In this document: piece by piece, positions 1 through 64,000 of the stretch
Numbering within the stretch: the stretch's first letter is position 1
How the letters are laid out: every line of letters begins with the position of its first letter
From: Thermus thermophilus
GTDB lineage: Bacteria > Deinococcota > Deinococci > Deinococcales > Thermaceae
DNA: 64,000 nucleotides
Assembly: GCF_019974155.1 (NCBI RefSeq)
Contig: NZ_AP025158.1
Location: 558,001 to 622,000 of the forward strand
Direction: 5' to 3'
Position numbers and translations under genes: made by a program
The notes under the pieces: model-generated
Databases searched by the model: none
Seen by the model: the letters and a program-made list of their open reading frames with translations, nothing else
What the model was told of the DNA's origin: nothing

Positions 1-1022
1 TCTCCCACCTGGGCTACGCCGAGGACCTGAAGCTCGCCCGGAGGCTCGTGGGGGCCCAGGTGATCGTGGGCGGCCACTCCCACACCCTTTTAGGAAGCTT
101 TCCCCACAAGGAGCTTTCCCCCATGGGGCCCTACCCCACGGTGGTGAGGAACCCCGAGGGGAAGGACGTCTTGGTGGTCCAGGCCTGGGAGTGGGGGAAG
201 GTGGTGGGCCTTTTGGAGGTCACCTTCGGGGCCAAGGGGGAGCTTTTGGCCTACAAGGGGGAGGCCCTCCTCATGACCCCGGAGGCCGCCCCCGAGGACT
301 TCTTCGCCAAGGAGGCCCTCCTCGCCTACGCCCAGCCGGTGATGGCCTTGATGCAGCAGGTCATCGCCGAGGCCAAGGTGGACCTGGTGGGGGAAAGGGC
401 CATCGTGCGCAGGCGGGAGAGCAACCTGGGGAACCTCATCGCCGACGGGATGCTCTGGAAGACGAGGGGCGCCGGGACCCAGATCGCCCTGCAAAACGGC
501 GGCGGCATCCGGGCCTCCATCCCCAAGGGGCCCATCACCGTGGGCAAGGTGTACGAGGTCCTGCCCTTCGGGAACACCCTGGTGGTCATGGACCTGAAGG
601 GCAAGGAGATTTTGGCCGCCCTGGAGAACGGGGTCTCCCAGTGGGAGGGCCAGGCGGGCCGCTTCCTGCAGGTCTCCGGCCTCCGCTACGCCTTTGACCT
701 CTCCCGCCCCGCGGGGAGCCGGGTGGTGCGGGTGGAGGTGAAGGGGGAGAAGGGGTACGTGCCCCTGGACCTCGAGGCCACCTACCGGGTGGTGGTGAAC
801 AACTTCATCGCCAACGGGGGCGACGGCTTCACCGTGCTCAAGGAGGCCCAGGGCTACCGGGTGGACACGGGCTTTAGCGACGCCGAAAGCTTCATGGACT
901 ACCTCAAGGAGCTCAAGGTGGTGGAGGCGGGCCTCGAGGGCCGGATTGAGGTCCTGAACGAGCCCAAAGGGGAAAAGCCCGCCTACTTCGCCTACCGGGT
1001 GCCGGGGCTCGTGGGGGTGTAG
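1..1022 (+). CDS. 5'-nucleotidase / UDP-sugar hydrolase family, 3' part only
   Basis: The gene enters from the left edge in the frame starting at base 3 and ends at TAG 1020-1022. The visible part holds the end of the metallophosphoesterase domain (GGHSHT, the last metal-binding motif) and then the whole 5'-nucleotidase C-terminal domain, with the conserved ESNLGNLIADG, QNGGGIRA and NNFIANGGDGF segments that form the nucleotide pocket. The family hydrolyses phosphate from nucleotides or nucleotide sugars, usually outside the membrane, to salvage nucleosides and phosphate. The signal peptide, if any, lies outside the window. The next gene is convergent, across a hairpin-rich spacer. The exact substrate cannot be told from sequence. 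Confidence 0.9.
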   Translation, partial: SHLGYAEDLKLARRLVGAQVIVGGHSHTLLGSFPHKELSPMGPYPTVVRNPEGKDVLVVQAWEWGKVVGLLEVTFGAKGELLAYKGEALLMTPEAAPEDFFAKEALLAYAQPVMALMQQVIAEAKVDLVGERAIVRRRESNLGNLIADGMLWKTRGAGTQIALQNGGGIRASIPKGPITVGKVYEVLPFGNTLVVMDLKGKEILAALENGVSQWEGQAGRFLQVSGLRYAFDLSRPAGSRVVRVEVKGEKGYVPLDLEATYRVVVNNFIANGGDGFTVLKEAQGYRVDTGFSDAESFMDYLKELKVVEAGLEGRIEVLNEPKGEKPAYFAYRVPGLVGV

Positions 1023-1027
1023 TGCCA

Positions 1028-1162
1028 CCCCACGCTGGCCCAAGCCAGCATGGGGGCCCAGGCCAAAGGCCCCTGGGGAGCTTCCCTGGGCCAGTCGGGC
1101 GAAGGAAGCAAGGGTAGTAGCCCAAAAGGACGCCCCCCGGGGGGTTCCCCTTCTTTTGGGGC
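1028..1162. repeat. Cluster of tandem hairpins in a convergent spacer
   Basis: The spacer between the 5'-nucleotidase gene and the convergent MOSC gene is almost entirely inverted repeats. At 1028-1055 a stem with core GCTGGC/GCCAGC closes on a CCAA loop. At 1055-1092 GGCCCAGG pairs with CCTGGGCC. At 1121-1160 CCCAAAAG pairs with CTTTTGGG around an inner CCCCCC/GGGGGG. A further perfect hairpin follows at 1163-1190. Termination on both strands is the simplest role. Confidence 0.6.
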
Positions 1163-1190
1163 CCCCGCTCTGGCGAAAGCCAGAGCGGGG
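1163..1190. terminator. Bidirectional hairpin terminator
   Basis: A perfect 12-bp stem, CCCCGCTCTGGC with GCCAGAGCGGGG, is closed by a GAAA tetraloop. It sits 4 bp past the stop of the minus-strand MOSC gene and also downstream of the plus-strand 5'-nucleotidase gene. There is no long T tract, so termination is inferred from position and stem strength. Confidence 0.6.
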
Positions 1191-1193
1191 TGC

Positions 1194-1637
1194 CTAGCCC
1201 ACCGGGGCGAGGACGAGGACCGGGTCCCCCACCCGCACGGAGCCGCCCTCGAGGACCCGGGCGTACACCCCCCGGCCCCCGTAGAGGAGCTTGGGCAGCC
1301 GGAGGTCAAACTGGGAGAGGCTCTTGCAGACGGTGCACACCTGGGAAAGCTCCAAAAGGGCCTCCCCCACCCTAAGCCTCGCCCCCGGGGGAAGGGCGTG
1401 GGGGTCCAGGTCCAGGAGGAGGTTTTCCCCTAGGGCTCCGTAGGGGAGGAGGACCCCCGCCCCTCGGGCCTTCTCGTAGGCGGGAAGCCCCGCCACCAAG
1501 ACCGCCCGGTCGGGGTCTTTGCCGGCGTGCCGGTCCCCCTTGGCCCCAAAGCCCGCCACGAGCTCCAAGGCCTCCACCCGCGGCTTGGGGAGGCCGGAGC
1601 CTAGGCCGAGGTGGAGGGAGACCACCTGCCCCTTCAT
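1194..1637 (-). CDS. MOSC-domain protein
   Basis: This 147-aa protein is a stand-alone MOSC domain, the sulfur-carrier fold related to the C-terminus of molybdenum cofactor sulfurase. It shows the GDRHAGK segment (residues 34-40), GENL (70-73) and a C101-x2-C104 pair where the family carries its conserved reactive Cys. Its ATG overlaps the TGA of the cytochrome gene upstream (ATGA, 1634-1637), so the two are translationally coupled. They lie downstream of a molybdopterin oxidoreductase. A role in handling or sulfurating the molybdenum centre of that enzyme is an inference from this neighbourhood and from the general role of the domain. Confidence 0.85.
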   Translation of the reverse strand: MKGQVVSLHLGLGSGLPKPRVEALELVAGFGAKGDRHAGKDPDRAVLVAGLPAYEKARGAGVLLPYGALGENLLLDLDPHALPPGARLRVGEALLELSQVCTVCKSLSQFDLRLPKLLYGGRGVYARVLEGGSVRVGDPVLVLAPVG

Positions 1638-2320
1638 GGCAGTTTGAGGCCTTGGCGGAGCTTCAGAACCTCCTCGGGGGTGAGGGGTTTGGCCTTCGCC
1701 GCCTGCACCTCCTCCGGCGTGTAGGGACGGAAGCCCTCAGGGGCGCCCCAGGCGGCCAGGTGGTTCAGCACCAGGGCCAGCTCCTCGTCGGAAAGCCAGG
1801 AGAAGCCGGGCATCACGTTGTTGTACTCCTGGCCTAGGACCTTCATGGGCCCCTGGACCCCGTAGAGTAGGACCAGAAGGAGGTACTCCCGTCCGCCTTG
1901 TGCCTTGAGGAGAGCCTCCACGTGCCCCTTCAAGGGCGGGAAGAGGGGAGGGTTGCCCTCGCCCTGAAGCCCGTGGCAGCCCTGGCAGTTGGCGTAGACC
2001 TGGGCTCCCGTCTTTGGGGCGGTGGCCACGGGAGGAGGCGCGGGTGGGGGTTCGGTGCCCAGGTACACCGCCAGGTAGTCCAGGATGATGGCCCGCTCCT
2101 CTTGGGTGAGCTTGAGGCCCTGGGCCATCATCTCGTCCAACACGGCGTTCCACCTTTCCCGGGAGAGGCGCTCCCGGGTTACCAGGCCGATGTCGTGGCA
2201 GGTTTGGCACTTGGCCAGCACCAGCTCCTTGCCCGGGCCCTCGGGGAGGGTGGTCTGGCTCAGGGCCAGGAGGGCGCCAAGGCCCAGGAGAAGGGCTGGG
2301 GGTAAAAGGATGCGCTTCAT
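1634..2320 (-). CDS. Diheme cytochrome c, likely electron acceptor of the sulfite dehydrogenase
   Basis: A 228-aa exported cytochrome c. The start chosen is MKRILLPP at 2320, because it opens a clean signal peptide; 27 further in-frame codons upstream do not look coding. Two heme-attachment motifs are visible, C38QTCH42 and C112QGCH116, separated by a Pro/Ala-rich linker near residues 91-100. The N-terminal half (MMAQGLKLT...ILDYLA) resembles small cytochromes that follow quinoprotein and sulfite dehydrogenases; the C-terminal half is an ordinary class I cytochrome. The gene lies just downstream of the molybdoenzyme, past a hairpin, and is coupled to the MOSC gene. I infer that it accepts electrons from sulfite oxidation. 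Confidence 0.88.
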   Translation of the reverse strand: MKRILLPPALLLGLGALLALSQTTLPEGPGKELVLAKCQTCHDIGLVTRERLSRERWNAVLDEMMAQGLKLTQEERAIILDYLAVYLGTEPPPAPPPVATAPKTGAQVYANCQGCHGLQGEGNPPLFPPLKGHVEALLKAQGGREYLLLVLLYGVQGPMKVLGQEYNNVMPGFSWLSDEELALVLNHLAAWGAPEGFRPYTPEEVQAAKAKPLTPEEVLKLRQGLKLP

Positions 2321-2375
2321 CTCAGGTCTCAGTGTGGGGCGTACCCTAGCTGGGTATAGGGAGCTGGCCCACAAA

Positions 2376-2399
2376 GGCCCCGGCCCTAAGGCCGGGGCC
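2376..2399 (-). terminator. Intrinsic terminator after the molybdoenzyme gene
   Basis: A perfect 10-bp stem, GGCCCCGGCC with GGCCGGGGCC, has a 4-nt loop and is followed on the minus strand by TTTGTG. It begins 7 bp past the stop of the molybdoenzyme gene and precedes the cytochrome gene. It probably reduces, rather than abolishes, read-through. Confidence 0.7.
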
Positions 2400-2406
2400 A
2401 AGCCCT

Positions 2407-3630
2407 TTAGGCCACGGTGAACTTGACCCGCATGACCCCGTTGTACTCGTAACCCCGTTCGTTCCAGGCGATGTTGCCGTCCAGGGGCTGGCTGCGGCCC
2501 ACGGCGTCCCAGGCCCGGGCCATGACCTCGTGTTCCCCGGGGCGCAGGTACAAGGTGGCCTGCCAGCGCACCCAGCCGAAGCTCTTCTCCTGGCGTTCCA
2601 GCCTGGCCTGGTGCCAGGTGCGGCCCCCGTTGGCGGAGACCTCTACGCTCACCAAGGGCACGATGCCGTCGTTGAAGGCCACCCCCTCCACCCGCACGTA
2701 GGGGCCTTCCACAGTCTGGCCCTCCAGGGGGGCGAAGATGAAGCTGTTGATGGCCACGAGCCAGTTGGGGCGGGAGTTGGTGAAGCTGTAGGGGTAGGCC
2801 TTGCCCGGCTCCTGGGGGAGAAAGGGGAGGTTGGCGTTGGGGATGGCGGGAACCCGGTAGCGGGGCATCTGCTCGGCGGTGGTGTTTTCCGCCTCGGTGA
2901 ACTCAATCTTCTCCACCCACTTCACGTTGTTCACCCCGAAGTAGCCAGGGAAGACCAGGCGGACGGGCCCCCCGTGCACCGCGGGTAGGGGTTCCCCGTT
3001 CATGGAGAGGGCCAGAAGGGCATGCTCAAGGGCGTGGATGGGCACGGAGCGCACGAACTCCCGGGCATTGCCCTGACGGCTGGCGTGGGCGGTGATGTAG
3101 AGGGCCTTTTCACCGAGCTTCACCCCTTTGGCCTCCAGAAGGTCCTTAAGGCGCACCCCGCGGAAGGTGACGTTCCCCACCCCACCCCGCTGCCAAGGGT
3201 TGCCCGAGGGACGGGGCTGGAAGAGGGTACGCCCGTTGCCGGAGCACTGGAGGACCATGGTCACCTCGTGCTGGGGAAGCTCGAGGAGCTCCTTGGCCTC
3301 AAAGGTGAAGGGTTTGTCCACCAGTCCCCCCACCTCCACCTTCCACCCGTCCAGGCTGGCCCCCTCCACGGTGTTGTAGCCGGGGAGGTCCACGTTGTTG
3401 CGGATGTAGAGGATCTCCTTAGGGGTGCGCTCGGGCTGGCTGACCAAGAGGTCGTAAGGAGTTTCCAAAACGATGGGGCGTTGGGAGAGAACCAAGAGCT
3501 TGGGGTTTTTCCCCTTCACCAACTGGTCGGCCGTGGGGGCTTGCTGGGCGAAGCCTCGGCTTCCCGCGGCCAAAAGCGCTGCCCCTAGGCCCATGAGCTT
3601 CAGGGCGGTTCGCCGGCTGACGCTTTCCAT
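2407..3630 (-). CDS. Molybdopterin-dependent sulfite dehydrogenase (SorA/SoxC family)
   Basis: A 407-aa protein of the sulfite oxidase family. The N-terminus has a twin-arginine signal (SRRTALKLMG then a hydrophobic stretch), so it is exported folded with its cofactor. The oxidoreductase molybdopterin domain spans roughly residues 60-260 and carries LQCSGNGR with the molybdenum-ligand Cys at about 129. The C-terminal third (about 280-405) is the Mo-co dimerisation domain, ending in an Ig-like strand pattern. Heme is not built in, so electrons must leave to a separate cytochrome, which follows downstream. The family oxidises sulfite to sulfate; a comparable sulfite:cytochrome c reductase has been reported from T. 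thermophilus. A promoter with consensus -35 lies at 3691-3720. Confidence 0.9.
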   Translation of the reverse strand: MESVSRRTALKLMGLGAALLAAGSRGFAQQAPTADQLVKGKNPKLLVLSQRPIVLETPYDLLVSQPERTPKEILYIRNNVDLPGYNTVEGASLDGWKVEVGGLVDKPFTFEAKELLELPQHEVTMVLQCSGNGRTLFQPRPSGNPWQRGGVGNVTFRGVRLKDLLEAKGVKLGEKALYITAHASRQGNAREFVRSVPIHALEHALLALSMNGEPLPAVHGGPVRLVFPGYFGVNNVKWVEKIEFTEAENTTAEQMPRYRVPAIPNANLPFLPQEPGKAYPYSFTNSRPNWLVAINSFIFAPLEGQTVEGPYVRVEGVAFNDGIVPLVSVEVSANGGRTWHQARLERQEKSFGWVRWQATLYLRPGEHEVMARAWDAVGRSQPLDGNIAWNERGYEYNGVMRVKFTVA

Positions 3631-3690
3631 ACCTTATCCCTCCCTCCAAGGGTCCGGGGGGACGTTTGTCCCCACTTTCCGGTTGCCCCT

Positions 3691-3720
3691 AATCTAGGGG
3701 GCAAACAATACCCATGTCAA
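3691..3720 (-). promoter_or_regulatory. Promoter of the sulfite dehydrogenase gene
   Basis: On the minus strand a perfect -35 TTGACA (3720-3715) is followed after 18 bp by -10 TAGATT (3696-3691). The predicted 5' UTR of about 54 nt contains a small GGGGAC/GTCCCC hairpin (3658-3673). The insertion element's target site begins only 3 bp upstream of the -35. Confidence 0.7.
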
Positions 3721-3723
3721 GTG

Positions 3724-3732
3724 GGGGTTAGG
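3724..3732 (+). repeat. Left 9-bp target-site duplication
   Basis: GGGGTTAGG sits flush against the left terminal repeat of the insertion element and recurs exactly at 4907-4915, flush against the right one. This marks the insertion point. Confidence 0.93.
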
Positions 3733-3750
3733 CTGAGCTCTCATCACTTT
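3733..3750 (+). repeat. Left terminal inverted repeat of the IS
   Basis: CTGAGCTCTCATCACTTT is the exact reverse complement of 4889-4906. Identity stops at both ends of the 18 bp. Confidence 0.93.
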
Positions 3751-3797
3751 GAGGGCTGGGGCTTGACAAGGGAAGAGAAGAGGGGGGTAAGTAAGGT

Positions 3798-4895
3798 GTG
3801 CCGCCCACCACCCCCCTTTCCCAAGTTATCACCCTCTGGGTCCATAAGGTCTTCGCCTCCCTCAGGAAAACCATCCGCTCCAACCTCGCCCTCTTCCTGT
3901 CCACCCTCCTCACTACCCCCCTGGACCCCACCCTCTCCGACCTCGCCCGCAGAACCCCCCTCCCCACCCTGGCCCAAAGCCGCCTCAATCGCCTCTGGCG
4001 CTTCCTCCATCACCCCACCCTGCAAGACCCCTGGGCCCTCACCGAAGCCCTCCTCCCCCTCCTCGTCCCTCGTTTCCCCAAAGACCGCCCCCTCCCCCTC
4101 ATCGTGGACTGGACCTTCACAGAGGACGGTAGGCACCAAGCCCTGGTGGCCGCCCTTCCCCTCAAGGGAAGGGCCCTGGTGGTGGCCTTCGCTCTTCACC
4201 CCCTCTCCCCTTTCCCCAGTCAAAACCGGGTGGAGGAGGAGTTCCTCCACCGCCTGGGCCGCGCCGTCCAGGACCTGGGATATACCCCCCTCTTCCTCCT
4301 GGACCGCGGCTTTGACCGGGTCTCCCTGATGCGAAAGCTCCAGGGGTGGGGCATGGGCTTCCTCATCCGCCTGCGGCAGAACCGGGAGGTGGAACCCCAA
4401 GGGGGGAAGCGCCTTCCCCTGAAGGAGGGCTACCAGCGTGTGGTCCACCCCCTGCGGGAGGAGGTCCGCCTTTTCGGACACGGTGGGGAGGGGGTAGAAG
4501 TCACCCTCCTGGTGTACCCAGGGGGTCGGGATCCCTGGTATCTGGCCTATTCGGGCCCTTTTGGGGGGGAGCCGCCCTATGGGTGGCGGATGTGGATTGA
4601 AGAGGGGTTTAGGGACCTGAAGGGGCAGGGGTTTGGGCTGGACCGCCATCGGCTGCGGACGGGGGCGAGCCTCAGGGGGTGGTTATGGCTTCTGGCCTTG
4701 GGGATGGCGCTCTTGGTCCTTCTGGGGGCGCGCTTGCAGGGCAGGGAATGGCTTCCCCGGCTTCTGGCCCATCCCGAGCGGCAAAGCCTCTTCCGTCTGG
4801 GCCGGATCGCCCTGGCCCAGGGGCCCCCGCCTTGGAGGGAAGCAGTGGTGGAGGAGCTGGTCAGGTTGCTTCAGGAACTGGGGGGAGGAAAGTGA
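3798..4895 (+). CDS. IS4-family DDE transposase
   Basis: A 365-aa transposase starting at GTG 3798. The RNase-H-like catalytic core shows the first Asp in LIVDWTF (D104), the second in LLDRGFD (D169) and the catalytic Glu E268. E268 lies inside a perfect IS4-family YREK signature (Y261-x2-R264-x3-E268-x6-K275). The insertion between the second Asp and the Glu (about residues 190-255) is the beta-strand domain usual in IS4. The frame is open from end to end and stops 11 bp before the end of the element, so nothing suggests inactivation. It cuts and joins the element's ends. Confidence 0.93.
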   Translation: MPPTTPLSQVITLWVHKVFASLRKTIRSNLALFLSTLLTTPLDPTLSDLARRTPLPTLAQSRLNRLWRFLHHPTLQDPWALTEALLPLLVPRFPKDRPLPLIVDWTFTEDGRHQALVAALPLKGRALVVAFALHPLSPFPSQNRVEEEFLHRLGRAVQDLGYTPLFLLDRGFDRVSLMRKLQGWGMGFLIRLRQNREVEPQGGKRLPLKEGYQRVVHPLREEVRLFGHGGEGVEVTLLVYPGGRDPWYLAYSGPFGGEPPYGWRMWIEEGFRDLKGQGFGLDRHRLRTGASLRGWLWLLALGMALLVLLGARLQGREWLPRLLAHPERQSLFRLGRIALAQGPPPWREAVVEELVRLLQELGGGK

Positions 4896-4906
4896 TGAGA
4901 GCTCAG
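4889..4906 (-). repeat. Right terminal inverted repeat of the IS
   Basis: AAAGTGATGAGAGCTCAG is the perfect complement of the left end, and overlaps the last 7 bp of the transposase gene. Confidence 0.93.
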
Positions 4907-4915
4907 GGGGTTAGG
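4907..4915 (+). repeat. Right 9-bp target-site duplication
   Basis: GGGGTTAGG is identical to 3724-3732. Removing the element and one copy restores the original spacer between the sulfite dehydrogenase promoter and mutS. Confidence 0.93.
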
Positions 4916-4980
4916 GGGTTTTTGGCCCCCGTTTAAGGGGCTAGGGGAAGGCGCTCATGGGAGGGTATGGCGGAGTTAAG

Positions 4981-7416
4981 ATGGAAGGCATGCTCAAGGG
5001 CGAAGGTCCAGGCCCCCTTCCCCCTCTCCTGCAGCAGTACGTGGAGCTCCGCGACCGCTACCCGGACTACCTCCTCCTCTTCCAGGTGGGGGACTTCTAC
5101 GAGTGCTTTGGGGAGGACGCGGAGAGGCTGGCCCGCGCCCTCGGCCTCGTCCTCACCCACAAGACCAGCAAGGACTTCACCACCCCCATGGCGGGGATTC
5201 CCATAAGGGCCTTTGACGCCTACGCCGAGCGGCTTCTCAAGATGGGCTTTCGCCTGGCGGTGGCCGATCAGGTGGAGCCCGCCGAGGAGGCGGAAGGCCT
5301 GGTGCGGCGGGAGGTGACCCAGCTCCTCACCCCCGGGACCCTCACCCAGGAGGCCCTCCTCCCCCGGGAGGCCAACTACCTGGCCGCCATCGCCACCGGG
5401 GACGGGTGGGGTCTGGCCTTTCTGGACGTCTCCACGGGGGAGTTCAAGGGGACCCTCCTAAAGAGCAAAAGCGCCCTGTACGACGAGCTTTTCCGCCATA
5501 GGCCCGCCGAGGTCCTTTTGGCCCCGGAGCTACGGGAGAACGAGGCCTTCGTGGCCGAGTTCCGGAAGCGCTTTCCCGTGATGCTCTCCGAGGCCCCCTT
5601 TGACCCGGAAGGGGAAGGCCCCCTGGCCCTGAGGCGGGCCCAGGGGGCGCTCCTCGCCTACGCCCGGGCCACCCAGGGGGGGGCCTTGAGCGTGCGCCCG
5701 TTTCGCCTCTACGACCCCGGGGCCTTCGTGCGCCTGCCCGAGGCGAGCCTAAAGGCCCTCGAGGTCTTTGAACCCTTGCGGGGCCAGGACACCCTCTTCG
5801 GCGTTCTGGACGAGACGCGCACCGCCCCCGGAAGAAGGCTCCTCCAGGCCTGGCTCCGCCACCCCCTTCTGGAAAGGGGGCCCTTGGAGGCGAGGCTTGA
5901 CCGGGTGGAGCGCTTCGTGCGGGAGGGGGCCTTACGCGAGGGGGTGAGGCGCCTCCTCTTCCGCCTTGCCGACCTGGAGCGCCTGGCCACGAGGCTGGAG
6001 CTTTCCCGGGCAAGCCCCAAGGACCTCGCCGCCCTAAGGCGGAGCCTGGAGATCCTCCCCGAGCTTAAGGGCCTTTTGGGGGAGGAGGTGGGGCTTCCCG
6101 ACCTCTCCGGCCTTTTGGAGGAGCTTAGGGCGGCGTTGGTGGAGGAGCCGCCCCTCAAGGTCTCCGAAGGGGGGCTCATCCGGGAGGGGTACGACCCGGA
6201 CCTGGACGCCCTGCGGCGGGCCCACGCCGAGGGGGTGGCCTACTTCCTGGACCTCGAGGCCCGGGAGAAGGAGAGGACGGGCATCCCCACCCTCAAGGTG
6301 GGGTACAACGCCGTCTTCGGCTACTACCTGGAGGTGACCCGGCCCTACTATGGCCAGGTGCCCCAGGAGTACCGCCCCGTCCAGACCCTCAAGGACCGGC
6401 AGCGCTACACCCTGCCGGAGATGAAGGAAAGGGAGCGGGAGCTCTACCGCCTCGAGGCCCTCATCAAAAGGCGCGAGGAGGAGGTCTTCCTCGCCCTAAG
6501 GGAAAAGGCGAAAAAGGAGGCGGAGGCCTTGAGGGAGGCGGCGAGGATCCTCGCCGAGCTTGACGTCTACGCCGCCCTCGCCGAGGTGGCGGTGCGCCAC
6601 GGCTACACCAGGCCCCGCTTCGGGGAGAGGCTTCGCATAAGGGCGGGGCGCCACCCGGTGGTGGAGCGCCGCACCCCTTTCGTGCCCAACGACCTGGAGA
6701 TGGCGGGGGAGCTCGTCTTGGTGACGGGGCCCAACATGGCGGGGAAGTCCACCTTCCTCCGCCAGACCGCCCTCATCGCCCTCCTCGCCCAGATCGGGAG
6801 CTTCGTGCCCGCGGAGGAGGCGGAGCTTCCCCTCTTTGACGGGATCTACACCCGGATCGGGGCCTCGGACGACCTCGCCGGGGGGAAGAGCACCTTCATG
6901 GTGGAGATGGAGGAGGTGGCCCTCATCCTCAAGGAGGCCACCCCCAATAGCCTCGTCCTCCTGGACGAGGTGGGCCGGGGCACGAGCAGCCTGGACGGGG
7001 TGGCCATCGCCACCGCCCTCGCCGAGGCCCTGCACGAGAGGCGGTGCTACACCCTCTTCGCCACCCACTACTTTGAGCTCACCGCCCTCGCCCTTCCCCG
7101 GCTCAAGAACCTGCACGTGGCCGCCAAGGAGGAGGAGGGGGGGCTCGTCTTCTACCACCAGGTCCTCCCGGGCCCCGCCTCCAAGAGCTACGGGGTGGAG
7201 GTGGCGGAGATGGCGGGCCTCCCCAAGGAGGTGGTGGAGCGGGCCCGCGCCCTCCTCAGGGCCATGGCCGCAAGGCGGGAGGGGGTCTTGGAGGAGGTCT
7301 TGGAGCGCCTCCTCGCCTTAGACCCCGACCGCCTCACCCCCCTCGAGGCCCTGAGGCTCCTCCACGAGCTCAAGGCCTTGGCCCTGGGCCTCCCCCTGGG
7401 TAGCATGAAGGGGTGA
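4981..7416 (+). CDS. mutS: DNA mismatch repair protein MutS
   Basis: 811 aa, the length of well-studied Thermus MutS. I start at MEGMLKGEG (4981), which has GGAG 5 nt upstream, rather than at ATG 4957. Domain I holds the mismatch wedge G-D-F39-Y-E41, where Phe stacks on the mispaired base and Glu contacts it. The connector, lever and clamp domains follow. The ABC-type ATPase has Walker A GPNMAGKS (about 583-590), STFMVEM, Walker B LVLLDEVGRGTS (about 658) and the ATHYFEL switch His. The dimerising helix-turn-helix region follows. It finds mismatches and recruits MutL, encoded next with a 4-bp overlap. The IS ends 65 bp upstream, so its native promoter region may be altered. Confidence 0.98.
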   Translation: MEGMLKGEGPGPLPPLLQQYVELRDRYPDYLLLFQVGDFYECFGEDAERLARALGLVLTHKTSKDFTTPMAGIPIRAFDAYAERLLKMGFRLAVADQVEPAEEAEGLVRREVTQLLTPGTLTQEALLPREANYLAAIATGDGWGLAFLDVSTGEFKGTLLKSKSALYDELFRHRPAEVLLAPELRENEAFVAEFRKRFPVMLSEAPFDPEGEGPLALRRAQGALLAYARATQGGALSVRPFRLYDPGAFVRLPEASLKALEVFEPLRGQDTLFGVLDETRTAPGRRLLQAWLRHPLLERGPLEARLDRVERFVREGALREGVRRLLFRLADLERLATRLELSRASPKDLAALRRSLEILPELKGLLGEEVGLPDLSGLLEELRAALVEEPPLKVSEGGLIREGYDPDLDALRRAHAEGVAYFLDLEAREKERTGIPTLKVGYNAVFGYYLEVTRPYYGQVPQEYRPVQTLKDRQRYTLPEMKERERELYRLEALIKRREEEVFLALREKAKKEAEALREAARILAELDVYAALAEVAVRHGYTRPRFGERLRIRAGRHPVVERRTPFVPNDLEMAGELVLVTGPNMAGKSTFLRQTALIALLAQIGSFVPAEEAELPLFDGIYTRIGASDDLAGGKSTFMVEMEEVALILKEATPNSLVLLDEVGRGTSSLDGVAIATALAEALHERRCYTLFATHYFELTALALPRLKNLHVAAKEEEGGLVFYHQVLPGPASKSYGVEVAEMAGLPKEVVERARALLRAMAARREGVLEEVLERLLALDPDRLTPLEALRLLHELKALALGLPLGSMKG

Positions 7417-9050
7417 TCCGCCCCCTCCCTCCGGAGCTCAGGGGCCTCCTCGCCCGGGGCGAGGTGCTCCTTGCGGTGAAGGACGCCGTGCGGGAGCTTC
7501 TGGAAAACGCCCTGGACGCTGGGGCCAGGAGGGTGCGGGTGGAGCTTTGGGGCGGAGGGCTGGAAAGGCTTGTGGTGGAGGACGACGGGGAGGGGATCCC
7601 CTTAGAAGACCTCCCCCTCGCCGTGGAGCCCTACGCCACGAGCAAGCTCCAAGACCCCGGGCGCATCCGCACCCTGGGCTTCCGCGGCCAGGCCCTCTAC
7701 GCCCTGAGGCAGGCGGCCAGGCTTAGGATCCGCTTCCGGCCTCGAGGGCAGCTCGGCGGCGGGCTCCTCCTCGTGGAAGGGGAGCGGGTGGAGGTGCGCC
7801 CCGTTCCCGCCCCCCCGGGGACCCGGGTGGAGGTGGAGGGGCTTTTCCTCGGGGAGGGGCGGGACCCCAAGGGGGAGGTCCGGGGGGTCTTGGACCTCTT
7901 GAGGCGCTACCTCCTCCACCACCCCCACCTCGCCCTGGCCTTTTTCGCCGAGGGGGAGGCCCGGCTGCTTTTCCCGGGGGCAGGGCTTGAGGAGGCGGCC
8001 CGCCTCGCCTTCGGCCACCTCCTGGCCAAGCGGCTCCTTCCCCTGGCCTACGAGGTGGGGGGCCTCGAGGTCCAGGGCCTCGTCTCCCGGCCGGAGGTCA
8101 GCCGCACCCGGCCGGACCGGCTCTTCCTCGCGGTGAACGGGAGGCCGGTGGCCTTCCCCGAGGGGCTTCTCCGGCGGGTGCGCCGCGCCTACCGGGAGCT
8201 TCTGCCGGAGGGGCACTACCCCGTGGGCGTCCTGAACCTCTTCCTCCCCCAGGAGGCCTTTCGCCTGCGCCTGGACGCGAGGAAGGAGGAGGTGGTCCTT
8301 TCCGAGGAGGCGGAGGCCCTGGTGGAGGAGGCCCTCCTCGGCCTCTTCCGGCGGGAAAACCTGGCCCGGGCCCTCCCCGAGCCCAAGCCCCTCCAGCCCT
8401 TAAGCCCCCCCACGGCCTCGGGCCTGCCCCGCCTCCGTTTCCTCGCCCAGTTCCGGGAGAGCTACCTCCTCGCCGAGGCGGGGGACACCCTCTACGTGGT
8501 GGACCAGCACGCCGCCCACGAGCGCATCCTCTACGAGGACCTCCTCAAGCGGGTCGCCGAGGGGCCGAAGCCCCTCCCCCGGCCCCTTCTCGTCCCCTTG
8601 GCTCCAGAGGAGGAAGCCCTTTTGCAGGCGGGGCAGGAGGCCTTGGCGGCGCTTTTCCGCTGGGAGCCCTTTGGCCCCGGGAGGGTGCGGCTCCTTATGG
8701 CCCCCGCCTTCCTCCACCCCTACCCCCTTCTCCTCCCCGAGGTCTTCAAGGAGGCCTTGCGCGGGGAGGGGAGAAGCCTCAAGGCCCTCCTCGCCCGCCT
8801 CGCCTGCCTCCCCGCCGTCAAAGCGGGCCACCCCCTGGGAAAGGCTCAAGGCCAGGCCCTCCTGGACGCCCTCCTCGCCTGCGAGACCCCCTGGGCCTGC
8901 CCCCACGGGCGGCCCGTCCTCCTCGCCCTCAAGGAGGAGGACCTCATCCGCCGCTTCGGGCGCCGCTCGGGGGCTCGGGGAGGAGGAGAAGCCCGTCCTC
9001 GTCCGCAAGAAGAAAGCTTCCCGGAAGCACCTCTACCCCGAGAACCCTAA
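7413..9050 (+). CDS. mutL: DNA mismatch repair endonuclease MutL
   Basis: 545 aa, GTG start overlapping the mutS stop (GTGA). The GHKL ATPase is clear: VRELLENALDAGA (E28 catalytic base, N32 Mg ligand), DDGEGI and GFRGQAL. The C-terminal dimerisation domain contains DQHAAHERILYE near residue 364, an exact match to the DQHA(x)2E(x)4E nicking-endonuclease motif, plus the conserved CPHGRP. It is therefore the nicking type used by bacteria lacking MutH. Homology ends around FGR near base 8963. The remaining 28 or so residues are Arg/Gly/Pro-rich and lie antisense to the end of the rraA-like gene, a 107-bp tail-to-tail overlap. Confidence 0.97.
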   Translation: MIRPLPPELRGLLARGEVLLAVKDAVRELLENALDAGARRVRVELWGGGLERLVVEDDGEGIPLEDLPLAVEPYATSKLQDPGRIRTLGFRGQALYALRQAARLRIRFRPRGQLGGGLLLVEGERVEVRPVPAPPGTRVEVEGLFLGEGRDPKGEVRGVLDLLRRYLLHHPHLALAFFAEGEARLLFPGAGLEEAARLAFGHLLAKRLLPLAYEVGGLEVQGLVSRPEVSRTRPDRLFLAVNGRPVAFPEGLLRRVRRAYRELLPEGHYPVGVLNLFLPQEAFRLRLDARKEEVVLSEEAEALVEEALLGLFRRENLARALPEPKPLQPLSPPTASGLPRLRFLAQFRESYLLAEAGDTLYVVDQHAAHERILYEDLLKRVAEGPKPLPRPLLVPLAPEEEALLQAGQEALAALFRWEPFGPGRVRLLMAPAFLHPYPLLLPEVFKEALRGEGRSLKALLARLACLPAVKAGHPLGKAQGQALLDALLACETPWACPHGRPVLLALKEEDLIRRFGRRSGARGGGEARPRPQEESFPEAPLPREP

Positions 9051-9438
9051 GGGGTACGTCTGCCTCCCCCTTGCCCTCCTTGGCGCTCCTTTTGGGGGTG
9101 GCGGCGAGGGCGAGGAGGCCGATGGGCACCTCCTTAAGCTCCGCCGTGTCCCGCACCGCCCCGTGGACCACCACCCCGGCCCACCCCCTTTCCCAGGCCA
9201 GGCGGGCCAGGTTGCCCCCGAGGAGGGCGGTGCGCAGGGAGCCGCCCCCGTCCACGAAGAGGACCTGGCCCGCGCCCCCTTCCTCCAGGACCTTCCGCAC
9301 CAGGGCGTTGTCCTCAAAGACCCTGAGGGTCCTCACCCGCCCGGCGAAGCGGACCTTGCCGCCGAAGCTCTTGAAGACCATGGGGAGGGCCTCGCCCTCC
9401 GGGTAGAGGTCGGAGAGGTCCGTGGTGCGCGCCTCCAT
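8944..9438 (-). CDS. RraA-family protein (RNase E inhibitor-like / aldolase fold)
   Basis: 164 aa. The RraA/HMG-aldolase fold is visible as SDLY near the N-terminus, a central DGGGSLRTALLGGNLARLA segment and WAGVVVHGAVRDTAEL. In the family these form the pyruvate/metal pocket or the RNase E-binding surface. The end GSFLLADEDGLLLLPE also fits. Members either inhibit RNase E or act as 4-hydroxy-4-methyl-2-oxoglutarate/oxaloacetate aldolases; sequence alone does not separate these. The start is ATG 9438, six bases after a -10 (TACTAT), so the mRNA is predicted leaderless. The gene is divergent from purU across 18 bp and overlaps mutL tail to tail. Confidence 0.88.
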   Translation of the reverse strand: MEARTTDLSDLYPEGEALPMVFKSFGGKVRFAGRVRTLRVFEDNALVRKVLEEGGAGQVLFVDGGGSLRTALLGGNLARLAWERGWAGVVVHGAVRDTAELKEVPIGLLALAATPKRSAKEGKGEADVPLRVLGVEVLPGSFLLADEDGLLLLPEPPSGARSGG

Positions 9439-9456
9439 GGGGATATAGTAGCGGGC
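9439..9456. promoter_or_regulatory. Minimal divergent leaderless promoter, rraA-like / purU
   Basis: The whole spacer between the two start codons is 18 bp and is centred on TATAGTA (9444-9450). On the plus strand TATAGT lies 7 bp before the purU ATG. On the minus strand the overlapping TACTAT lies 6 bp before the other ATG. No good -35 is seen on either side. Confidence 0.65.
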
Positions 9457-10314
9457 ATGGAGGAGGCGAGGCTTCTCGTCACCTGTCCGGACCAGCCCGG
9501 GATCGTGGCCGCCGTGAGCGGCTTCCTCTACGCCCACGGGGCCAACATCACCGACCTGCAGCAGCACTCCACCGACCCCGAGGGAGGGACCTTCTTCATG
9601 CGGGTGGCCTTCACCGCCTCCCACCTGGACCTGGCCCGCCCTGCCCTGGAGAAGGCCTTCCAGGAGGTGGTGGCGAGCCGCTTCCAGATGCAGTGGCGCC
9701 TGGCCTACGCCTCCGAGAGGAAGCGGACGGCCATCCTCGTCTCCAAGCCTGCCCACGCCCTCTTGGAGCTCCTTTGGCGCTACCGGGTGGGGGAGCTTCC
9801 CATGGACCTCCGCCTGGTCCTCTCCAACCACCCTGACCACAAGGAGGAGGTGGAGCGCTTCGGCATCCCCTACCACCACGTGCCCGTGGAGAAGGGAAGG
9901 AAGGAGGAGGCGGAGGAGAGGATCCTCGCCCTTTTGGAGGCGGAGGGGGTGGAGCTTGTGGTCCTCGCCCGCTACATGCAGATCCTCTCCCCCGGCTTCG
10001 TGGCGCGCTTTCCCATGCGCATCATCAACATCCACCACTCCTTCCTTCCTGCCTTCGCCGGGGCCGACCCCTACCGCCAGGCCTACGAGCGGGGCGTGAA
10101 GCTCATCGGGGCCACGGCCCATTACGTCACCGAGGAGCTGGACCAGGGCCCCATCATTGAGCAGGACGTGGTTAGGGTTTCCCACCGCCACTCGGTGCGG
10201 GAGATGAAGCGGCTTGGGCGGGAGCTGGAACGCACCGTCTTGGCCCGGGCGGTGCGCTGGCACCTGGAGGACCGGATCCTCGTCCACGAGAACCGCACCG
10301 TGGTCTTCGTCTAA
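9457..10314 (+). CDS. purU: Formyltetrahydrofolate deformylase
   Basis: 285 aa. An N-terminal ACT domain (residues 1-80, LLVTCPDQPGIVAAVSGFLYAHGANI) is followed by a formyltransferase-type domain with LSNHPD, LARYMQILS, the catalytic NIHHSFLPAFAGA and GATAHYVTEELDQGPIIEQ. The enzyme hydrolyses 10-formyl-THF to formate and THF, balancing one-carbon units and feeding purine synthesis. The ACT domain usually senses Met/Gly. The start ATG 9457 lies 7 bp after -10 TATAGT, so translation probably starts on a leaderless message. Confidence 0.96.
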   Translation: MEEARLLVTCPDQPGIVAAVSGFLYAHGANITDLQQHSTDPEGGTFFMRVAFTASHLDLARPALEKAFQEVVASRFQMQWRLAYASERKRTAILVSKPAHALLELLWRYRVGELPMDLRLVLSNHPDHKEEVERFGIPYHHVPVEKGRKEEAEERILALLEAEGVELVVLARYMQILSPGFVARFPMRIINIHHSFLPAFAGADPYRQAYERGVKLIGATAHYVTEELDQGPIIEQDVVRVSHRHSVREMKRLGRELERTVLARAVRWHLEDRILVHENRTVVFV

Positions 10315-10360
10315 TCCCCGGCTAACGGGGTGGGGGTAAGGTGAGGCCAGGAGGTGGCGC

Positions 10361-11578
10361 ATGAACCTTGGCCGTTCCTTTCTGGGTTTTTTGGTTCTTT
10401 CCGTGATGGCCGGGGGGGTGCTCTGGTGGGGGATCTCCCAGGGCCAGACCCCCCGCCCCCAGACTTCTACCCCCTCGGCGGATAGGGGCCTTCTGGAGTA
10501 CGAGCGGAACACCGTGGAGATCGTGGAGCGCTACGGGGACGGGGTGGTCTACGTCTCCGTGGTCACCCGGCCGCAAAGCGTCCAGCTCCCCCCGGGGTTT
10601 GAGTTCTTCGCCCCCTTCCTTCAGGTGCCGCCCCAGCGGGGCACGGGCTCGGGCTTCGTCATAGACAAGGAGGGGTACATCCTCACCAACTACCACGTGG
10701 TGGAGGGGGCGGACCGGATCACGGTGAAGTTCCACAACGACCCCAAGGAGTACCAGGCCCGCCTGGTTGGGGCGGCCCCGCCCCTGGACGTGGCCCTCCT
10801 CAAGGTGGACGCCCCCAAGGAGCGCCTGGTGCCTTTGGTCCTGGGGGACTCCGACAAGATCCGGGTGGGGCAGAAGGCCATCGCCATGGGGAACCCCTTC
10901 GGCCTGGAGTTCACCGTGACCCAGGGGATCGTCTCCGCCATCCGGGAAAACCCCGGGGCCATCGGGGACGATTCGGGCCTCGTGCCCCAGGTGATCCAGA
11001 CGGACGCCGCCATCAACCCCGGAAACTCCGGGGGGCCCCTCCTCAACTCCCGGGGCGAGGTCATTGGCATCAACACCGCCATCTTCACCCCCACGGGCCA
11101 GTTCGGCGCGGCCCAGTTTGCCGGGGTGGGGTTCGCCCTCCCCATCAACCTGGTGAAGCAGTACCTCCCCGAGATGCGGGCGGGGAAGACCCTCACCGCC
11201 GAGGAGATCGTGCGGAGCCGGCCCCGGCTTGGGGTTTCCATCGTCCCCCTCTCCTTCTACCCGGAGAGGCTCCGCCAGCAGCATGGCCTCCCCGACACCG
11301 GCCTCATGGTCCAGGAGGTGGAGCGGAATAGCCCCGCCCAGAAGGCAGGCCTCAAGCCCCCTACCCGCTTCGCCTACATCCAGCTCCCCACGGGGGAGGC
11401 CCTACAGGTGGGGGTGGACGGGGACGTGCTTCTGGAGGCGGACGGGGTGCCCCTCACCTCCATCGCCCAGCTCCGCCAGGTGCTCTACGCCAAAAAGCCC
11501 GGCGAGGCGGTGACCCTCAAGGTCTGGCGGCAAGGCCGGACCCTCACCCTCCGGGTGGTGCCCCAGGTCCTGCGGTAG
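10361..11578 (+). CDS. HtrA/DegP-type serine protease with one PDZ domain
   Basis: 405 aa. A single N-terminal hydrophobic segment (about residues 8-27) anchors or exports the protein. The trypsin-like domain has the catalytic triad H112 (TNYHVVEG), D143 (LDVALLK) and S223 (NPGNSGGPL). One PDZ domain follows (about 290-400, GLMVQEVERNSPAQKAG). This layout is that of an extracytoplasmic quality-control protease. AGGAGGT stands 4 bp before the ATG, and a TAAGGT -10 at 10337-10342 would give a very short leader. The GNAT gene starts on the very next base after the stop. Confidence 0.95.
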   Translation: MNLGRSFLGFLVLSVMAGGVLWWGISQGQTPRPQTSTPSADRGLLEYERNTVEIVERYGDGVVYVSVVTRPQSVQLPPGFEFFAPFLQVPPQRGTGSGFVIDKEGYILTNYHVVEGADRITVKFHNDPKEYQARLVGAAPPLDVALLKVDAPKERLVPLVLGDSDKIRVGQKAIAMGNPFGLEFTVTQGIVSAIRENPGAIGDDSGLVPQVIQTDAAINPGNSGGPLLNSRGEVIGINTAIFTPTGQFGAAQFAGVGFALPINLVKQYLPEMRAGKTLTAEEIVRSRPRLGVSIVPLSFYPERLRQQHGLPDTGLMVQEVERNSPAQKAGLKPPTRFAYIQLPTGEALQVGVDGDVLLEADGVPLTSIAQLRQVLYAKKPGEAVTLKVWRQGRTLTLRVVPQVLR

Positions 11579-12154
11579 ATGAGGCTTTGGGAGAAGGCGC
11601 CCCTCAGGCTTAGGCGCTACCTCGTCTACCGCCGCGAGGGGGGGTGGCCCCCCCTCGCCTTGGGGTCCTCCGTAACGGTGGAGCGGCTAGAGAAGGGCCT
11701 ACCCCCCGGGCTTCCCGAGGAGGTCCGGGCCGACGGCCGGGTCTATCCCCTGGCCCGGACCCTCGAGGGCTACCTGGCCCTCGGCCACCCCGGGGTGGTC
11801 CTCCGGGTGGAGGGGCGGTACGCGGGCCACCTCTTCCTCCGCCCTCCGGGCACCCCGCCCCCGCCCCACCTCCCCTGGGGCTTCCTCCCGGAGCCCCTGC
11901 CCTGGGCTTACGGGGCCTTCGTGCGCCCGGAGTACCGGGGACGGGGCCTCATCCGCCACGCTTTGGTGGCCCTGGGGAGGGGGTGGGAGGAGGTGTACGC
12001 CGAGGTCCGGCCGGAAAACCTCCCCGCCCGGAGGAGCCTCGAGGCCCTGGGCTTCCGCTCCGTGGGGTGGCTTGAGGTCCTGATCCTCGGGGTGCCCAAG
12101 GTGCGCTGGTGGCGCTTCGCCCGCTTCAGGGCGGCCAGAGAAGGCGCGCCCTGA
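11579..12154 (+). CDS. GNAT-family acetyltransferase
   Basis: 191 aa. The C-terminal half carries the GNAT fold: AYGAFVRPEYRGRGLIRHAL is motif A, binding the acetyl-CoA pyrophosphate through R-G-R-G, and RPENLPARRSLEALGFRSVGW is motif B. The N-terminal 90 residues are unlike common GNATs. The ATG follows the htrA TAG with no gap, so the two are cotranscribed and coupled. The substrate cannot be inferred. The 3' end overlaps the convergent DUF1850 remnant by 29 bp. Confidence 0.85.
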   Translation: MRLWEKAPLRLRRYLVYRREGGWPPLALGSSVTVERLEKGLPPGLPEEVRADGRVYPLARTLEGYLALGHPGVVLRVEGRYAGHLFLRPPGTPPPPHLPWGFLPEPLPWAYGAFVRPEYRGRGLIRHALVALGRGWEEVYAEVRPENLPARRSLEALGFRSVGWLEVLILGVPKVRWWRFARFRAAREGAP

Positions 12155-12525
12155 GGCAGCCTCCCTCCGCCCAAAAGCGCCACGGGCCCAAGGCGAGGGA
12201 AAGCCCCACCTCCGAGCAGTAGACGAGTTCCCTTCGCCTTTCTTGGGCCAGGGCCTCGTTCCAGACGTACTCCCCCCCCGGTGTAGTAGGCCTCCGTCTC
12301 CGGGTCGGTGAGGGCGTGGAAGCCCCGGAAGTCCCAAAGGGGGTAGAAGAGGAGGCGCACCGGCCTGCCCGTCACCGAGTTCACAAAGGCCACCTCCCCC
12401 CGGCTCCAGGGGAAGAGGACGAGGAGCCTCCTCGCCCCCTCCCCCTCCACGGCCACGAGGCGCAGAAGAAGAAGCCCCCCCAGGGCCAGAAGGCCCAGGG
12501 GGAGGGGGCGGAAGAGGAGCCTCAC
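12126..12525 (-). pseudogene. DUF1850 protein gene with a frameshift in a G8 run
   Basis: DUF1850 proteins are small single-span proteins found beside TAXI-TRAP transporters. From ATG 12525 the frame encodes a membrane anchor (residues 8-25) and FVNSVTGRPVRLLFY...ETEAYYTGG. It then meets a run of eight G on the minus strand (C8 at 12272-12279), after which it reads only the antisense of the GNAT gene. Removing one G restores EYVWNEALAQERRRELVYCS..., ending at TGA 12126-12128, for a 132-aa protein of normal size. This is a mutation, a homopolymer sequencing error, or a site of productive polymerase slippage. The ATG overlaps the stop of the binding-protein gene upstream (12522-12525). Confidence 0.75.
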
Positions 12526-13505
12526 TTCAGGGCGCCCACCTCGCGGAAGTAGCGGAGGGCCCCTTCGTGGTAGGGGATGGCCCCGCCCACGAAGCGCACG
12601 GCGTTTTCGGGGGTGGTGTCCTTGGCCGCGGCCACCGCTTGGCGGAGGGTTTGGAGGTTCTCAAAGGTGGCCTTGGTGAGGGCGTAGGCCGCCTCCTCGG
12701 GCAAGGAGGCGGGGCAGATGAAGAAGTTCCAGAAGGAGAGGGTGGGGGTGTCGGCGCGGGTGCCGTAGACCTCCTTGGGGATCACCCCGGGGGCGGAGAC
12801 GCCGGGGAAGCGGCGCTGGAAGACCTGGACCGGGGTGCTCTGGGGAGGAAGGGGGACGAGCTGGATCCGGTCCCCCTTGCGGGCGAGGGTGGCGGCGAGC
12901 TCCACGATGGACCCCGTGGGGAGCCCCCCGGACCAGAAGAAGGCGTCAATGTTCCCCTCGGAGAGGGCGCTTGCGCTCTCCTGGGCCCCCAGGCGCTCCT
13001 GCTTGGCGAAGCCCTTGGGGGAAAGGCCCGCGGCCTCGAGGACGAGAAGGGCCTCCACCTCGGTGCCGGAGCCCGGGGCCCCGGTGGAGACCCGCTTGCC
13101 TTTCAGGTCCTGGATCACCCGGATCCCGGCGCTCTCCCGGGTGACGATGTGGAGGTAGTTGGGGTACATGGCGAAGAGGATGCGCACGTTCTTGGCGGGG
13201 CGGCCCTTGAAGCGCTCGTGTTGGCCCGTGTAGGCCAGGTAGACGGAGTCCGGCAGGGCGGTGGCGCAGTAGTAAGTGTTCCCCTGGGGGTTGGTCCGGG
13301 TCTCCAGGAGGAGGATGTTGTCAATGGAGGCCGCCGTCTGGACCGCCTGGGCCGTGGCCACCCCCGCCTTGTTCCAGAGCTCCGCCAGGGTGGTGCCGTA
13401 GTAGAAGTAGACCCCGCCCACCCCGCCCGTGGCGATGACCACGTTGGGCTTCTGGGCCAGGGCGAGCCCGCCTAGGAGCAAAACCGCAAGCCAGCTTCTC
13501 TGCAT
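12522..13505 (-). CDS. TAXI-family TRAP transporter solute-binding protein 1
   Basis: 327 aa with a Sec signal peptide (residues 1-17, cut near ALAQ). The mature part is the TAXI fold: VVIATGGVGGVYFYYGTTLAEL at the start, LKGKRVSTGAPGSGTEVEALLVLEAAGL in the hinge region, and DAFFWSGGLPTGSIVELA. Such proteins hand dicarboxylates, glutamate or similar acids to a fused TRAP permease. AGGAGGT precedes the ATG by 5 nt. It is a paralogue of the protein at 15745-16734, on the other side of the permease gene, and has its own promoter. Confidence 0.94.
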   Translation of the reverse strand: MQRSWLAVLLLGGLALAQKPNVVIATGGVGGVYFYYGTTLAELWNKAGVATAQAVQTAASIDNILLLETRTNPQGNTYYCATALPDSVYLAYTGQHERFKGRPAKNVRILFAMYPNYLHIVTRESAGIRVIQDLKGKRVSTGAPGSGTEVEALLVLEAAGLSPKGFAKQERLGAQESASALSEGNIDAFFWSGGLPTGSIVELAATLARKGDRIQLVPLPPQSTPVQVFQRRFPGVSAPGVIPKEVYGTRADTPTLSFWNFFICPASLPEEAAYALTKATFENLQTLRQAVAAAKDTTPENAVRFVGGAIPYHEGALRYFREVGALK

Positions 13506-13531
13506 ACCGCACCTCCTTTGGGTCCGCCTCC

Positions 13532-13561
13532 ACGCTACCCTTACCCTTCCCCTCCGGTCAA
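13532..13561 (-). promoter_or_regulatory. Promoter of TAXI binding protein 1
   Basis: On the minus strand TTGACC (13561-13556) is followed after 18 bp by TAGCGT (13537-13532). The -35 contains the TGA stop codon of the permease gene. Confidence 0.55.
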
Positions 13562-15681
13562 GCCTTGCCCTTGCGGAAGAAGAGGAGCCCGAGGAGGAAG
13601 GCGGCGAGGTTCAGGTAGGGGTGGGGGACGAAGAGAAGGAAGGCCAACACCCCCAGGGCCCAGGCCTCCCAGCGGGCCAGGACCCTCCGCGTGTACCCGG
13701 CCCCCGAGGCGGAGAGGTAGACCACCCCAAGCCCCACGGCGAGGAAGCGCCAGAGGATGAGGGGCCAGGCCTTCTCGGGCGGGGCGGTTTCCAGGACGGG
13801 CAGGATGAGGAGGGCGGTGCCGGAGTAGGCGAGGAGGAAGAAGAAGCCCACCAGGTACTTGGAGAGGGCCACACGGGCGGCGTAGATGCCGGTCTGGAGG
13901 GGGTTGGTGCCGAAGACGCTGGCGGCGGCGTAGGCGGAGAGGGCCACGGGCGGGGTCACGTCGGCGAGGACGGCGTAGTAGAAGAGGAACATGTGGGTGG
14001 CGAGGAGGGCGGCCTGCTGGGCGGCCTCCTGGCCTAGCCCCTCGGCGGCGAAGTTCTTGGCGGCCAGGCTAATGATGGCCGGGGCGGTGAGGGCGGAGGT
14101 GAGGACGTAGGTGGCCGTGGGCGGCACGCCCATCCCCAGGACGAGGCTGAAGACCGCGGTGATCAGGGTGGCGAGGAGGAGGCTTTCCCCCGAGACCTGC
14201 TGCAGAAGCTGGCTGAACTTGGAGGGGAGGCCGGAGATGACCATGTTGGCGAAGATGAGGTTGGCCGCGGTCACGGCGGTGCCGATGGGAAGCAGGGTGC
14301 GGAAGCCCTCGGCGAGGCCCTGGAAGATGGGGGCGATCCCCTTGGGCCTCAGGGTGGGGTCCAGGTAGGCCAGGGCCACGAAGAGGACGAGGGCGAGGCT
14401 CGCCGCGGTGCGCACCTCGTACCCCAGGTAGAGCATGGCCACGATGAGGAGGATGGGGAGGAAGATGTAGCTGTAGCGGAGGACGTAGGCCCGCCGGCCC
14501 ATGCCAAGCTCGGGGGCCACGGGGGCGAGCCCCGCCTTCCTGGCGTAGAACTCGTTGAAGGCGAGGACGGTGGTGAGGTAGAGGAGGGCGGGGCCGATGG
14601 CCATGACGATGACCTTGAGGAGGGAGATCTGGAGGATCTCCACCATGATGAAGGCGATGGAGCCCAAAACGGGCGGGGTGATGAGGGCGATGGTCCCGGC
14701 GGTGGCCACGAGCCCCGCGGCGATCAAGCGGTCGTAGCCCGCCCGCTCGTAAAGGGGCTTGGTGAGGGCGGCGACAAACTGGGTGTCGGCGGCCCCGCTT
14801 CCGGAGAACATGCCCATGAAGACGCTGGCGATGCCCGTGACCCGCCCGGGGGTGGCGGGGTGCTTGCCCACCAGGGCCAGGGCCATGTTGGCCACCACCT
14901 TGCCGAGGCCTAAGGCGGCGATCATCCCGGAAAGCAGGGTGAAGTAGACCAGGTACTTGGCGGAGACCCCGGTGATGAGGCCGTAAATCCCCGCCTCCGT
15001 CTCGTTGAAGGTTTTGCCGAGGAGGAGGTCCAGGGGCTGGGGCGTGCCCTGGAAGGCCCCGGGGAAGCGGTCGGCGTAGAGGTTGTAGGCGAAGAAGAAG
15101 AGGATGAGGACGGGCATCACCGGGCCCAGGAGGCGGTAGACCACCCCCAGGACCAGCATGATGAGGCCGAAGGACATGCCCACGTCCCAGGGTTCCGGCA
15201 GCACGGCCCGGTAGACCAAATCCTCAAAGTAGCGGAGCTGGTACAGGGTGGGCAGGAGGGCGAGGGGCAGGGCGAGGAGGTTGGAGGGCCGAAAGAGGCG
15301 GGGAAGGAGGGCGGGGAGGGCGGCCACCGCCCAGTAGAGGAGGCCCACCGCCTTCACGCTTGCTGGGAGGGGCGTGCCCGTGGGCGGGGGGAAGAGGAGG
15401 TGGTAGAGGGGGATGAGGGTGAGGAGGAAGTAGACCCAGGCCCCGAGGGTCCTTTTGCGCTCGGGGAGAGTGTAGGCCACGAGGAACCCCCCTAGGAGGA
15501 GGAAGAGGACGTGGGTGCTCCGCTGAAGCTGGACGATGTCCAGGATGGGGATCTCCTGCCGGGCCAAGGGGGTGAAGGGGTGGAGGACCAGGTAGAGGCT
15601 GTAGAGGGCCCCCAGGACGAGGACCGCCTGGGTGAGCCTTCCGATGAGGGTGGGAGGGGGGGCTTTGGCTTCTAGCTCCAT
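13558..15681 (-). CDS. TRAP transporter, fused 4TM/12TM permease
   Basis: 707 aa and strongly hydrophobic. The N-terminal quarter is the small (DctQ-like) component fused to the large DctM-type component, as usual for TAXI systems. The DctM signature region GMFSGSGAADTQFVAALTKPLYERAGYDRLIAAGLVATAGT lies near the middle. A second conserved loop (GMGVPPTATYVLTSALTAPAII) supplies the other half of the inverted-repeat transport core. It moves acid substrates with Na+ or H+ using the flanking binding proteins. A terminator-like hairpin separates it from the upstream binding-protein gene. Confidence 0.95.
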   Translation of the reverse strand: MELEAKAPPPTLIGRLTQAVLVLGALYSLYLVLHPFTPLARQEIPILDIVQLQRSTHVLFLLLGGFLVAYTLPERKRTLGAWVYFLLTLIPLYHLLFPPPTGTPLPASVKAVGLLYWAVAALPALLPRLFRPSNLLALPLALLPTLYQLRYFEDLVYRAVLPEPWDVGMSFGLIMLVLGVVYRLLGPVMPVLILFFFAYNLYADRFPGAFQGTPQPLDLLLGKTFNETEAGIYGLITGVSAKYLVYFTLLSGMIAALGLGKVVANMALALVGKHPATPGRVTGIASVFMGMFSGSGAADTQFVAALTKPLYERAGYDRLIAAGLVATAGTIALITPPVLGSIAFIMVEILQISLLKVIVMAIGPALLYLTTVLAFNEFYARKAGLAPVAPELGMGRRAYVLRYSYIFLPILLIVAMLYLGYEVRTAASLALVLFVALAYLDPTLRPKGIAPIFQGLAEGFRTLLPIGTAVTAANLIFANMVISGLPSKFSQLLQQVSGESLLLATLITAVFSLVLGMGVPPTATYVLTSALTAPAIISLAAKNFAAEGLGQEAAQQAALLATHMFLFYYAVLADVTPPVALSAYAAASVFGTNPLQTGIYAARVALSKYLVGFFFLLAYSGTALLILPVLETAPPEKAWPLILWRFLAVGLGVVYLSASGAGYTRRVLARWEAWALGVLAFLLFVPHPYLNLAAFLLGLLFFRKGKA

Positions 15682-15693
15682 GGGTTTCCCTCC

Positions 15694-15733
15694 AAAAAGG
15701 CCCGGGGCCTGGGAAGGCCCAGGACACCCGGGC
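15694..15733 (-). terminator. Intra-operon terminator between TAXI binding protein 2 and the permease
   Basis: On the minus strand GCCCGGG...CCCGGGC encloses a second stem CCTGGG-CCTT-CCCAGG and is followed by CTTTTT. It starts 12 bp past the binding-protein stop and lies upstream of the permease start. Partial termination here would give more binding protein than permease. Confidence 0.7.
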
Positions 15734-15744
15734 GAAGCTTGGCG

Positions 15745-16734
15745 TTACTTGACCAGGCCCTTCTCCTTCAGGTAGCGCTCCGCCCCGGGGTGGAAGGGGA
15801 TGGGGAGCTTGCCGTAGAGCTTGGCGGCGGCCTCGAGGCTCGTGTCCTTGGCGGCGGCCACGGCGGTGCGCAGGGTGTCCAGGTTCTCAAAGGTGGCCTT
15901 CATGATGGCGTAGGCGGCTTCGGCGGGGAGGGTGTCCGGGCAAACCAGGATGTTCCCCGTGGCCAGGCCCGGAACGTCGGTGCGGGTGTTGTAGACGCCC
16001 TTGGGCACCTTGTAGGGCTCCACCAGGCCGGGGAACCTCTTCATGGCCACCTGGGCCGTGGTGCTCTTGGGGTCTATGGGGACGAGGTGGATGCGGTCCC
16101 CTTTGCGGGCCAGGGTCTGGGAGAGCTCCACGATGGAGCTCGTGGGCACGCCCCCCACCCAGAAGAAGGCGTCCAGGGTGCCCTCGGCCAGGGCCTTAGC
16201 CCCCTCGGCCACGGGCAGGCGCTCCCGCTTGGCGAAGCTCTCCGGCTTTACCCCTGCTCCCTGGAGAACCAGAAGGGCCAGGTTCTCGGTGCTGGAGCCG
16301 GGCTGGCCCGTGGAGACCCGCTTCCCCTTGAGGTCCTGCACCACCTTGATCCCGGACTTCTCCGTGGTCACCAGGTGGATGAAGGAGGGGTACATGTAGA
16401 AGAGGACCCGCTGGTTCTTGGCCGGGCGTTCTTTGAAGCGGGGCTCTTCCCCGGTGTAGGCCACGTAGGCGGAGTCCGTGGTGGTGAGGGCGCAGTAGAA
16501 GGTGTTCGCCTGGGGGTTGGTGCGGTCGCGGAGGAGCTGGAGGTTGTCGTAGGAGCCTCCGGTCTGCACCGGCTGGGCCTCCACCGCCCCCGCCTTGTTG
16601 AGGATGTCCGCCAGGGCGGTGCCGTAGTAGAAGAACACGCCCCCGGTGCTGCCCGTGCCGATGACCACCTTGGGCTTCTGGGCGAGGGCTGGGGCCAGGA
16701 GAAGCAGGGCCAAGAGGATAAGGCTTCGCTTCAT
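15745..16734 (-). CDS. TAXI-family TRAP transporter solute-binding protein 2
   Basis: 329 aa from ATG 16734 (GGGAGGTGAG just upstream); a start five codons earlier is possible but lacks a site. Signal peptide residues 1-18, cut near ALAQ. The mature protein mirrors binding protein 1: VVIGTGSTGGVFFYYGTALADIL, LKGKRVSTGQPGSSTENLALLVLQGAG and DAFFWVGGVPTSSIVELS. It is the first gene of the TRAP operon and has the best promoter there. Two binding proteins for one permease suggest two substrates or two affinities for one porter. Confidence 0.94.
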   Translation of the reverse strand: MKRSLILLALLLLAPALAQKPKVVIGTGSTGGVFFYYGTALADILNKAGAVEAQPVQTGGSYDNLQLLRDRTNPQANTFYCALTTTDSAYVAYTGEEPRFKERPAKNQRVLFYMYPSFIHLVTTEKSGIKVVQDLKGKRVSTGQPGSSTENLALLVLQGAGVKPESFAKRERLPVAEGAKALAEGTLDAFFWVGGVPTSSIVELSQTLARKGDRIHLVPIDPKSTTAQVAMKRFPGLVEPYKVPKGVYNTRTDVPGLATGNILVCPDTLPAEAAYAIMKATFENLDTLRTAVAAAKDTSLEAAAKLYGKLPIPFHPGAERYLKEKGLVK

Positions 16735-16763
16735 GCTCACCTCCCGCATACGTTTGCGCCCCT

Positions 16764-16792
16764 AACCTACCCCGGCCCCGGGCCCCTGTCAA
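16764..16792 (-). promoter_or_regulatory. Promoter of the TRAP operon
   Basis: On the minus strand a consensus TTGACA (16792-16787) is followed after 17 bp by TAGGTT (16769-16764). The TAG of this -10 is the stop codon of the upstream M50 protease gene. The predicted 5' UTR is about 22 nt. Confidence 0.7.
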
Positions 16793-17879
16793 GGGAGGAA
16801 AGGCCCAGAAGCCTCGCCTGGAAGGCCCTGAGGAGATCGGTCTTGCTGAGGACGCCCACCAGCCGCCCTTCCTCCAGGACGAGGGCCCTGGCGTACCCCC
16901 GCTCGGCCATGCGCTCCAGGGCGCTTAGGGCCGTGTCCTCGGGGGAGAGGAAGAGGGGAGGCTGGAGGTAGCGCGCTACGGGGGCCCTGGGGTCGGCCCC
17001 TTCCAGCCCCTCCAGCCCCACCACGCCCAAGACCCGCCCCTCTTCCACCACGGGGAAGCCGGAGACCTTGTGGAGGAGGGAGCGTTCCAGGAGCTCGGCC
17101 ACGGTGAGGCTTGGGGGAAGGGCGATGGGGTCTTGGGTCATCAGGTCCTTCACCTTCAGGCCCTCCAGGGCCTGGGCCAGGAGGGTGGCCTCGGCGTCGG
17201 CCCTCGAGGCCATGTAGACGAAGAAGGCGATGAGGACGAGGAGGGGGTTCAGGGCGAGGAGGCCGAAGAGGCCGAGGGCCCAGGCCAGGGCCTGGCTCAG
17301 GGCCACGGCCTGGCGCGTGGCCTGGGGGTAAGGCTTCCTCAGGGCGAGGAGGGCCCGGTAGACCCTCCCGCCATCCAGGGGCAGGGCGGGGAGGAGGTTG
17401 AAGAGGGCGAGGCCCAGGTTCACCAGGGCGAGGTAGCGGCCGAGGAAGCCCAAGGCCCCCGCCTCCCAGGGGAGGGCCCGGAAGAGGAGGAAGAGGAAGA
17501 GGCTCACCAGAGGCCCCGCCAAGGCGATGACGAGCTCCTTCACCGGCTCCCTGGGGATCCTTTCCATCTGGGCCACGCCGCCCAGGAGCCAGAGGGTGAT
17601 GCGCCGCGTCGCCACCCCGTACCGCCTCGCCGCCAGGGCGTGGCCGACCTCGTGGAGGAGGACGGAGAGGAAGAGGCCCGTGGCGGCGAGGAGGCCGAGG
17701 AGGAAGGGGTAGGGGCCCTGGAGGAGGCGGGGGTCCTCGGGGAGGCCGAGGAGGGCGAAGTAGTGGGGCAGGTTCCGCCCGATGTACAGGGCCCACAAGG
17801 GGAGGACGAGGAGGAAGGAGAGGTCCAGGTGGACGGGGATCCCCGCCAGGCGGAAGAGGAAGATCCCGTGCTGGAACAC
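16767..17879 (-). CDS. M50 (site-2 protease family) membrane metalloprotease with two CBS domains
   Basis: 370 aa. The membrane core (residues 1-220) carries the zinc motif H76-E-V-G-H80 in a transmembrane segment and the partner motif NLLPALPLDGG near 160-170, whose Asp is the third ligand. The C-terminal 130 residues are a CBS pair (VKDLMTQDPIALPP... and RYLQPPLFLSPEDTALSALERMAERGYARALV) that usually binds adenine nucleotides and gates the protease. Proteases of this group cut membrane-bound regulators; no target is evident here. The GTG start at 17879 lies 5 bp after TATACT. Confidence 0.93.
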   Translation of the reverse strand: MFQHGIFLFRLAGIPVHLDLSFLLVLPLWALYIGRNLPHYFALLGLPEDPRLLQGPYPFLLGLLAATGLFLSVLLHEVGHALAARRYGVATRRITLWLLGGVAQMERIPREPVKELVIALAGPLVSLFLFLLFRALPWEAGALGFLGRYLALVNLGLALFNLLPALPLDGGRVYRALLALRKPYPQATRQAVALSQALAWALGLFGLLALNPLLVLIAFFVYMASRADAEATLLAQALEGLKVKDLMTQDPIALPPSLTVAELLERSLLHKVSGFPVVEEGRVLGVVGLEGLEGADPRAPVARYLQPPLFLSPEDTALSALERMAERGYARALVLEEGRLVGVLSKTDLLRAFQARLLGLSSLDRGPGPG

Positions 17880-17884
17880 ACCTC

Positions 17885-17890
17885 AGTATA
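17885..17890 (-). promoter_or_regulatory. -10 element of the M50 protease gene
   Basis: TATACT on the minus strand, followed by GAGGT and then the GTG start. The spacing puts the transcription start at or next to the start codon. Confidence 0.5.
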
Positions 17891-17916
17891 GGGGCGGGTG
17901 GGGCGCGGGGGTGTAA

Positions 17917-17940
17917 TGACCGGTCAGTCAGAGTTAGCAT
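17917..17940 (+). promoter_or_regulatory. MFS gene promoter with a TetR-like operator
   Basis: The perfect 10-bp palindrome TGACCGGTCA (17917-17926) is followed directly by GTCA. It sits between the expected -35 position and the -10 TAGCAT (17935-17940), which is 6 bp before the GTG start. A dyad of this type inside the promoter spacer is typical of TetR-family repressor sites on exporter genes. No tetR-like gene is in the window. Confidence 0.5.
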
Positions 17941-17946
17941 GGAGGG

Positions 17947-19146
17947 GTGTTGGCGCTTGCCCTCCTCAAAGACCCCGGGTACCGGAGCTACTGGCTCGCC
18001 CTCTTCGCCTCCCAGATGGGCACCTGGATGCAGGCCGCGGCCCAGGGCTGGCTCGTCCTGCTCCTTACGGGAAGCGCCGAGCGGCTCGGCCTCGTGGTGG
18101 CCCTCCAGTTTCTGCCCTCCCTCCTCTTTTCCCTGCCCGCCGGGGTCCTGGCGGACCGCTACCCCAAGCGGGACCTCCTCCGCTTCACCCAGGGGGGGAT
18201 GACCCTCCTCGCCCTGGCCATGGCCTTCTTGGTCTACACGGGCTGGGTGCGGTACGGGCACGTCCTCCTCTTCGCCTTCCTCTACGGGGCCTTAAACGCC
18301 ATGGACCAGCCCGTGCGCCAGAGCTTCACCGTGGAGCTCGCGGGGAAGGAGCGCTACCCCGGGGCCATCGCCTTGAACTCCTTCGGCTTCAACACGAGCC
18401 GCCTCGTGGGGCCCGCCGTCGCGGGCTTCCTCATCGCCTTCTACGGCGTGGGGGCCGCTTACCTCGCCAACGCCCTGTCCTTCCTGCCCATCCTCTGGGT
18501 GCTCTCCCGCCTGCCTAAAGGCGAGGGGAACGGGGCCGTCCAGGGACGCTGGTGGACGGAGGCCCTGGAGGGGATCCGGTTCGTCCTGGGGCATCCTGTG
18601 GTGCGGCGGGTGGTGGGCTTGGTCCTCTTCGCCACCCTTTTGGGCATGAACTTCCAGACCCTGGTGCCGGCCTACGCCCGCCTCGTCCTCGGGCTTTCCG
18701 CCACGGGGTACGGCTTCCTCCTCTCCAGCGTGGGCGTGGGGGCGATCCTCGCCGCCTTGGTCATGGCCTTCACCGGCAGGCCCAGGCCCTGGCGCCTCGT
18801 CCTCGGCCTCTTCGCCCTGGCCCTGGCCCACCTGGGCCTCGCCCTGAAGCTTCCCGGCCTCGTGCCCCTCTTCCTCGCCGTGGGGGGCTTCGGGATGATC
18901 TCCGTCCTCATCAACGCCAACACCCTGGTGCAGCTCTCCGTGCCCGATCGGCTTCGGGGCCGGGTCATGGCCGTCTACAGCCTGGTGATGCTGGGCACGG
19001 GACCCTTGGGCGCCTACCTCACGGGCTTCCTCTTTGAGGCCCTGGGGGGGCGGAGGGCGGCGCTCGTCCTGGGGCTTGCCCTCCTCGCCGTGGGGGCCTT
19101 CCACCTCCTCCGCCCCTGGCCTAAGGACGCCAGTCCTCGGGCCTAG
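17947..19146 (+). CDS. MFS transporter, enterobactin-exporter/multidrug type
   Basis: 399 aa, about 12 predicted transmembrane segments. The loop between TM2 and TM3 reads [15 protein letters not shown], the MFS signature. [34 protein letters not shown] and [14 protein letters not shown] match the EntS-like exporter subgroup, and the second half repeats the motif in [13 protein letters not shown]. The start GTG 17947 is 6 bp after a TAGCAT -10 and has no separate leader. A TetR-type palindrome in the promoter suggests induction by the exported compound. The end overlaps wecB tail to tail by 26 bp. Confidence 0.9.
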
Positions 19147-20239
19147 GCCCAAGGCCCAACCGCCAGGCCACGCCCCTCGCCACCCTGAGCCCCGCCTTCC
19201 CGTCCCCATAGGGGTTCTTGGCCTTTCGCATGCGGGAAAGCTCCTCCGGGTTTTCCAAAAGCCCCTTCACCACGCGGTAGACCCCTTCGGGGTCGGTGCC
19301 CGCGAGCTTAAGGATCCCGGCCTTAAGCCCTTCGGGCCTCTCCGTGACGTTCCTCAGGACCACCACGGGCACCCCCAGGGCCGCCCCCTCTTCCTGAAGC
19401 CCCCCGGAGTCCGTGACGAGGAGGAGGCTCGCCCTCATGAGGGCCGCCATGGAGCCGTACTCCAGGGGGTCCAGGAGCACGAAGTTCCTCACCCCCTTGA
19501 GCACCGGGAAGACCGCCTCCCGCACCACGGGGTTCAGGTGCACCGGGTAGACGAAGGTGAGGTGGGGAAAGGCCTCGGCCACCCTTTTGAGGGCCTGGGC
19601 GAGCTGGGGGAGGAGGGGCCAGTTCTCCCGGCGGTGCATGGTCACGGTCACGTAGGGCCCCTCGGGCAGCCCCTCGGGAAGCCGCCCGAGCTTGGCGGCC
19701 AGGAGCACCGCGTCCACCCCGGTCTGGCCCGTGACCAGGATCCCCTCCTCCCGCTTCCCCTCCTTGAGGAGGTTCGCCTTGGCGAGGGGGGTGGGGGCGA
19801 AGTCCAGGTCGGTGAGGACGTCGGTGAGGCGGCGGTTCGCCTCCTCGGGGAAGGGCTCCTTGAGGTTGCCGCTCCTTAGGCCCGCCTCCACGTGGCCCAC
19901 GGGGATCCCTTCCAGAAAGGCCGCCCAGGCCACGGCGAAGGTGGTGAGGGTGTCCCCGTGGACGAGGACGTAGTCCGCCGCCATCTCCTTGAGGGCCCGG
20001 GCCGCCTGGGGGAGGATGCGGGCGGCGAGGTCGGGGAGGGCCTGGCGCTCCTGCATCACGTCCAGGTTTCGGTCCTCCTGGACCCCGAAGAGGCTTAAGG
20101 CCTGCCGCAGTTGCTCCCGGTGCTGGCCCGTGAGGAGGACGAGGGGCTTCAGGCCCGGGATCTCCTTGAGGGCCAGGTACACGGGGGCCATCTTGGTGGC
20201 CTCGGGCCGCGTGCCGAAGGCGAGGACCACCCGCTTCAT
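19121..20239 (-). CDS. wecB: UDP-N-acetylglucosamine 2-epimerase (non-hydrolysing)
   Basis: 372 aa from ATG 20239 (GGAGGGGGGA upstream, and ATGA overlap with the stop of the transferase gene). The GT-B fold shows [14 protein letters not shown] at the start, [29 protein letters not shown] and [28 protein letters not shown], the last of which binds UDP. It interconverts UDP-GlcNAc and UDP-ManNAc for cell-envelope polysaccharide. It follows the WecA-type transferase gene, so the pair plausibly starts a ManNAc/GlcNAc-containing surface polymer. Confidence 0.95.
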
Positions 20240-21336
20240 TCCCCCCTCCATAGCGCCCTAAGCCTCCGGTAGGTGACCCAGGCGAGGCCCAGGGAGGTAG
20301 CGAGAAGGCTCGCCAGGATGGCCTCCCAGGGCATCCCCAGGTAGATCATGGCGAGGAGGTTGAAGAAGAGGGCCGCCCCCCAGAGGAGGAAGGCCACCCG
20401 CCTCTGGGAAAGCCCCCGGGCCAGGAGCCGGTGGTGGAGGTGGTCCTTGCCGGGGGTGGAAAGGGGGTTCTGCCCCCTGAGGAGCCTCCGCACCACCACC
20501 TGGGTGGTGTCCAGTATGGGGAGGAGGAGGAAAAGCGCTGGGGGGAGGAGGCCCAAAAAGGTGGTGAGCTTGAGGTTGCCGAGGAGGGCAGTGGCGGCCA
20601 GGGTGTAGCCCAGGAAGTAGGCTCCCGCGTCCCCCAGGATGATGCGGCTCGGGTGGAGGTTGTGCCGGAGGAAGCCCAAGGAGGCCCCCGCCAGGGCGGA
20701 AAGCACCAGCGTCCCCGCCGCCCAGTAGGGGAACTGGGCGGAGACGAAAAGGAGGCTCATGGCGCTGATGTAGGCGATGCCCCCGGCGAGGCCGTCCAGG
20801 CCGTCCATGAGGTTGAGGGCGTTGGTGATGCCCACCACCCAAAGCCAGGTGAGGAAGAGGCCCAAGGCGGGGTCCAAGGGGGTGCCGAAGGCCGCCTCAA
20901 ACCGCACCCCCACGGCCACGAGGAGGAGGGCGGCCAGGGTCTGGACGAAGAGGCGAAAGAGGGGAGGAAGGCCGAACTGGTCGTCAATGAAGCCCACGAG
21001 CACGAGCCAGGCCCCGCCCAGGAGGATGGCGAGGACCTGGATGAGGACGCTTTCCACCAGGATGGGCCTTAAGAAGGCCGCCACCACCAAGGCGAGCACC
21101 ACCCCGGCGTAGACGGCGAGCCCCCCGGCGTTAGGGAGGGGCTCCCGGTTGAGCCGCCTTTCGTTGGGCAGGTCGGCCCAGCCCACCTTTAGGGCGAAGC
21201 GGCGCACGTGGGGCAGGAAGCGCCAGGTGAAGAGGAGGGCCAGGAAAAAGACGAGGAGGACGGTGAGCCAGCCTCGCCCGTAGGGGTTGGCCACGCCCAG
21301 GCGGTGGAGGAACTCCGGCAGGTCACTTGGTGCCAT
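20236..21336 (-). CDS. Undecaprenyl-phosphate GlcNAc-1-phosphate transferase-like (WecA/TagO/MraY family)
   Basis: 366 aa from ATG 21336, overlapping the upp stop by 14 bp. A polytopic membrane enzyme with all family landmarks: [15 protein letters not shown], the Mg-binding pair in [30 protein letters not shown] and the [10 protein letters not shown] loop for the sugar nucleotide. It transfers a HexNAc-1-phosphate to undecaprenyl phosphate at the inner face of the membrane. The neighbouring wecB favours a polysaccharide role over MraY, which would sit in the dcw cluster. Coupled to wecB by a 4-bp overlap. Confidence 0.92.
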
Positions 21337-21949
21337 AGATCCGGTCCCCAGCGTCGCCAAGGCCGGGGACGATGTAGCCGTGCTCGTTTAGGCGCTCGTC
21401 TATGGCCGCCACCACCACCTCGGTGTCGGGGTGGTCCTTGGCGATGCGCTCCAGGCCCTCGGGGGCGGCGAGGATGGCCATGAGCTTAATCCCCGTGGCC
21501 CCCCGCTCCTTGAGGAGGGAGAGGGCGTGGCTTGCGCTTCCCCCCGTGGCGAGCATGGGGTCCAGGAGGAAGACCCGCCTTTCGGCGATGTCCGGGGGGA
21601 GCTTGGCGTAGTACTGCACGGGCTTTAAGGACTCGGGGTCCCGGTAGAGGCCGATGTGCCCCACCCGGGCGTGGGGGACGAGCTTCAAAATCCCCTCCAC
21701 CATCACAAGCCCCGCCCGTAGGATGGCCACCAGGGCGAGCTTCTTGCCGGAGAGCACCTTGACCCGGGCGGGGGCGATGGGGGTTTCCACGGTGGTCTCG
21801 GTGAGCTCCAGGTCCCGCATGGCCTCGTAGGCCATGAGCATGGCGATCTCCTCGGCGAGTTCCCGGAAGTCCTTGGGCCCCGTGCGCTTGTCCCGGAGGT
21901 GGGCCAGCTTGTGCTGGACCAGGGGGTGGTCCACCAGGGTGATCCTCAT
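21323..21949 (-). CDS. upp: Uracil phosphoribosyltransferase
   Basis: 208 aa, the standard length. Motifs: AILRAG (pyrophosphate loop), the PRPP-binding [16 protein letters not shown] and the uracil-binding [13 protein letters not shown] at the C-terminus. It makes UMP from uracil and PRPP. ATG 21949 lies 10 bp after the kinase stop. Its grouping with a WecA-type transferase and wecB may simply reflect supply of UMP for UDP-sugars. Confidence 0.97.
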
Positions 21950-21959
21950 CGGCAAGAGC

Positions 21960-22799
21960 CTACCACGCCCCCCTTCGGGGGAAGAAGTCCCGGAAGAAGG
22001 CGAGGGCCTTGGGGAGCTTTTCCTCCAGGGCCTGGGGGAAGCCTTGCGGCTCCTTGGTGCGGAACCAGTGGAGGTCGTGGAGGTAGGTGAGGGGGACGTA
22101 GAAGGCGAGGCGCTCCCGGACCTCCTTGGGGTAGAGGCGGGCCATGCGGAAGAGGACGACCCGGGCGGCCTCCTCCCCAAGGAGGTCTAAGCTTCCCGTC
22201 TTCAGGAGGGCGAGGTCCCGCGCCGGGTCGTCCCCCCCGGCGCGGGCCCAGTCCACCAGGAAGACCTCGGGGCCTTCCGCCCCCGGCGCTTTGAGGAGAA
22301 GGTTTCCCGCCCAGGCGTCCCGGTGGCAGAAGCGGCGTTCCACCCCGGCGGCGAGGCCCACCTCCCGCTTCAGGGCCTGGACCAAGGAAAGGGCTTCCGG
22401 CTGGTCGTGGAGGCTTTCGGCGAAGCGTTCCAGGCGGGAAAGGAGCTCCTCTTGGGTGACCTTCCCCGGCTCGGGCAGGCGGTGGAGGGCGAGGAAGAGG
22501 TGGGAGAGGGCGGCGAGGGTTTTGGAGGTGAAGGCCTCGGGGGCAAAGGGCTTCCCGGGGAAGCGGCGGGTGACGAGGACGCCCCCCTCCGCTCCTTGGA
22601 TCACGGCGAGGACCAGGCCCCCGAAGCCTGCCCGGGCCATGCGGCGGGCCTCGAGGGCCGCCAGGTGGGCCTCCTCCTTGCGGTAGACCTTGTAAACCCG
22701 TTCGCCGTCCGTGTAGACCCGGGCCTCAAACCCGCCCAGGGGGGTGAGGCGCTTTAGGCGTTCGGGGGGGAGGAGGGCCTTGAGGGCGGCCACGGCCAC
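21960..22799 (-). CDS. Aminoglycoside/choline-phosphotransferase-like small-molecule kinase
   Basis: 279 aa. The protein-kinase-like fold is seen as a short N-lobe ([22 protein letters not shown]), the catalytic loop [13 protein letters not shown] and the metal-binding [19 protein letters not shown]. Members phosphorylate small metabolites (choline, homoserine, sugars, drugs); the substrate is unknown. I place the start at GTG 22799 because TAGAAT lies exactly 7 bp upstream. It heads an apparent operon with upp, the transferase gene and wecB. The next GTG (22793) is an alternative. Confidence 0.82.
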
Positions 22800-22817
22800 G
22801 GGGCTTATTCTAGCCTT
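22800..22817. promoter_or_regulatory. Minimal divergent leaderless promoter, kinase / radical SAM
   Basis: The 18-bp spacer is centred on TATTCTA (22806-22812). TATTCT on the plus strand is 6 bp before the radical SAM ATG; the overlapping TAGAAT on the minus strand is 7 bp before the kinase GTG. The geometry equals that of 9439-9456. Confidence 0.65.
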
Positions 22818-23891
22818 ATGGAGCTCCTCCGGCCCGAGGCCACGGTCCTCTCCCTGGGGAGGTGGGTCCTCTCCTTTGACCGGGAGGGAAGGCCCTACCA
22901 CTACTTCCGCGAGGGGAAGACCTACAAGCGCGCCTTGGACGGAAGCCTCCACCTCCGCTACCGGGAAGGGGAGAGGAGGCGGAGGAAGCTTCCCCCGGAG
23001 GAGGCCCTTGGGGTCTACCGGGAGGTCCTGGACCTGGCCGAGGCCCACCTGCGGGACGAAGGGCGGCGGGAGGAGGTGCTCCGCTGGACCCCGGAAGCCC
23101 TCCTGGACCCCACGCCCTACCGCAGGGCCTACGCCTGGCCCATAAGCATCCTTCCCCCCGACGCCTACCTCGCCGTGGTCCTCCAGGCCACCACGGGGTG
23201 CACCTGGAACCGCTGCGCCTTCTGTAGCTTTTACCAGGACCGCCCCTTCCAAAAGCGGACCCCCGAGGCCTTCCGGGAGCACATCGGGGCCGTATTGGCC
23301 CTGCTTGGGCGGGGCAGGCTTCTTCGGCGCGGGGTCTTCCTGGCAGACGGGAACGCCCTCGCCCTTTCCGAGCCCCTCCTTCCCCTCCTGGAGCTTGTGC
23401 GGGACCACTTTCCCGGGGAGCCCGTGATGGGGTTTTTGGACCTCTTCACCGGCCTCAAGAAGGCCCCTTCCTGGTGGGAAAGGCTTGGGGCCTTGGGCCT
23501 GAAGCGGGTCTACATCGGCCTGGAGACGGGGCACGCCCCCCTCCTCGCCCTCCTCCGGAAGCCCGGCCACCCCAAGGAGGTCCTGCCCCTGGTCCGGGCG
23601 TTGAAGGCGGCGGGGCTTTCCCTGGGGGTGATCCTCATGGTGGGGGCAGGGGGAAGGGCCTTCGCCGAGGCCCACTTCCGGGAAAGCCTCGCCCTCCTCG
23701 CCGAGCTTCCTCTGGGGAGAGAGGACGTGGTCTACCTCTCCCCCTTCCGGGAAGACCCCGGCACCCCCTACGCCGCCCTCGGCCTGGAGCCCTTGGAGGA
23801 CCTCGAGGGGGAACTCCAAAGGTGGGCCCAGGCGGTGCGCCGCCTCGGCTTCAGGGCCTCCCGGTACGAGATCCGGGAGTTCCTCTACTGA
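22818..23891 (+). CDS. Radical SAM protein with CX4CX2C cluster motif
   Basis: 357 aa. The [4Fe-4S]-binding motif is C128-TWNR-C133-AF-C136, i.e. CX4CX2C rather than the usual CX3CX2C. A GLETGH-like SAM-binding strand (KRVYIGLETGHAPLL) and a Gly-rich GVILMVGAGGRAFAE follow, so a TIM-barrel radical SAM domain is supported. The N-terminal 110 residues (basic, REGERRRRK) are not recognised. It resembles uncharacterised Elp3/HemN-like radical SAM proteins that share the C-x-W-N-x-C-x-F-C variant. The reaction is unknown. Predicted leaderless from ATG 22818. Confidence 0.85.
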   Translation: MELLRPEATVLSLGRWVLSFDREGRPYHYFREGKTYKRALDGSLHLRYREGERRRRKLPPEEALGVYREVLDLAEAHLRDEGRREEVLRWTPEALLDPTPYRRAYAWPISILPPDAYLAVVLQATTGCTWNRCAFCSFYQDRPFQKRTPEAFREHIGAVLALLGRGRLLRRGVFLADGNALALSEPLLPLLELVRDHFPGEPVMGFLDLFTGLKKAPSWWERLGALGLKRVYIGLETGHAPLLALLRKPGHPKEVLPLVRALKAAGLSLGVILMVGAGGRAFAEAHFRESLALLAELPLGREDVVYLSPFREDPGTPYAALGLEPLEDLEGELQRWAQAVRRLGFRASRYEIREFLY

Positions 23892-24091
23892 ACCTCCAAC
23901 TCCCCCTTCTCCGCAAGGAAGCCCGCCTCCTTGTGGCTCCCGTCGCAGAAGGGCTTCTCTCGGGACCGGCCGCAGCGGCAGAGGGCAAGCTTGGCCCGCT
24001 CCAGGCGCCTTTCCTCCCCGTTCCACCGGAAGGGGGTCCCCTCCGGAAGGTCCAGGACGTAAGGACCGTTTTCCCGAAAGCGGAGGCGCAT
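23885..24091 (-). CDS. CDGSH-type iron-sulfur protein
   Basis: 68 aa with a single CDGSH motif: C38-x-C40, C49-D-G-S-H53. This 3Cys-1His set binds a labile [2Fe-2S] cluster, as in mitoNEET-type proteins that pass electrons or clusters. No transmembrane anchor, so it is cytosolic. Its tail overlaps the radical SAM gene by 7 bp. A -10 TAGCAT lies 6 bp before the ATG, with GGAGGT filling the gap. Confidence 0.92.
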
Positions 24092-24103
24092 ACCTCCATG
24101 CTA
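24092..24103 (-). promoter_or_regulatory. -10 element of the CDGSH gene
   Basis: TAGCAT (24103-24098), then GGAGGT, then ATG 24091. If transcription starts about 7 bp after the -10, the GGAGGT is not in the mRNA. Confidence 0.5.
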
Positions 24104-24164
24104 CCCCTTCCTGCTATCCTGGGAAGGATGGGCCCGGGATCCCCCCGGTCGCCCGGGAGGTGCT

Positions 24165-25487
<1,323 letters not shown>

Positions 25488-25496
25488 GAGGCGGTT

Positions 25497-25829
25497 GTGG
25501 CGAGGCTTCTCCCCCTCTTCCTTGGGGCCGCCCTCTTCCTCCTCCTCGTCGTCACCTTCCGCTTCACGCCCCTGGGCTTCGTTTTGGCCTTGCTGGGCGG
25601 GGCCTTGGGCTACCTCGGGCTAGGGCGGTGGCAGGGGCGCCTCCTCGCCCGGGGGCCTTCTCCCCAGGCCCTGGAGCGGCTCGCCATGAAGGAGGCTTGG
25701 AGGCGGGGGGGGCTTCTAAGGCCTCAGGACCTTGCCCCCTTCCTCCCCGAGGCCGAGGCCAGGGCCCTTCTTGAAGGGCTTGCCCAGAGGGGCTTTTGCC
25801 GGAGAGAGGGGGAAGGCTTCCGGTTCTGA
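25497..25829 (+). CDS. Small membrane protein, unknown function
   Basis: 110 aa from GTG 25497 (AGGAGG 5 nt upstream). Two hydrophobic helices fill residues 4-42, followed by a charged, helical, Leu-rich C-terminal part (EAEARALLEGLAQRGFCRREGEGF) that looks like a small winged-helix or helical hairpin. Not recognised as a known family. The tight spacing after miaB indicates co-expression. Confidence 0.7.
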   Translation: MARLLPLFLGAALFLLLVVTFRFTPLGFVLALLGGALGYLGLGRWQGRLLARGPSPQALERLAMKEAWRRGGLLRPQDLAPFLPEAEARALLEGLAQRGFCRREGEGFRF

Positions 25830-25881
25830 GCCCCGGCTTGCGCCTGGGCGAGGTCCGGCCCCGGAGGGCAAGGGGGTTGCC

Positions 25882-26754
25882 GTGGCCGTAAGGGAGGCGG
25901 AGGTGGTGGTCCTGGGGGCCGGGGTGGCGGGGCTCACCCTGGCCCGCCTCCTTTGGGAAAGGGGCCGGAAGGTCTTGGTGGTGGCCGAGGCCCTGGGGGA
26001 GGCGAGCCGCCCCCCTGTGGTCCTGGTGAACCCCCTTAGGGGAAGGCGCTTCACCCTGGCGGAGGAAGGGGAAAGGGCCTTGGAGGCGGCCCTCCTCTTT
26101 TACGGCCGCTTCGTCCCCCTCCACCTCGGGGTCTTCCGCCCCGTGCCCGAGGCCGACCGGGCCAAGGTGGCGGGGAGGCTTTCCAGCCTCAAGCACCGCT
26201 GGGAGAAGGAGGGGGTGCTTCTGGAGGAGGCCTTTTGGCTGGAGCCGAGGCCCCTTTTGGCGCGCCTCGCCGAGGGGCTTCCCTTCCTTTGGGGCCGGGT
26301 CCTCGCCTGGGAGCCTCCCCATTTGGCCCTCGAGGGCGGCGGGCGGGTCAGGGGGGAGGTGCTGGTCTACGCCGGGGGTGGCCGGGGGGCGCACCTTTTG
26401 GGCCTGGAGGGGCGGCACGTCCCGGGGCTCGTCCTCACCCTTTGGGACTACTTTCCCCGGGCCGTGAGCTACCGGGTCTACTTGGCGGGGGCGGCCCTCG
26501 GGGGGAGCTACCTCCCGGGAGAAGAGGGCTACCGCCTCCCGCCGCCCACGGAAGGGGAGGTGGAGTGGCTTCTCCAAGGGGCCGAGGCCCTTGTGGGCTA
26601 CCGCCCCCCGGTGGCCTCCCTTTGGCGGGGGGTGCGCTTTAAGCTTCCCTCCTTTCTCTTACCGGTGGAGGGGGGGTTCGCCCTCACCGGGCTCGGCTCC
26701 ACGGGCTTTCTTTACGCTCCTCTCCTCGCGAAGAGGCTTGCCGAAAGGCTTTAG
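25882..26754 (+). CDS. FAD-dependent oxidoreductase, DAO/MnmC-like
   Basis: 290 aa when started at GTG 25882, just before the Rossmann motif VVVLGAGVAGLTLARLL (GxGxxG); upstream residues in this frame are shadow sequence. The protein has a substrate domain with WDYFPRAVSYRVYLAG and a C-terminal FAD closure ALTGLGSTGFLYAPLLAKRLAERL. It resembles short amino-acid oxidase-type (DAO) proteins, including the oxidase half of MnmC and glycine oxidases. The amine substrate is unknown. The TAG stop also forms the first bases of the -10 of mobA. Confidence 0.8.
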   Translation: MAVREAEVVVLGAGVAGLTLARLLWERGRKVLVVAEALGEASRPPVVLVNPLRGRRFTLAEEGERALEAALLFYGRFVPLHLGVFRPVPEADRAKVAGRLSSLKHRWEKEGVLLEEAFWLEPRPLLARLAEGLPFLWGRVLAWEPPHLALEGGGRVRGEVLVYAGGGRGAHLLGLEGRHVPGLVLTLWDYFPRAVSYRVYLAGAALGGSYLPGEEGYRLPPPTEGEVEWLLQGAEALVGYRPPVASLWRGVRFKLPSFLLPVEGGFALTGLGSTGFLYAPLLAKRLAERL

Positions 26755-26763
26755 ACTGGGGAG
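26752..26763 (+). promoter_or_regulatory. Leaderless promoter of mobA
   Basis: TAGACT (26752-26757), whose TAG is the stop codon of the preceding gene, lies 6 bp before the GTG start at 26764. The gap GGGGAG resembles a ribosome site but would be upstream of the predicted transcript start. Confidence 0.5.
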
Positions 26764-27321
26764 GTGTACTCGGGAGCGGTCCTCGCGGGAGGGGCCTCGA
26801 GGCGCTTCGGGGAGGACAAGGCCCTTTTCCCCTACCGGGGAAAGCCCCTCCTCCTCTGGGTCCTGGAGAGCCTTAGGGGGGCGGAGGAGCGCTTCATCGT
26901 GGCGAACCGCCCCTACGTGGGCTTCGGCGTCCCCGTCTACCCCGACCTCCTCCCGGGGGCGGATAGCCTCTCCGGCCTCCACTCCGCCCTCGTCCACGCC
27001 CGCTTCCCCTGGGTGGCGGTGGCGGCCACGGACCTCCCCTTCCTCACCCGGGGCTTTTGGGACTTCCTCTACGAGCAGGCCCGCGCCTCCCCCTACCCCG
27101 TGGTGGCGGTCTACAACCCCGAGGGCCACCTCGAGCCCCTCATGGCCCTTTACCACAAGGACTGCCTGCCCCAGGTGGAGCGGCAGATCCGGGAGGGGGA
27201 CTTCCGCCTGGGGCGGGTGGTGGAGGCTTTGGGGGCCACGTATGTGGCCGCCGAGGAGGTGGTGGCCCGGTTTGGGGAGCGGGTCTACCTCAACGCCAAC
27301 CGCAGGGCCGACCTCCCCTAG
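26764..27321 (+). CDS. mobA: Molybdenum cofactor guanylyltransferase
   Basis: 185 aa. The nucleotidyltransferase signature is complete: AVLAGGASRRFGEDKAL (GTP loop), LPGADSLSGLHSALVHA and the metal-binding AATDLPFLT. It attaches GMP to molybdopterin to make the bis-MGD cofactor. The sulfite dehydrogenase family in this window uses the non-guanylated cofactor, so MobA must serve other molybdoenzymes. GTG start at 26764. Confidence 0.92.
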   Translation: MYSGAVLAGGASRRFGEDKALFPYRGKPLLLWVLESLRGAEERFIVANRPYVGFGVPVYPDLLPGADSLSGLHSALVHARFPWVAVAATDLPFLTRGFWDFLYEQARASPYPVVAVYNPEGHLEPLMALYHKDCLPQVERQIREGDFRLGRVVEALGATYVAAEEVVARFGERVYLNANRRADLP

Positions 27322-27346
27322 GCGTGGTATCCTCCTCCGGGGGCGG

Positions 27347-28816
27347 ATGCTGCGGCTGGAGAACGTCACGAAACGCTTTGGCCCCATTGTGGCCAACGAC
27401 CGCATCAGCCTCGAGGTGCGGGCCGGGGAGGTCCTCGCCCTCCTGGGGGAGAACGGGGCAGGGAAGACCACCCTGGTGAGCCTCCTCTACGGCCTTTACG
27501 CGCCGGACGAGGGGCGGATCCTCCTGGAGGGGCGCCCCGTCCAGATCCCCTCCCCCAAGGCGGCCCAGGCCCTGGGCATCGCCCTCGTGCCCCAGCACCC
27601 CGAGCTCATTGAGGCCCACACCGTGGCCGAGAACCTGGCCCTGGGGCTGGACCTGCCCTTCCTGCTTCCCCGAAAGGCCCTCGTCCGCAGGCTCAAGGCC
27701 CTGCTGGCGGGGCACCCTTTGGGGGTGGACCTGGAGGCGCCCGTCCACCTCCTCTCCGCCGGGGAGAAGCAACGGGTGGAGATCCTCAGGGCCCTGCTCG
27801 CCAAGCCCAAGGTCCTGATCCTGGACGAGCCCACCAGCGTCCTCACCCCCCAGGAAGCGGAGGGCCTTTTCCAGGAGATCGCCCGCTACAAGGCCATGGG
27901 CCTCGCGGTGATCTTCATCAGCCACAAGCTGGACGAGGTGCTCCGGGTGGCGGACCGCATCGCCGTCCTCCGGGGGGGAAGAAAGGTGGGGGAGGTGCTG
28001 AGGGAGGAGGCGGACCGGGACCTCCTCGTGCGCCTCATGGTGGGGCGGGAGGTGGAGCCTCCCCGCCTCGGCTTCCCTCCGGGAAAGAGGCCCCTTCTGG
28101 AGGTGCGGGACCTCTTCGTGCCCCGCCGGGGAGTTCCGGTCCAGGGGGTGAGCTTCGTGCTCTGGGAAGGGGAGATCCTCGGCGTGGCCGGGGTGGCGGG
28201 AAGCGGGCAGAAGGAGCTCGTGGAGGCCTTGGCGGGGCTTAGGCCCTACCGGGGGGAGGTGCGGTTCCTGGGGGCCCCCTTGCCCCAGGACCCCGCCCGC
28301 CTCCACGCCTTGGGGGTGGCCCACATCCCCGAGGACCGGGCCATGGGGGTGGTGGGGACGATGAGCGTGGCGGAGAACCTGGCCCTGCGCCGCTACGCCC
28401 GCTTTGCCCGGCGGGGTTTTCTCTCCCGTAGGGCCATGGAGGAAAAGGCCTCGGAGCTCATCCGCCGCTTCGGGATCCGGACGCCTTCCCCCAGGACCCC
28501 CGTCCGCTTCCTCTCCGGGGGGAACGTGCAGAAGGTGATCCTGGCCCGGGAGCTTGGGGAGGGGGCCAGGCTGGTTTTGGCCATGCACCCCACCTACGGC
28601 GTGGACGTGGGGGCGGCGGAGGAGGTCCACCGCCTCCTCCTGGACCTGGCCAAGGGCGGGGCGGCCGTCCTCCTTGTGAGCGAGGATCTGGACGAGATCC
28701 TGGCCCTCTCCCACCGGGTGGCGGCCCTCTACCAGGGGCGGATGGTGGGGCCCTTGCCGCGAGAGGAGGTGGGGCCGGAGCGCCTGGGGGCCATGATGAC
28801 GGGGGGTCAGGCGTGA
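27347..28816 (+). CDS. ABC transporter ATPase, BMP/nucleoside type (double ABC domain)
   Basis: 489 aa from ATG 27347. Two ATPase domains are fused. The first has Walker A LGENGAGKTT, signature LSAGEKQR and Walker B VLILDEPTSVL. The second has a degenerate A loop (GVAGSGQKE), LSGGNVQK and LAMHPTYGVDVGA, as is normal for the YufO/RbsA type in which one half is weak. The next three genes supply two permeases and a BMP-family binding protein, so the system imports nucleosides or purines. The 3' end overlaps the first permease (GTGA). Confidence 0.95.
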   Translation: MLRLENVTKRFGPIVANDRISLEVRAGEVLALLGENGAGKTTLVSLLYGLYAPDEGRILLEGRPVQIPSPKAAQALGIALVPQHPELIEAHTVAENLALGLDLPFLLPRKALVRRLKALLAGHPLGVDLEAPVHLLSAGEKQRVEILRALLAKPKVLILDEPTSVLTPQEAEGLFQEIARYKAMGLAVIFISHKLDEVLRVADRIAVLRGGRKVGEVLREEADRDLLVRLMVGREVEPPRLGFPPGKRPLLEVRDLFVPRRGVPVQGVSFVLWEGEILGVAGVAGSGQKELVEALAGLRPYRGEVRFLGAPLPQDPARLHALGVAHIPEDRAMGVVGTMSVAENLALRRYARFARRGFLSRRAMEEKASELIRRFGIRTPSPRTPVRFLSGGNVQKVILARELGEGARLVLAMHPTYGVDVGAAEEVHRLLLDLAKGGAAVLLVSEDLDEILALSHRVAALYQGRMVGPLPREEVGPERLGAMMTGGQA

Positions 28817-29862
28817 GGGTAGAGGTGGATCCCGCGCCCCGGCCCCTCAAGGTTGTGGGGGCCTACGCCCTCTTCGTGGGGCTCGCCCTCGTGGCCCTGG
28901 GGCTCCTCTTCCGGGCCTACGGGGTGGCGCCCCTGGAGGCCTACCGGGTCTTCCTCTCGGTCCTGGGGGACCCCCTGGGCCTCGCCGAGGTGGCCCGGAG
29001 GGCCATCCCCCTCCTCCTCATCGGCTCGGGGTTGGCCTTGGCCTTCCGGGTGGGCTTCTTCAACATCGGGGCCGAGGGGCAACTCCTCCTTGGGGCCGTG
29101 GGGGCCACCTACGCCGCCCTCTTCCTCCCTCCCGGGCCCTGGACCCTGCCCTTGATGTTCCTCCTTGGGGGGGGCTTGGGGGGGGTGTGGGCGGGCCTTG
29201 CCGCCTGGCTTCGGGCGCGCTTCGGGGCGAGCGAGATCCTCGTCACCCTCATGCAGAACTACCTCGCCTACTACCTGGTGGTCTACTTGGTGGCGGGTCC
29301 CTGGAAGGGGCGGACGGCCTTCGGCTTCCTCTACACCGACCCTTTTCCCGAGGCGGCGCGGCTTCCCGTGCTTCCCGGCACCCTGGTCCACTGGCCCACC
29401 CTTCTCCTCGGGGCGGTGGCCGCCCTGGTCCTCCACGTCCTCCTTTTCCGGACCCCCTGGGGCTTTGAGTGGCGGGTTCTGGGGGAGAACCCCCTCGCCG
29501 CCTGGTACCTGGGCCTGGACGCGGGCCGCCTCCTCCTCCGGGTGGGCCTGGTCTCGGGCGCTTTGGCGGGGCTTGCTGGGGTGGGGGAGGTGGCGGGGAT
29601 CCACCACAAGCTCCTGGAGCCCGCCCAGGTGTCCTTGGGCTACGGCTTCACGGCCATCCTCGTGGCCTGGCTCGCCCGCGGTGGGCCGGGTTACGTCCTC
29701 CTCACCGCCCCCCTCCTGGGGGTGGTCCTCGCCGGGGGGGACGCGTTGAAGCTCGCCTTCTCCATGCCCTTTCGCGTGGTGGACGTGACGAGCGGCCTCC
29801 TGCTTCTGGCCTTGATCGGGGCCGAGGCCGCAAGCCGCCACCGCCTGGTCTGGAGGCGCTGA
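28813..29862 (+). CDS. ABC transporter permease 1 (YufP-like)
   Basis: 349 aa, GTG start in a GTGA overlap with the ATPase gene. Roughly ten hydrophobic segments. The conserved NIGAEGQLLLGAVGA and GASEILVTLMQNYLAYYLVVYL belong to the larger permease of BMP-dependent nucleoside importers (branched-chain permease superfamily). It pairs with the protein encoded next, a shorter homologue. Confidence 0.94.
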   Translation: MRVEVDPAPRPLKVVGAYALFVGLALVALGLLFRAYGVAPLEAYRVFLSVLGDPLGLAEVARRAIPLLLIGSGLALAFRVGFFNIGAEGQLLLGAVGATYAALFLPPGPWTLPLMFLLGGGLGGVWAGLAAWLRARFGASEILVTLMQNYLAYYLVVYLVAGPWKGRTAFGFLYTDPFPEAARLPVLPGTLVHWPTLLLGAVAALVLHVLLFRTPWGFEWRVLGENPLAAWYLGLDAGRLLLRVGLVSGALAGLAGVGEVAGIHHKLLEPAQVSLGYGFTAILVAWLARGGPGYVLLTAPLLGVVLAGGDALKLAFSMPFRVVDVTSGLLLLALIGAEAASRHRLVWRR

Positions 29863-30695
29863 TGGAAGAGGCCTTGTTGCGTGCGGTCCTTTTCGGAACG
29901 CCCATCCTGCTCGCGGGGCTTGGGGCGCTTCTCGCCGAGCGGAGCGGGGTGGTGAACCTCGGGGTGGAGGGGATGATGGCCCTGGCCGCCCTCACCGCCT
30001 TCGCCGCCGCCCAGGCCTACGGCCCCCTCCCCGGGGTCCTCGCCGCCCTCGGGGTGGGGATGCTCTCGGGGCTTTTCCTGGGCCTTTTCGCCGTTACCTT
30101 GCGGGCCAACCAGTTCGTGGCGGGGCTCGCGGTGGCCGCCTTAGGGCTTGGGGCCTCGGGGCTTCTGGGCAAGCGCTACGAGGGGCTGCCCCTCGCCCAC
30201 CCCTTGCCCGAGGGAGGGTTTGCCCTCGTAGGGGCGGTCCTCGCCCTCCTCGTCCACCTCTTCCTCACCCGCACCAGGACGGGGCTTTTCCTAAGGAGCG
30301 CCGGGGAGAACCCCAAGGCGGTGGACCTCTTCGGGGTGAGCGTGGACGGGGTGCGGTACCTGGCCCTGGGCCTGGGAGGGGGGCTCATCGGCCTTGCGGG
30401 GGCCTACCTCTCCTTGGCCTACCGGCCGAGCTGGACGGACGGGATGACCGCCGGGCTCGGCTGGGTGGCCATCGCCTTGGTGATCCTGGCCGCCTGGCAT
30501 CCTCTTCGGGCCCTCCTTGGGGCCTATTTCTTCGGCCTCCTCTTCTTCCTGCAGTTCCGCCTCCAGGGCAGTGTACCTATACCGAGCGAGGCCTTTGCCG
30601 CCATGCCCTACCTTCTGGTTATCCTGGTCCTGGCGCTCTCGGGCCGGTCCCGGGCCCCCAAGGCTCTGGGCCAGCCCTTTGAGCGGGGGAGGTAG
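29862..30695 (+). CDS. ABC transporter permease 2 (YufQ-like)
   Basis: 277 aa. ATG 29862 shares its A with the preceding TGA. About eight hydrophobic segments; NLGVEGMMALAALTAF matches the NIGAEGQ motif of its partner, and RSAGENPKAVDLFGVSVDGVRY is the coupling region for the ATPase. GSVPIPSEAFAAMPYLLVILVLAL near the end is typical of the subgroup. Confidence 0.94.
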   Translation: MEEALLRAVLFGTPILLAGLGALLAERSGVVNLGVEGMMALAALTAFAAAQAYGPLPGVLAALGVGMLSGLFLGLFAVTLRANQFVAGLAVAALGLGASGLLGKRYEGLPLAHPLPEGGFALVGAVLALLVHLFLTRTRTGLFLRSAGENPKAVDLFGVSVDGVRYLALGLGGGLIGLAGAYLSLAYRPSWTDGMTAGLGWVAIALVILAAWHPLRALLGAYFFGLLFFLQFRLQGSVPIPSEAFAAMPYLLVILVLALSGRSRAPKALGQPFERGR

Positions 30696-30697
30696 CC

Positions 30698-31837
30698 ATG
30701 CGACGACTCGTTCTCGGGGTTCTCGCCGCCCTGGGCCTCGCCCTAGGCCAGGGGGACAAGCTCAAGGCCTGTTTCATCTACGTGGGCCCGGTAGGGGACG
30801 CGGGCTGGACCTACGCCCACGACGTGGGCCGGAAGAAGGCGGAGGCGGCCCTCCCGTGGCTTGAGACCCGGTACGTGGAGAGCGTGCCCGAGGCCCAGGT
30901 GGTGCCGGTCATTGATCGGTTCGTGCGGGAGGGGTGCCGGGTCATCTTCGCCACCAGCTTCGGGTACATGGACGGGGTCCTCGAGGCCGCCAAGAAGTAC
31001 CCGGACGTCCTCTTCGCCCACGCCACGGGCATCAAGCGGGCCCCCAACGTGGCCACCTACATGGCCGACTTCTACCAGGTCTACTACCTGAACGGCCTCG
31101 CCGCCGGGGCCCTCACCAAGACGGGCAAGGTGGGGTACGTGGCCGCCTTCCCCATCCCTGAGGTGAAGCGGCACATCAACGCCTTCGCCCTCGGGGTGCG
31201 GGCCGTCCGGCCCGACGCCCAGGTGCTGGTGCGCTGGATCAACGCCTGGTACGACCCGGCCAAGGCCCGGGAGGCCACGGAGGCCCTCCTCGCCCAAGGG
31301 GCGGACGTCTTCGCCTTCACCGAGGACACCCCCACGGTGATCCAGACCGCCGCCCGCAAGGGGGCCTATTCCTTCGGCCACTACACCCCCATGCTCAAGT
31401 TCGCCCCCGACCACGTGGTCTCGGGCCAGATCGTCCACTGGGAGGTCATCTACATTGACTTCCTCAAGAAGGTGAAGGAAGGGGTCTACACCCCCAAGAA
31501 CCTGCAAAACGTGGACTACTTCTGGCTCCTCCAGCACGGGGCCGTGGAGGTGGGGGCGGACTACGGCGTCCCCATCAACCCCAAGCACGTCCCCCTGCTG
31601 AAGGCCGCCCAGATGACCGTGGAGGGCAAGAAGGTTCCGGTCTACGACCGGATCATGTCCCTTCTTGAGGCGATGAGGCGCCCGAACCCCACCTTTGACC
31701 CCTTCACCGGCCCCATCAAGGACCGCAAGGGGGTGGTGCGGATCCCCGCCGGGCGCAAGGCGACCCTTAACGAGCTCCTCACCATGGAGTGGGCCGCCCC
31801 CGGCGTGGTGGGCGACTGGCCCGGCGAGCCCCGGTAG
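30698..31837 (+). CDS. BMP-family substrate-binding protein of the nucleoside importer
   Basis: 379 aa. Sec signal peptide residues 1-18 with no lipobox Cys, so it is probably soluble or held by its signal. The mature domain has the BMP family pattern: IYVGPVGDAGWTYAHDVGRKKAEA, VIFATSFGYMDGV, HATGIKRAPNVATYMADFYQVYYLNGLAAGAL and FTEDTPTVIQTA. The preserved DAGW and tyrosine-rich YQVYYL loop line the nucleoside pocket in relatives. It is the last gene of the cluster, 2 bp after the permease; a small hairpin follows. Confidence 0.93.
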   Translation: MRRLVLGVLAALGLALGQGDKLKACFIYVGPVGDAGWTYAHDVGRKKAEAALPWLETRYVESVPEAQVVPVIDRFVREGCRVIFATSFGYMDGVLEAAKKYPDVLFAHATGIKRAPNVATYMADFYQVYYLNGLAAGALTKTGKVGYVAAFPIPEVKRHINAFALGVRAVRPDAQVLVRWINAWYDPAKAREATEALLAQGADVFAFTEDTPTVIQTAARKGAYSFGHYTPMLKFAPDHVVSGQIVHWEVIYIDFLKKVKEGVYTPKNLQNVDYFWLLQHGAVEVGADYGVPINPKHVPLLKAAQMTVEGKKVPVYDRIMSLLEAMRRPNPTFDPFTGPIKDRKGVVRIPAGRKATLNELLTMEWAAPGVVGDWPGEPR

Positions 31838-31872
31838 GCCCCCTAGGGGCGGGGAGGGCGCGGGAAAAGGGG

Positions 31873-31878
31873 TATAAT
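31873..31878 (+). promoter_or_regulatory. Consensus -10 of bcp, leaderless
   Basis: TATAAT (31873-31878) followed by exactly 7 bp and ATG 31886. An in-frame ATG at 31877 lies inside the -10 itself and cannot be in the transcript. Confidence 0.7.
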
Positions 31879-31885
31879 GCCCGCC

Positions 31886-33046
<1,161 letters not shown>

Positions 33047-33070
33047 ATGAAGGGCATGCCCCGGTCCTAG
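33047..33070 (+). CDS. Putative leaderless leader peptide MKGMPRS upstream of metG
   Basis: ATG AAG GGC ATG CCC CGG TCC TAG encodes seven residues, two of them Met. Its ATG stands 7 bp after a -10, the spacing of the other leaderless starts in this window. The codons for Met-Pro-Arg contain GCCCCGG (33058-33064), identical to the 3' arm of the terminator downstream. The ORF is tiny, so chance is possible; the arrangement with alternative hairpins upstream of methionyl-tRNA synthetase is the reason to list it. Confidence 0.45.
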   Translation: MKGMPRS

Positions 33071-33107
33071 GGCGGGGAGGCTTCCCCGCCCGGGGCGCGT
33101 GCCCCGG
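33058..33107 (+). promoter_or_regulatory. Candidate transcription attenuator of metG
   Basis: Three pairings compete. Hairpin A is a perfect 9-bp stem at 33070-33078/33083-33091. Terminator stem T pairs CCGGGGC 33090-33096 with GCCCCGG 33101-33107. Antiterminator AT pairs GCCCCGG 33058-33064, inside the leader ORF, with the same CCGGGGC 33090-33096. AT and T are mutually exclusive. A ribosome on the leader ORF would cover the AT arm and favour termination. Confidence 0.5.
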
Positions 33108-33115
33108 TTTTTTTT
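33090..33115 (+). terminator. Intrinsic terminator in the metG leader
   Basis: A 7-bp stem CCGGGGC/GCCCCGG with loop GCGT is followed directly by eight T. It is the best textbook terminator in the window and lies only 12 bp before the metG start codon, after rpiA. It either ends the bcp-rpiA transcript or attenuates metG, or both. Confidence 0.85.
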
Positions 33116-33117
33116 AG

Positions 33118-34983
<1,866 letters not shown>

Positions 34984-34995
34984 GTGTCCGGAAAT

Positions 34996-35050
34996 CTTAA
35001 GACCTTCTTAAGGAATTCTTAAGCTTAGATTTCTGGGTTTGTGGTAAAAA
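34996..35050 (+). promoter_or_regulatory. Three 11-bp phased CTTAAG repeats (Pho-box-like) and promoter
   Basis: CTTAAG occurs at 34996-35001, 35007-35012 and 35018-35023, exactly 11 bp apart, in an unusually AT-rich stretch. The units read T-CTTAAG plus 4 bp. The last unit sits at the -35 position of a possible -10 TAAAAA (35045-35050). Direct repeats with helical phasing are how PhoB/OmpR-family regulators bind, and TTAA-centred 11-bp repeats are known from cyanobacterial Pho boxes. The regulator here is unknown. Confidence 0.6.
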
Positions 35051-35055
35051 CCTCT

Positions 35056-35083
35056 CGGTAAGCCCCGCAACGAGGGCTTGCCG
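35056..35083 (+). other. 5'-UTR hairpin of the secreted-protein gene
   Basis: CGGTAAGCCC pairs with GGGCTTGCCG (one G-T wobble) around an 8-nt loop. AAGCAGGGAGG, the ribosome site, begins 1 nt after the stem. It may protect the 5' end or modulate translation. Confidence 0.5.
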
Positions 35084-35102
35084 AAGCAGGGAGGCAGTGA
35101 GT

Positions 35103-35963
35103 ATGAGGCGAGGAGTGCTTGCGCTCTTTTTCCTGGCCCTTTTGGTCTTGGCGCAACAGGTGAACCTGCCCAAGCCTTCTGGTCCCGTGGTGGAGGTGGC
35201 TTCCGAGACCGTGAGGGCCACCTTCAAGCTGCAAGGGTGCGCCAGGGACCAAGAGGGCAGGGTGGTTTGCGCGCTCCAGGTCCAGAGCACCGCCCAGACC
35301 AACCAGCAGGTCGTGGTGCTCCACCAGAGCGTGCGGGCCATCTCCGCCAGGGGGTTCAGCTACCCCGGGTACCTGAGCGCGGAGGGGGGGAGTGTGGAGG
35401 CCAACCGGAGCGTTTTCGCCCTTCCCGCCGCGGGTAGGGTTACTGCCAGGCTGGTGTTCCCCGCCGTGCCTGCGGAGGACAACTTCTTTGCGGCGGTGTA
35501 CGTGGGAGGGTTGGAGTTCCGGGGCATCCCCGTGGGCCAGGCGGCGGCCACCTCCCCAGCGCCTGCGCAACCTTCTGCGCAGGCCCAGGCCGGCCAGGAG
35601 GCGGAGCCTTGGAAGCGGTTCGTGGTGGGGCCTTTCACATTTGAGCTGGCTGGCGAGCCTTACTTCGAATGCTGCTATAGGGTAGTCTTGGTTTACAACG
35701 TGGTTTCCAGCCAGGACGCAAGTCTCCAGATGCGCTTCAATAGCACCCGCACCATCCTGGAAGGGGGGTTCCAAGCAACCCAAGGTTTTTTTGAAGTCAG
35801 CGGCGGCCGGTCGGACTTCCTCGCGGGTATTCCCCTAAAGGTATATGTCAACCTTTGGATTCCCAACGTGAATGCCAGCAAAATCCTCTACACGGAGTTT
35901 GAGGTCTTTGACGGGAAGGATTGGCAGAAGATCGTCTTCCGCAACATGCCCTTCAAGAGGTAG
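35103..35963 (+). CDS. Secreted protein of unknown function
   Basis: 286 aa from ATG 35103 (AGGGAGG 8 nt upstream; the GTG at 35097 is too close). Signal peptide residues 1-18, ending near VLAQQ. The mature protein is beta-rich, with a Cys pair (CARDQEGRVVC), an Ala/Pro/Gln linker (about residues 140-165) and a second beta domain containing FECCYRVV. No family is recognised. Codon use has more A/T-ending codons than neighbouring genes, especially after 35640. Phased repeats upstream suggest dedicated regulation. Confidence 0.75.
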   Translation: MRRGVLALFFLALLVLAQQVNLPKPSGPVVEVASETVRATFKLQGCARDQEGRVVCALQVQSTAQTNQQVVVLHQSVRAISARGFSYPGYLSAEGGSVEANRSVFALPAAGRVTARLVFPAVPAEDNFFAAVYVGGLEFRGIPVGQAAATSPAPAQPSAQAQAGQEAEPWKRFVVGPFTFELAGEPYFECCYRVVLVYNVVSSQDASLQMRFNSTRTILEGGFQATQGFFEVSGGRSDFLAGIPLKVYVNLWIPNVNASKILYTEFEVFDGKDWQKIVFRNMPFKR

Positions 35964-35976
35964 CCGCTAAACCAAG

Positions 35977-36004
35977 AGGGGGCCAGGCACCTGCCTGGCC
36001 CCCT
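35977..36004. terminator. Bidirectional terminator between convergent genes
   Basis: AGGGGGCCAGGC pairs with GCCTGGCCCCCT around ACCT, a 12-bp perfect stem. It serves the secreted-protein gene (+) and the S41 protease gene (-), lying 14 and 13 bp from their stops. Confidence 0.75.
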
Positions 36005-36016
36005 TCGCCTTCGGGC

Positions 36017-37333
36017 TTACCGAAGCTCCTCCAGGGCCCGCTTGAGGATGGCGTCGTTCTCCAGGTCCAGCACCGCCTGGCCCCGGTCCTCGGGGAGGGG
36101 CCTCTGCCGCTGGGGCTCGGCGTAGGAGAACTTGCCCTCTGCGTCCGCCTTCACCTTGACGGTCTTGCCGTTCAGGGTCACGGTGATCTCCGCTCCCGGC
36201 GGCGCCCCCGCCCCTTGCAGGGAGAAGGGCGTGGGGAAGCGGGTGTCCTTCACCACGATGTCCGGGGTGATCCCCTCCTTGTTGATGGAACGGCGCTTGG
36301 GGGTGAGCCACTCAAAGGTGACCAGGGTGAGCTCCCCGCCGTTCGCCAGGGTGTAGGGGGTCTGGCCCACGCCCTTGCCGAAGGTCTTCTCCCCGATGAC
36401 CTTGGCCCGGCCGTAGTCCTGGAGGGCCCCGGCCACGATCTCGCTCGCCGAGGCGGAGTTGCCGTTCACCAGGACCACCATGGGCCCGTCCCAGAGGGTC
36501 CGGCCCGTGGCCTCGCACCAGACGCGGGTGAGGTTCTTGGTGCGGGTGTAGACGATGGGGCCCTCCTTGAGGAAGGCGCTGGCCACGGCGCACCCCTGGT
36601 CCAGGAGCCCTCCGCCATTGTCCCTCAGGTCAAAGATCAGCTTCTTCACGCCCTGGGCCTTGAGCTCCTCTATGGCCCGCTTCAGCTGGTCCTCCACCTT
36701 GAAGTTGGCGAAGGTTTCCAGGGCCACGTAGCCCACGTCCCCCACCTTGGCGGTGGACACGGAGATGATCTCCACCCGCTCGCGCACGAGCTCAAAGACC
36801 AGGGGGGCGGGCACGCCTTCCCGCCGCACCTTCAGGGTGACCTTGGTTCCCTCCCGCCCCCGGATCTTCGCCACGATGTCCAGGAGGGGAAGCTTGGTCA
36901 CGTCCTCCCCGTCTACCTCGAGGATCACGTCCCCGGCCCTGAGGCCCGCCCGCTGGGCGGGAAGCCCCTTCATGACCCCCTCAATCTTGGCCCCCGTGCC
37001 GTCGGGGTTCGCGGCCGAGAGGGTGGCCCCGATGCCGAAGAACTCGCCCCGGAGGTCCTCCTGGCGCAGGGTGGAGCGCTGGGGCGGGGAGTAGCTGGTG
37101 AAGGGGTCCTCGAGGGCCTGGACCATCCCGCCGATGGCCCCTTCCAGGAGCTTGTTCAGCTTCTCCCTGGAGAGGGGCTCCAGGTAGTCCTGTTGGATCC
37201 TCTGGTAGACCTCCAAGAGGGCCTGGCCGTTGGGGTTCTGGAGGAAGGTCTCCGCCTGAGGCCGGGGAAGCTGGGCGTACACCAGGGCGAGAAGCGCCCC
37301 GAGCCCCACCATGAACCACGCGCGCCGCTTCAT
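36017..37333 (-). CDS. S41 C-terminal processing protease (CtpA family)
   Basis: 438 aa from ATG 37333; GTG 37345, 8 bp after a TATAGT -10, is an alternative leaderless start. Signal peptide at residues 1-20 (ending VYAQL). One PDZ domain (about 100-180, GVMKGLPAQRAGLRAGDVILEVDGEDV) precedes the S41 catalytic core with LIFDLRDNGGG, the nucleophile Ser in NGNSASASEIVAGAL and the general-base Lys in GEKTFGKGVGQ. A distinctive C-terminal extension of about 80 residues follows. It trims C-termini of exported proteins. Confidence 0.95.
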   Translation of the reverse strand: MKRRAWFMVGLGALLALVYAQLPRPQAETFLQNPNGQALLEVYQRIQQDYLEPLSREKLNKLLEGAIGGMVQALEDPFTSYSPPQRSTLRQEDLRGEFFGIGATLSAANPDGTGAKIEGVMKGLPAQRAGLRAGDVILEVDGEDVTKLPLLDIVAKIRGREGTKVTLKVRREGVPAPLVFELVRERVEIISVSTAKVGDVGYVALETFANFKVEDQLKRAIEELKAQGVKKLIFDLRDNGGGLLDQGCAVASAFLKEGPIVYTRTKNLTRVWCEATGRTLWDGPMVVLVNGNSASASEIVAGALQDYGRAKVIGEKTFGKGVGQTPYTLANGGELTLVTFEWLTPKRRSINKEGITPDIVVKDTRFPTPFSLQGAGAPPGAEITVTLNGKTVKVKADAEGKFSYAEPQRQRPLPEDRGQAVLDLENDAILKRALEELR

Positions 37334-37353
37334 CTTCTCCCTCACTCGCCTTC

Positions 37354-37359
37354 ACTATA
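37354..37359 (-). promoter_or_regulatory. -10 element of the S41 protease gene
   Basis: TATAGT on the minus strand, 8 bp before GTG 37345 and 20 bp before ATG 37333. GAGGGAG lies between the two possible starts. Confidence 0.5.
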
Positions 37360-37386
37360 GCGCCTCTCCATGAGAAGAAAGGGTGG

Positions 37387-37409
37387 CCCACTCCCCATAT
37401 AGTGGGGGC
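37387..37409 (+). promoter_or_regulatory. Leaderless promoter of ftsE with a flanking dyad
   Basis: TATAGT (37398-37403) lies 6 bp before ATG 37410. CCCACT (37387-37392) and AGTGGG (37401-37406) form an inverted repeat around the -10, a possible operator. Confidence 0.5.
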
Positions 37410-38138
37410 ATGATCGCCTTCCACCGGGTGGGCCTGGAGTACCCCCGCACCAAGACCAAGGCCCTCTACAACGTGAACCTGGAGATCAAGAAGGGCGAGT
37501 TCGTCTACGTGGTGGGCCACTCGGGGGCGGGCAAGTCCACCCTCCTCGCCCTGATCCTGAGGCGGCTCGTGGCCACCCAGGGGGCCGTGTACTTCGCCGG
37601 CCAGAACCTGAAGCACCTCCGGGGCGACCAGGTGGCCTACCACCGCCGCAGGATCGGCATGGTCTTCCAGGACCACCGCCTCCTTGCCGACATGACCGTG
37701 GAGGAGAACCTGGCCTTCGTCCTCCAGGTCCAGGGGGTCCCCCGCAGGGAGTGGCCGGAGAGGATCACCACCGCCCTCCGCCGGGTGGGGCTTTCCCACA
37801 AGAAGCGGGCCTTTCCCGAGGAGCTTTCCGTGGGGGAGGCCCAGCGGGTGGCCATCGCCCGCGCCCTCCTCCTGGACCCCCCCGTGGTCCTCGCCGACGA
37901 GCCCACGGGCAACCTGGACCCGGAAAACGCCCTCGCCGTGCTGGAGATCCTGAAGCAGGCCCACCAACGGGGGGCCACGGTGGTGGTGGCCACCCACAGC
38001 CGGGAGCTCCTAGAGGCCTACCCCGCCCGGGTCGTGGTCTTGAAGGCCGGCCAGGTGGTGCGGGACGAGCGTCCCGCGGAGGGTGGTAGCATAAGGGTGC
38101 GGGAAGGCCCTCCCCGGGGCGGAAAGGAGGAAGGATGA
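37410..38138 (+). CDS. ftsE: Cell-division ABC ATPase FtsE, without adjacent ftsX
   Basis: 242 aa from ATG 37410, 6 bp after TATAGT; upstream codons in frame are untranslated. IAFHRVGLEYPRTKTKALYNVNLEI, Walker A GHSGAGKST, the FtsE-typical RRRIGMVFQDHRLLADMTVEENLAFVL, signature LSVGEAQRVAIARAL and Walker B VVLADEPTGNLDP are all present. FtsE works with the membrane protein FtsX to activate peptidoglycan hydrolases. Here hpf follows with an ATGA overlap instead of ftsX. The last 20 or so residues are low-complexity and overlap the likely hpf control region. Confidence 0.9.
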   Translation: MIAFHRVGLEYPRTKTKALYNVNLEIKKGEFVYVVGHSGAGKSTLLALILRRLVATQGAVYFAGQNLKHLRGDQVAYHRRRIGMVFQDHRLLADMTVEENLAFVLQVQGVPRREWPERITTALRRVGLSHKKRAFPEELSVGEAQRVAIARALLLDPPVVLADEPTGNLDPENALAVLEILKQAHQRGATVVVATHSRELLEAYPARVVVLKAGQVVRDERPAEGGSIRVREGPPRGGKEEG

Positions 38139-38695
38139 ACATCTACAAGCTCATCGGGCGCAACCTGGAGATCACGGACGCCATCCGGGACTACGTGGAG
38201 AAGAAGCTTGCCCGCCTGGACCGCTACCAGGACGGGGAGCTCATGGCCAAGGTGGTCCTTTCCTTGGCGGGAAGCCCCCACGTGGAGAGGAAGGCCCGGG
38301 CGGAGATCCAGGTGGACCTTCCGGGCGGCCTCGTGCGCGTGGAGGAGGAGGACGCCGACCTCTACGCCGCCATAGACCGGGCGGTGGACCGCCTGGAGAC
38401 CCAGGTGAAGCGCTTCCGGGAGCGGCGCTACGTGGGCAAGCGCCACTCCTACCAGGGGCCCCCGCCCCCGGAGGTGCGGGACCTCGAGGCCCTGCGCAAG
38501 CCCGAGGAGGAGGAAGGCCCCAGGATCGTCCGCGTCAAGCGCTTTGAGATGAAGCCCATGGACCCGGAGGAGGCCGCCTTCCAGATGGAGGCGTTGGGCC
38601 ACAGCTTCTTCGTCTTCCGCAACGCCAAGACCGACGAGATCAACGTCATCTACCGGAGGAAGGACGGCAACTACGGCCTCATAGAGCCCGCCTGA
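38135..38695 (+). CDS. hpf: Ribosome hibernation promoting factor, long form
   Basis: 186 aa. The N-terminal S30AE domain (residues 1-100, MNIYKLIGRNLEITDAIRDYVEKKLARLDRY) binds the decoding site. The C-terminal domain (about 125-186, FEMKPMDPEEAAFQMEALGHSFFVFRNAKTDEINVIYRRKDGNYGLIEP) dimerises two ribosomes into 100S particles. AGGAGG lies 5 bp before the ATG, inside the end of ftsE. Long HPF is normal outside the gamma-proteobacteria. Confidence 0.95.
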   Translation: MNIYKLIGRNLEITDAIRDYVEKKLARLDRYQDGELMAKVVLSLAGSPHVERKARAEIQVDLPGGLVRVEEEDADLYAAIDRAVDRLETQVKRFRERRYVGKRHSYQGPPPPEVRDLEALRKPEEEEGPRIVRVKRFEMKPMDPEEAAFQMEALGHSFFVFRNAKTDEINVIYRRKDGNYGLIEPA

Positions 38696-38730
38696 GCTCC
38701 AGGCCACCTTCGCCCCGGGGCCGGTGGCGG

Positions 38731-38749
38731 TAGACTGGCCCCGGGGAGG
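38731..38749 (+). promoter_or_regulatory. Promoter and ribosome site of the DUF4258 gene
   Basis: TAGACT (38731-38736) places the transcript start about 38743, where GGGGAGG (38743-38749) begins, 4 nt before ATG 38754. The transcript would therefore start at its ribosome site. Confidence 0.45.
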
Positions 38750-38753
38750 CCTT

Positions 38754-39152
38754 ATGCCCAGGCTCCGCCGCTTGGAGGACCTTCTGCCCCACATCCGGGA
38801 GGGGCGCTACCGCCTGGGCCCCCACGCCGTCAAGCACATGCTCCAGGAGGGCTTCCGGGAGCAGGACATCCTCTCCGCCCTCCTCTGGGGGCGGGAGCTC
38901 GCCATCTACCCCGAGGACGAACGGATGCTCGTTCTGGGGTACATGGTCTTTCCTCCCCGGTTGCGGCTGCCCCTGCACGTGGTCCTGGAGTACAGCACCC
39001 CGCGGCACGTGGACATTGTCACGGCCTTCATTCCTCGGGAGCCCTACCGGGTCTACTCCCGGGCCCGGCTCGCCGCCCTCCTGCGCTTTGACGGGGCCCT
39101 GGAGGAGGTGCGCTGGACCGGGCCCAAGCACCTCTACCCGCCCTGGGACTAA
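38754..39152 (+). CDS. DUF4258-domain protein
   Basis: 132 aa. The central part RYRLGPHAVKHMLQEGFREQDILSALLWGRELAIYPEDERMLVLGY and LHVVLEYSTPRHVDIVTAFIPREPYRVY is a DUF4258 domain, a compact fold with conserved His and Arg residues reminiscent of RelE/BrnT-type small RNases. Toxin-like function is possible, but no antitoxin partner is visible next to it, so it is left unassigned. Confidence 0.8.
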   Translation: MPRLRRLEDLLPHIREGRYRLGPHAVKHMLQEGFREQDILSALLWGRELAIYPEDERMLVLGYMVFPPRLRLPLHVVLEYSTPRHVDIVTAFIPREPYRVYSRARLAALLRFDGALEEVRWTGPKHLYPPWD

Positions 39153-39199
39153 GCGTTGGCCTTGGGGTCCCCGCCCTGGCGGAAGCCCCAGGGGGGTGT
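39153..39199. terminator. Convergent-gene hairpin
   Basis: Between DUF4258 (+) and the Fur-type gene (-), CCCTGG (39174-39179) pairs with CCAGGG (39188-39193), extended by three outer C-G pairs across one bulged G. The 30-nt segment matches the 1163-1190 hairpin at about 25 positions, so the two are related elements. Confidence 0.5.
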
Positions 39200-39568
39200 T
39201 CAGGCGCAGTCGGGGCAGCGCCCGTAGACCACCACCTCGTGGTCCTCGGCCGCAAACCCGGGGGGAAGGTCCAGATGGGCCTCGAGGCGGCAGCCGGGGA
39301 GCTCAAAGGCCCGGCCGCACCCCCGGCAGAGGAAGTGGTGGTGGTGCCCGGCGCCCGCCGCCTCGTACCGCAGGGGCTCCCCCGGCAGGGCCACGGGCAC
39401 CACGGCGCCCTCCTCCACCAGGGCCCGCAGGTTGCGGTAGACCGTGGCCAGGCCCAGGGAGGGGACCTGCCTGCGGGCGAGCTCCAGGATCTCCCGGGGG
39501 GAGAGGGGGCGCCGGGTCTCCAGGAGGACCCTGCGGATGGCGCGGCGCTGGCGGGTGGACCGCTCCAT
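39200..39568 (-). CDS. Fur-family metal-dependent regulator
   Basis: 122 aa. A winged-helix DNA-binding domain (residues 1-75, STRQRRAIRRVLLETRRPLSPREILELARRQVPSLGLATVYRNLRALVEEG) is followed by the metal-binding dimer domain with GAGHHHHFLCRGCGRAFEL and the second Cys pair CPDCA at the C-terminus, which form the structural zinc site. Fur, Zur and PerR cannot be separated by eye. It is divergent from the YibE-like gene, and a dyad lies between them. TAGGCT, 6 bp before the ATG, predicts a leaderless message. Confidence 0.93.
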   Translation of the reverse strand: MERSTRQRRAIRRVLLETRRPLSPREILELARRQVPSLGLATVYRNLRALVEEGAVVPVALPGEPLRYEAAGAGHHHHFLCRGCGRAFELPGCRLEAHLDLPPGFAAEDHEVVVYGRCPDCA

Positions 39569-39574
39569 GCCTTC

Positions 39575-39620
39575 AGCCTACCCCAGGCGACAACGCCTTT
39601 TCCTCTCCTGCCCGTAGAGT
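39575..39620. promoter_or_regulatory. Divergent control region of the Fur-type and YibE-like genes
   Basis: The minus-strand -10 TAGGCT (39580-39575) serves the regulator and the plus-strand -10 TAGAGT (39615-39620) serves the YibE-like gene, each 6 bp from its start. Between them AGGCG-ACAA-CGCCT (39585-39598) is a perfect inverted repeat that would overlap the -35 region of the YibE-like gene and end against that of the regulator. Confidence 0.5.
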
Positions 39621-39626
39621 GAGGGT

Positions 39627-40637
39627 GTGCGGCTTCTCGTGTTCCTTTTCCTTTTGGGCTTGCCCGCCTTGGCCCAGGAAGGCCGCTACGCCTTGGGCAG
39701 GATCCTTGCCCTGGACCCGGGGGCGGGCCTCGCGCAGGTGAGGGTGGAGGGCAGGACCCTGGAGGCCCTCCTGCCGGTGGGTGGGAAGGGTTTTCGGGCG
39801 GGGGACCGGGTGGTGGTCTACCTGGAGGGGGAGCGGGCCTACGTCACCGAGCCCGACCGGATGCCCTGGCTCGCCGCCTTGACCCTCCTCTTCGCCCTGG
39901 GGGCGGTGGGGCTCGGCCGGGGCAAGGGGCTTAGGGGGCTTTTGGGGACCCTCTTTGGCTTGCTCCTCCTGGTCTACGTCGTCGTCCCCCGGATCGCCGC
40001 CGGGGGGGATCCCTTGCTCCACGCCTTCCTCGGAAGCCTCGGGGTCCTCGTCCTCAGCGTCTACTTCGTCCACGGCCTCGGCCGCAAGACCACCGCCGCC
40101 TTGGGGGCCACCCTGGCCGCGGTCCTCCTCGTCCTCCTCTTGGGGCGGTTCTTCGCCCGGGCCATGGGCTTCACGGGGCTCGCCTCCGAGGAGGCCCTCC
40201 TCCTCCACCAGTGGGGGGGCGTGGACCTTTTGGGGCTCTACTTGGCGGGGCTCGCCGTGGGGGCCCTCGGGGCCTTGGCCGACGTGACCGTGACCCAGGC
40301 CAGCGTGGTCCAGGCCCTGGCCCACGCCGACCCCCAGGCCTCCCCCTGGCGCCTTTACCGGCGGGCCATGGAGGTGGGGTACGACCACCTGGGGAGCCTG
40401 GTGAACACCCTGGTCCTGGCCTACGCCGCGGGAAGCCTTCCCCTCTTCCTCCTCCTCACCCGGGACCCCACGCCCCTGCGCTTCCTCTTAAACACCGAGC
40501 CCTTCGCCGCCGAGCTTGTGGGCATGCTCCTCGGGTCCTTGGGGCTCGTGCTCGCAGTCCCCCTCTCCACCCTCTTCGCCGCCTTCCTGCTCGCCGGAGG
40601 GAAGGGGGAGGGCGGGGATCACGCCCACCCCCACTAG
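39627..40637 (+). CDS. YibE/F-like membrane protein with His-rich tail
   Basis: 336 aa from GTG 39627. Signal peptide residues 1-16, a small beta domain (about 20-75, KGFRAGDRVVVYLEGERAYVTEPDR) and seven or so membrane segments of the YibE/F family, with the conserved ALADVTVTQASVVQAL and MEVGYDHLGSLVNTLVLAYAAGSLPLFL. The C-terminus ends in GGDHAHPH. The function of the family is unknown. The His-rich tail and the divergent Fur-type gene make a link to metal handling plausible, as inference only. Confidence 0.88.
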   Translation: MRLLVFLFLLGLPALAQEGRYALGRILALDPGAGLAQVRVEGRTLEALLPVGGKGFRAGDRVVVYLEGERAYVTEPDRMPWLAALTLLFALGAVGLGRGKGLRGLLGTLFGLLLLVYVVVPRIAAGGDPLLHAFLGSLGVLVLSVYFVHGLGRKTTAALGATLAAVLLVLLLGRFFARAMGFTGLASEEALLLHQWGGVDLLGLYLAGLAVGALGALADVTVTQASVVQALAHADPQASPWRLYRRAMEVGYDHLGSLVNTLVLAYAAGSLPLFLLLTRDPTPLRFLLNTEPFAAELVGMLLGSLGLVLAVPLSTLFAAFLLAGGKGEGGDHAHPH

Positions 40638-40644
40638 GGGCGCG

Positions 40645-40656
40645 TAAGATGGGGCC
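40645..40656 (+). promoter_or_regulatory. Leaderless promoter of sbcD
   Basis: TAAGAT (40645-40650), then GGGGCC, then ATG 40657. No ribosome site is seen. Confidence 0.5.
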
Positions 40657-41775
40657 ATGCGCCTTCTCCACACCGCCGACTGGCACCTGGGCAAGCTCCT
40701 CAAGGGGGTGGACCGGACCCCGGAGATCGCCGCCGCCCTCCGGGACCTTCTGGGCCTGGTCCGGTCCGAGCGGGTGGACCTGGTGGTGGTCTCCGGGGAC
40801 CTGTTTGACCGGCCCCAGGTTTCGGCGGAGGCCGAGGCCTGCGCGGTGGAGTTCTTCATGGAGCTTAAGGCCCTCGGGGTCCCGGCCCTGGTCATCGCCG
40901 GCAACCACGACCCCAAAGAGCGCCTCGAGGCCCTCGCCCCCCTTCTCGGGCTTGCCGGGGCCCGGGTCCGGGGCCGCCTCCTCTTCGCCGAGGAGGGAGG
41001 GGTGGTGGAGGTGGGCGGGGTGCGGGCGGGGCTTCTGCCCTTCGTTTCCGAGCGCCTCCTCGTCCGGCGCCTCTTCCAGGAGGACGAGGTCCTGCACCGC
41101 ACCTACGCCGAGGCCATGCGCCGGGTGCTGGACAACCTCAAAAGCCCCCTTCTCCTGGGTCACTTCGCCGTGGAGGGGGCGAGGCCCGGGGGAGGGGAGT
41201 TCGTCTTCCACCTGGTGGGAAGCTACGCCGTCCCCCGGGCGAGCCTGCCTTTGGAGGTCCGCTACCTCGCCCTGGGGCACGTCCACCGGCAGCAGCAGGT
41301 GAGCGAGGCCCCTGTGGCCTGGTACCCGGGAAGCCTGGTGCAGCTGGACTTCGGCGAGGGGGAGGGGGCGGAGCGGGGGGCGCTCCTCGTGGAGTTTCCC
41401 CCCTCGGGGCCGCCTTGGGTCCACCCCATCCCGGGGCGGTGGGGGAAGCCCCTCAGGACCTACCGCCTGCGGCCCGAGGAGCTGGACGGGAGGCTGGGCG
41501 AGCTGGAGCGCTTTCCCGGCTACCTGCGCCTGGTGGTGGAGGGGAGGCTTTCCCCCCAGGTCAAGGAGAACCTCTTCCGGGCCCTCCCCCACCTCCTCGC
41601 CGTGGAGGGCGCTCCGCTCCAGGCCGAGGAGGGGAGGCGGGAGGAGGTGCGGGACCTCGGCTTCGTGGAGGGCTACGCCCGCTACCTGGAGGAGCGGGGA
41701 AGGAAGGAGGAGGCCCTGCTGGAGCGCTTCGCCGAGGTGATGGCGGAGGTGGAGGGTGAGGCCCTTACGGCTTGA
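40657..41775 (+). CDS. sbcD: Exonuclease SbcD (Mre11 family)
   Basis: 372 aa. The calcineurin-like nuclease motifs are HTADWHLG, SGDLFDRP, AGNHDPKE, LLGHFAVEG and ALGHVHRQQ, which hold two Mn ions. A capping domain and a C-terminal helical part that binds the SbcC coiled coil follow. With SbcC it opens hairpins and blocked DNA ends. It overlaps sbcC by 20 bp. Confidence 0.97.
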   Translation: MRLLHTADWHLGKLLKGVDRTPEIAAALRDLLGLVRSERVDLVVVSGDLFDRPQVSAEAEACAVEFFMELKALGVPALVIAGNHDPKERLEALAPLLGLAGARVRGRLLFAEEGGVVEVGGVRAGLLPFVSERLLVRRLFQEDEVLHRTYAEAMRRVLDNLKSPLLLGHFAVEGARPGGGEFVFHLVGSYAVPRASLPLEVRYLALGHVHRQQQVSEAPVAWYPGSLVQLDFGEGEGAERGALLVEFPPSGPPWVHPIPGRWGKPLRTYRLRPEELDGRLGELERFPGYLRLVVEGRLSPQVKENLFRALPHLLAVEGAPLQAEEGRREEVRDLGFVEGYARYLEERGRKEEALLERFAEVMAEVEGEALTA

Positions 41776-44656
41776 GCTGGAGGGGTTTGGCCCCTACCGG
41801 GAGCGCCAGGCGGTGGACTTTTCCGACGTGGAGCTCTTCGCCATCACCGGCCCCACGGGGAGCGGGAAGAGCACCCTTTTGGACGCCATCGCCTTTGCCC
41901 TCTACGGCCAGGTGCCCCGGGTGGGGCGCCAGGTGGGCACCCTCAAGCACCCCGCCGCGGCCAAAGCCTGGGTGAGCCTCACCTTCCGGGTAGGGGAGCG
42001 GGTCTACCGGGTGGAGCGGTCCCGGAGCGAGAAGCGGGGGGACGCCCGGGTCTACCTGCTGGAGGGGGGGGAGCGGCTTCTGGACCTGCCCACCCTGGAG
42101 GCGGTCAACCGGGCCTTGGCCGACCTCGTGGGCCTAGACTACGAGGCCTTCACCCGGGCCCTCCTCCTCCCCCAGGGGGAGTTTGACCGCTTCCTCAAAG
42201 GGGAGCCGAAGGAAAGGCGCCAGCTCCTTCTGGAGCTCTTTGAGCTCTCCCGCCTGGAGCGGGCCAGGCAGAAGGCGGCGGAAAGGCGGAGCCTCCTCCT
42301 GGAGGAGAAGGGGAGGCTCGAGGGGGAGCTCAACGGGCTTTCCGCGGCGACCCCGGAGGCGCTTGAGGAACTGGAGCGGGCCCTCGCCGCCTCCCGCGCG
42401 GAGGCCGACCGCCTGGAGGAGGAGGCCAGGGGTGTGAGGAAGGCCCTGGCCGAGGCGGAGGCCCTGCTTGAGGACCTGAGGCGGCGCCGGGCTTTGGCGG
42501 CCCGCCTCGAGGCCTTGAAGGCCCGGGCGGAGGAGATGGCCCGGGTGGAGGAGCGGCTTTCCCGGGCGGAGGAGGCGGAGCGGGTCCTGCCCCTTTGGCG
42601 GGCCTACCGGGAGAAGCGGGCCGCCCTTCAGGCCACGGAAAAGGCCCTGGAGGAGGCCGAAAGGAGGCTTCGGGCCCTGGAGGCGAGGCGCGAGGCCCTC
42701 GGCTTCTCTCCGGAGGCCCTGGAGCGGGCCCAGGCGGCCTACGCCGAGGCCCAGGACCTGAAGGCCCTCGAGGCCCTCCTCGCCCGGGCCCCCGCGGGAG
42801 AGGCCCCCGCCTCGGGGCCCGACCCCGCCACGGCCCAGGCGCGCCTGGAGGAGGTCCTGAAGGCCCTGGAGGCCCTCGGGGCGGAGCTTTTGCGCCTGAG
42901 GGCCTGGGCGGAGGCCTGGGAGGCCTTGAAGGCCAAGGAGGCCGCTTTGGCGGAGGTGGGGCAGACCCTTGCCTGCCTGGAGGCGGAGGGAAAGGAGGCG
43001 CGGGAGGCCCGGGACGCCCTCGCCCTGAGGCTCAAGGAGGCGGAGGCCCACGCCCTCTCCCAGGCCCTGAAGGCCCTGGAGGCCGAGCGGAAGGCCCTGG
43101 AGAGGGCCCAGGAGGACCTGGACCGGAGGCGGGAGGCCCTCCTTCGGGAGGAGCGGAGGCTCGGCCTCCTCGCCTACCACGACCTCCTGGAGCCGGGCAA
43201 GCCCTGCCCCCTCTGCGGGGGCGTGGTCCACGCCCTCCCCCCCTTGCCCGAGGTCCCCGACCTCGCCGGGGCGCGGCGGGCCCTGGAGGAGGAGGCCCAG
43301 GCCCTCGCCCGGCGCCTCGCCCGCCTGGAGGCGGAGGCCGGGGACCTCGCCGCCCGCCTCCGGGCCCTCGAGGTGGAGCCCCGGCCCGGGGATCCCGAGG
43401 CGCTCAAAGGGGCCTTGGAGGCGGCCGAGGCCCGGCTTCAGGACCTCCGGGACCGGTACCAGGCCCTCCGGGGGGAGGCCCGGGCCTTGGAGCGGGAGGT
43501 GGCGGCCTTGCGGGCGCGGGAGGCCGAGGCCCGGGGCGAGGCCAGCCGGGAGGACCTGGCCTCGAGGCGGGAGGCGGCCGAGGCCCGGCGCCTGGCCCTG
43601 GAGGAGGAGGCGGGGAGGCTCGCCGCTGGGCTTCGCCGCCACCTGGAGGCCAAGACGGGGGGCCTGGGGGTGGGGCCTTACCTGAGGCGCCTGAAGGAGG
43701 AGGTGGACCGGCTCAAGGGGCTTGCCGCCGAGGACGCCCGCCTTGGGGAGGAGGCGGGGGCCCTTAGGGCGGAGCTTTCCGCCTTGAGGGCCCGCAAGGA
43801 GGAGCAGGCCAAGGCCCTGGCCGAGGCGGAGGCGGCCACCCGGGGCCTCATGCCCGAGGCGGAGGCCCAAGGCCTCGCCCTCTCCCCGGGGGAGCGGGAG
43901 GCGCTTCGGGCGGAGCTCGAGGCCTTCCGCAAAGACCTCGCGGAGGCGGAGGCCGCCTGGAGAAGCCTCCCCCCCCTTTCTGGGCCCGCCCCCACCCTGG
44001 AGGAGGCGCAGGGGCGGGTGGAGGCCCTGAGGAAGGCGCTCGCGGAGCTGGAAGGCCGCCTGGAGGAGAAGCGCAAGGAGGAAGGGGCCCTGGAAGACCG
44101 GGTGGAAAGGCTCCGGGAGGACCTCGCCCGCCGCCGGGAAGTGGAGGGGGCGCTCGCCCGCCTCGTGGCCGAGCTTTCCCTCTGGGAGAAGCTCGCCCTG
44201 GACCTCCAGGCCCACAACTTCCCCGCCTACCTCCTCGGCCTCAAGCAGCGGAGCCTGGTGGAGCGGGCGAGCGAGCTTCTCTACACCCTCTCCGGGGGGC
44301 GGTACCGCCTCGCGGCCCAAGGGGACGAGTACCTGGTGGTGGACCTCTGGACCGAGGCCGCCGCCCGCCAGGTCCGGACCCTCTCGGGCGGGGAGAGCTT
44401 CCTCGCGAGCCTCGCCCTGGCCCTCGCCCTCTCGGAGGAGCTTTCCCGGGGCAAGCTGGAGGCCCTCTTCCTGGACGAGGGCTTCGGCACCCTGGACCCC
44501 GAGGCCCTGGAGCTGGTGGCGGGCATCCTGGAAAGCCTCCCCACCCGGGGGCGGCTCGTGGGCGTGGTGACCCACGTGGAGGCTTTGGCCGAGCGCTTCC
44601 CCGCCCGGCTTAGGGTCCGGAAGCACCCTTGGGGAAGCCGGGTGGAGTGGGCGTAG
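41756..44656 (+). CDS. sbcC: Exonuclease SbcC (Rad50-like SMC ATPase)
   Basis: 966 aa from GTG 41756. The N-terminal half-ATPase has Walker A TGPTGSGKSTLLDAI near residue 35. Long heptad-rich coiled coils run from about 180 to 820, broken by a zinc hook C-P-L-C near 483-486 that joins two molecules. The C-terminal half-ATPase has the signature TLSGGESFLASLALALAL and Walker B ALFLDEGFGTLDPE. It is a gapped SMC protein that gates SbcD nuclease activity. The coding strand is so GC-periodic that a 1212-codon antisense frame stays open over it; that frame is a shadow. Confidence 0.97.
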   Translation: MRPLRLELEGFGPYRERQAVDFSDVELFAITGPTGSGKSTLLDAIAFALYGQVPRVGRQVGTLKHPAAAKAWVSLTFRVGERVYRVERSRSEKRGDARVYLLEGGERLLDLPTLEAVNRALADLVGLDYEAFTRALLLPQGEFDRFLKGEPKERRQLLLELFELSRLERARQKAAERRSLLLEEKGRLEGELNGLSAATPEALEELERALAASRAEADRLEEEARGVRKALAEAEALLEDLRRRRALAARLEALKARAEEMARVEERLSRAEEAERVLPLWRAYREKRAALQATEKALEEAERRLRALEARREALGFSPEALERAQAAYAEAQDLKALEALLARAPAGEAPASGPDPATAQARLEEVLKALEALGAELLRLRAWAEAWEALKAKEAALAEVGQTLACLEAEGKEAREARDALALRLKEAEAHALSQALKALEAERKALERAQEDLDRRREALLREERRLGLLAYHDLLEPGKPCPLCGGVVHALPPLPEVPDLAGARRALEEEAQALARRLARLEAEAGDLAARLRALEVEPRPGDPEALKGALEAAEARLQDLRDRYQALRGEARALEREVAALRAREAEARGEASREDLASRREAAEARRLALEEEAGRLAAGLRRHLEAKTGGLGVGPYLRRLKEEVDRLKGLAAEDARLGEEAGALRAELSALRARKEEQAKALAEAEAATRGLMPEAEAQGLALSPGEREALRAELEAFRKDLAEAEAAWRSLPPLSGPAPTLEEAQGRVEALRKALAELEGRLEEKRKEEGALEDRVERLREDLARRREVEGALARLVAELSLWEKLALDLQAHNFPAYLLGLKQRSLVERASELLYTLSGGRYRLAAQGDEYLVVDLWTEAAARQVRTLSGGESFLASLALALALSEELSRGKLEALFLDEGFGTLDPEALELVAGILESLPTRGRLVGVVTHVEALAERFPARLRVRKHPWGSRVEWA

Positions 44657-44658
44657 CG

Positions 44659-44671
44659 TAGACTTGGAGGC
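44659..44671 (+). promoter_or_regulatory. Leaderless promoter of the nuclease gene
   Basis: TAGACT (44659-44664) is followed by 7 bp and ATG 44672. It starts 2 bp after the sbcC stop, so the nuclease gene has its own promoter besides possible read-through. Confidence 0.5.
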
Positions 44672-45700
44672 ATGGGGGTGCTCACCCGCTACCTGGAAGA
44701 GACCATGGCCAAGGCCCGGTACGACCTCGCGTCCCCGGGCCGTTACGTGGGGGAGCTCGCCGAGTTCGGCCTGCGGGTGGAGGGGGAGAACCTGGAGGCC
44801 ACCCGAAGAGCCCTCAGGGAGGCTTTGGAGCTCCACCTCTTGGAGACCTTGCGCTCGGGGCTCCTCCCGCCGGGCCTCGAGGCCACCCCCGACCCCTTGC
44901 GGGAACGCTTTTTCGCCCTGGCCCAGGAGATGTGGCGCCTCCTCCGGGAGGCCCCGGCCCCACTCCCCAGGCCGAGGAAGGCCCCGAGCCTGGAGGAGTG
45001 GCTTAAGGGCCTTGGCGTCCAGGTGGTGCGGAGGCCTGAGGAGGGGGAGGAGGAGCGGGAACGGGTCCTGAACCGGCTCGCCCTCTTCCTCGGGGACCGG
45101 TACCCGAGCCTGGAGAGGCTTTACGAGAGACTCAAGCAGAGCCTCTCCACCAAGCGGCAGTTTGAGCTCTCCTTGGCCGAGGCCTCCCCCGAGGAGATCG
45201 CCAACTCCACCCAGTTCTGCACCCTGCTCAAGCAGTACGCCCTCCTCACCAGCTACCGCTACAAGAGCGAGGACCGGCTCCTCAGGGCCAAGGCCAGCAC
45301 CGAGGGCTGGGTCCAGAACTTCCTCACCGGGGGCTGGCTGGAGCGGTACGTGGCCGAGCGGCTCAGGAAGTACCTGCGCTCCAAAAACCTGCCCCACGAG
45401 GTGGCCGTGGGCTACCAGGTGACCTTGCCCGGGGGGGAGGCCATGGAGCTGGACGTCCTCGTGCGGGTGGGGGAGCGGTTCTACTGGTTTGAGGCCAAGA
45501 CCGGGGAGTTCCAGGCCCACATCGCCAAGTACGCCGGGCTGAAGAAGGTCCTGGGCCTCTCCCAGAAGGAGAGCTTCCTCGTCCTCCTCGGCATGGACAG
45601 GGCCCGGGCCAAGGAGCTTTCCGCCCTTCACGGCCTCACCGTGGTGAACCAGGCGAACTTCCTCGAGGCCTTCCAGGAGGCTTTGGGCGCCCATGCTTAG
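44672..45700 (+). CDS. PD-(D/E)XK nuclease-domain protein, DUF1887/Card1-like
   Basis: 342 aa. The C-terminal half has GGWLERYVAERLRKYL (G220-E224 region), then D261 in MELDVLV and E274-A-K276 in YWFEAKTGEF, a complete PD-(D/E)XK active site (E224, D261, E274, K276). The GGWLE plus D...ExKTG pattern is the one seen in DUF1887 nucleases such as the CRISPR ancillary Card1/Can2, but residues 1-215 are helical and charged and no CARF domain is recognisable. It lies 15 bp behind sbcC, so a DNA-end processing or defence role is plausible. The 3' end overlaps murJ by 8 bp. Confidence 0.75.
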   Translation: MGVLTRYLEETMAKARYDLASPGRYVGELAEFGLRVEGENLEATRRALREALELHLLETLRSGLLPPGLEATPDPLRERFFALAQEMWRLLREAPAPLPRPRKAPSLEEWLKGLGVQVVRRPEEGEEERERVLNRLALFLGDRYPSLERLYERLKQSLSTKRQFELSLAEASPEEIANSTQFCTLLKQYALLTSYRYKSEDRLLRAKASTEGWVQNFLTGGWLERYVAERLRKYLRSKNLPHEVAVGYQVTLPGGEAMELDVLVRVGERFYWFEAKTGEFQAHIAKYAGLKKVLGLSQKESFLVLLGMDRARAKELSALHGLTVVNQANFLEAFQEALGAHA

Positions 45701-47180
45701 GGCGATCCTCCTGGTCATGGGGGGGACCCTGGCCTCGAGGGTCCTGGGCCTGGTCCGCCAGGCGGTCTTCAACGCCTTCTACCCCGACGCCCTCAAGGAC
45801 GCCTTCAACGTGGCCTACCGGGTCCCGAACCTCCTCAGGGAGCTCCTGGCGGAAGGGGCGGTGCAGAACGCCCTCATCCCCCTGCTGAAGGCCCTCCCCC
45901 CGGAGGAGGCCAAGGCCTTCGCCCGGCGCTTCGCCGCCTTCCTTCTTGGGGTGAACCTCCTCGTCCTGGGCCTGGGCTACCTGCTCGCCCCTTGGGTGGC
46001 GGGGCTTCTGGTGGCGGAGGGAAGCCACCTGAAGGCCCCTGAGGCCTTCCAGGAGGTGGTCTACCTCACGCGGCTTCTCCTTCCCTTCCTCCTGGGTATT
46101 TCCATGGCCGCCCTCTTCTCCGCCCTCCTCCAGGCGGAGGAGCGCTTCTTGCCCTACGCCTTGGGGCCCGTCGCCTTCAACCTGGTGGCCATCGGCCTCA
46201 TGGCCCTCTTCCCCGGGGACCCCACGGCGTTGGGCCTCTCCGTGAGCCTGGGGGGGCTTGTCCAGGCTTTGGTGCAGCTCCCCTTCCTCCGGGGCTTCCG
46301 CCTGGAGTGGCGCTGGCACCGGGCCTTCCTCCCGGCCCTCCTCCGCATGGGGCCCTTCGCCTTCACCACCTCCCTCCGGCAGTTTTTGAACCTGGTCCTC
46401 ACCCACATCCTCACCCGGTACCCTCCCGCCGCCGTAACCGGGTTTTACAACGCCGAGGTGGTCTTCCAGATGGTCCTGGGCCTCTTCGCCACGAGCCCGG
46501 CCATCGCCCTCTTTCCCCGCATGAGCGCCCTGAAGGGGGAGGCCTTGGGGCGCTTTCTCCGGGGTCCCTTGGAGCGCCTGGCCCTGGTCCTGGCCCTGCT
46601 CGGCGGCCTCCTCACGGGCCTCGCCCCCTTTGTGGTGGTCCTCCTCTTCGGCCTCTTCGGCCCCCTCACCCCGGAGAACCGGGCCTACAGCGCCGAGGTG
46701 CTCGCCGCCTTGGGGCTCGCCGTCCTCCCCTGGGGGGTGAACACCCTCTTCCTCCGGGGGCTTTACGCCCTGGGGAAGGTGCGGGAGGCGGTCACGGCCA
46801 GCGCCCTGGTCTTTCTCCTGAACACCTTGGGCTACTGGCTTTTGCGGGACGCCGGGCTTTTCCTCCTCAACCTCTCCACGGCCCTGGCGGGCTGGGTGGG
46901 GCTTTTCCTCTACCTCCGGCTTTTGGCGGGGGAGGGGGTGGAGCTCGGCTTTCTGCCCGGGTTCTTGGCCCGGGCCTTCCTGGCAGGCCTTTCCGCCGCG
47001 GTCCCCGGCCTGGTCCTGGGGGACCTTTTCGTGCCCACCACGCCCCTTAAGGCCCTGGGGCCCCTCGCGCTAGGAGGGGCCCTGGGCCTCCTCCTCTTCG
47101 CCGCCTCGGGGTGGGTCTTGCGCCTTCCCTTTAGGGCCCTCCTCGCCAGAGGTCCCGCAGACGGAAGTAAAGGGGTTTGA
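45693..47180 (+). CDS. murJ: Lipid II flippase MurJ (MviN)
   Basis: 495 aa, about 14 transmembrane segments of the MOP superfamily. The N-terminal GGTLASRVLGLVRQAVFNAFYPDALKDAFNVAYRVPNLLRELLAEGAVQNALIP is diagnostic, including the charged residues of the substrate cavity. It flips undecaprenyl-PP-MurNAc-pentapeptide-GlcNAc across the membrane. The last 50 bp overlap the convergent glycosidase gene. Confidence 0.96.
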   Translation: MLRAILLVMGGTLASRVLGLVRQAVFNAFYPDALKDAFNVAYRVPNLLRELLAEGAVQNALIPLLKALPPEEAKAFARRFAAFLLGVNLLVLGLGYLLAPWVAGLLVAEGSHLKAPEAFQEVVYLTRLLLPFLLGISMAALFSALLQAEERFLPYALGPVAFNLVAIGLMALFPGDPTALGLSVSLGGLVQALVQLPFLRGFRLEWRWHRAFLPALLRMGPFAFTTSLRQFLNLVLTHILTRYPPAAVTGFYNAEVVFQMVLGLFATSPAIALFPRMSALKGEALGRFLRGPLERLALVLALLGGLLTGLAPFVVVLLFGLFGPLTPENRAYSAEVLAALGLAVLPWGVNTLFLRGLYALGKVREAVTASALVFLLNTLGYWLLRDAGLFLLNLSTALAGWVGLFLYLRLLAGEGVELGFLPGFLARAFLAGLSAAVPGLVLGDLFVPTTPLKALGPLALGGALGLLLFAASGWVLRLPFRALLARGPADGSKGV

Positions 47181-49497
47181 GCCGGAGGGCGAAGGCAGGG
47201 GCCTCCCAGGGGGTCCAGGCGAAGCGGAGGGGCTTTGTCCCCTCCAGGAGGAGGCTTATGCCCGCTATGGGGATGGGCTCTGGGGCGTACCAGGCGGTGG
47301 GGCGGCTCGGGTCGGTGACGAGGAGCATGCCCCAGGGGAGGCGCACCTCAAGAAGCCCCTCGGGCCCCAGGGCGTAGTCCGCCGTGGGGTCGCGGGCCCC
47401 CTCGGGGTCTTCCCCCCGCTTCAGGGCCCCCAGCTCGTAGGTTTGGCGGGGGTAGTCGGTGCCGTCCCGTCCCGTGCGGCGGCGGTTGGGCTCCAGGACG
47501 AAGGGCGCGAAGGGCCCCTCCCCCGGCTTGGTGAAGCCCCGGAAGAGGAGGTACTCCGTGCCGGGAAGGCCGTGGGAGCGCTCCACGTAAGGGTAGTACC
47601 CCTTCTCCACGAGGAGCCTCCCCCCTTCTCGGCCGATCTCCAAGGAGAACTCGGCCCCGAAGCCCTCGGCCACCGGGACCCCTCCCGGAACCGTGTCCAG
47701 GTAGAGCTTTAGGGGCAGGGGGCCCCGGTAGAGGAGCCAGAGGTGCTCCGGGTCGGCGTGGGCCTTGAGGAAGCGGCCTTCCTCCCGGAGGAGGAAGGGC
47801 ACCCCCTCCCACTCCTCCGCCCGGCCGTCCAGGCGGAAGGCGTCCTTGGCGGTGGCGGCGAGGAGCCCGTAGTTCTCCTCGGCGTCCAGGAGGTTGTGCC
47901 AGAGGGGGTCCCGCTCGGCGGGCACTTCAAAGGGGGCCACGAGCCAGTTCTTCTTGAACCACTCGTCCAAAAGGGCGAAGACCATGCCCCCCGCCAGGTC
48001 CAGCGCCGCGATCTCCCGCCAGAGCTTCAGGACGCCCTCGGCCTGCTCCTCCTCCCCGTGCCCCCCGTGGTGGAGCCCCTCGGGGTGGAGGTGGGCGGTG
48101 CCCCGGCTTGAGGGAAGCCCGAACTCGGCGATGAGGAGGGGCATGGGGTGGTGGTGGGCCTTCAGGCGGGCCAGGTAGTTGCGGTAGCGGCCGGGGGCGA
48201 GCTCAGGCTCGTTCACCAGGAAGTCCGGGTAGTAGGGGTAGACGTGGTAAGCGGCGAAGAGGCTTAGGGGGCTTCCCGGGACGGGGCGGAGGTGGGTAGG
48301 GTCCAGGCTCACCGCGTCCTCCTCGTGGAGGGGGCCCGCCCGGGGGGGCTCCACCGCTTCCCCTCGAGCCCGGCGGAGCTCGTATTCCTCCTGGAAGGTG
48401 GCCTCGCTTTCCCACCGCAAGGGGTCCAGGGTGGGCCAGTTCACAAACCCCATGGGCCTAAGGGTCCCGTAGGCCTCCCACTCGTATTGGGCCAGGCGGT
48501 CCAGAACCTCGGCGAGGTAGGCCTCAAAGGGGCTTGCTCCGGGGAGGGCCTCCAGGAAGCGGCCCCGGTAGACCCGCCCCGGGTGGCGCCCGTTGTAGGC
48601 GGCCACGGAGTAGGGCTCAAACTCCCGCCCCACAAGGAGGCCCAGGGTCCAGGGGGAGACGTCGGCGGTGTAGTCCCCGTGGGCGTGGCCGGGCCTGGGC
48701 GGGCGGCGGAGGTTGCCGTGGAGGGCATCTATGACCTCCCGGCCCTCCAGAAGAAAGGCCTCCATGAAGGGGCCTTCCCAGTCTCCGTAGCCCACCTCCT
48801 CCGGGAGCTCTGTCCATACCCCCTGGAAGAGGTAGAGAGGGCGGTCTTGATGCAGCCTGTTGTGGTGGAAGAGGGCCCGGTAGAAGGCCGGGGGAAGGAG
48901 GGTGTAGGTGCGCACCGCGTTGGCCCCCATGGCGGAGAGAAGTTCCAACCAGGCGCGGTATAGGGCTTCTCCTTCGGGGAACTCCGCGGGGAAGCGCCCG
49001 GGAAGGGCCACCCCCAGGTTCACCCCCCGCACCTGGAGGGGCTTCTCCCCCACAAAGAAGCGCCCGGCCTCCGCCCGGAAAGGGGGCGGGGCCTTGCGGG
49101 CCTTGGGGGCGGGCGGAGGAGGGGGCGGGAGGGTCTTCAGAAGGCCTTCCGCCTCCCCGTAGCCCCGGCGGGCCGCCTCCTCCAGGGCGCTCCTCGCCCC
49201 TTCCAGGTCCCCCATGGCCCGCAGGGTGAGGCCGAAGCCGTAGAGGGCCTCGCTGCCCCCCTGCAGGAGCCCCACCAGGCGGCTGAAGGTGAAAAGGGCC
49301 TCCTCCAGCTGGCCCAGGCGGTACTGGGCGAACCCTGCGAGGAGGAGGGCCTCCTCGGGGGGCGCGTAGACCCGGAGGAGGGGTTTTAGGGTCTGGAGCA
49401 CCTCTGGCATCCGGCCCGCCCGGTAATGGGCCCTGGCCTCCTCCAAGGGCGAGGCCAGGGCCAGGCTCCAGGCCAAAAGGGCTGCCAGGAGGCGCAC
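47131..49497 (-). CDS. Secreted TPR - clan A glycosidase-like protein
   Basis: 788 aa from GTG 49497 (GAGG 9 nt upstream). Signal peptide residues 1-16. Residues about 18-130 are three TPR-like repeats (EEARAHYRAGRMPEVLQTLKPLLR, EALLLAGFAQYRLGQLEEALFTFSRL, EALYGFGLTLRAMGDLEGARSALEEA). After a Pro-rich linker comes a TIM barrel of the glycoside hydrolase clan A type: VRGVNLGVALPG, NAVRTYTLLPPAFY and PLLIAEFGLPSS, whose Glu would be the nucleophile. A beta-rich C-terminal domain follows. I know no standard family with this order. It follows the acyl-CoA synthetase gene by 4 bp. Confidence 0.8.
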   Translation of the reverse strand: MRLLAALLAWSLALASPLEEARAHYRAGRMPEVLQTLKPLLRVYAPPEEALLLAGFAQYRLGQLEEALFTFSRLVGLLQGGSEALYGFGLTLRAMGDLEGARSALEEAARRGYGEAEGLLKTLPPPPPPAPKARKAPPPFRAEAGRFFVGEKPLQVRGVNLGVALPGRFPAEFPEGEALYRAWLELLSAMGANAVRTYTLLPPAFYRALFHHNRLHQDRPLYLFQGVWTELPEEVGYGDWEGPFMEAFLLEGREVIDALHGNLRRPPRPGHAHGDYTADVSPWTLGLLVGREFEPYSVAAYNGRHPGRVYRGRFLEALPGASPFEAYLAEVLDRLAQYEWEAYGTLRPMGFVNWPTLDPLRWESEATFQEEYELRRARGEAVEPPRAGPLHEEDAVSLDPTHLRPVPGSPLSLFAAYHVYPYYPDFLVNEPELAPGRYRNYLARLKAHHHPMPLLIAEFGLPSSRGTAHLHPEGLHHGGHGEEEQAEGVLKLWREIAALDLAGGMVFALLDEWFKKNWLVAPFEVPAERDPLWHNLLDAEENYGLLAATAKDAFRLDGRAEEWEGVPFLLREEGRFLKAHADPEHLWLLYRGPLPLKLYLDTVPGGVPVAEGFGAEFSLEIGREGGRLLVEKGYYPYVERSHGLPGTEYLLFRGFTKPGEGPFAPFVLEPNRRRTGRDGTDYPRQTYELGALKRGEDPEGARDPTADYALGPEGLLEVRLPWGMLLVTDPSRPTAWYAPEPIPIAGISLLLEGTKPLRFAWTPWEAPAFALRLKPLYFRLRDLWRGGP

Positions 49498-49501
49498 GGG
49501 C

Positions 49502-51394
49502 TCAAACCTCTTCGGCGGCCTTCCGGATGGCCTCCACCGCTTCCGGGTTTTCCAAGGCGGAGAGGTCCCCGGGGTCCTGGCCCAGGAAGGCCGCCCGCAC
49601 CACCCGGCGCATCACCTTGGCGTTCCGGGTCTTGGGCAGGTCGGGGACGAAGAGGACCCGCTCCGGCCTAAGGGGTTTCCCCAAGGCCTCGGCCACCCGC
49701 TCGGCCACCTCCTCGGCGAGGGCCTCCGAGGGGGCGAAGCCCGGCTTCAGCACGGCGAAGAGGACGATGGCCTCCCCCTTCACCGGGTGGGGCACACCGA
49801 TGGCGGCGCACTCCCGCAGGGCGGGATGGGCCATGGCCGCCGTCTCCACCTCGGCGGGGCCCACCCGCTTTCCCGCCACCTTCAGGGTGTCGTCGGAGCG
49901 GCCGAGGAGGAAGAAGTGCCCCTCCTCGTCCAGGAGGGCGAAGTCCCCGTGGACCCAGACCCCGGGCACCTTCTTGAAGTAGGTCTCCAGGTACCGGGCC
50001 TCGTCCCGCCAGAAGCCCTTCGTCATCCCGGGCCAGGGGGCGAGGACGGCGAGCTCCCCCACCCTCCCCACCGCGGGCCTCCCCTCCTCGTCCAGCACCG
50101 CGGCCTTCATCCCGGGCACGGCGGTGTTGAACCCCATGGGCTTGATGGGCCGGAGGAGGACGTTCCCCAGGATGCCCCCCGAGACCTCGGTGCCCCCCGA
50201 GTAGTTCACGATGGGAAGGCGCTCCTTGCCCACCACCCGGAAGAACCAGAGGTAGGGCTCGAGGTTCCAGGGCTCTCCCGTGGAGCCGAGGACCCGAAGC
50301 GAGGAGAGGTCGTGGCCCTCCACGGGGGCCTCTCCGAAGGGGATGAGGGCCCGCACCAGGGTGGGGGAGAGGCCTAAGTGGGTGAGGCGGTGGGCCGAGG
50401 CCATGCGCCAGAGGCGGTCCGGGCCCGGATGGTCCGGCGCCCCGTCGTAGAGGAAGACGGTGGCCCCGAGGATGAGGCCTCCCAGGATGGCCCAGGGCCC
50501 CATCATCCAGCCGAGGTCGGTGAACCAGAAGAGGCGGTCCTCCTCCTTGAGGTCAAAGAGGAGGGCGAGGTCCAGGGCGGCCTTCAGGGGGAAGCCCGCG
50601 TGGTAGTGGACCGTGCCCTTGGGGCGGCCTGTGGTCCCGGAGGTGTAGATGAGCATGAAGGGGTCCATGCTCTCCATCTCCTCCGGCGGCGAGAGGGGGC
50701 CGGCGAGGGCGGCGAGGTCCACCTCCTCCTCCAAGGGGAGGCCGAGACGGCGGACCACGGCCACCTTTTCCGTCCCCGCCATGGCCCTGGCCTTCCGGGC
50801 CTCGGGGAGGAGCTCCACCCGGCGCCCCCGGCGGAGGAAACCGTCTTGGACGATGAGGAGCTTGGCCTCGGCGTCCTTGAGGCGGAGGGCGGCGGCCTCC
50901 GCCCCGTAGCCCGAGAAGATGGGGACGGCGATCCCCCCGAGGTGGGCCACGGCGAGGAGGGCCAAGGCCGCCTCAAGGCCCATGGGAAGCCATAGCCCCA
51001 CCCGGTCTCCCCGCCCCACCCCGAGGACCCGGAGGCCCCCTGCGAGCCTTTCCACCTCCCGGCGGGCCTCCCCGTAGGTGAGGCTCCGGACGTGGCCGTC
51101 CTCCGTCTCGTGGACGAGGGCGGGCCGGGTGGGGTCGTGGCGCAGGCAGGCCTCCACCAGGTTGAGCCTTCCCCCCACGAAGAAGCGGGGGAAGGGGAAG
51201 TGGCCTTCCACCACCCGGGTGTACGGGGCCCGCCAGGGCACGCCGAGCCGGGTGAAGAAGGCGTGGTAGAAGGCCTCGGCCTCCTCCACGCTGTAGCGGT
51301 AGAAGGCCTCGTAGTCCTGGAAGCCGAGCTCGGCCATGAAGCGGTCAAGCCAGGTTTCTTGGGCGCGCGCGTCGGGGTACCAGACCGGTTCCAT
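49502..51394 (-). CDS. Acetyl/acyl-CoA synthetase-like AMP-forming enzyme
   Basis: 630 aa of the ANL superfamily. The N-terminal ACAS cap (WLDRFMAELGFQDYEAFYRYS) resembles acetyl-CoA synthetases. Motifs: P-loop YTSGTTGRPKGTV, GSTGEPWN, NYSGGTEVSGGIL, GDFALLDEEGHFFLLGRSDDTLKVAGKRVGPAEVE and the catalytic Lys in LPKTRNAKVMRR. It activates a carboxylate as acyl-AMP and then acyl-CoA; chain length is undetermined. The kinase gene ends 3 bp upstream. Confidence 0.92.
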   Translation of the reverse strand: MEPVWYPDARAQETWLDRFMAELGFQDYEAFYRYSVEEAEAFYHAFFTRLGVPWRAPYTRVVEGHFPFPRFFVGGRLNLVEACLRHDPTRPALVHETEDGHVRSLTYGEARREVERLAGGLRVLGVGRGDRVGLWLPMGLEAALALLAVAHLGGIAVPIFSGYGAEAAALRLKDAEAKLLIVQDGFLRRGRRVELLPEARKARAMAGTEKVAVVRRLGLPLEEEVDLAALAGPLSPPEEMESMDPFMLIYTSGTTGRPKGTVHYHAGFPLKAALDLALLFDLKEEDRLFWFTDLGWMMGPWAILGGLILGATVFLYDGAPDHPGPDRLWRMASAHRLTHLGLSPTLVRALIPFGEAPVEGHDLSSLRVLGSTGEPWNLEPYLWFFRVVGKERLPIVNYSGGTEVSGGILGNVLLRPIKPMGFNTAVPGMKAAVLDEEGRPAVGRVGELAVLAPWPGMTKGFWRDEARYLETYFKKVPGVWVHGDFALLDEEGHFFLLGRSDDTLKVAGKRVGPAEVETAAMAHPALRECAAIGVPHPVKGEAIVLFAVLKPGFAPSEALAEEVAERVAEALGKPLRPERVLFVPDLPKTRNAKVMRRVVRAAFLGQDPGDLSALENPEAVEAIRKAAEEV

Positions 51395-51397
51395 GGC

Positions 51398-52180
51398 TTA
51401 CCTCCGTGAAGGGCTCGGCCTCGAGGCCTCGGCGAGGACGCGGAGAAACGCCTTAAGGCCGAGCCGGTCCTCGGGGCGCTTGGCGAGGAGCCGCCTCAGG
51501 GCCCGGTCCAAAGGAGGGGGCAGGGGGGTCCGGGGCGGGGGGGTGAGGAGGTGGGCCATCCTCAGGGCCTCCAGGTCCTCCCCTTGGAAGGGCCGCCTGC
51601 CCGTGAGGACCTCGTAGGCCAAGACCCCGAAGGCGTAGGCGTCCGAGGCCGGGCTTGGCCTCGCCCCCAGGAGGAGCTCGGGGGCGAGGTAGTGGGGGCT
51701 TCCGGCGTACTCCGCGCTTGGGTCGTCCACCCGGCGCAGGGTGCCGAGGTCGCCGAGCTTGTAGACCCCTTGGCCCACGAAGACGTTGGAGGGCTTGACG
51801 TCCTGGTGGAGGAGCCCGCGTTCGTGGAGAAAGCCCAGGGCCTCCCCCACGTGGAGGAGGGCCTTCACCGCCTCCTCCCAGGGCAGGGGGCCTTGGCGGA
51901 GGCGGTCTTCCAGGGTCCCTTCGGGAAAGTACTCCAGGGCGAGGAAGGCCCCTTCCCCGAAAGGCACCCCCGCCAGGCCCCGGACCAGGTGGGGATGGCG
52001 GAGGGAGAGGCTGAAGGACACCTCCCGGGCGAACCGCTCCGCAAGCCTAGGGTCTTGGCGGACCTCCTTCTTCGGGATCTTCAGGGCCACCCGCGTCCCG
52101 TCGGGGGCCCGGGCCAGGTGGACCTGGGCCGTCTGGCCCAGGCCCAAGAGCATCTCCAGCCGGAAGTCCCTCCTAGTCAA
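51398..52180 (-). CDS. Hanks-type Ser/Thr protein kinase, kinase domain only
   Basis: 260 aa. All catalytic elements are present: Gly loop LGLGQTAQV, K34 in VALK, E53 of helix C, catalytic loop HQD127VK129PSN132 (HQD in place of HRD), D144 of DLG and YLAPE. There is no transmembrane segment or sensor domain, unlike PASTA kinases, so it is a soluble kinase. The start appears to be TTG 52180, overlapping the hydrolase stop by 8 bp; ATG 52153 would cut into the first strand. An acyl-CoA synthetase follows directly and could be a substrate. Confidence 0.9.
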   Translation of the reverse strand: MTRRDFRLEMLLGLGQTAQVHLARAPDGTRVALKIPKKEVRQDPRLAERFAREVSFSLSLRHPHLVRGLAGVPFGEGAFLALEYFPEGTLEDRLRQGPLPWEEAVKALLHVGEALGFLHERGLLHQDVKPSNVFVGQGVYKLGDLGTLRRVDDPSAEYAGSPHYLAPELLLGARPSPASDAYAFGVLAYEVLTGRRPFQGEDLEALRMAHLLTPPPRTPLPPPLDRALRRLLAKRPEDRLGLKAFLRVLAEASRPSPSRR

Positions 52181-52847
52181 GGCGGAGAACCTCTCCCGGC
52201 TTGAGGGCGTGCCCCTCCACGCCCTTCTCCTTGGCCCGTTGGGCGAAGGCCTCCCCGTCTTGGCGGATGGGGGGGAAGGTGTTGTAGTGGATGGGCACCA
52301 CCTTTTTGGGCTTGAGGAGCTCCAGGGCCTTCAGGGCGTCCTCAGGGCCCATGGTGAAGTGGTCGCCGATGGGGAGGAGGGCGAGGTCCAGGCCCATCTC
52401 CCCGATGAGGCGCATGTCGGAGAAGAGGGCGGTGTCCCCGGCGTGGTAGATGCGCTTGCCCCCAAGCTCCACCACCACGCCCATGGGCATGCCGCCATAG
52501 GTGCCGTCGGGGAAGCTGCTGGAGTGCCAGGCGGGGGTCCACTTGAGCCAACCGCCCTCAAAGCGGTAGGTGCCCCCCAGGTTCATGGGGACGCTCTTCG
52601 CCCCGTGCTTCTCGGCGTAGGTGGCGATCTCAAAGGTGGAGACCACCACGCCGCCCTTCTTGGAGAGGGCCACGCTGTCCCCGAAGTGGTCCCCGTGGGC
52701 GTGGGTGACCAGGATGAGGTCCGCCTGGACCTCCCCCACCCCGAGGGCGGCCATGGGGTTTCCGGTGAGGAAGGGGTCAATGACGATCCGCGTCTTGCCG
52801 TCCGTGAGGAGGACCGCCGAGTGGCCGAGATACCGAACCTCCACCAT
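52173..52847 (-). CDS. Metal-dependent hydrolase, UPF0173 (MBL fold)
   Basis: 224 aa. The metallo-beta-lactamase core is seen as LGHSAVLL at the start, H49-A-H51-G-D53-H54, the Asp/His of YHAGDTALFSDM and IHYNTFPPI. The UPF0173 subgroup is widespread with no settled substrate. AGGAGGT precedes the ATG, and a TATAGT -10 lies at 52876-52871, so a transcript may begin here as well as read through from upstream. Confidence 0.92.
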   Translation of the reverse strand: MVEVRYLGHSAVLLTDGKTRIVIDPFLTGNPMAALGVGEVQADLILVTHAHGDHFGDSVALSKKGGVVVSTFEIATYAEKHGAKSVPMNLGGTYRFEGGWLKWTPAWHSSSFPDGTYGGMPMGVVVELGGKRIYHAGDTALFSDMRLIGEMGLDLALLPIGDHFTMGPEDALKALELLKPKKVVPIHYNTFPPIRQDGEAFAQRAKEKGVEGHALKPGEVLRLD

Positions 52848-52870
52848 ACGCCACCTCCTGCTTCAGGCCC

Positions 52871-52876
52871 ACTATA
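52871..52876 (-). promoter_or_regulatory. -10 element of the UPF0173 hydrolase operon
   Basis: TATAGT on the minus strand, with the DUF3809-like gene's TAG stop forming bases 3-5. The predicted 5' UTR is about 16 nt and contains AGGAGGT. Confidence 0.5.
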
Positions 52877-53225
52877 ACGGAGGCCGCGCTCCCGCGGGAA
52901 GGCTTTCCTCCAGGGCCTTGGCGAAGAGGGCCTCTAAGATTTTGGCGAAGGCCCTTTCCCCCCAGGTCCGCCCCGGGGGGAGGCGGAGGCGCACCTCCAG
53001 CTCCAGCCCCGTGGGCCGGAGCCACCCTTCCACCTCCAAGGAGGGGGGAGGCAGGGGGATGGGCCGGACCCGCTCCCCTTCCAGCCGGGCGGCGAAGGGC
53101 AGGTCCAGGGGACCGAGGACGGGGTTCTCGTGGCGGAAGGTCCCCTCTAGCCTTTCCGCCTCCAGGCGGAGCTCAAGGGGAAGGGCGGCGAGGGCCTCGG
53201 GGCGGAGGGGCAGGGCGAGCCTCAT
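52872..53225 (-). CDS. Small DUF3809-like protein of the Deinococcus-Thermus group
   Basis: 117 aa from ATG 53225 (ATGA overlap with the stop upstream). A beta-rich, Leu/Arg-rich protein resembling a polyketide-cyclase-like fold (RLEGTFRHENPVLGPLDLPFAARLEGERVRPIPLP), ending in a helix (GERAFAKILEALFAKALEESL). I associate it with DUF3809, recalled as a Deinococcus-Thermus family; this was not searched. Function unknown. Confidence 0.65.
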   Translation of the reverse strand: MRLALPLRPEALAALPLELRLEAERLEGTFRHENPVLGPLDLPFAARLEGERVRPIPLPPPSLEVEGWLRPTGLELEVRLRLPPGRTWGERAFAKILEALFAKALEESLPAGARPPL

Positions 53226-53431
53226 TCCTCCACCCACTCCACCCGGACCCGGCCTTCCTGCACCAGGCGGCGCATCTCCGCCTCGGGGAGGTTGAGGAGC
53301 CTGGGGAGCTCCCGGAACCTGGGCGTGGCCGAGGCCAGCCCTACCCGCACCACCAAGACGTCCTCGTCCTCGGCCCGGCCCATGCGCCAGACCAGATGCT
53401 GCCCCAGCTTATCCAGGAGGTCCTTCTCCAC
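53222..53431 (-). CDS. Small DUF3248-like protein of the Deinococcus-Thermus group
   Basis: 69 aa. An alpha/beta protein with DEDVLVVRVGLASATPRFRELPRLLNLPEAEMRRLVQEGRVRVEWVEE. I recall DUF3248 as a Thermus/Deinococcus family of this size; this was not searched. It begins 9 bp after rlmO and overlaps the next gene, so all three are co-expressed. Function unknown. Confidence 0.65.
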   Translation of the reverse strand: MEKDLLDKLGQHLVWRMGRAEDEDVLVVRVGLASATPRFRELPRLLNLPEAEMRRLVQEGRVRVEWVEE

Positions 53432-53440
53432 GCCTCCAGT

Positions 53441-54589
53441 TTAGAGGACCTGGAAGACGGCGAACTTGAGGTAGTGGGTCTCCGGGTGGTTGAGGAGGAC
53501 GGGGTGGTCAAAGGGCTGGCCCCGTTTCTCCACCACCCGGAGGAGGCGGTGGGCGTCCTGGGCGGCCTCGGCCACCATGGCGTAGAAGAGGGGCTCGGTC
53601 ATGTGGTGGCTGCAACTCGCCGTGGCGAGGATCCCGCCCTCCTTGAGGAGCTTGATGGCCCTAAGGTTGACCTCCTTGTAGGCCCGGTAGGCCCGTTCCA
53701 CGTCCTTTTTCCCTTTGGCGAAGGCAGGGGGGTCCAGGACCACGAGGTCAAACCGCTCCCTCTCCTTCTCCAGGCGGCGCAGAAGGTCAAAGGCGTTGGC
53801 CTCGAGGACCCGGACGTTCCCGAGGCCGTTGAGCCGGGCGTTCTCCTCGGCCCGGCGCAGGGCCTCCGCCGAGGAGTCCACGGCGACCACCTCCCGGAAG
53901 CCCAGGGCGAGGTGGAGGGCGAACCCCCCCGCGTAGCTGAAGACGTCCAGGGCCCGCTCCCCCCGGAACCTCTCCATGTAGAGGCGGTTTTCCCGCTGGT
54001 CCAGGTAGGCCCCCGTCTTCTGCCCCGCCCTCAGGTCCACCAGGTAGCGCACCCGTCCCTCTTGCACCTGGACCCGCTCCGGCACCTCCCCGAGGAGGGG
54101 GCGGACGTAGAGGGGGAGGCCCTCCAGCTCCCGCGTCCGGGCGTCGTTCTTGGCCAGGACGCTTTGGGCGTAAGGCCTTAGCGCCTCCGCCACCTGGGGG
54201 AGGAGGCCTTCCCAGGCGTGGGCCGTGGCCTGGACCACCGCGTGCCCGGCGTAGTAGTCCACCACCAGCCCGGGCAGGAGGTCCCCCTCCGCGTGGACCA
54301 GGCGGTAGCCGCCCTCGGGGTCCTGGCGGAGGACGGCCTCCCGCCGGGCCAGGGCCTGGGCCAGGTTCTCCAAGAGGGCCGCCACGGGGTCCTCCGCGGG
54401 GGCGAAGCGGTAGGCCCGCACCGCGAGGTCGGTGTGGGGGTTGTAGAGGGCGAGGGCGAGGAAGCGCCGCCCCCAGTAGACGGGGTAGAGCCCCGGGGTT
54501 TCCGGCCCCGCGACCACGTCCCGGCGAAAGACCCAGAGGTGGCGGGAAAGAAGCCGCGCCGCGCCCTTGGCGTTGACCTGAATCCTCAC
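53441..54589 (-). CDS. rlmO: 23S rRNA (cytosine-5) methyltransferase, RlmI/RlmO family
   Basis: 382 aa. An N-terminal PUA domain (residues 1-75), a central EEHEE domain and a Rossmann methyltransferase with [16 protein letters not shown] (SAM loop), [11 protein letters not shown], the catalytic-loop [14 protein letters not shown] and the Cys in TASCSHHM that attacks C6 of cytosine. The closest known match is the Thermus protein encoded beside the V-ATPase operon, reported to make m5C1942 in 23S rRNA; the symbol rests on that context. The GTG start is 6 bp after TATACT, inside a 22-bp palindrome. Confidence 0.88.
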
Positions 54590-54610
54590 CGCCTAAGTAT
54601 ACTTAGGCGG
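54589..54610. promoter_or_regulatory. Perfect 22-bp palindrome at the rlmO start
   Basis: The arms CCGCCTAAGTA/TACTTAGGCGG meet without a gap. On the minus strand the centre gives TATACT, 6 bp before the rlmO GTG, i.e. a leaderless promoter. On the plus strand the same TATACT could start transcripts toward the V-ATPase genes. It also lies about 7 bp upstream of the main V-ATPase -35, a good position for a regulator. Confidence 0.65.
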
Positions 54611-54616
54611 GGTTGG

Positions 54617-54645
54617 TTGACGCGGGCCCGGAGAGCCGGTACCAT
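54617..54645 (+). promoter_or_regulatory. Main promoter of the V-ATPase operon
   Basis: TTGACG (54617-54622), exactly 17 bp, TACCAT (54640-54645). The transcript would start near 54652, giving a leader of about 40 nt before ATG 54692 with GGAGGGG at 54683-54689. Confidence 0.65.
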
Positions 54646-54691
54646 GACCGGCGGGTTGGCTTTGAGCGCCATTTCACGAGCTGGAGGGGCA

Positions 54692-55006
54692 ATGGGAGGC
54701 CTGGGACTTATCAAGAGCCTGGCGGAAAAGGAGAAGCAGCTCCTGGAACGCCTCGAGGCCGCCAAGAAGGAGGCCGAGGAGCGGGTCAAGCGGGCCGAGG
54801 CCGAAGCCAAGGCCCTTCTGGAGGAGGCCGAGGCCAAGGCTAAGGCCCTGGAGGCCCAGTACCGGGAGCGGGAGCGGGCGGAGACCGAGGCCCTCCTCGC
54901 CCGGCACCGGGAGCGGGCCGAGGCCGAGGCCAAGGCGGTGCGGGAGAAGGCCATGGCCCGGCTGGACGAGGCCGTGGCCTTGGTCCTGAAGGAGGTCCTG
55001 CCGTGA
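54692..55006 (+). CDS. atpG: V-type ATPase subunit G
   Basis: 104 aa from ATG 54692. Almost entirely a charged coiled coil (EKEKQLLERLEAAKKEAEERVKRAEAEAKALLEEAEAKAKALEA...), as expected for the G partner of E in the peripheral stalks joining V1 to the membrane I subunit. A longer form from ATG 54644 would have 120 aa, the length I recall for the Thermus protein. That ATG overlaps the predicted -10, so the shorter start is preferred here. It overlaps atpI by GTGA. Confidence 0.9.
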   Translation: MGGLGLIKSLAEKEKQLLERLEAAKKEAEERVKRAEAEAKALLEEAEAKAKALEAQYRERERAETEALLARHRERAEAEAKAVREKAMARLDEAVALVLKEVLP

Positions 55007-56961
55007 TCGCCCCCATGGAGAAGCTGGTCCTGGCCGGCCCCAAGGGCCGGGCCAAGGAGCTTCTCCAAAGCCTCCAGCAGGCGGGGGTGGTCCACCTGGA
55101 GACGCTCCGCCCCGAGGCCCTTTCCGCCTACCAGCTCTCCCCCGAGGAGCGGGCGGAGCTAAGGCGGTGGGAGGCGGTTTCGGCGGGCGCCGAGCACACC
55201 CTAAGCCTTTTGGGCTTGGAGGCGGAGCCCGCAAGGCCCTTCCCCGAGGGGCTGGAGGCGGCCGAGAAGGCCCTTTCCCCCATCCAGGCCCACGCCGAGG
55301 GCCTCACCCGCCAAAAGCAGGAGCTGGAGGAAGAGCTCGCCCTGGCCCAGGCCTACCTCGAGCCCCTGGAGCGGCTCACCGCCCTGGCCCACGGCCTGGA
55401 CAAAAGCCCCTTCCTCCGCGTGATCCCCTTCCTCCTCACCGAGAAGGAGCTTCCCCTGGTGGAGGAGGCCCTGAGGAAGGCCCTGGAGGACCGCTACCTC
55501 CTGGCCCACGAGGCCTACGGGGGCGGGGTGGCCGCCTTGGTGGTGGTCCACCGCAAGGAGGTGGACCAGGCCAAGGCCGCCCTTTCCCGGGCGGGGGTGG
55601 CGGAGCTTAGGCTTCCCGGGGCCTTGGGGGAGCTTCCCCTCTCCGAGGCGGCGAGGCGGCTCAAGGAGCGGGCCGAGGCCGCTCCCCGGGAGCTTTCCGA
55701 GGTGCGCCAGCAGCTGGCCAAGCTCGCCCGGGAGAGCGCCTCCACCCTCCAGAGCCTCTGGACCCGGGCCCAGGACGAGGTGGCCCGGCTTAGGGCCCTG
55801 GAGGAGCTGGCCTCGGGCCGCTTCGGCTTCGCCCTCCTGGGCTACGTCCCCGTGAAGGCCAAGCCCAAGGTGGAGGAGGCCCTCGCCCGGCACAAGGAGA
55901 GCGTGGTCTACGCCTTTGAACCCGTGGACGAGCACCACGAGGCGGACCGCGTCCCCGTGGCCCTGGACAACCCCCCTTGGGCCAAGCCCTTTGAGCTTTT
56001 GGTGAGCTTCCTGAACACCCCCAAGTACGGGACCTTTGACCCCACCCCCGTGGTCCCCGTCTTCTTCCCCTTCTGGTTCGGGATGATCGTGGGGGACATC
56101 GGCTACGCCCTCCTCTTCTACCTGGTGGGGCGGTGGCTTTCTGGGTACGTGAGGCGGAACGAGCCCCTGGTCATTGACCTCTTCGCCCTGAAGCTCAAGC
56201 CCCAGGTCATCGGCAAGCTGGTCTACATCCTGAACTGGATGGTCTTCTGGACGGTGGTCTGGGGCGTGATCTACGGGGAGTTCTTCGGCACCTTCCTGGA
56301 ACGCCTCGGGGTTTTCGGCACGCCGGAGCACCCCGGGCTCATCCCCATCCTCATCCCCAGGATTGACACCGCCAAGACCGCCAACCTCCTCATCCTCCTC
56401 TCCGTGGCCTTCGGCGTGGTCCTGGTGTTCTTCGGCCTGGCCTTGCGGGCCTACCTGGGCCTCAAGCACCGCCACATGGCCCACTTCTGGGAGGGGGTGG
56501 GGTACCTGGGCGGCCTCGTGGGGGTCCTGGCCCTCGCCGCCTCGTACCTCGGTAACCTCCAGGCGGGCTGGCTCCAGGGGCTCATGTACCTGGGCTTCGG
56601 CGTCTTCCTGCTTGCGGTCCTCGTGAGCCGGATCTGGCTCATGATCCCGGAGATCTTCACCCAGGCGGGGCACATCCTCTCCCACATCCGTATCTACGCC
56701 GTGGGGGCGGCGGGCGGGATCCTCGCCGGCCTCCTCACGGACGTGGGGTTCGCCCTCGCCGAGCGGCTTGGGCTTGTGGGCGTGCTCCTGGGCCTCCTGG
56801 TGGCGGGGGTCTTGCACCTTCTCATCCTCCTCCTCACCACCTTGGGCCACATGCTCCAGCCCATCCGTTTGCTTTGGGTGGAGTTCTTCACCAAGTTCGG
56901 TTTCTACGAGGAGAACGGCAGGCCATACCGGCCGTTCAAAAGCGTCCGTGAGGCGCAGTAA
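55003..56961 (+). CDS. atpI: V-type ATPase subunit I (a-subunit homologue)
   Basis: 652 aa. The N-terminal half is soluble with two coiled-coil arms that bind the E-G stalks. The C-terminal half has about eight membrane segments and holds the ion half-channels; the essential Arg is expected in the SHIRIYAVGAAGGILAG segment near residue 565. It works with the L ring to pass protons. GTG 55003 in the GTGA overlap is used as the start; ATG 55015 is an alternative. Confidence 0.96.
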   Translation: MIAPMEKLVLAGPKGRAKELLQSLQQAGVVHLETLRPEALSAYQLSPEERAELRRWEAVSAGAEHTLSLLGLEAEPARPFPEGLEAAEKALSPIQAHAEGLTRQKQELEEELALAQAYLEPLERLTALAHGLDKSPFLRVIPFLLTEKELPLVEEALRKALEDRYLLAHEAYGGGVAALVVVHRKEVDQAKAALSRAGVAELRLPGALGELPLSEAARRLKERAEAAPRELSEVRQQLAKLARESASTLQSLWTRAQDEVARLRALEELASGRFGFALLGYVPVKAKPKVEEALARHKESVVYAFEPVDEHHEADRVPVALDNPPWAKPFELLVSFLNTPKYGTFDPTPVVPVFFPFWFGMIVGDIGYALLFYLVGRWLSGYVRRNEPLVIDLFALKLKPQVIGKLVYILNWMVFWTVVWGVIYGEFFGTFLERLGVFGTPEHPGLIPILIPRIDTAKTANLLILLSVAFGVVLVFFGLALRAYLGLKHRHMAHFWEGVGYLGGLVGVLALAASYLGNLQAGWLQGLMYLGFGVFLLAVLVSRIWLMIPEIFTQAGHILSHIRIYAVGAAGGILAGLLTDVGFALAERLGLVGVLLGLLVAGVLHLLILLLTTLGHMLQPIRLLWVEFFTKFGFYEENGRPYRPFKSVREAQ

Positions 56962-56975
56962 AGGAGGGAAGTGGG

Positions 56976-57275
56976 ATGAAGAAGCTACTGGTGACGGTTC
57001 TTCTGACGGTTTTCGGTGCGTTGGCTTTCGCGGCGGAGGAAGCGGCGGCCTCCGGCGGCCTGGACCGCGGCCTCATCGCCGTGGGCATGGGCTTGGCCGT
57101 GGGCCTGGCGGCCCTGGGCACCGGCGTGGCCCAGGCCCGGATCGGCGCGGCGGGCGTGGGGGCCATCGCCGAGGACCGGCGCAACTTCGGTACCGCCCTC
57201 ATCTTCCTGCTCCTGCCCGAGACCCTGGTGATCTTCGGTCTCCTCATCGCCTTCATCCTCAACGGCAGGCTCTAA
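56976..57275 (+). CDS. atpL: V-type ATPase subunit L (proteolipid, c-ring)
   Basis: 99 aa. Residues 1-20 look like a cleaved signal peptide, unusual for a c-subunit. The mature part is a two-helix hairpin with a Gly-rich first helix and the ion-carrying E82 (LLPETLVIF), which becomes Glu63 after removal of 19 residues. About a dozen copies form the rotor ring. AGGAGGGAAG precedes the ATG. A strong hairpin lies after the stop. Confidence 0.96.
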   Translation: MKKLLVTVLLTVFGALAFAAEEAAASGGLDRGLIAVGMGLAVGLAALGTGVAQARIGAAGVGAIAEDRRNFGTALIFLLLPETLVIFGLLIAFILNGRL

Positions 57276-57283
57276 GGCGGTCC

Positions 57284-57316
57284 AGGGGCCCCGCCCTCCT
57301 TGGAGGTGGGGCCCCT
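57284..57316 (+). other. Intercistronic hairpin atpL-atpE
   Basis: AGGGGCCCC (57284-57292) pairs with GGGGCCCCT (57308-57316), then G-T, C-G and C-G pairs extend it inward to about 12 bp. It lies 8 bp after the atpL stop and 18 bp before the atpE start. It is not followed by a T tract, so mRNA protection of the atpL segment is more likely than plain termination. Confidence 0.6.
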
Positions 57317-57334
57317 TCCCGATAGGGAGGGGAA

Positions 57335-57901
57335 ATGTCTAAACTGGAAGCCATTTTGAGCCAGGAGGTGGAGGCCGAGATCCAGGCCCTCCTCCGGGAG
57401 GCCGAGGCCAAGGCCGAGGCCGTCAAGCGGGAAGCGGAGGAGAAGGCCAGGGCCCTCCTCCAAGCCCGGGAGCGGGCCCTCGAGGCCCAGTACCGGGCCG
57501 CCCTCCGCCGGGCGGAGAGCGCCGGGGAGCTCCTCGTGGCCACGGCCCGCACCCAGGCCAAGGGGGAGGTGCTGGAGGAGGTCCGGCGCCGGGTCCGGGA
57601 GGCCCTGGAGGCCCTTCCCAACAAGCCGGAGTGGCCCGAGGTGGTGAGGAAACTGGCCCTGGAGGCCCTGGAGGCCCTCCCCGGGGCCAAGGCCCTGGTG
57701 GCCCACCCGGAGGACCTTCCCCACCTCGAGGCCCTGGCCAAGGACCGGGGGGTGGAGCTCAAGGCCGAGCCCGCCCTTCGCCTGGGGGTCCGGGCCGTGG
57801 GGGCCGAGGGCAAGACCCAGGTGGAAAACAGCCTCCTCGCCCGGCTTGACCGCGCCTGGGACGCCCTTTCCTCCAAGGTGGCCCAGGCGCTTTGGGGCTA
57901 G
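57335..57901 (+). CDS. atpE: V-type ATPase subunit E
   Basis: 188 aa. The N-terminal half is a long helix rich in Glu/Ala/Arg that pairs with G, and the C-terminal half is a globular alpha/beta domain (KLALEALEALPGAKALVAHPEDLPHLEALAKDRGVELK...) that clamps the top of V1. GGAGGGGAA lies directly before the ATG. Confidence 0.95.
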   Translation: MSKLEAILSQEVEAEIQALLREAEAKAEAVKREAEEKARALLQARERALEAQYRAALRRAESAGELLVATARTQAKGEVLEEVRRRVREALEALPNKPEWPEVVRKLALEALEALPGAKALVAHPEDLPHLEALAKDRGVELKAEPALRLGVRAVGAEGKTQVENSLLARLDRAWDALSSKVAQALWG

Positions 57902-57904
57902 ACG

Positions 57905-58876
57905 ATGGCGGACGACTTCGCCTACCTCAACGCCCGGGTGCGGGTGCGGAGGGGGACCCTCCTCAAGGAGAGCTTCTTCCAGGAGGCCCTGGACCTCTCC
58001 TTCGCCGACTTCCTCCGCCTCCTCTCGGAGACGGTGTACGGCGGGGAGCTTGCAGGGCAGGGCCTTCCCGACGTGGACCGGGCCGTGCTCCGCACCCAGG
58101 CCAAGCTGGTCGGGGACCTGCCGCGGCTCGTCACCGGGGAGGCGCGGGAGGCGGTGCGGCTCCTCCTCCTGCGGAACGACCTCCACAACCTCCAGGCCCT
58201 CCTCCGGGCCAAGGCCACGGGCCGCCCCTTTGAGGAGGTCCTCCTCCTCCCCGGGACCCTGCGGGAGGAGGTTTGGCGCCAGGCCTACGAGGCCCAGGAC
58301 CCCGCGGGGATGGCCCAGGTGCTCGCCGTGCCCGGCCACCCCTTGGCCCGCGCCTTGAGGGCGGTCCTGCGGGAGACGCAGGACCTCGCCCGGGTGGAGG
58401 CCCTCCTCGCCAAGCGCTTCTTTGAGGACGTGGCCAAGGCGGCCAAGGGGCTGGACCAGCCCGCTTTGCGGGACTACCTGGCCTTGGAGGTGGACGCGGA
58501 GAACCTGCGCACCGCCTTCAAGCTCCAGGGCTCGGGGCTGGCCCCGGACGCCTTCTTCCTCAAGGGCGGGCGGTTCGTGGACCGAGTCCGGTTCGCCCGG
58601 CTCATGGAGGGGGACTACGCCGTGTTGGAGGAGCTTTCCGGCACGCCCTTTTCCGGGCTTTCCGGGGTTCGGGACCTGAAGGCTTTGGAGCGGGGGCTCC
58701 GGTGCGTCCTCCTCAGGGAGGCGAAGAAGGGGGTGCAGGACCCCTTGGGGGTGGGGCTCGTCCTCGCCTACGTGAAGGAGCGGGAGTGGGAGGCCGTGCG
58801 CCTTAGGCTCCTCGCCCGGAGGGCCTACTTCGGCCTTCCCCGCGCCCAGGTGGAGGAGGAGGTGGTGTGCCCGTGA
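57905..58876 (+). CDS. atpC: V-type ATPase subunit C (d-subunit homologue)
   Basis: 323 aa, all-helical, made of three similar helical bundles. It is the funnel that sits on the L ring and receives the D-F shaft. DDFAYLNARVRVRRGTLLKESFFQEALDLSFADFLRLLSETVYG at the start is typical. Starts 3 bp after atpE. Confidence 0.95.
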   Translation: MADDFAYLNARVRVRRGTLLKESFFQEALDLSFADFLRLLSETVYGGELAGQGLPDVDRAVLRTQAKLVGDLPRLVTGEAREAVRLLLLRNDLHNLQALLRAKATGRPFEEVLLLPGTLREEVWRQAYEAQDPAGMAQVLAVPGHPLARALRAVLRETQDLARVEALLAKRFFEDVAKAAKGLDQPALRDYLALEVDAENLRTAFKLQGSGLAPDAFFLKGGRFVDRVRFARLMEGDYAVLEELSGTPFSGLSGVRDLKALERGLRCVLLREAKKGVQDPLGVGLVLAYVKEREWEAVRLRLLARRAYFGLPRAQVEEEVVCP

Positions 58877-59193
58877 GGATGGCGGTGATCGCCGATCCCG
58901 AGACCGCCCAGGGGTTCCGGCTCGCGGGCCTCGAGGGCTACGGGGCCTCCTCGGCGGAGGAGGCCCGAAGCCTCCTGGAAACCCTCGTTGAACGGGGCGG
59001 CTACGCCCTGGTGGCCGTGGACGAGGCGCTCCTTCCCGACCCCGAGCGGGCGGTGGAACGCCTCATGCGGGGCAGGGACCTCCCCGTGCTCCTGCCCATC
59101 GCGGGGCTTAAGGAGGCCTTCCAAGGGCACGACGTGGAAGGCTACATGCGGGAGCTGGTGAGGAAGACCATCGGCTTTGACATCAAGCTGTAG
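58873..59193 (+). CDS. atpF: V-type ATPase subunit F
   Basis: 106 aa from GTG 58873, which overlaps the atpC stop (GTGA) and has AGGAGGT 9 nt upstream; ATG 58879 and GTG 58867 are alternatives. CheY-like alpha/beta domain (MAVIADPETAQGFRLAGLEGYGA, YALVAVDEALLPD) with a C-terminal helix that lies along D in the rotor and tunes ATPase activity. Its TAG stop begins a -10-like TAGAAT. Confidence 0.95.
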   Translation: MRMAVIADPETAQGFRLAGLEGYGASSAEEARSLLETLVERGGYALVAVDEALLPDPERAVERLMRGRDLPVLLPIAGLKEAFQGHDVEGYMRELVRKTIGFDIKL

Positions 59194-59205
59194 AATGGAG
59201 GGACG
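59191..59205 (+). promoter_or_regulatory. Possible internal promoter before atpA
   Basis: TAGAAT (59191-59196) starts with the atpF stop codon and is 9 bp from the atpA ATG, with GGAGGG between them. No clear -35. If active it would boost the catalytic A and B subunits over the stalk subunits. Confidence 0.3.
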
Positions 59206-60942
59206 ATGATCCAAGGGGTGATCCAGAAGATCGCGGGCCCGGCGGTGATCGCCAAGGGCATGACCGGGGCCCGCATGTACGACATCTGCAAGGTGGGCGA
59301 AGAGGGCCTCGTGGGCGAGATCATCCGCCTGGACGGGGACACGGCCTTCGTCCAGGTCTACGAGGACACCTCGGGCCTCAAGGTGGGGGAGCCCGTGGTC
59401 TCCACGGGGCTCCCTCTGGCGGTGGAGCTCGGCCCCGGGATGCTGAACGGCATCTACGACGGCATCCAGCGCCCTCTGGAGCGCATCCGGGAGAAGACGG
59501 GGATCTACATCACCCGGGGCGTGGTGGTCCACGCCCTGGACCGGGAGAAGAAGTGGGCCTGGACGCCTAGGGTCAAGCCCGGGGACGAGGTTCGGGGGGG
59601 TATGGTCCTGGGCACGGTGCCCGAGTTCAGCTTCACCCACAAGATCCTCGTCCCCCCGGACGTGCGGGGCCGGGTCAAGGAGGTGAAGCCCGCCGGGGAG
59701 TACACCGTGGAGGAGCCGGTGGTGGTCCTCGAGGACGGCACCGAGCTCAAGATGTACCACACCTGGCCCGTCCGCCGGGCGAGGCCCGTGCAGAGGAAGC
59801 TTGACCCCAACACCCCCTTCCTCACGGGGATGCGCATCCTGGACGTCCTCTTCCCCGTGGCCATGGGGGGCACCGCCGCCATCCCCGGGCCCTTCGGCAG
59901 CGGCAAGACCGTGACCCAGCAGTCCCTGGCCAAGTGGTCCAACGCCGACGTGGTGGTCTACGTGGGCTGCGGGGAGCGGGGGAACGAGATGACGGACGTG
60001 CTGGTGGAGTTCCCCGAGCTCACCGACCCCAAGACCGGGGGGCCCTTGATGCACCGCACCGTCCTCATCGCCAACACCTCCAACATGCCCGTGGCCGCCC
60101 GCGAGGCCAGCATCTACGTGGGGGTGACCATCGCCGAGTACTTCCGCGACCAGGGCTTTTCCGTGGCCCTCATGGCCGACTCCACGAGCCGCTGGGCCGA
60201 GGCCCTGCGTGAGATCTCCAGCCGCCTCGAGGAGATGCCCGCCGAGGAGGGCTACCCGCCCTACCTCGCCGCCAGGCTCGCCGCCTTCTACGAGCGCTCG
60301 GGCAAGGTGATCACCCTGGGGGGCGAGGAGGGGGCGGTGACCATCGTGGGGGCCGTTTCCCCGCCGGGCGGCGACATGTCCGAGCCCGTGACCCAGTCCA
60401 CCTTGAGGATCGTGGGGGCCTTCTGGCGGCTTGACGCCTCCCTGGCCTTCCGCCGCCACTTCCCCGCCATCAACTGGAACGGCTCCTACAGCCTCTTCAC
60501 CTCCGCCCTTGACCCCTGGTACCGGGAGAACGTGGCCGAGGACTACCCTGAGCTCCGCGACGCCATCTCCGAGCTTCTGCAGCGGGAGGCGGGCCTCCAG
60601 GAGATCGTCCAGCTCGTGGGGCCGGACGCCCTCCAGGACGCCGAGCGCCTCGTCATTGAGGTGGGCCGGATCATCCGCGAGGACTTCCTGCAGCAGAACG
60701 CCTACCACGAGGTGGACGCCTACTGCTCCATGAAGAAGGCCTACGGGATCATGAAGATGATCCTCACCTTCTACAAGGAGGCGGAGGCGGCCATCAAGCG
60801 GGGGGTTTCCATAGACGAGATCCTGCAGCTCCCCGTGGTTGAGCGCATCGGCCGCGCCCGCTACGTGAGCGAGGAGGAGTTCCCCCGCTACTTTGAGCAG
60901 GCCATGGAGGAGATCCAGGGAGCCTTCAAGGCCCTGGCGTAG
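59206..60942 (+). CDS. atpA: V-type ATPase catalytic subunit A
   Basis: 578 aa. The P-loop is GPFGSGKT (about 228-235) and the catalytic Glu lies in GCGERGNEM. The non-homologous region of about 90 residues typical of V/A-type A subunits lies between the beta-barrel and the nucleotide domain, and [14 protein letters not shown] and [27 protein letters not shown] are conserved. Three copies alternate with B in V1. Confidence 0.98.
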
Positions 60943-60951
60943 GGAGGGAAG

Positions 60952-62388
60952 ATGGACCTCTTGAAGAAGGAGTACACGGGCATCACCTACATCTCGGGGC
61001 CCTTGCTCTTCGTGGAGAACGCCAAGGACCTGGCCTACGGGGCCATTGTGGACATCAAGGACGGCACGGGCCGGGTCCGCGGCGGCCAGGTGATTGAGGT
61101 CTCCGAGGAGTACGCCGTCATCCAGGTGTTTGAGGAGACCACGGGCCTGGACCTGGCCACCACCAGCGTGAGCCTGGTGGAGGACGTGGCCCGGCTTGGG
61201 GTCTCCAAGGAGATGCTGGGCCGCCGCTTCAACGGCATCGGCAAGCCCATAGACGGCCTGCCGCCCATCACCCCGGAGAAGCGGCTTCCCATCACCGGCC
61301 TTCCCTTGAACCCCGTGGCCCGGAGGAAGCCGGAGCAGTTCATCCAGACGGGCATCTCCACCATTGACGTGATGAACACCCTGGTCCGGGGGCAGAAGCT
61401 TCCCATCTTCTCCGGCTCGGGCCTCCCCGCCAACGAGATCGCCGCCCAGATCGCCCGCCAGGCCACGGTGCGCCCCGACCTCTCCGGGGAGGGGGAGAAG
61501 GAGGAGCCCTTCGCCGTGGTCTTCGCCGCCATGGGGATCACGCAGCGGGAGCTCTCCTACTTCATCCAGGAGTTTGAGCGCACCGGGGCCCTAAGCCGCT
61601 CCGTCCTCTTCCTGAACAAGGCGGACGACCCCACCATTGAGCGCATCCTCACCCCCCGCATGGCCCTCACCGTGGCCGAGTACCTGGCCTTTGAGCACGA
61701 CTACCACGTCCTCGTCATCCTCACGGACATGACCAACTACTGCGAGGCCCTGCGGGAGATCGGGGCCGCCCGCGAGGAGATCCCGGGCCGCCGCGGCTAC
61801 CCCGGCTACATGTACACCGACCTGGCCACCATCTACGAGCGCGCCGGGGTGGTGCAGGGGAAGAAGGGGAGCGTGACCCAGATCCCCATCCTCTCCATGC
61901 CCGACGACGACCGCACCCACCCCATCCCCGACCTCACGGGCTACATCACCGAGGGGCAGATCCAGCTCTCCCGGGAGCTCCACCGCAAGGGCATCTACCC
62001 GCCCATTGACCCCTTGCCCTCCCTCTCCCGGCTCATGAACAACGGCGTGGGCAAGGGCAAGACCCGGGAGGACCACAAGCAGGTCTCCGACCAGCTCTAC
62101 TCCGCCTACGCCAACGGGGTGGACATAAGGAAGCTCGTGGCCATCATCGGCGAGGACGCCCTCACGGAGAACGACCGCCGCTACCTCCAGTTCGCCGACG
62201 CCTTTGAGAAGCACTTCATCAACCAGGGGCAGCAGAACCGCTCCATTGAGGAGAGCCTGCAGATCGCCTGGGCCCTCCTCTCCATGCTGCCCCAGGGCGA
62301 GCTCAAGCGCATCTCCAAGGACCACATCGGCAAGTACTACGGCCAGAAGCTGGAGGAGATCTGGGGCGCGCCCCAGGCCCTGGACTAG
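60952..62388 (+). CDS. atpB: V-type ATPase subunit B
   Basis: 478 aa. Homologous to A but with the P-loop replaced ([19 protein letters not shown]), so it is non-catalytic while still completing the nucleotide pocket at the A-B interface. [39 protein letters not shown] and [19 protein letters not shown] are family hallmarks. GGAGGGAAG precedes the ATG, 9 bp after atpA. Confidence 0.98.
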
Positions 62389-62398
62389 GGGAGGGTAG

Positions 62399-63070
62399 AT
62401 GAGCCAGGTGAGCCCCACCCGGATGAACCTTCTGCAAAGGCGGGGGCAGCTCCGCCTGGCGCAGAAGGGGGTGGACCTCCTCAAGAAGAAGCGGGACGCC
62501 CTGGTGGCCGAGTTCTTCGGCCTGGTGCGGGAGGCCCTGGAGGCCAGGAAGGCCCTGGACCAGGCGGCCAAGGAGGCCTACGCCGCCCTCCTCCTGGCCC
62601 AGGCCTTTGACGGGCCGGAGGTGGTGGCGGGGGCGGCCCTCGGGGTTCCGCCCCTCGAGGGGGTGGAGGCGGAGGTGGAGAACGTCTGGGGGAGCAAGGT
62701 GCCGAGGCTCAAGGCCGCCTTCCCCGACGGGGCCCTCCTTTCCCCCGTGGGGACCCCGGCCTACACCCTCGAGGCCAGCCGCGCCTTCCGCCGCTACGCC
62801 GAGGCCCTGATCCGGGTGGCCAACACCGAAACCCGCTTGAAGAAGATCGGGGAGGAGATCAAGAAGACCACGCGGCGGGTGAACGCCCTGGAGCAGGTGG
62901 TGATCCCGGGGATCCGCGCCCAGATCCGCTTCATCCAGCAGGTCCTGGAGCAAAGGGAGCGGGAGGACACCTTCCGCCTCAAGCGCATCAAGGGCAAGAT
63001 TGAGGCCCGGGAGGCCGAGGAGGAGGGCGGCCGGCCCAACCCGCAGCTGGAGATCGGGGCGGGCCTTTAA
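62399..63070 (+). CDS. atpD: V-type ATPase subunit D (central shaft)
   Basis: 223 aa. Two long helices (MNLLQRRGQLRLAQKGVDLLKKKRDALVAEFFGLVREAL at the start, NTETRLKKIGEEIKKTTRRVNALEQVVIPGIRAQIRFIQQVLEQREREDTFRLKRIK near the end) form the antiparallel coiled-coil shaft that turns inside A3B3, with F attached. Last gene of the operon, followed by a clear terminator. Confidence 0.96.
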   Translation: MSQVSPTRMNLLQRRGQLRLAQKGVDLLKKKRDALVAEFFGLVREALEARKALDQAAKEAYAALLLAQAFDGPEVVAGAALGVPPLEGVEAEVENVWGSKVPRLKAAFPDGALLSPVGTPAYTLEASRAFRRYAEALIRVANTETRLKKIGEEIKKTTRRVNALEQVVIPGIRAQIRFIQQVLEQREREDTFRLKRIKGKIEAREAEEEGGRPNPQLEIGAGL

Positions 63071-63083
63071 ACCCCCTAGAGGG

Positions 63084-63115
63084 GCCCGGGGAGCTTCAGG
63101 CCCCCCGGGCTTTTT
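63084..63115 (+). terminator. Terminator of the V-ATPase operon
   Basis: GCCCGGGG pairs with CCCCGGGC around an 11-nt loop, followed by TTTTT. It begins 14 bp after the atpD stop. Confidence 0.85.
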
Positions 63116-63116
63116 C

Positions 63117-63146
63117 TTGACTCGGTGCAAGGTCCTGCGGTAGCTT
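63117..63146 (+). promoter_or_regulatory. Promoter of the pectinacetylesterase-like gene
   Basis: TTGACT (63117-63122), 18 bp, TAGCTT (63141-63146). The -35 starts right after the terminator T tract. Predicted start about 63153, with GGAGGGT at the 5' end and ATG at 63164. Confidence 0.5.
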
Positions 63147-63163
63147 GGACGTGGAGGGTACAA

Positions 63164-64000
63164 ATGAAGCGGCTTATCGCGCTGGTTCTCCTTTTCGCCT
63201 TGGCCCTGGCCCAGGGCCTCGAGGCCTTCTGGAAGGCGGTGGAGGTGCCCGGTGGGGTCTGCGCCGACGGCTCCCCCTACCGCTTCTACGTGAGCCCCGG
63301 GGACCCAAAGAAGGTGGTCATTGACTTCCAGGGGGGCGGGGCCTGCTGGGACCAGGCCACCTGCAACCCCCAAAGCCCCACCTACCGCAAGCGGGTGGAC
63401 GTGCAGGAGCTCTACCTCGCCCAGGGCATCTACAACCGGATGAGCGTGGCCAACCCCTTCTTCGGCTGGACCCACGTCTTCGTCCCCTACTGCACGGGGG
63501 ACCTCCACGTGGGCCGGGCCACGGTGGACTACGGGGGCTTCAAGGTCCACCACCAGGGGGCGCGGAACGCCCAGGCCGCCTTGGAGTACGTCTTCCGCAA
63601 CCACACGAACCCCGAGCGGGTCTTCGTCACGGGGTGCAGCGCCGGGGCCTACGGGGCGGTGCTTTGGGCGGACAAGGTCCTCGCCACCTACAAAAACGCC
63701 CAGATCGCCGTCTGCGGCGACGCCGGGGTGGGGGTGGTCACGGGGGACTTCCCGGGCTTTGCCGTCTGGAACCCGCGCCTCCCCGAGCTTTCCGGCCTCT
63801 CCTCCCCGCCCAAGGTCGCGGAGGTCTACCGCGCCCTGGCCCAGGCCTACCCCAAGGCGGTCCTCGCCCAGTACACCACCCTCTTGGACGGGACCCAGAT
63901 CTACTTCTACGCCCTCATGAAGAAGGAGGCCGCCCCCAGCGAGGCCACGGCCCGGGAGTGGGCCGCTTCGGCCCAGGAGGCCGTCTTAACCCCGTCCCAG
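63164..64000 (+). CDS. Secreted pectinacetylesterase-family protein, 5' part
   Basis: 279 codons are visible before the right edge cuts the gene. Signal peptide residues 1-17 (ending ALAQ). The alpha/beta hydrolase shows the oxyanion GGGACW, the YCTGDLHVGRA segment and the nucleophile elbow GCSAGAYGAVLW with its Ser. Several paired Cys (in GVCADG, ACWDQATC, YCTGD) suggest disulfides outside the cell. The family removes acetyl groups from polysaccharides and includes bacterial members of unknown substrate. The start is supported by GGAGGGT 6 nt upstream. Confidence 0.88.
   Translation, partial: MKRLIALVLLFALALAQGLEAFWKAVEVPGGVCADGSPYRFYVSPGDPKKVVIDFQGGGACWDQATCNPQSPTYRKRVDVQELYLAQGIYNRMSVANPFFGWTHVFVPYCTGDLHVGRATVDYGGFKVHHQGARNAQAALEYVFRNHTNPERVFVTGCSAGAYGAVLWADKVLATYKNAQIAVCGDAGVGVVTGDFPGFAVWNPRLPELSGLSSPPKVAEVYRALAQAYPKAVLAQYTTLLDGTQIYFYALMKKEAAPSEATAREWAASAQEAVLTPSQ

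Follow-up and report, generated by a model that had tools for sequence, protein, structure and literature searches.

What reads the three identical heptads that stand, exactly 11 bp apart, between metG and the gene for a secreted protein in Thermus thermophilus? An earlier note on this DNA, a stretch of 64,000 nucleotides (the window; contig NZ_AP025158.1, positions 558,001 to 622,000), took them as the binding site of a PhoB/OmpR-type regulator and suggested that the secreted protein is induced through a two-component system, perhaps by phosphate starvation. Our analysis separates these two ideas: we put at about 75% the probability that the repeats are an operator for an activator with an OmpR-type fold, one of a [GC]TTAA[GC]-N5 class, that would turn on the secreted-protein gene, and we reject control by phosphate.

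Three phased heptads and their promoter

The genes on either side lie on the same (forward) strand: metG at 33127..34983 and, at 35103..35963, the secreted-protein gene, whose 286-aa product bears a Sec-type signal peptide. The 119-bp intergenic stretch between the metG stop (34983) and the ATG (35103) carries TCTTAAG on the forward strand at 34995..35001, 35006..35012 and 35017..35023, each start exactly 11 bp from the last and the two spacers, ACCT and GAAT, 4 nt each, so that the context reads gtgTCCGGAAA TCTTAAG ACCT TCTTAAG GAAT TCTTAAG CTTAGATTTCTGGGTTTGTGGTAAAAACC. The CTTAAG hexamers first noticed at 34996, 35007 and 35018 are therefore exact, the preceding T extending each to a heptad, and the AT-rich island around them is equally real, with 37% GC between 34990 and 35060 against 69% in the window. 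This triad is a single occurrence in the 2.17-Mb genome: a search of that genome for further triads with up to 3 mismatches gave no second place, and even the pair CTTAAG-N5-CTTAAG is found at this locus only. When the 119-bp stretch was shuffled 20,000 times with its dinucleotides preserved, two CTTAAG copies at 11 bp appeared with a frequency of 5e-5 and the triad not once (0 of 20,000). CTTAAG alone is common, making up 18 of the 28 TTAA in the window, so the evidence rests on the phasing, and on conservation.

The secreted protein belongs to no family in Pfam or NCBIfam, and the AlphaFold model from its single sequence, mostly beta-strands, is of low confidence (pLDDT 50). Its orthologues follow metG in two other genomes, G006 (76% protein identity) and G005 (63-64%), and no regulator gene lies beside the window locus or these orthologues. 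A related N-terminal domain occurs in G009, where it is fused to RCC1-like repeats; because of its different locus (after polA) and those repeats we rejected it as an orthologue and treat it as a paralogue. The G009 fusion gene (L006, 1453 onward) is cut short by a stop in the contig.

Read by phase, the promoter of the window gene (genome G000) runs CTTAAG/CTTAAG/CTTAAG/ATTTCT, then 10 bp, then TAAAAA, the fourth phase (35029..35034, forward strand), assigned from the comparison of phased promoters, being degenerate here. In G005 the corresponding phases are CTTAAG/CTTAAC/TCTCAT/TGCTGG, then 10 bp and TATCTT; in G006, TTTAAG/GTTAAT/CCTCAT/TGCTTG, then 11 bp and TATATT; and before the G009 paralogue, GTTAAC/CCTCAA/GCTCAT/GCTCAT, then 10 bp and TAGACT, the GTTAAC overlapping the polA stop. 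TTAA-N7-TTAA begins 2 nt (G005) and 7 nt (G006) into the stretch after metG, and its shuffle probabilities in the three orthologous stretches are 0.006, 0.007 and 0.002. The arrangement has been kept at the orthologous loci, where two promoters of otherwise diverged sequence retain the 11-bp-phased TTAA. Divergence of the flanking sequence makes the phased elements appear to be under selection, in a comparison of two orthologous promoters whose second and third elements have diverged. To judge from these alignments, the triad very probably works as an operator.

The third heptad had been placed at the -35 position of a weak -10, which is only approximately right: the -10 is weak, as described, and its best candidate, TAAAAA (35045..35050, forward strand), lies 21 bp downstream of the third heptad and 10 bp past the fourth phase, with like geometry in G005, G006 and the G009 paralogue. 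A consensus scanner for sigma-70 promoters returned none at the window locus. Just past the putative -10, a stem-loop (35055..35084, forward strand; fold -22.5 kcal/mol, z -2.9) would stand at the 5' end of the transcript, ahead of the Shine-Dalgarno sequence GGGAGG (35089..35094, forward strand), and hairpins of unrelated sequence occupy the same place in the G005, G006 and G009 paralogue leaders. That the stem-loops of all four leaders start just past the putative -10 (z from -0.8 to -3.4, weak in G006) lends this choice of -10 some support; they are possibly mRNA-stabilising.

Phosphate promoters carry a different repeat

Phosphate starvation was the inducing signal first suggested. Pho boxes, like the triad, are direct repeats with an 11-bp period, and the cyanobacterial SphR boxes, CTTAACCT in three copies with 3-bp linkers, have a half-site close to CTTAAC/CTTAAG (PMC1906773). 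A Pho box, however, should recur before the pst and pho genes of the genus, and the promoters of pstS carry another repeat: TGAC-N7-TGAC in 17 of the 17 Thermus genomes examined, our own included (L148-L164), and a TTAA pair in 0 of the 17. The usual form, CTTGAC-N5-CCTGAC-N5-GTTGGC, is likewise an 11-bp direct repeat, with G for the central A of the TTAA class, and it is probably the Thermus Pho box. By family model the T. thermophilus genome has one pstS, in the pst operon, with its promoter at about C1:108500. The CTTAA-N6-CTTAA places of this genome are three—the window locus, the region between speA and a GGDEF gene, and the stretch before the sox genes—and none adjoins a phosphate gene; nor did we find a phosphate gene with a TTAA repeat. 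The earlier note had itself named absence of the repeats from phosphate genes as evidence against its proposal, and it is on the pstS comparison that we reject phosphate control of the window gene; we regard it as very improbable that the PhoB homologue binds the triad as a Pho box and that phosphate starvation induces the secreted protein. Some weak cross-binding between the TTAA and TGAC classes is nevertheless conceivable on sequence grounds, since the two are similar and SphR binds CTTAACCT (PMC1906773).

A class of repeats across Thermus

Over 27 Thermus genomes, CTTAA-N6-CTTAA occurs at 57 distinct places. Among the matches listed, CTTAA pairs number 62 strand-matches at the 11-bp spacing against a mean of 31 per spacing (spacings 0-30), an excess of about twofold over the genus, which implies that most isolated CTTAA pairs are background from codon usage; the excess itself is made up of orthologous sets. 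The reversed-pattern control gave 0, a value that is not decisive given that CTTAA and AATTC differ in background.

One such set lies between speA and the gene for a GGDEF protein, where 18 sequences read GTTAAG-N5-[GC]TTAAG, with fixed hexamers (their leading G lay outside the search pattern) and variable spacers. Most of these sites, among them the one in the T. thermophilus genome (GTTAAG-N5-GTTAAG, C1 about 259136; other examples in L016, L020, L029 and L101), are followed by N11, a -10-like CANNAT or CATCCT and, 6-7 nt on, the start codon, and a start codon so close behind the -10 suggests that the diguanylate cyclase transcripts are leaderless. A second TATACT lies farther down. In G018 the site persists though the sequence of the following gene is disrupted; a scan of genome contigs with the GGDEF protein showed that the site has been lost in T. 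composti and that the Meiothermus loci lack the repeat.

Other sets lie beside regulator genes. Divergent promoters between an OmpR-like winged-helix regulator and a secreted-protein gene carry the repeat in G002, G003, G008, G013, G015 and G023, with a diverged form in G016, and GTTCAG/GTTAAG repeats precede the genes of modules that join an AfsR-like winged-helix/TPR regulator to a TIG/S8 subtilase lipoprotein and a second lipoprotein (L090-L095, L072, L088). Of the 57 exact sites, 12 lie no more than 4 kb from a match to the BTAD/AfsR-like regulator profile, with 0.6 expected, against 2 of 104 control pairs at other spacings (G001-G003), although the linked sites, which trace back to about three orthologous sets, are not independent, so that the linkage test overstates its independence. 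From these comparisons, the triad would belong to a Thermus operator class, [GC]TTAA[GC]-N5 in tandem, that is distinct from the phosphate operator; in the literature searched we found no characterisation of such a class in Thermus.

Candidate activators

PhoB, CiaR and AfsR compensate for a poor -35 element by binding head-to-tail on one face of the DNA, the proximal phase lying some 10-11 bp upstream of a weak -10; AfsR sits slightly closer to the -10 than the other two. The window promoter can be drawn in the same way: activator monomers with an OmpR-type winged helix would bind head-to-tail, one per 11-bp turn and on one DNA face, and would recruit RNA polymerase to a promoter with a poor -35 and a weak -10, so that the secreted-protein gene would be transcribed under some inducing condition. 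Here the three phases farthest from the promoter hold the best heptads and the nearest is degenerate, an arrangement that fits an activator array. Binding, activation as opposed to repression, and the -10 are steps that we infer, and a repressor might act at the triad instead. As for the premise that OmpR-fold activators bind 11-bp direct repeats, it is well founded: CiaR (PMC3091779), SphR (PMC1906773) and the SARPs (PMC10936776) all have operators of this type.

Could the triad be chance, or part of an AT-rich promoter island without a specific regulator? The prevalence of CTTAAG among the TTAA of the window and the only about twofold enrichment of 11-bp pairs over the genus both lean that way, yet the exact triad is absent from the shuffles and phased TTAA recurs in the two orthologous promoters, and we consider this explanation very unlikely. 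The choice of activator within the operator reading is harder, and here a BTAD/AfsR-type protein and a response regulator other than PhoB are about equally likely, each a serious candidate that falls short of an even chance. A two-component regulator, as the earlier note had it, may act at the triad. Among the closest known operators is that of CiaR, an OmpR-family regulator of streptococci, which reads NTTAAG-N5-TTTAAG (PMC3091779) and is nearly identical to the triad in half-site and 11-bp spacing; the window has CTTAAG-N5-CTTAAG, with C for the first T of the second half-site. It differs in having three copies, the last of them 21 bp and not 10 bp from the putative -10 (ten bp past the last half-site stands TGGGTT, which is no -10). 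The distance from the end of a CiaR or PhoB box to the -10 is 10 bp, as it is for the fourth phase here. Nine genes of the T. thermophilus genome encode an OmpR-type DNA-binding domain, and the best response-regulator candidate, which has a histidine kinase as its partner, lies at G000:C1 about 380.9-381.6 kb; of the regulators in this genome, its recognition helix, VVDVYIGYLRKKL, comes closest to that of CiaR, VVEVYVSKVRKKL. Against this response regulator, likeness by recognition helix is a poor predictor of specificity, and there are no TTAA repeats before the candidate's own gene; indeed, no triad-like repeats were found before any of the genome's response-regulator genes.

The other candidate activator, a BTAD/AfsR-type (SARP-like) protein that joins an OmpR-like winged helix to TPR/BTAD domains, draws its support from the company that the repeats keep and from the form of SARP operators. 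The repeat class lies divergent from, or in modules with, such genes in G002, G003, G005, G008, G011-G016, G019, G023 and G024, sites that, coming from few orthologous sets, give less independent support than their number suggests. The operators of Streptomyces SARPs, such as the afs box of AfsR and the PimR heptads, are heptads on 11-bp repeats with 4-nt spacers, in two or, in PimR, three copies (PMC10936776, PMC5930380). The pattern of at least two heptads at an 11-bp period is present here as TCTTAAG-ACCT-TCTTAAG-GAAT-TCTTAAG, and the upstream AfsR repeat holds TTCAG, a sequence also present in the GTTCAG copies of the Thermus S8-protease modules. The heptad sequence itself differs. The 3' repeat of a SARP operator would be expected about 8 bp from the -10; here the third heptad stands 21 bp, and the degenerate fourth phase 10 bp, from a putative -10.

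A large protein universal in Thermus combines a MalT-like N-terminus and TPRs with a BTAD domain above the Pfam cut-off, and the winged-helix profile of the AfsR-like group aligns with the OmpR-type domain at E 1e-5; smaller members of that group, on the other hand, fall below the Pfam BTAD and Trans_reg_C thresholds, and the group profile, run against solved structures, gave spurious matches only and no SARP. BTAD-type activators do function in Thermus: DnrS activates the denitrification genes of T. thermophilus (PMC5748679), a different gene set, and in the sections of that report cited here its operator is not given as an 11-bp TTAA repeat. No gene of this type adjoins the window locus or its orthologues, linkage to a regulator gene being seen only in other species for this repeat class, and the sole BTAD gene found in the T. 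thermophilus genome (MalT-like/TPR/BTAD; L142:4986-7600, G000:C1 about 890985-893600), about 300 kb from the window gene, is frameshifted near codon 324 in the assembly. The frameshift may be an assembly error. The same gene is flanked on each side by a copy of a transposase-like ORF. That a Thermus BTAD/AfsR-like family reads a shared 11-bp-phased [GC]TT[AC]A[GC] code, with the triad as one of its targets, is a broader claim and, for now, a rather doubtful one.

Several observations on response-regulator genes stand apart from the question of the activator. Upstream of a minus-strand ORF of L059 that ends at 5858 (a response regulator beside TolC-like genes) are GTTAGA-N5-GTTAAG and GTAACC-N5-CTAACC, 11-bp repeats that are possibly autoregulatory. 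The frame of an OmpR-type response regulator in L053 (about 5250-5420; G000:C1 about 1743.3 kb) is broken at a G run, by either a true mutation or a sequencing error. Apparently the same response regulator/histidine kinase operon is present in L056 (G000:C1 about 1464-1468 kb) and in L057 (G000:C2, a 19-kb plasmid), with transposase-like genes adjoining both copies.

Implications

By the operator reading, the gene for the secreted protein appears to be regulated, and the operator is one of a class that is testable in a genus with few mapped regulators. The TTAA class links secreted proteins with c-di-GMP synthesis and with AfsR-like genes, and it stands apart from the strongly conserved repeat before pstS. 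While the operator is ordinary in kind, the pattern around the AfsR-like genes is the more interesting lead: if the family does read the shared code, a BTAD/AfsR-like network outside Actinobacteria would govern a leaderless diguanylate cyclase gene as well as secreted proteins and S8-protease/lipoprotein modules.
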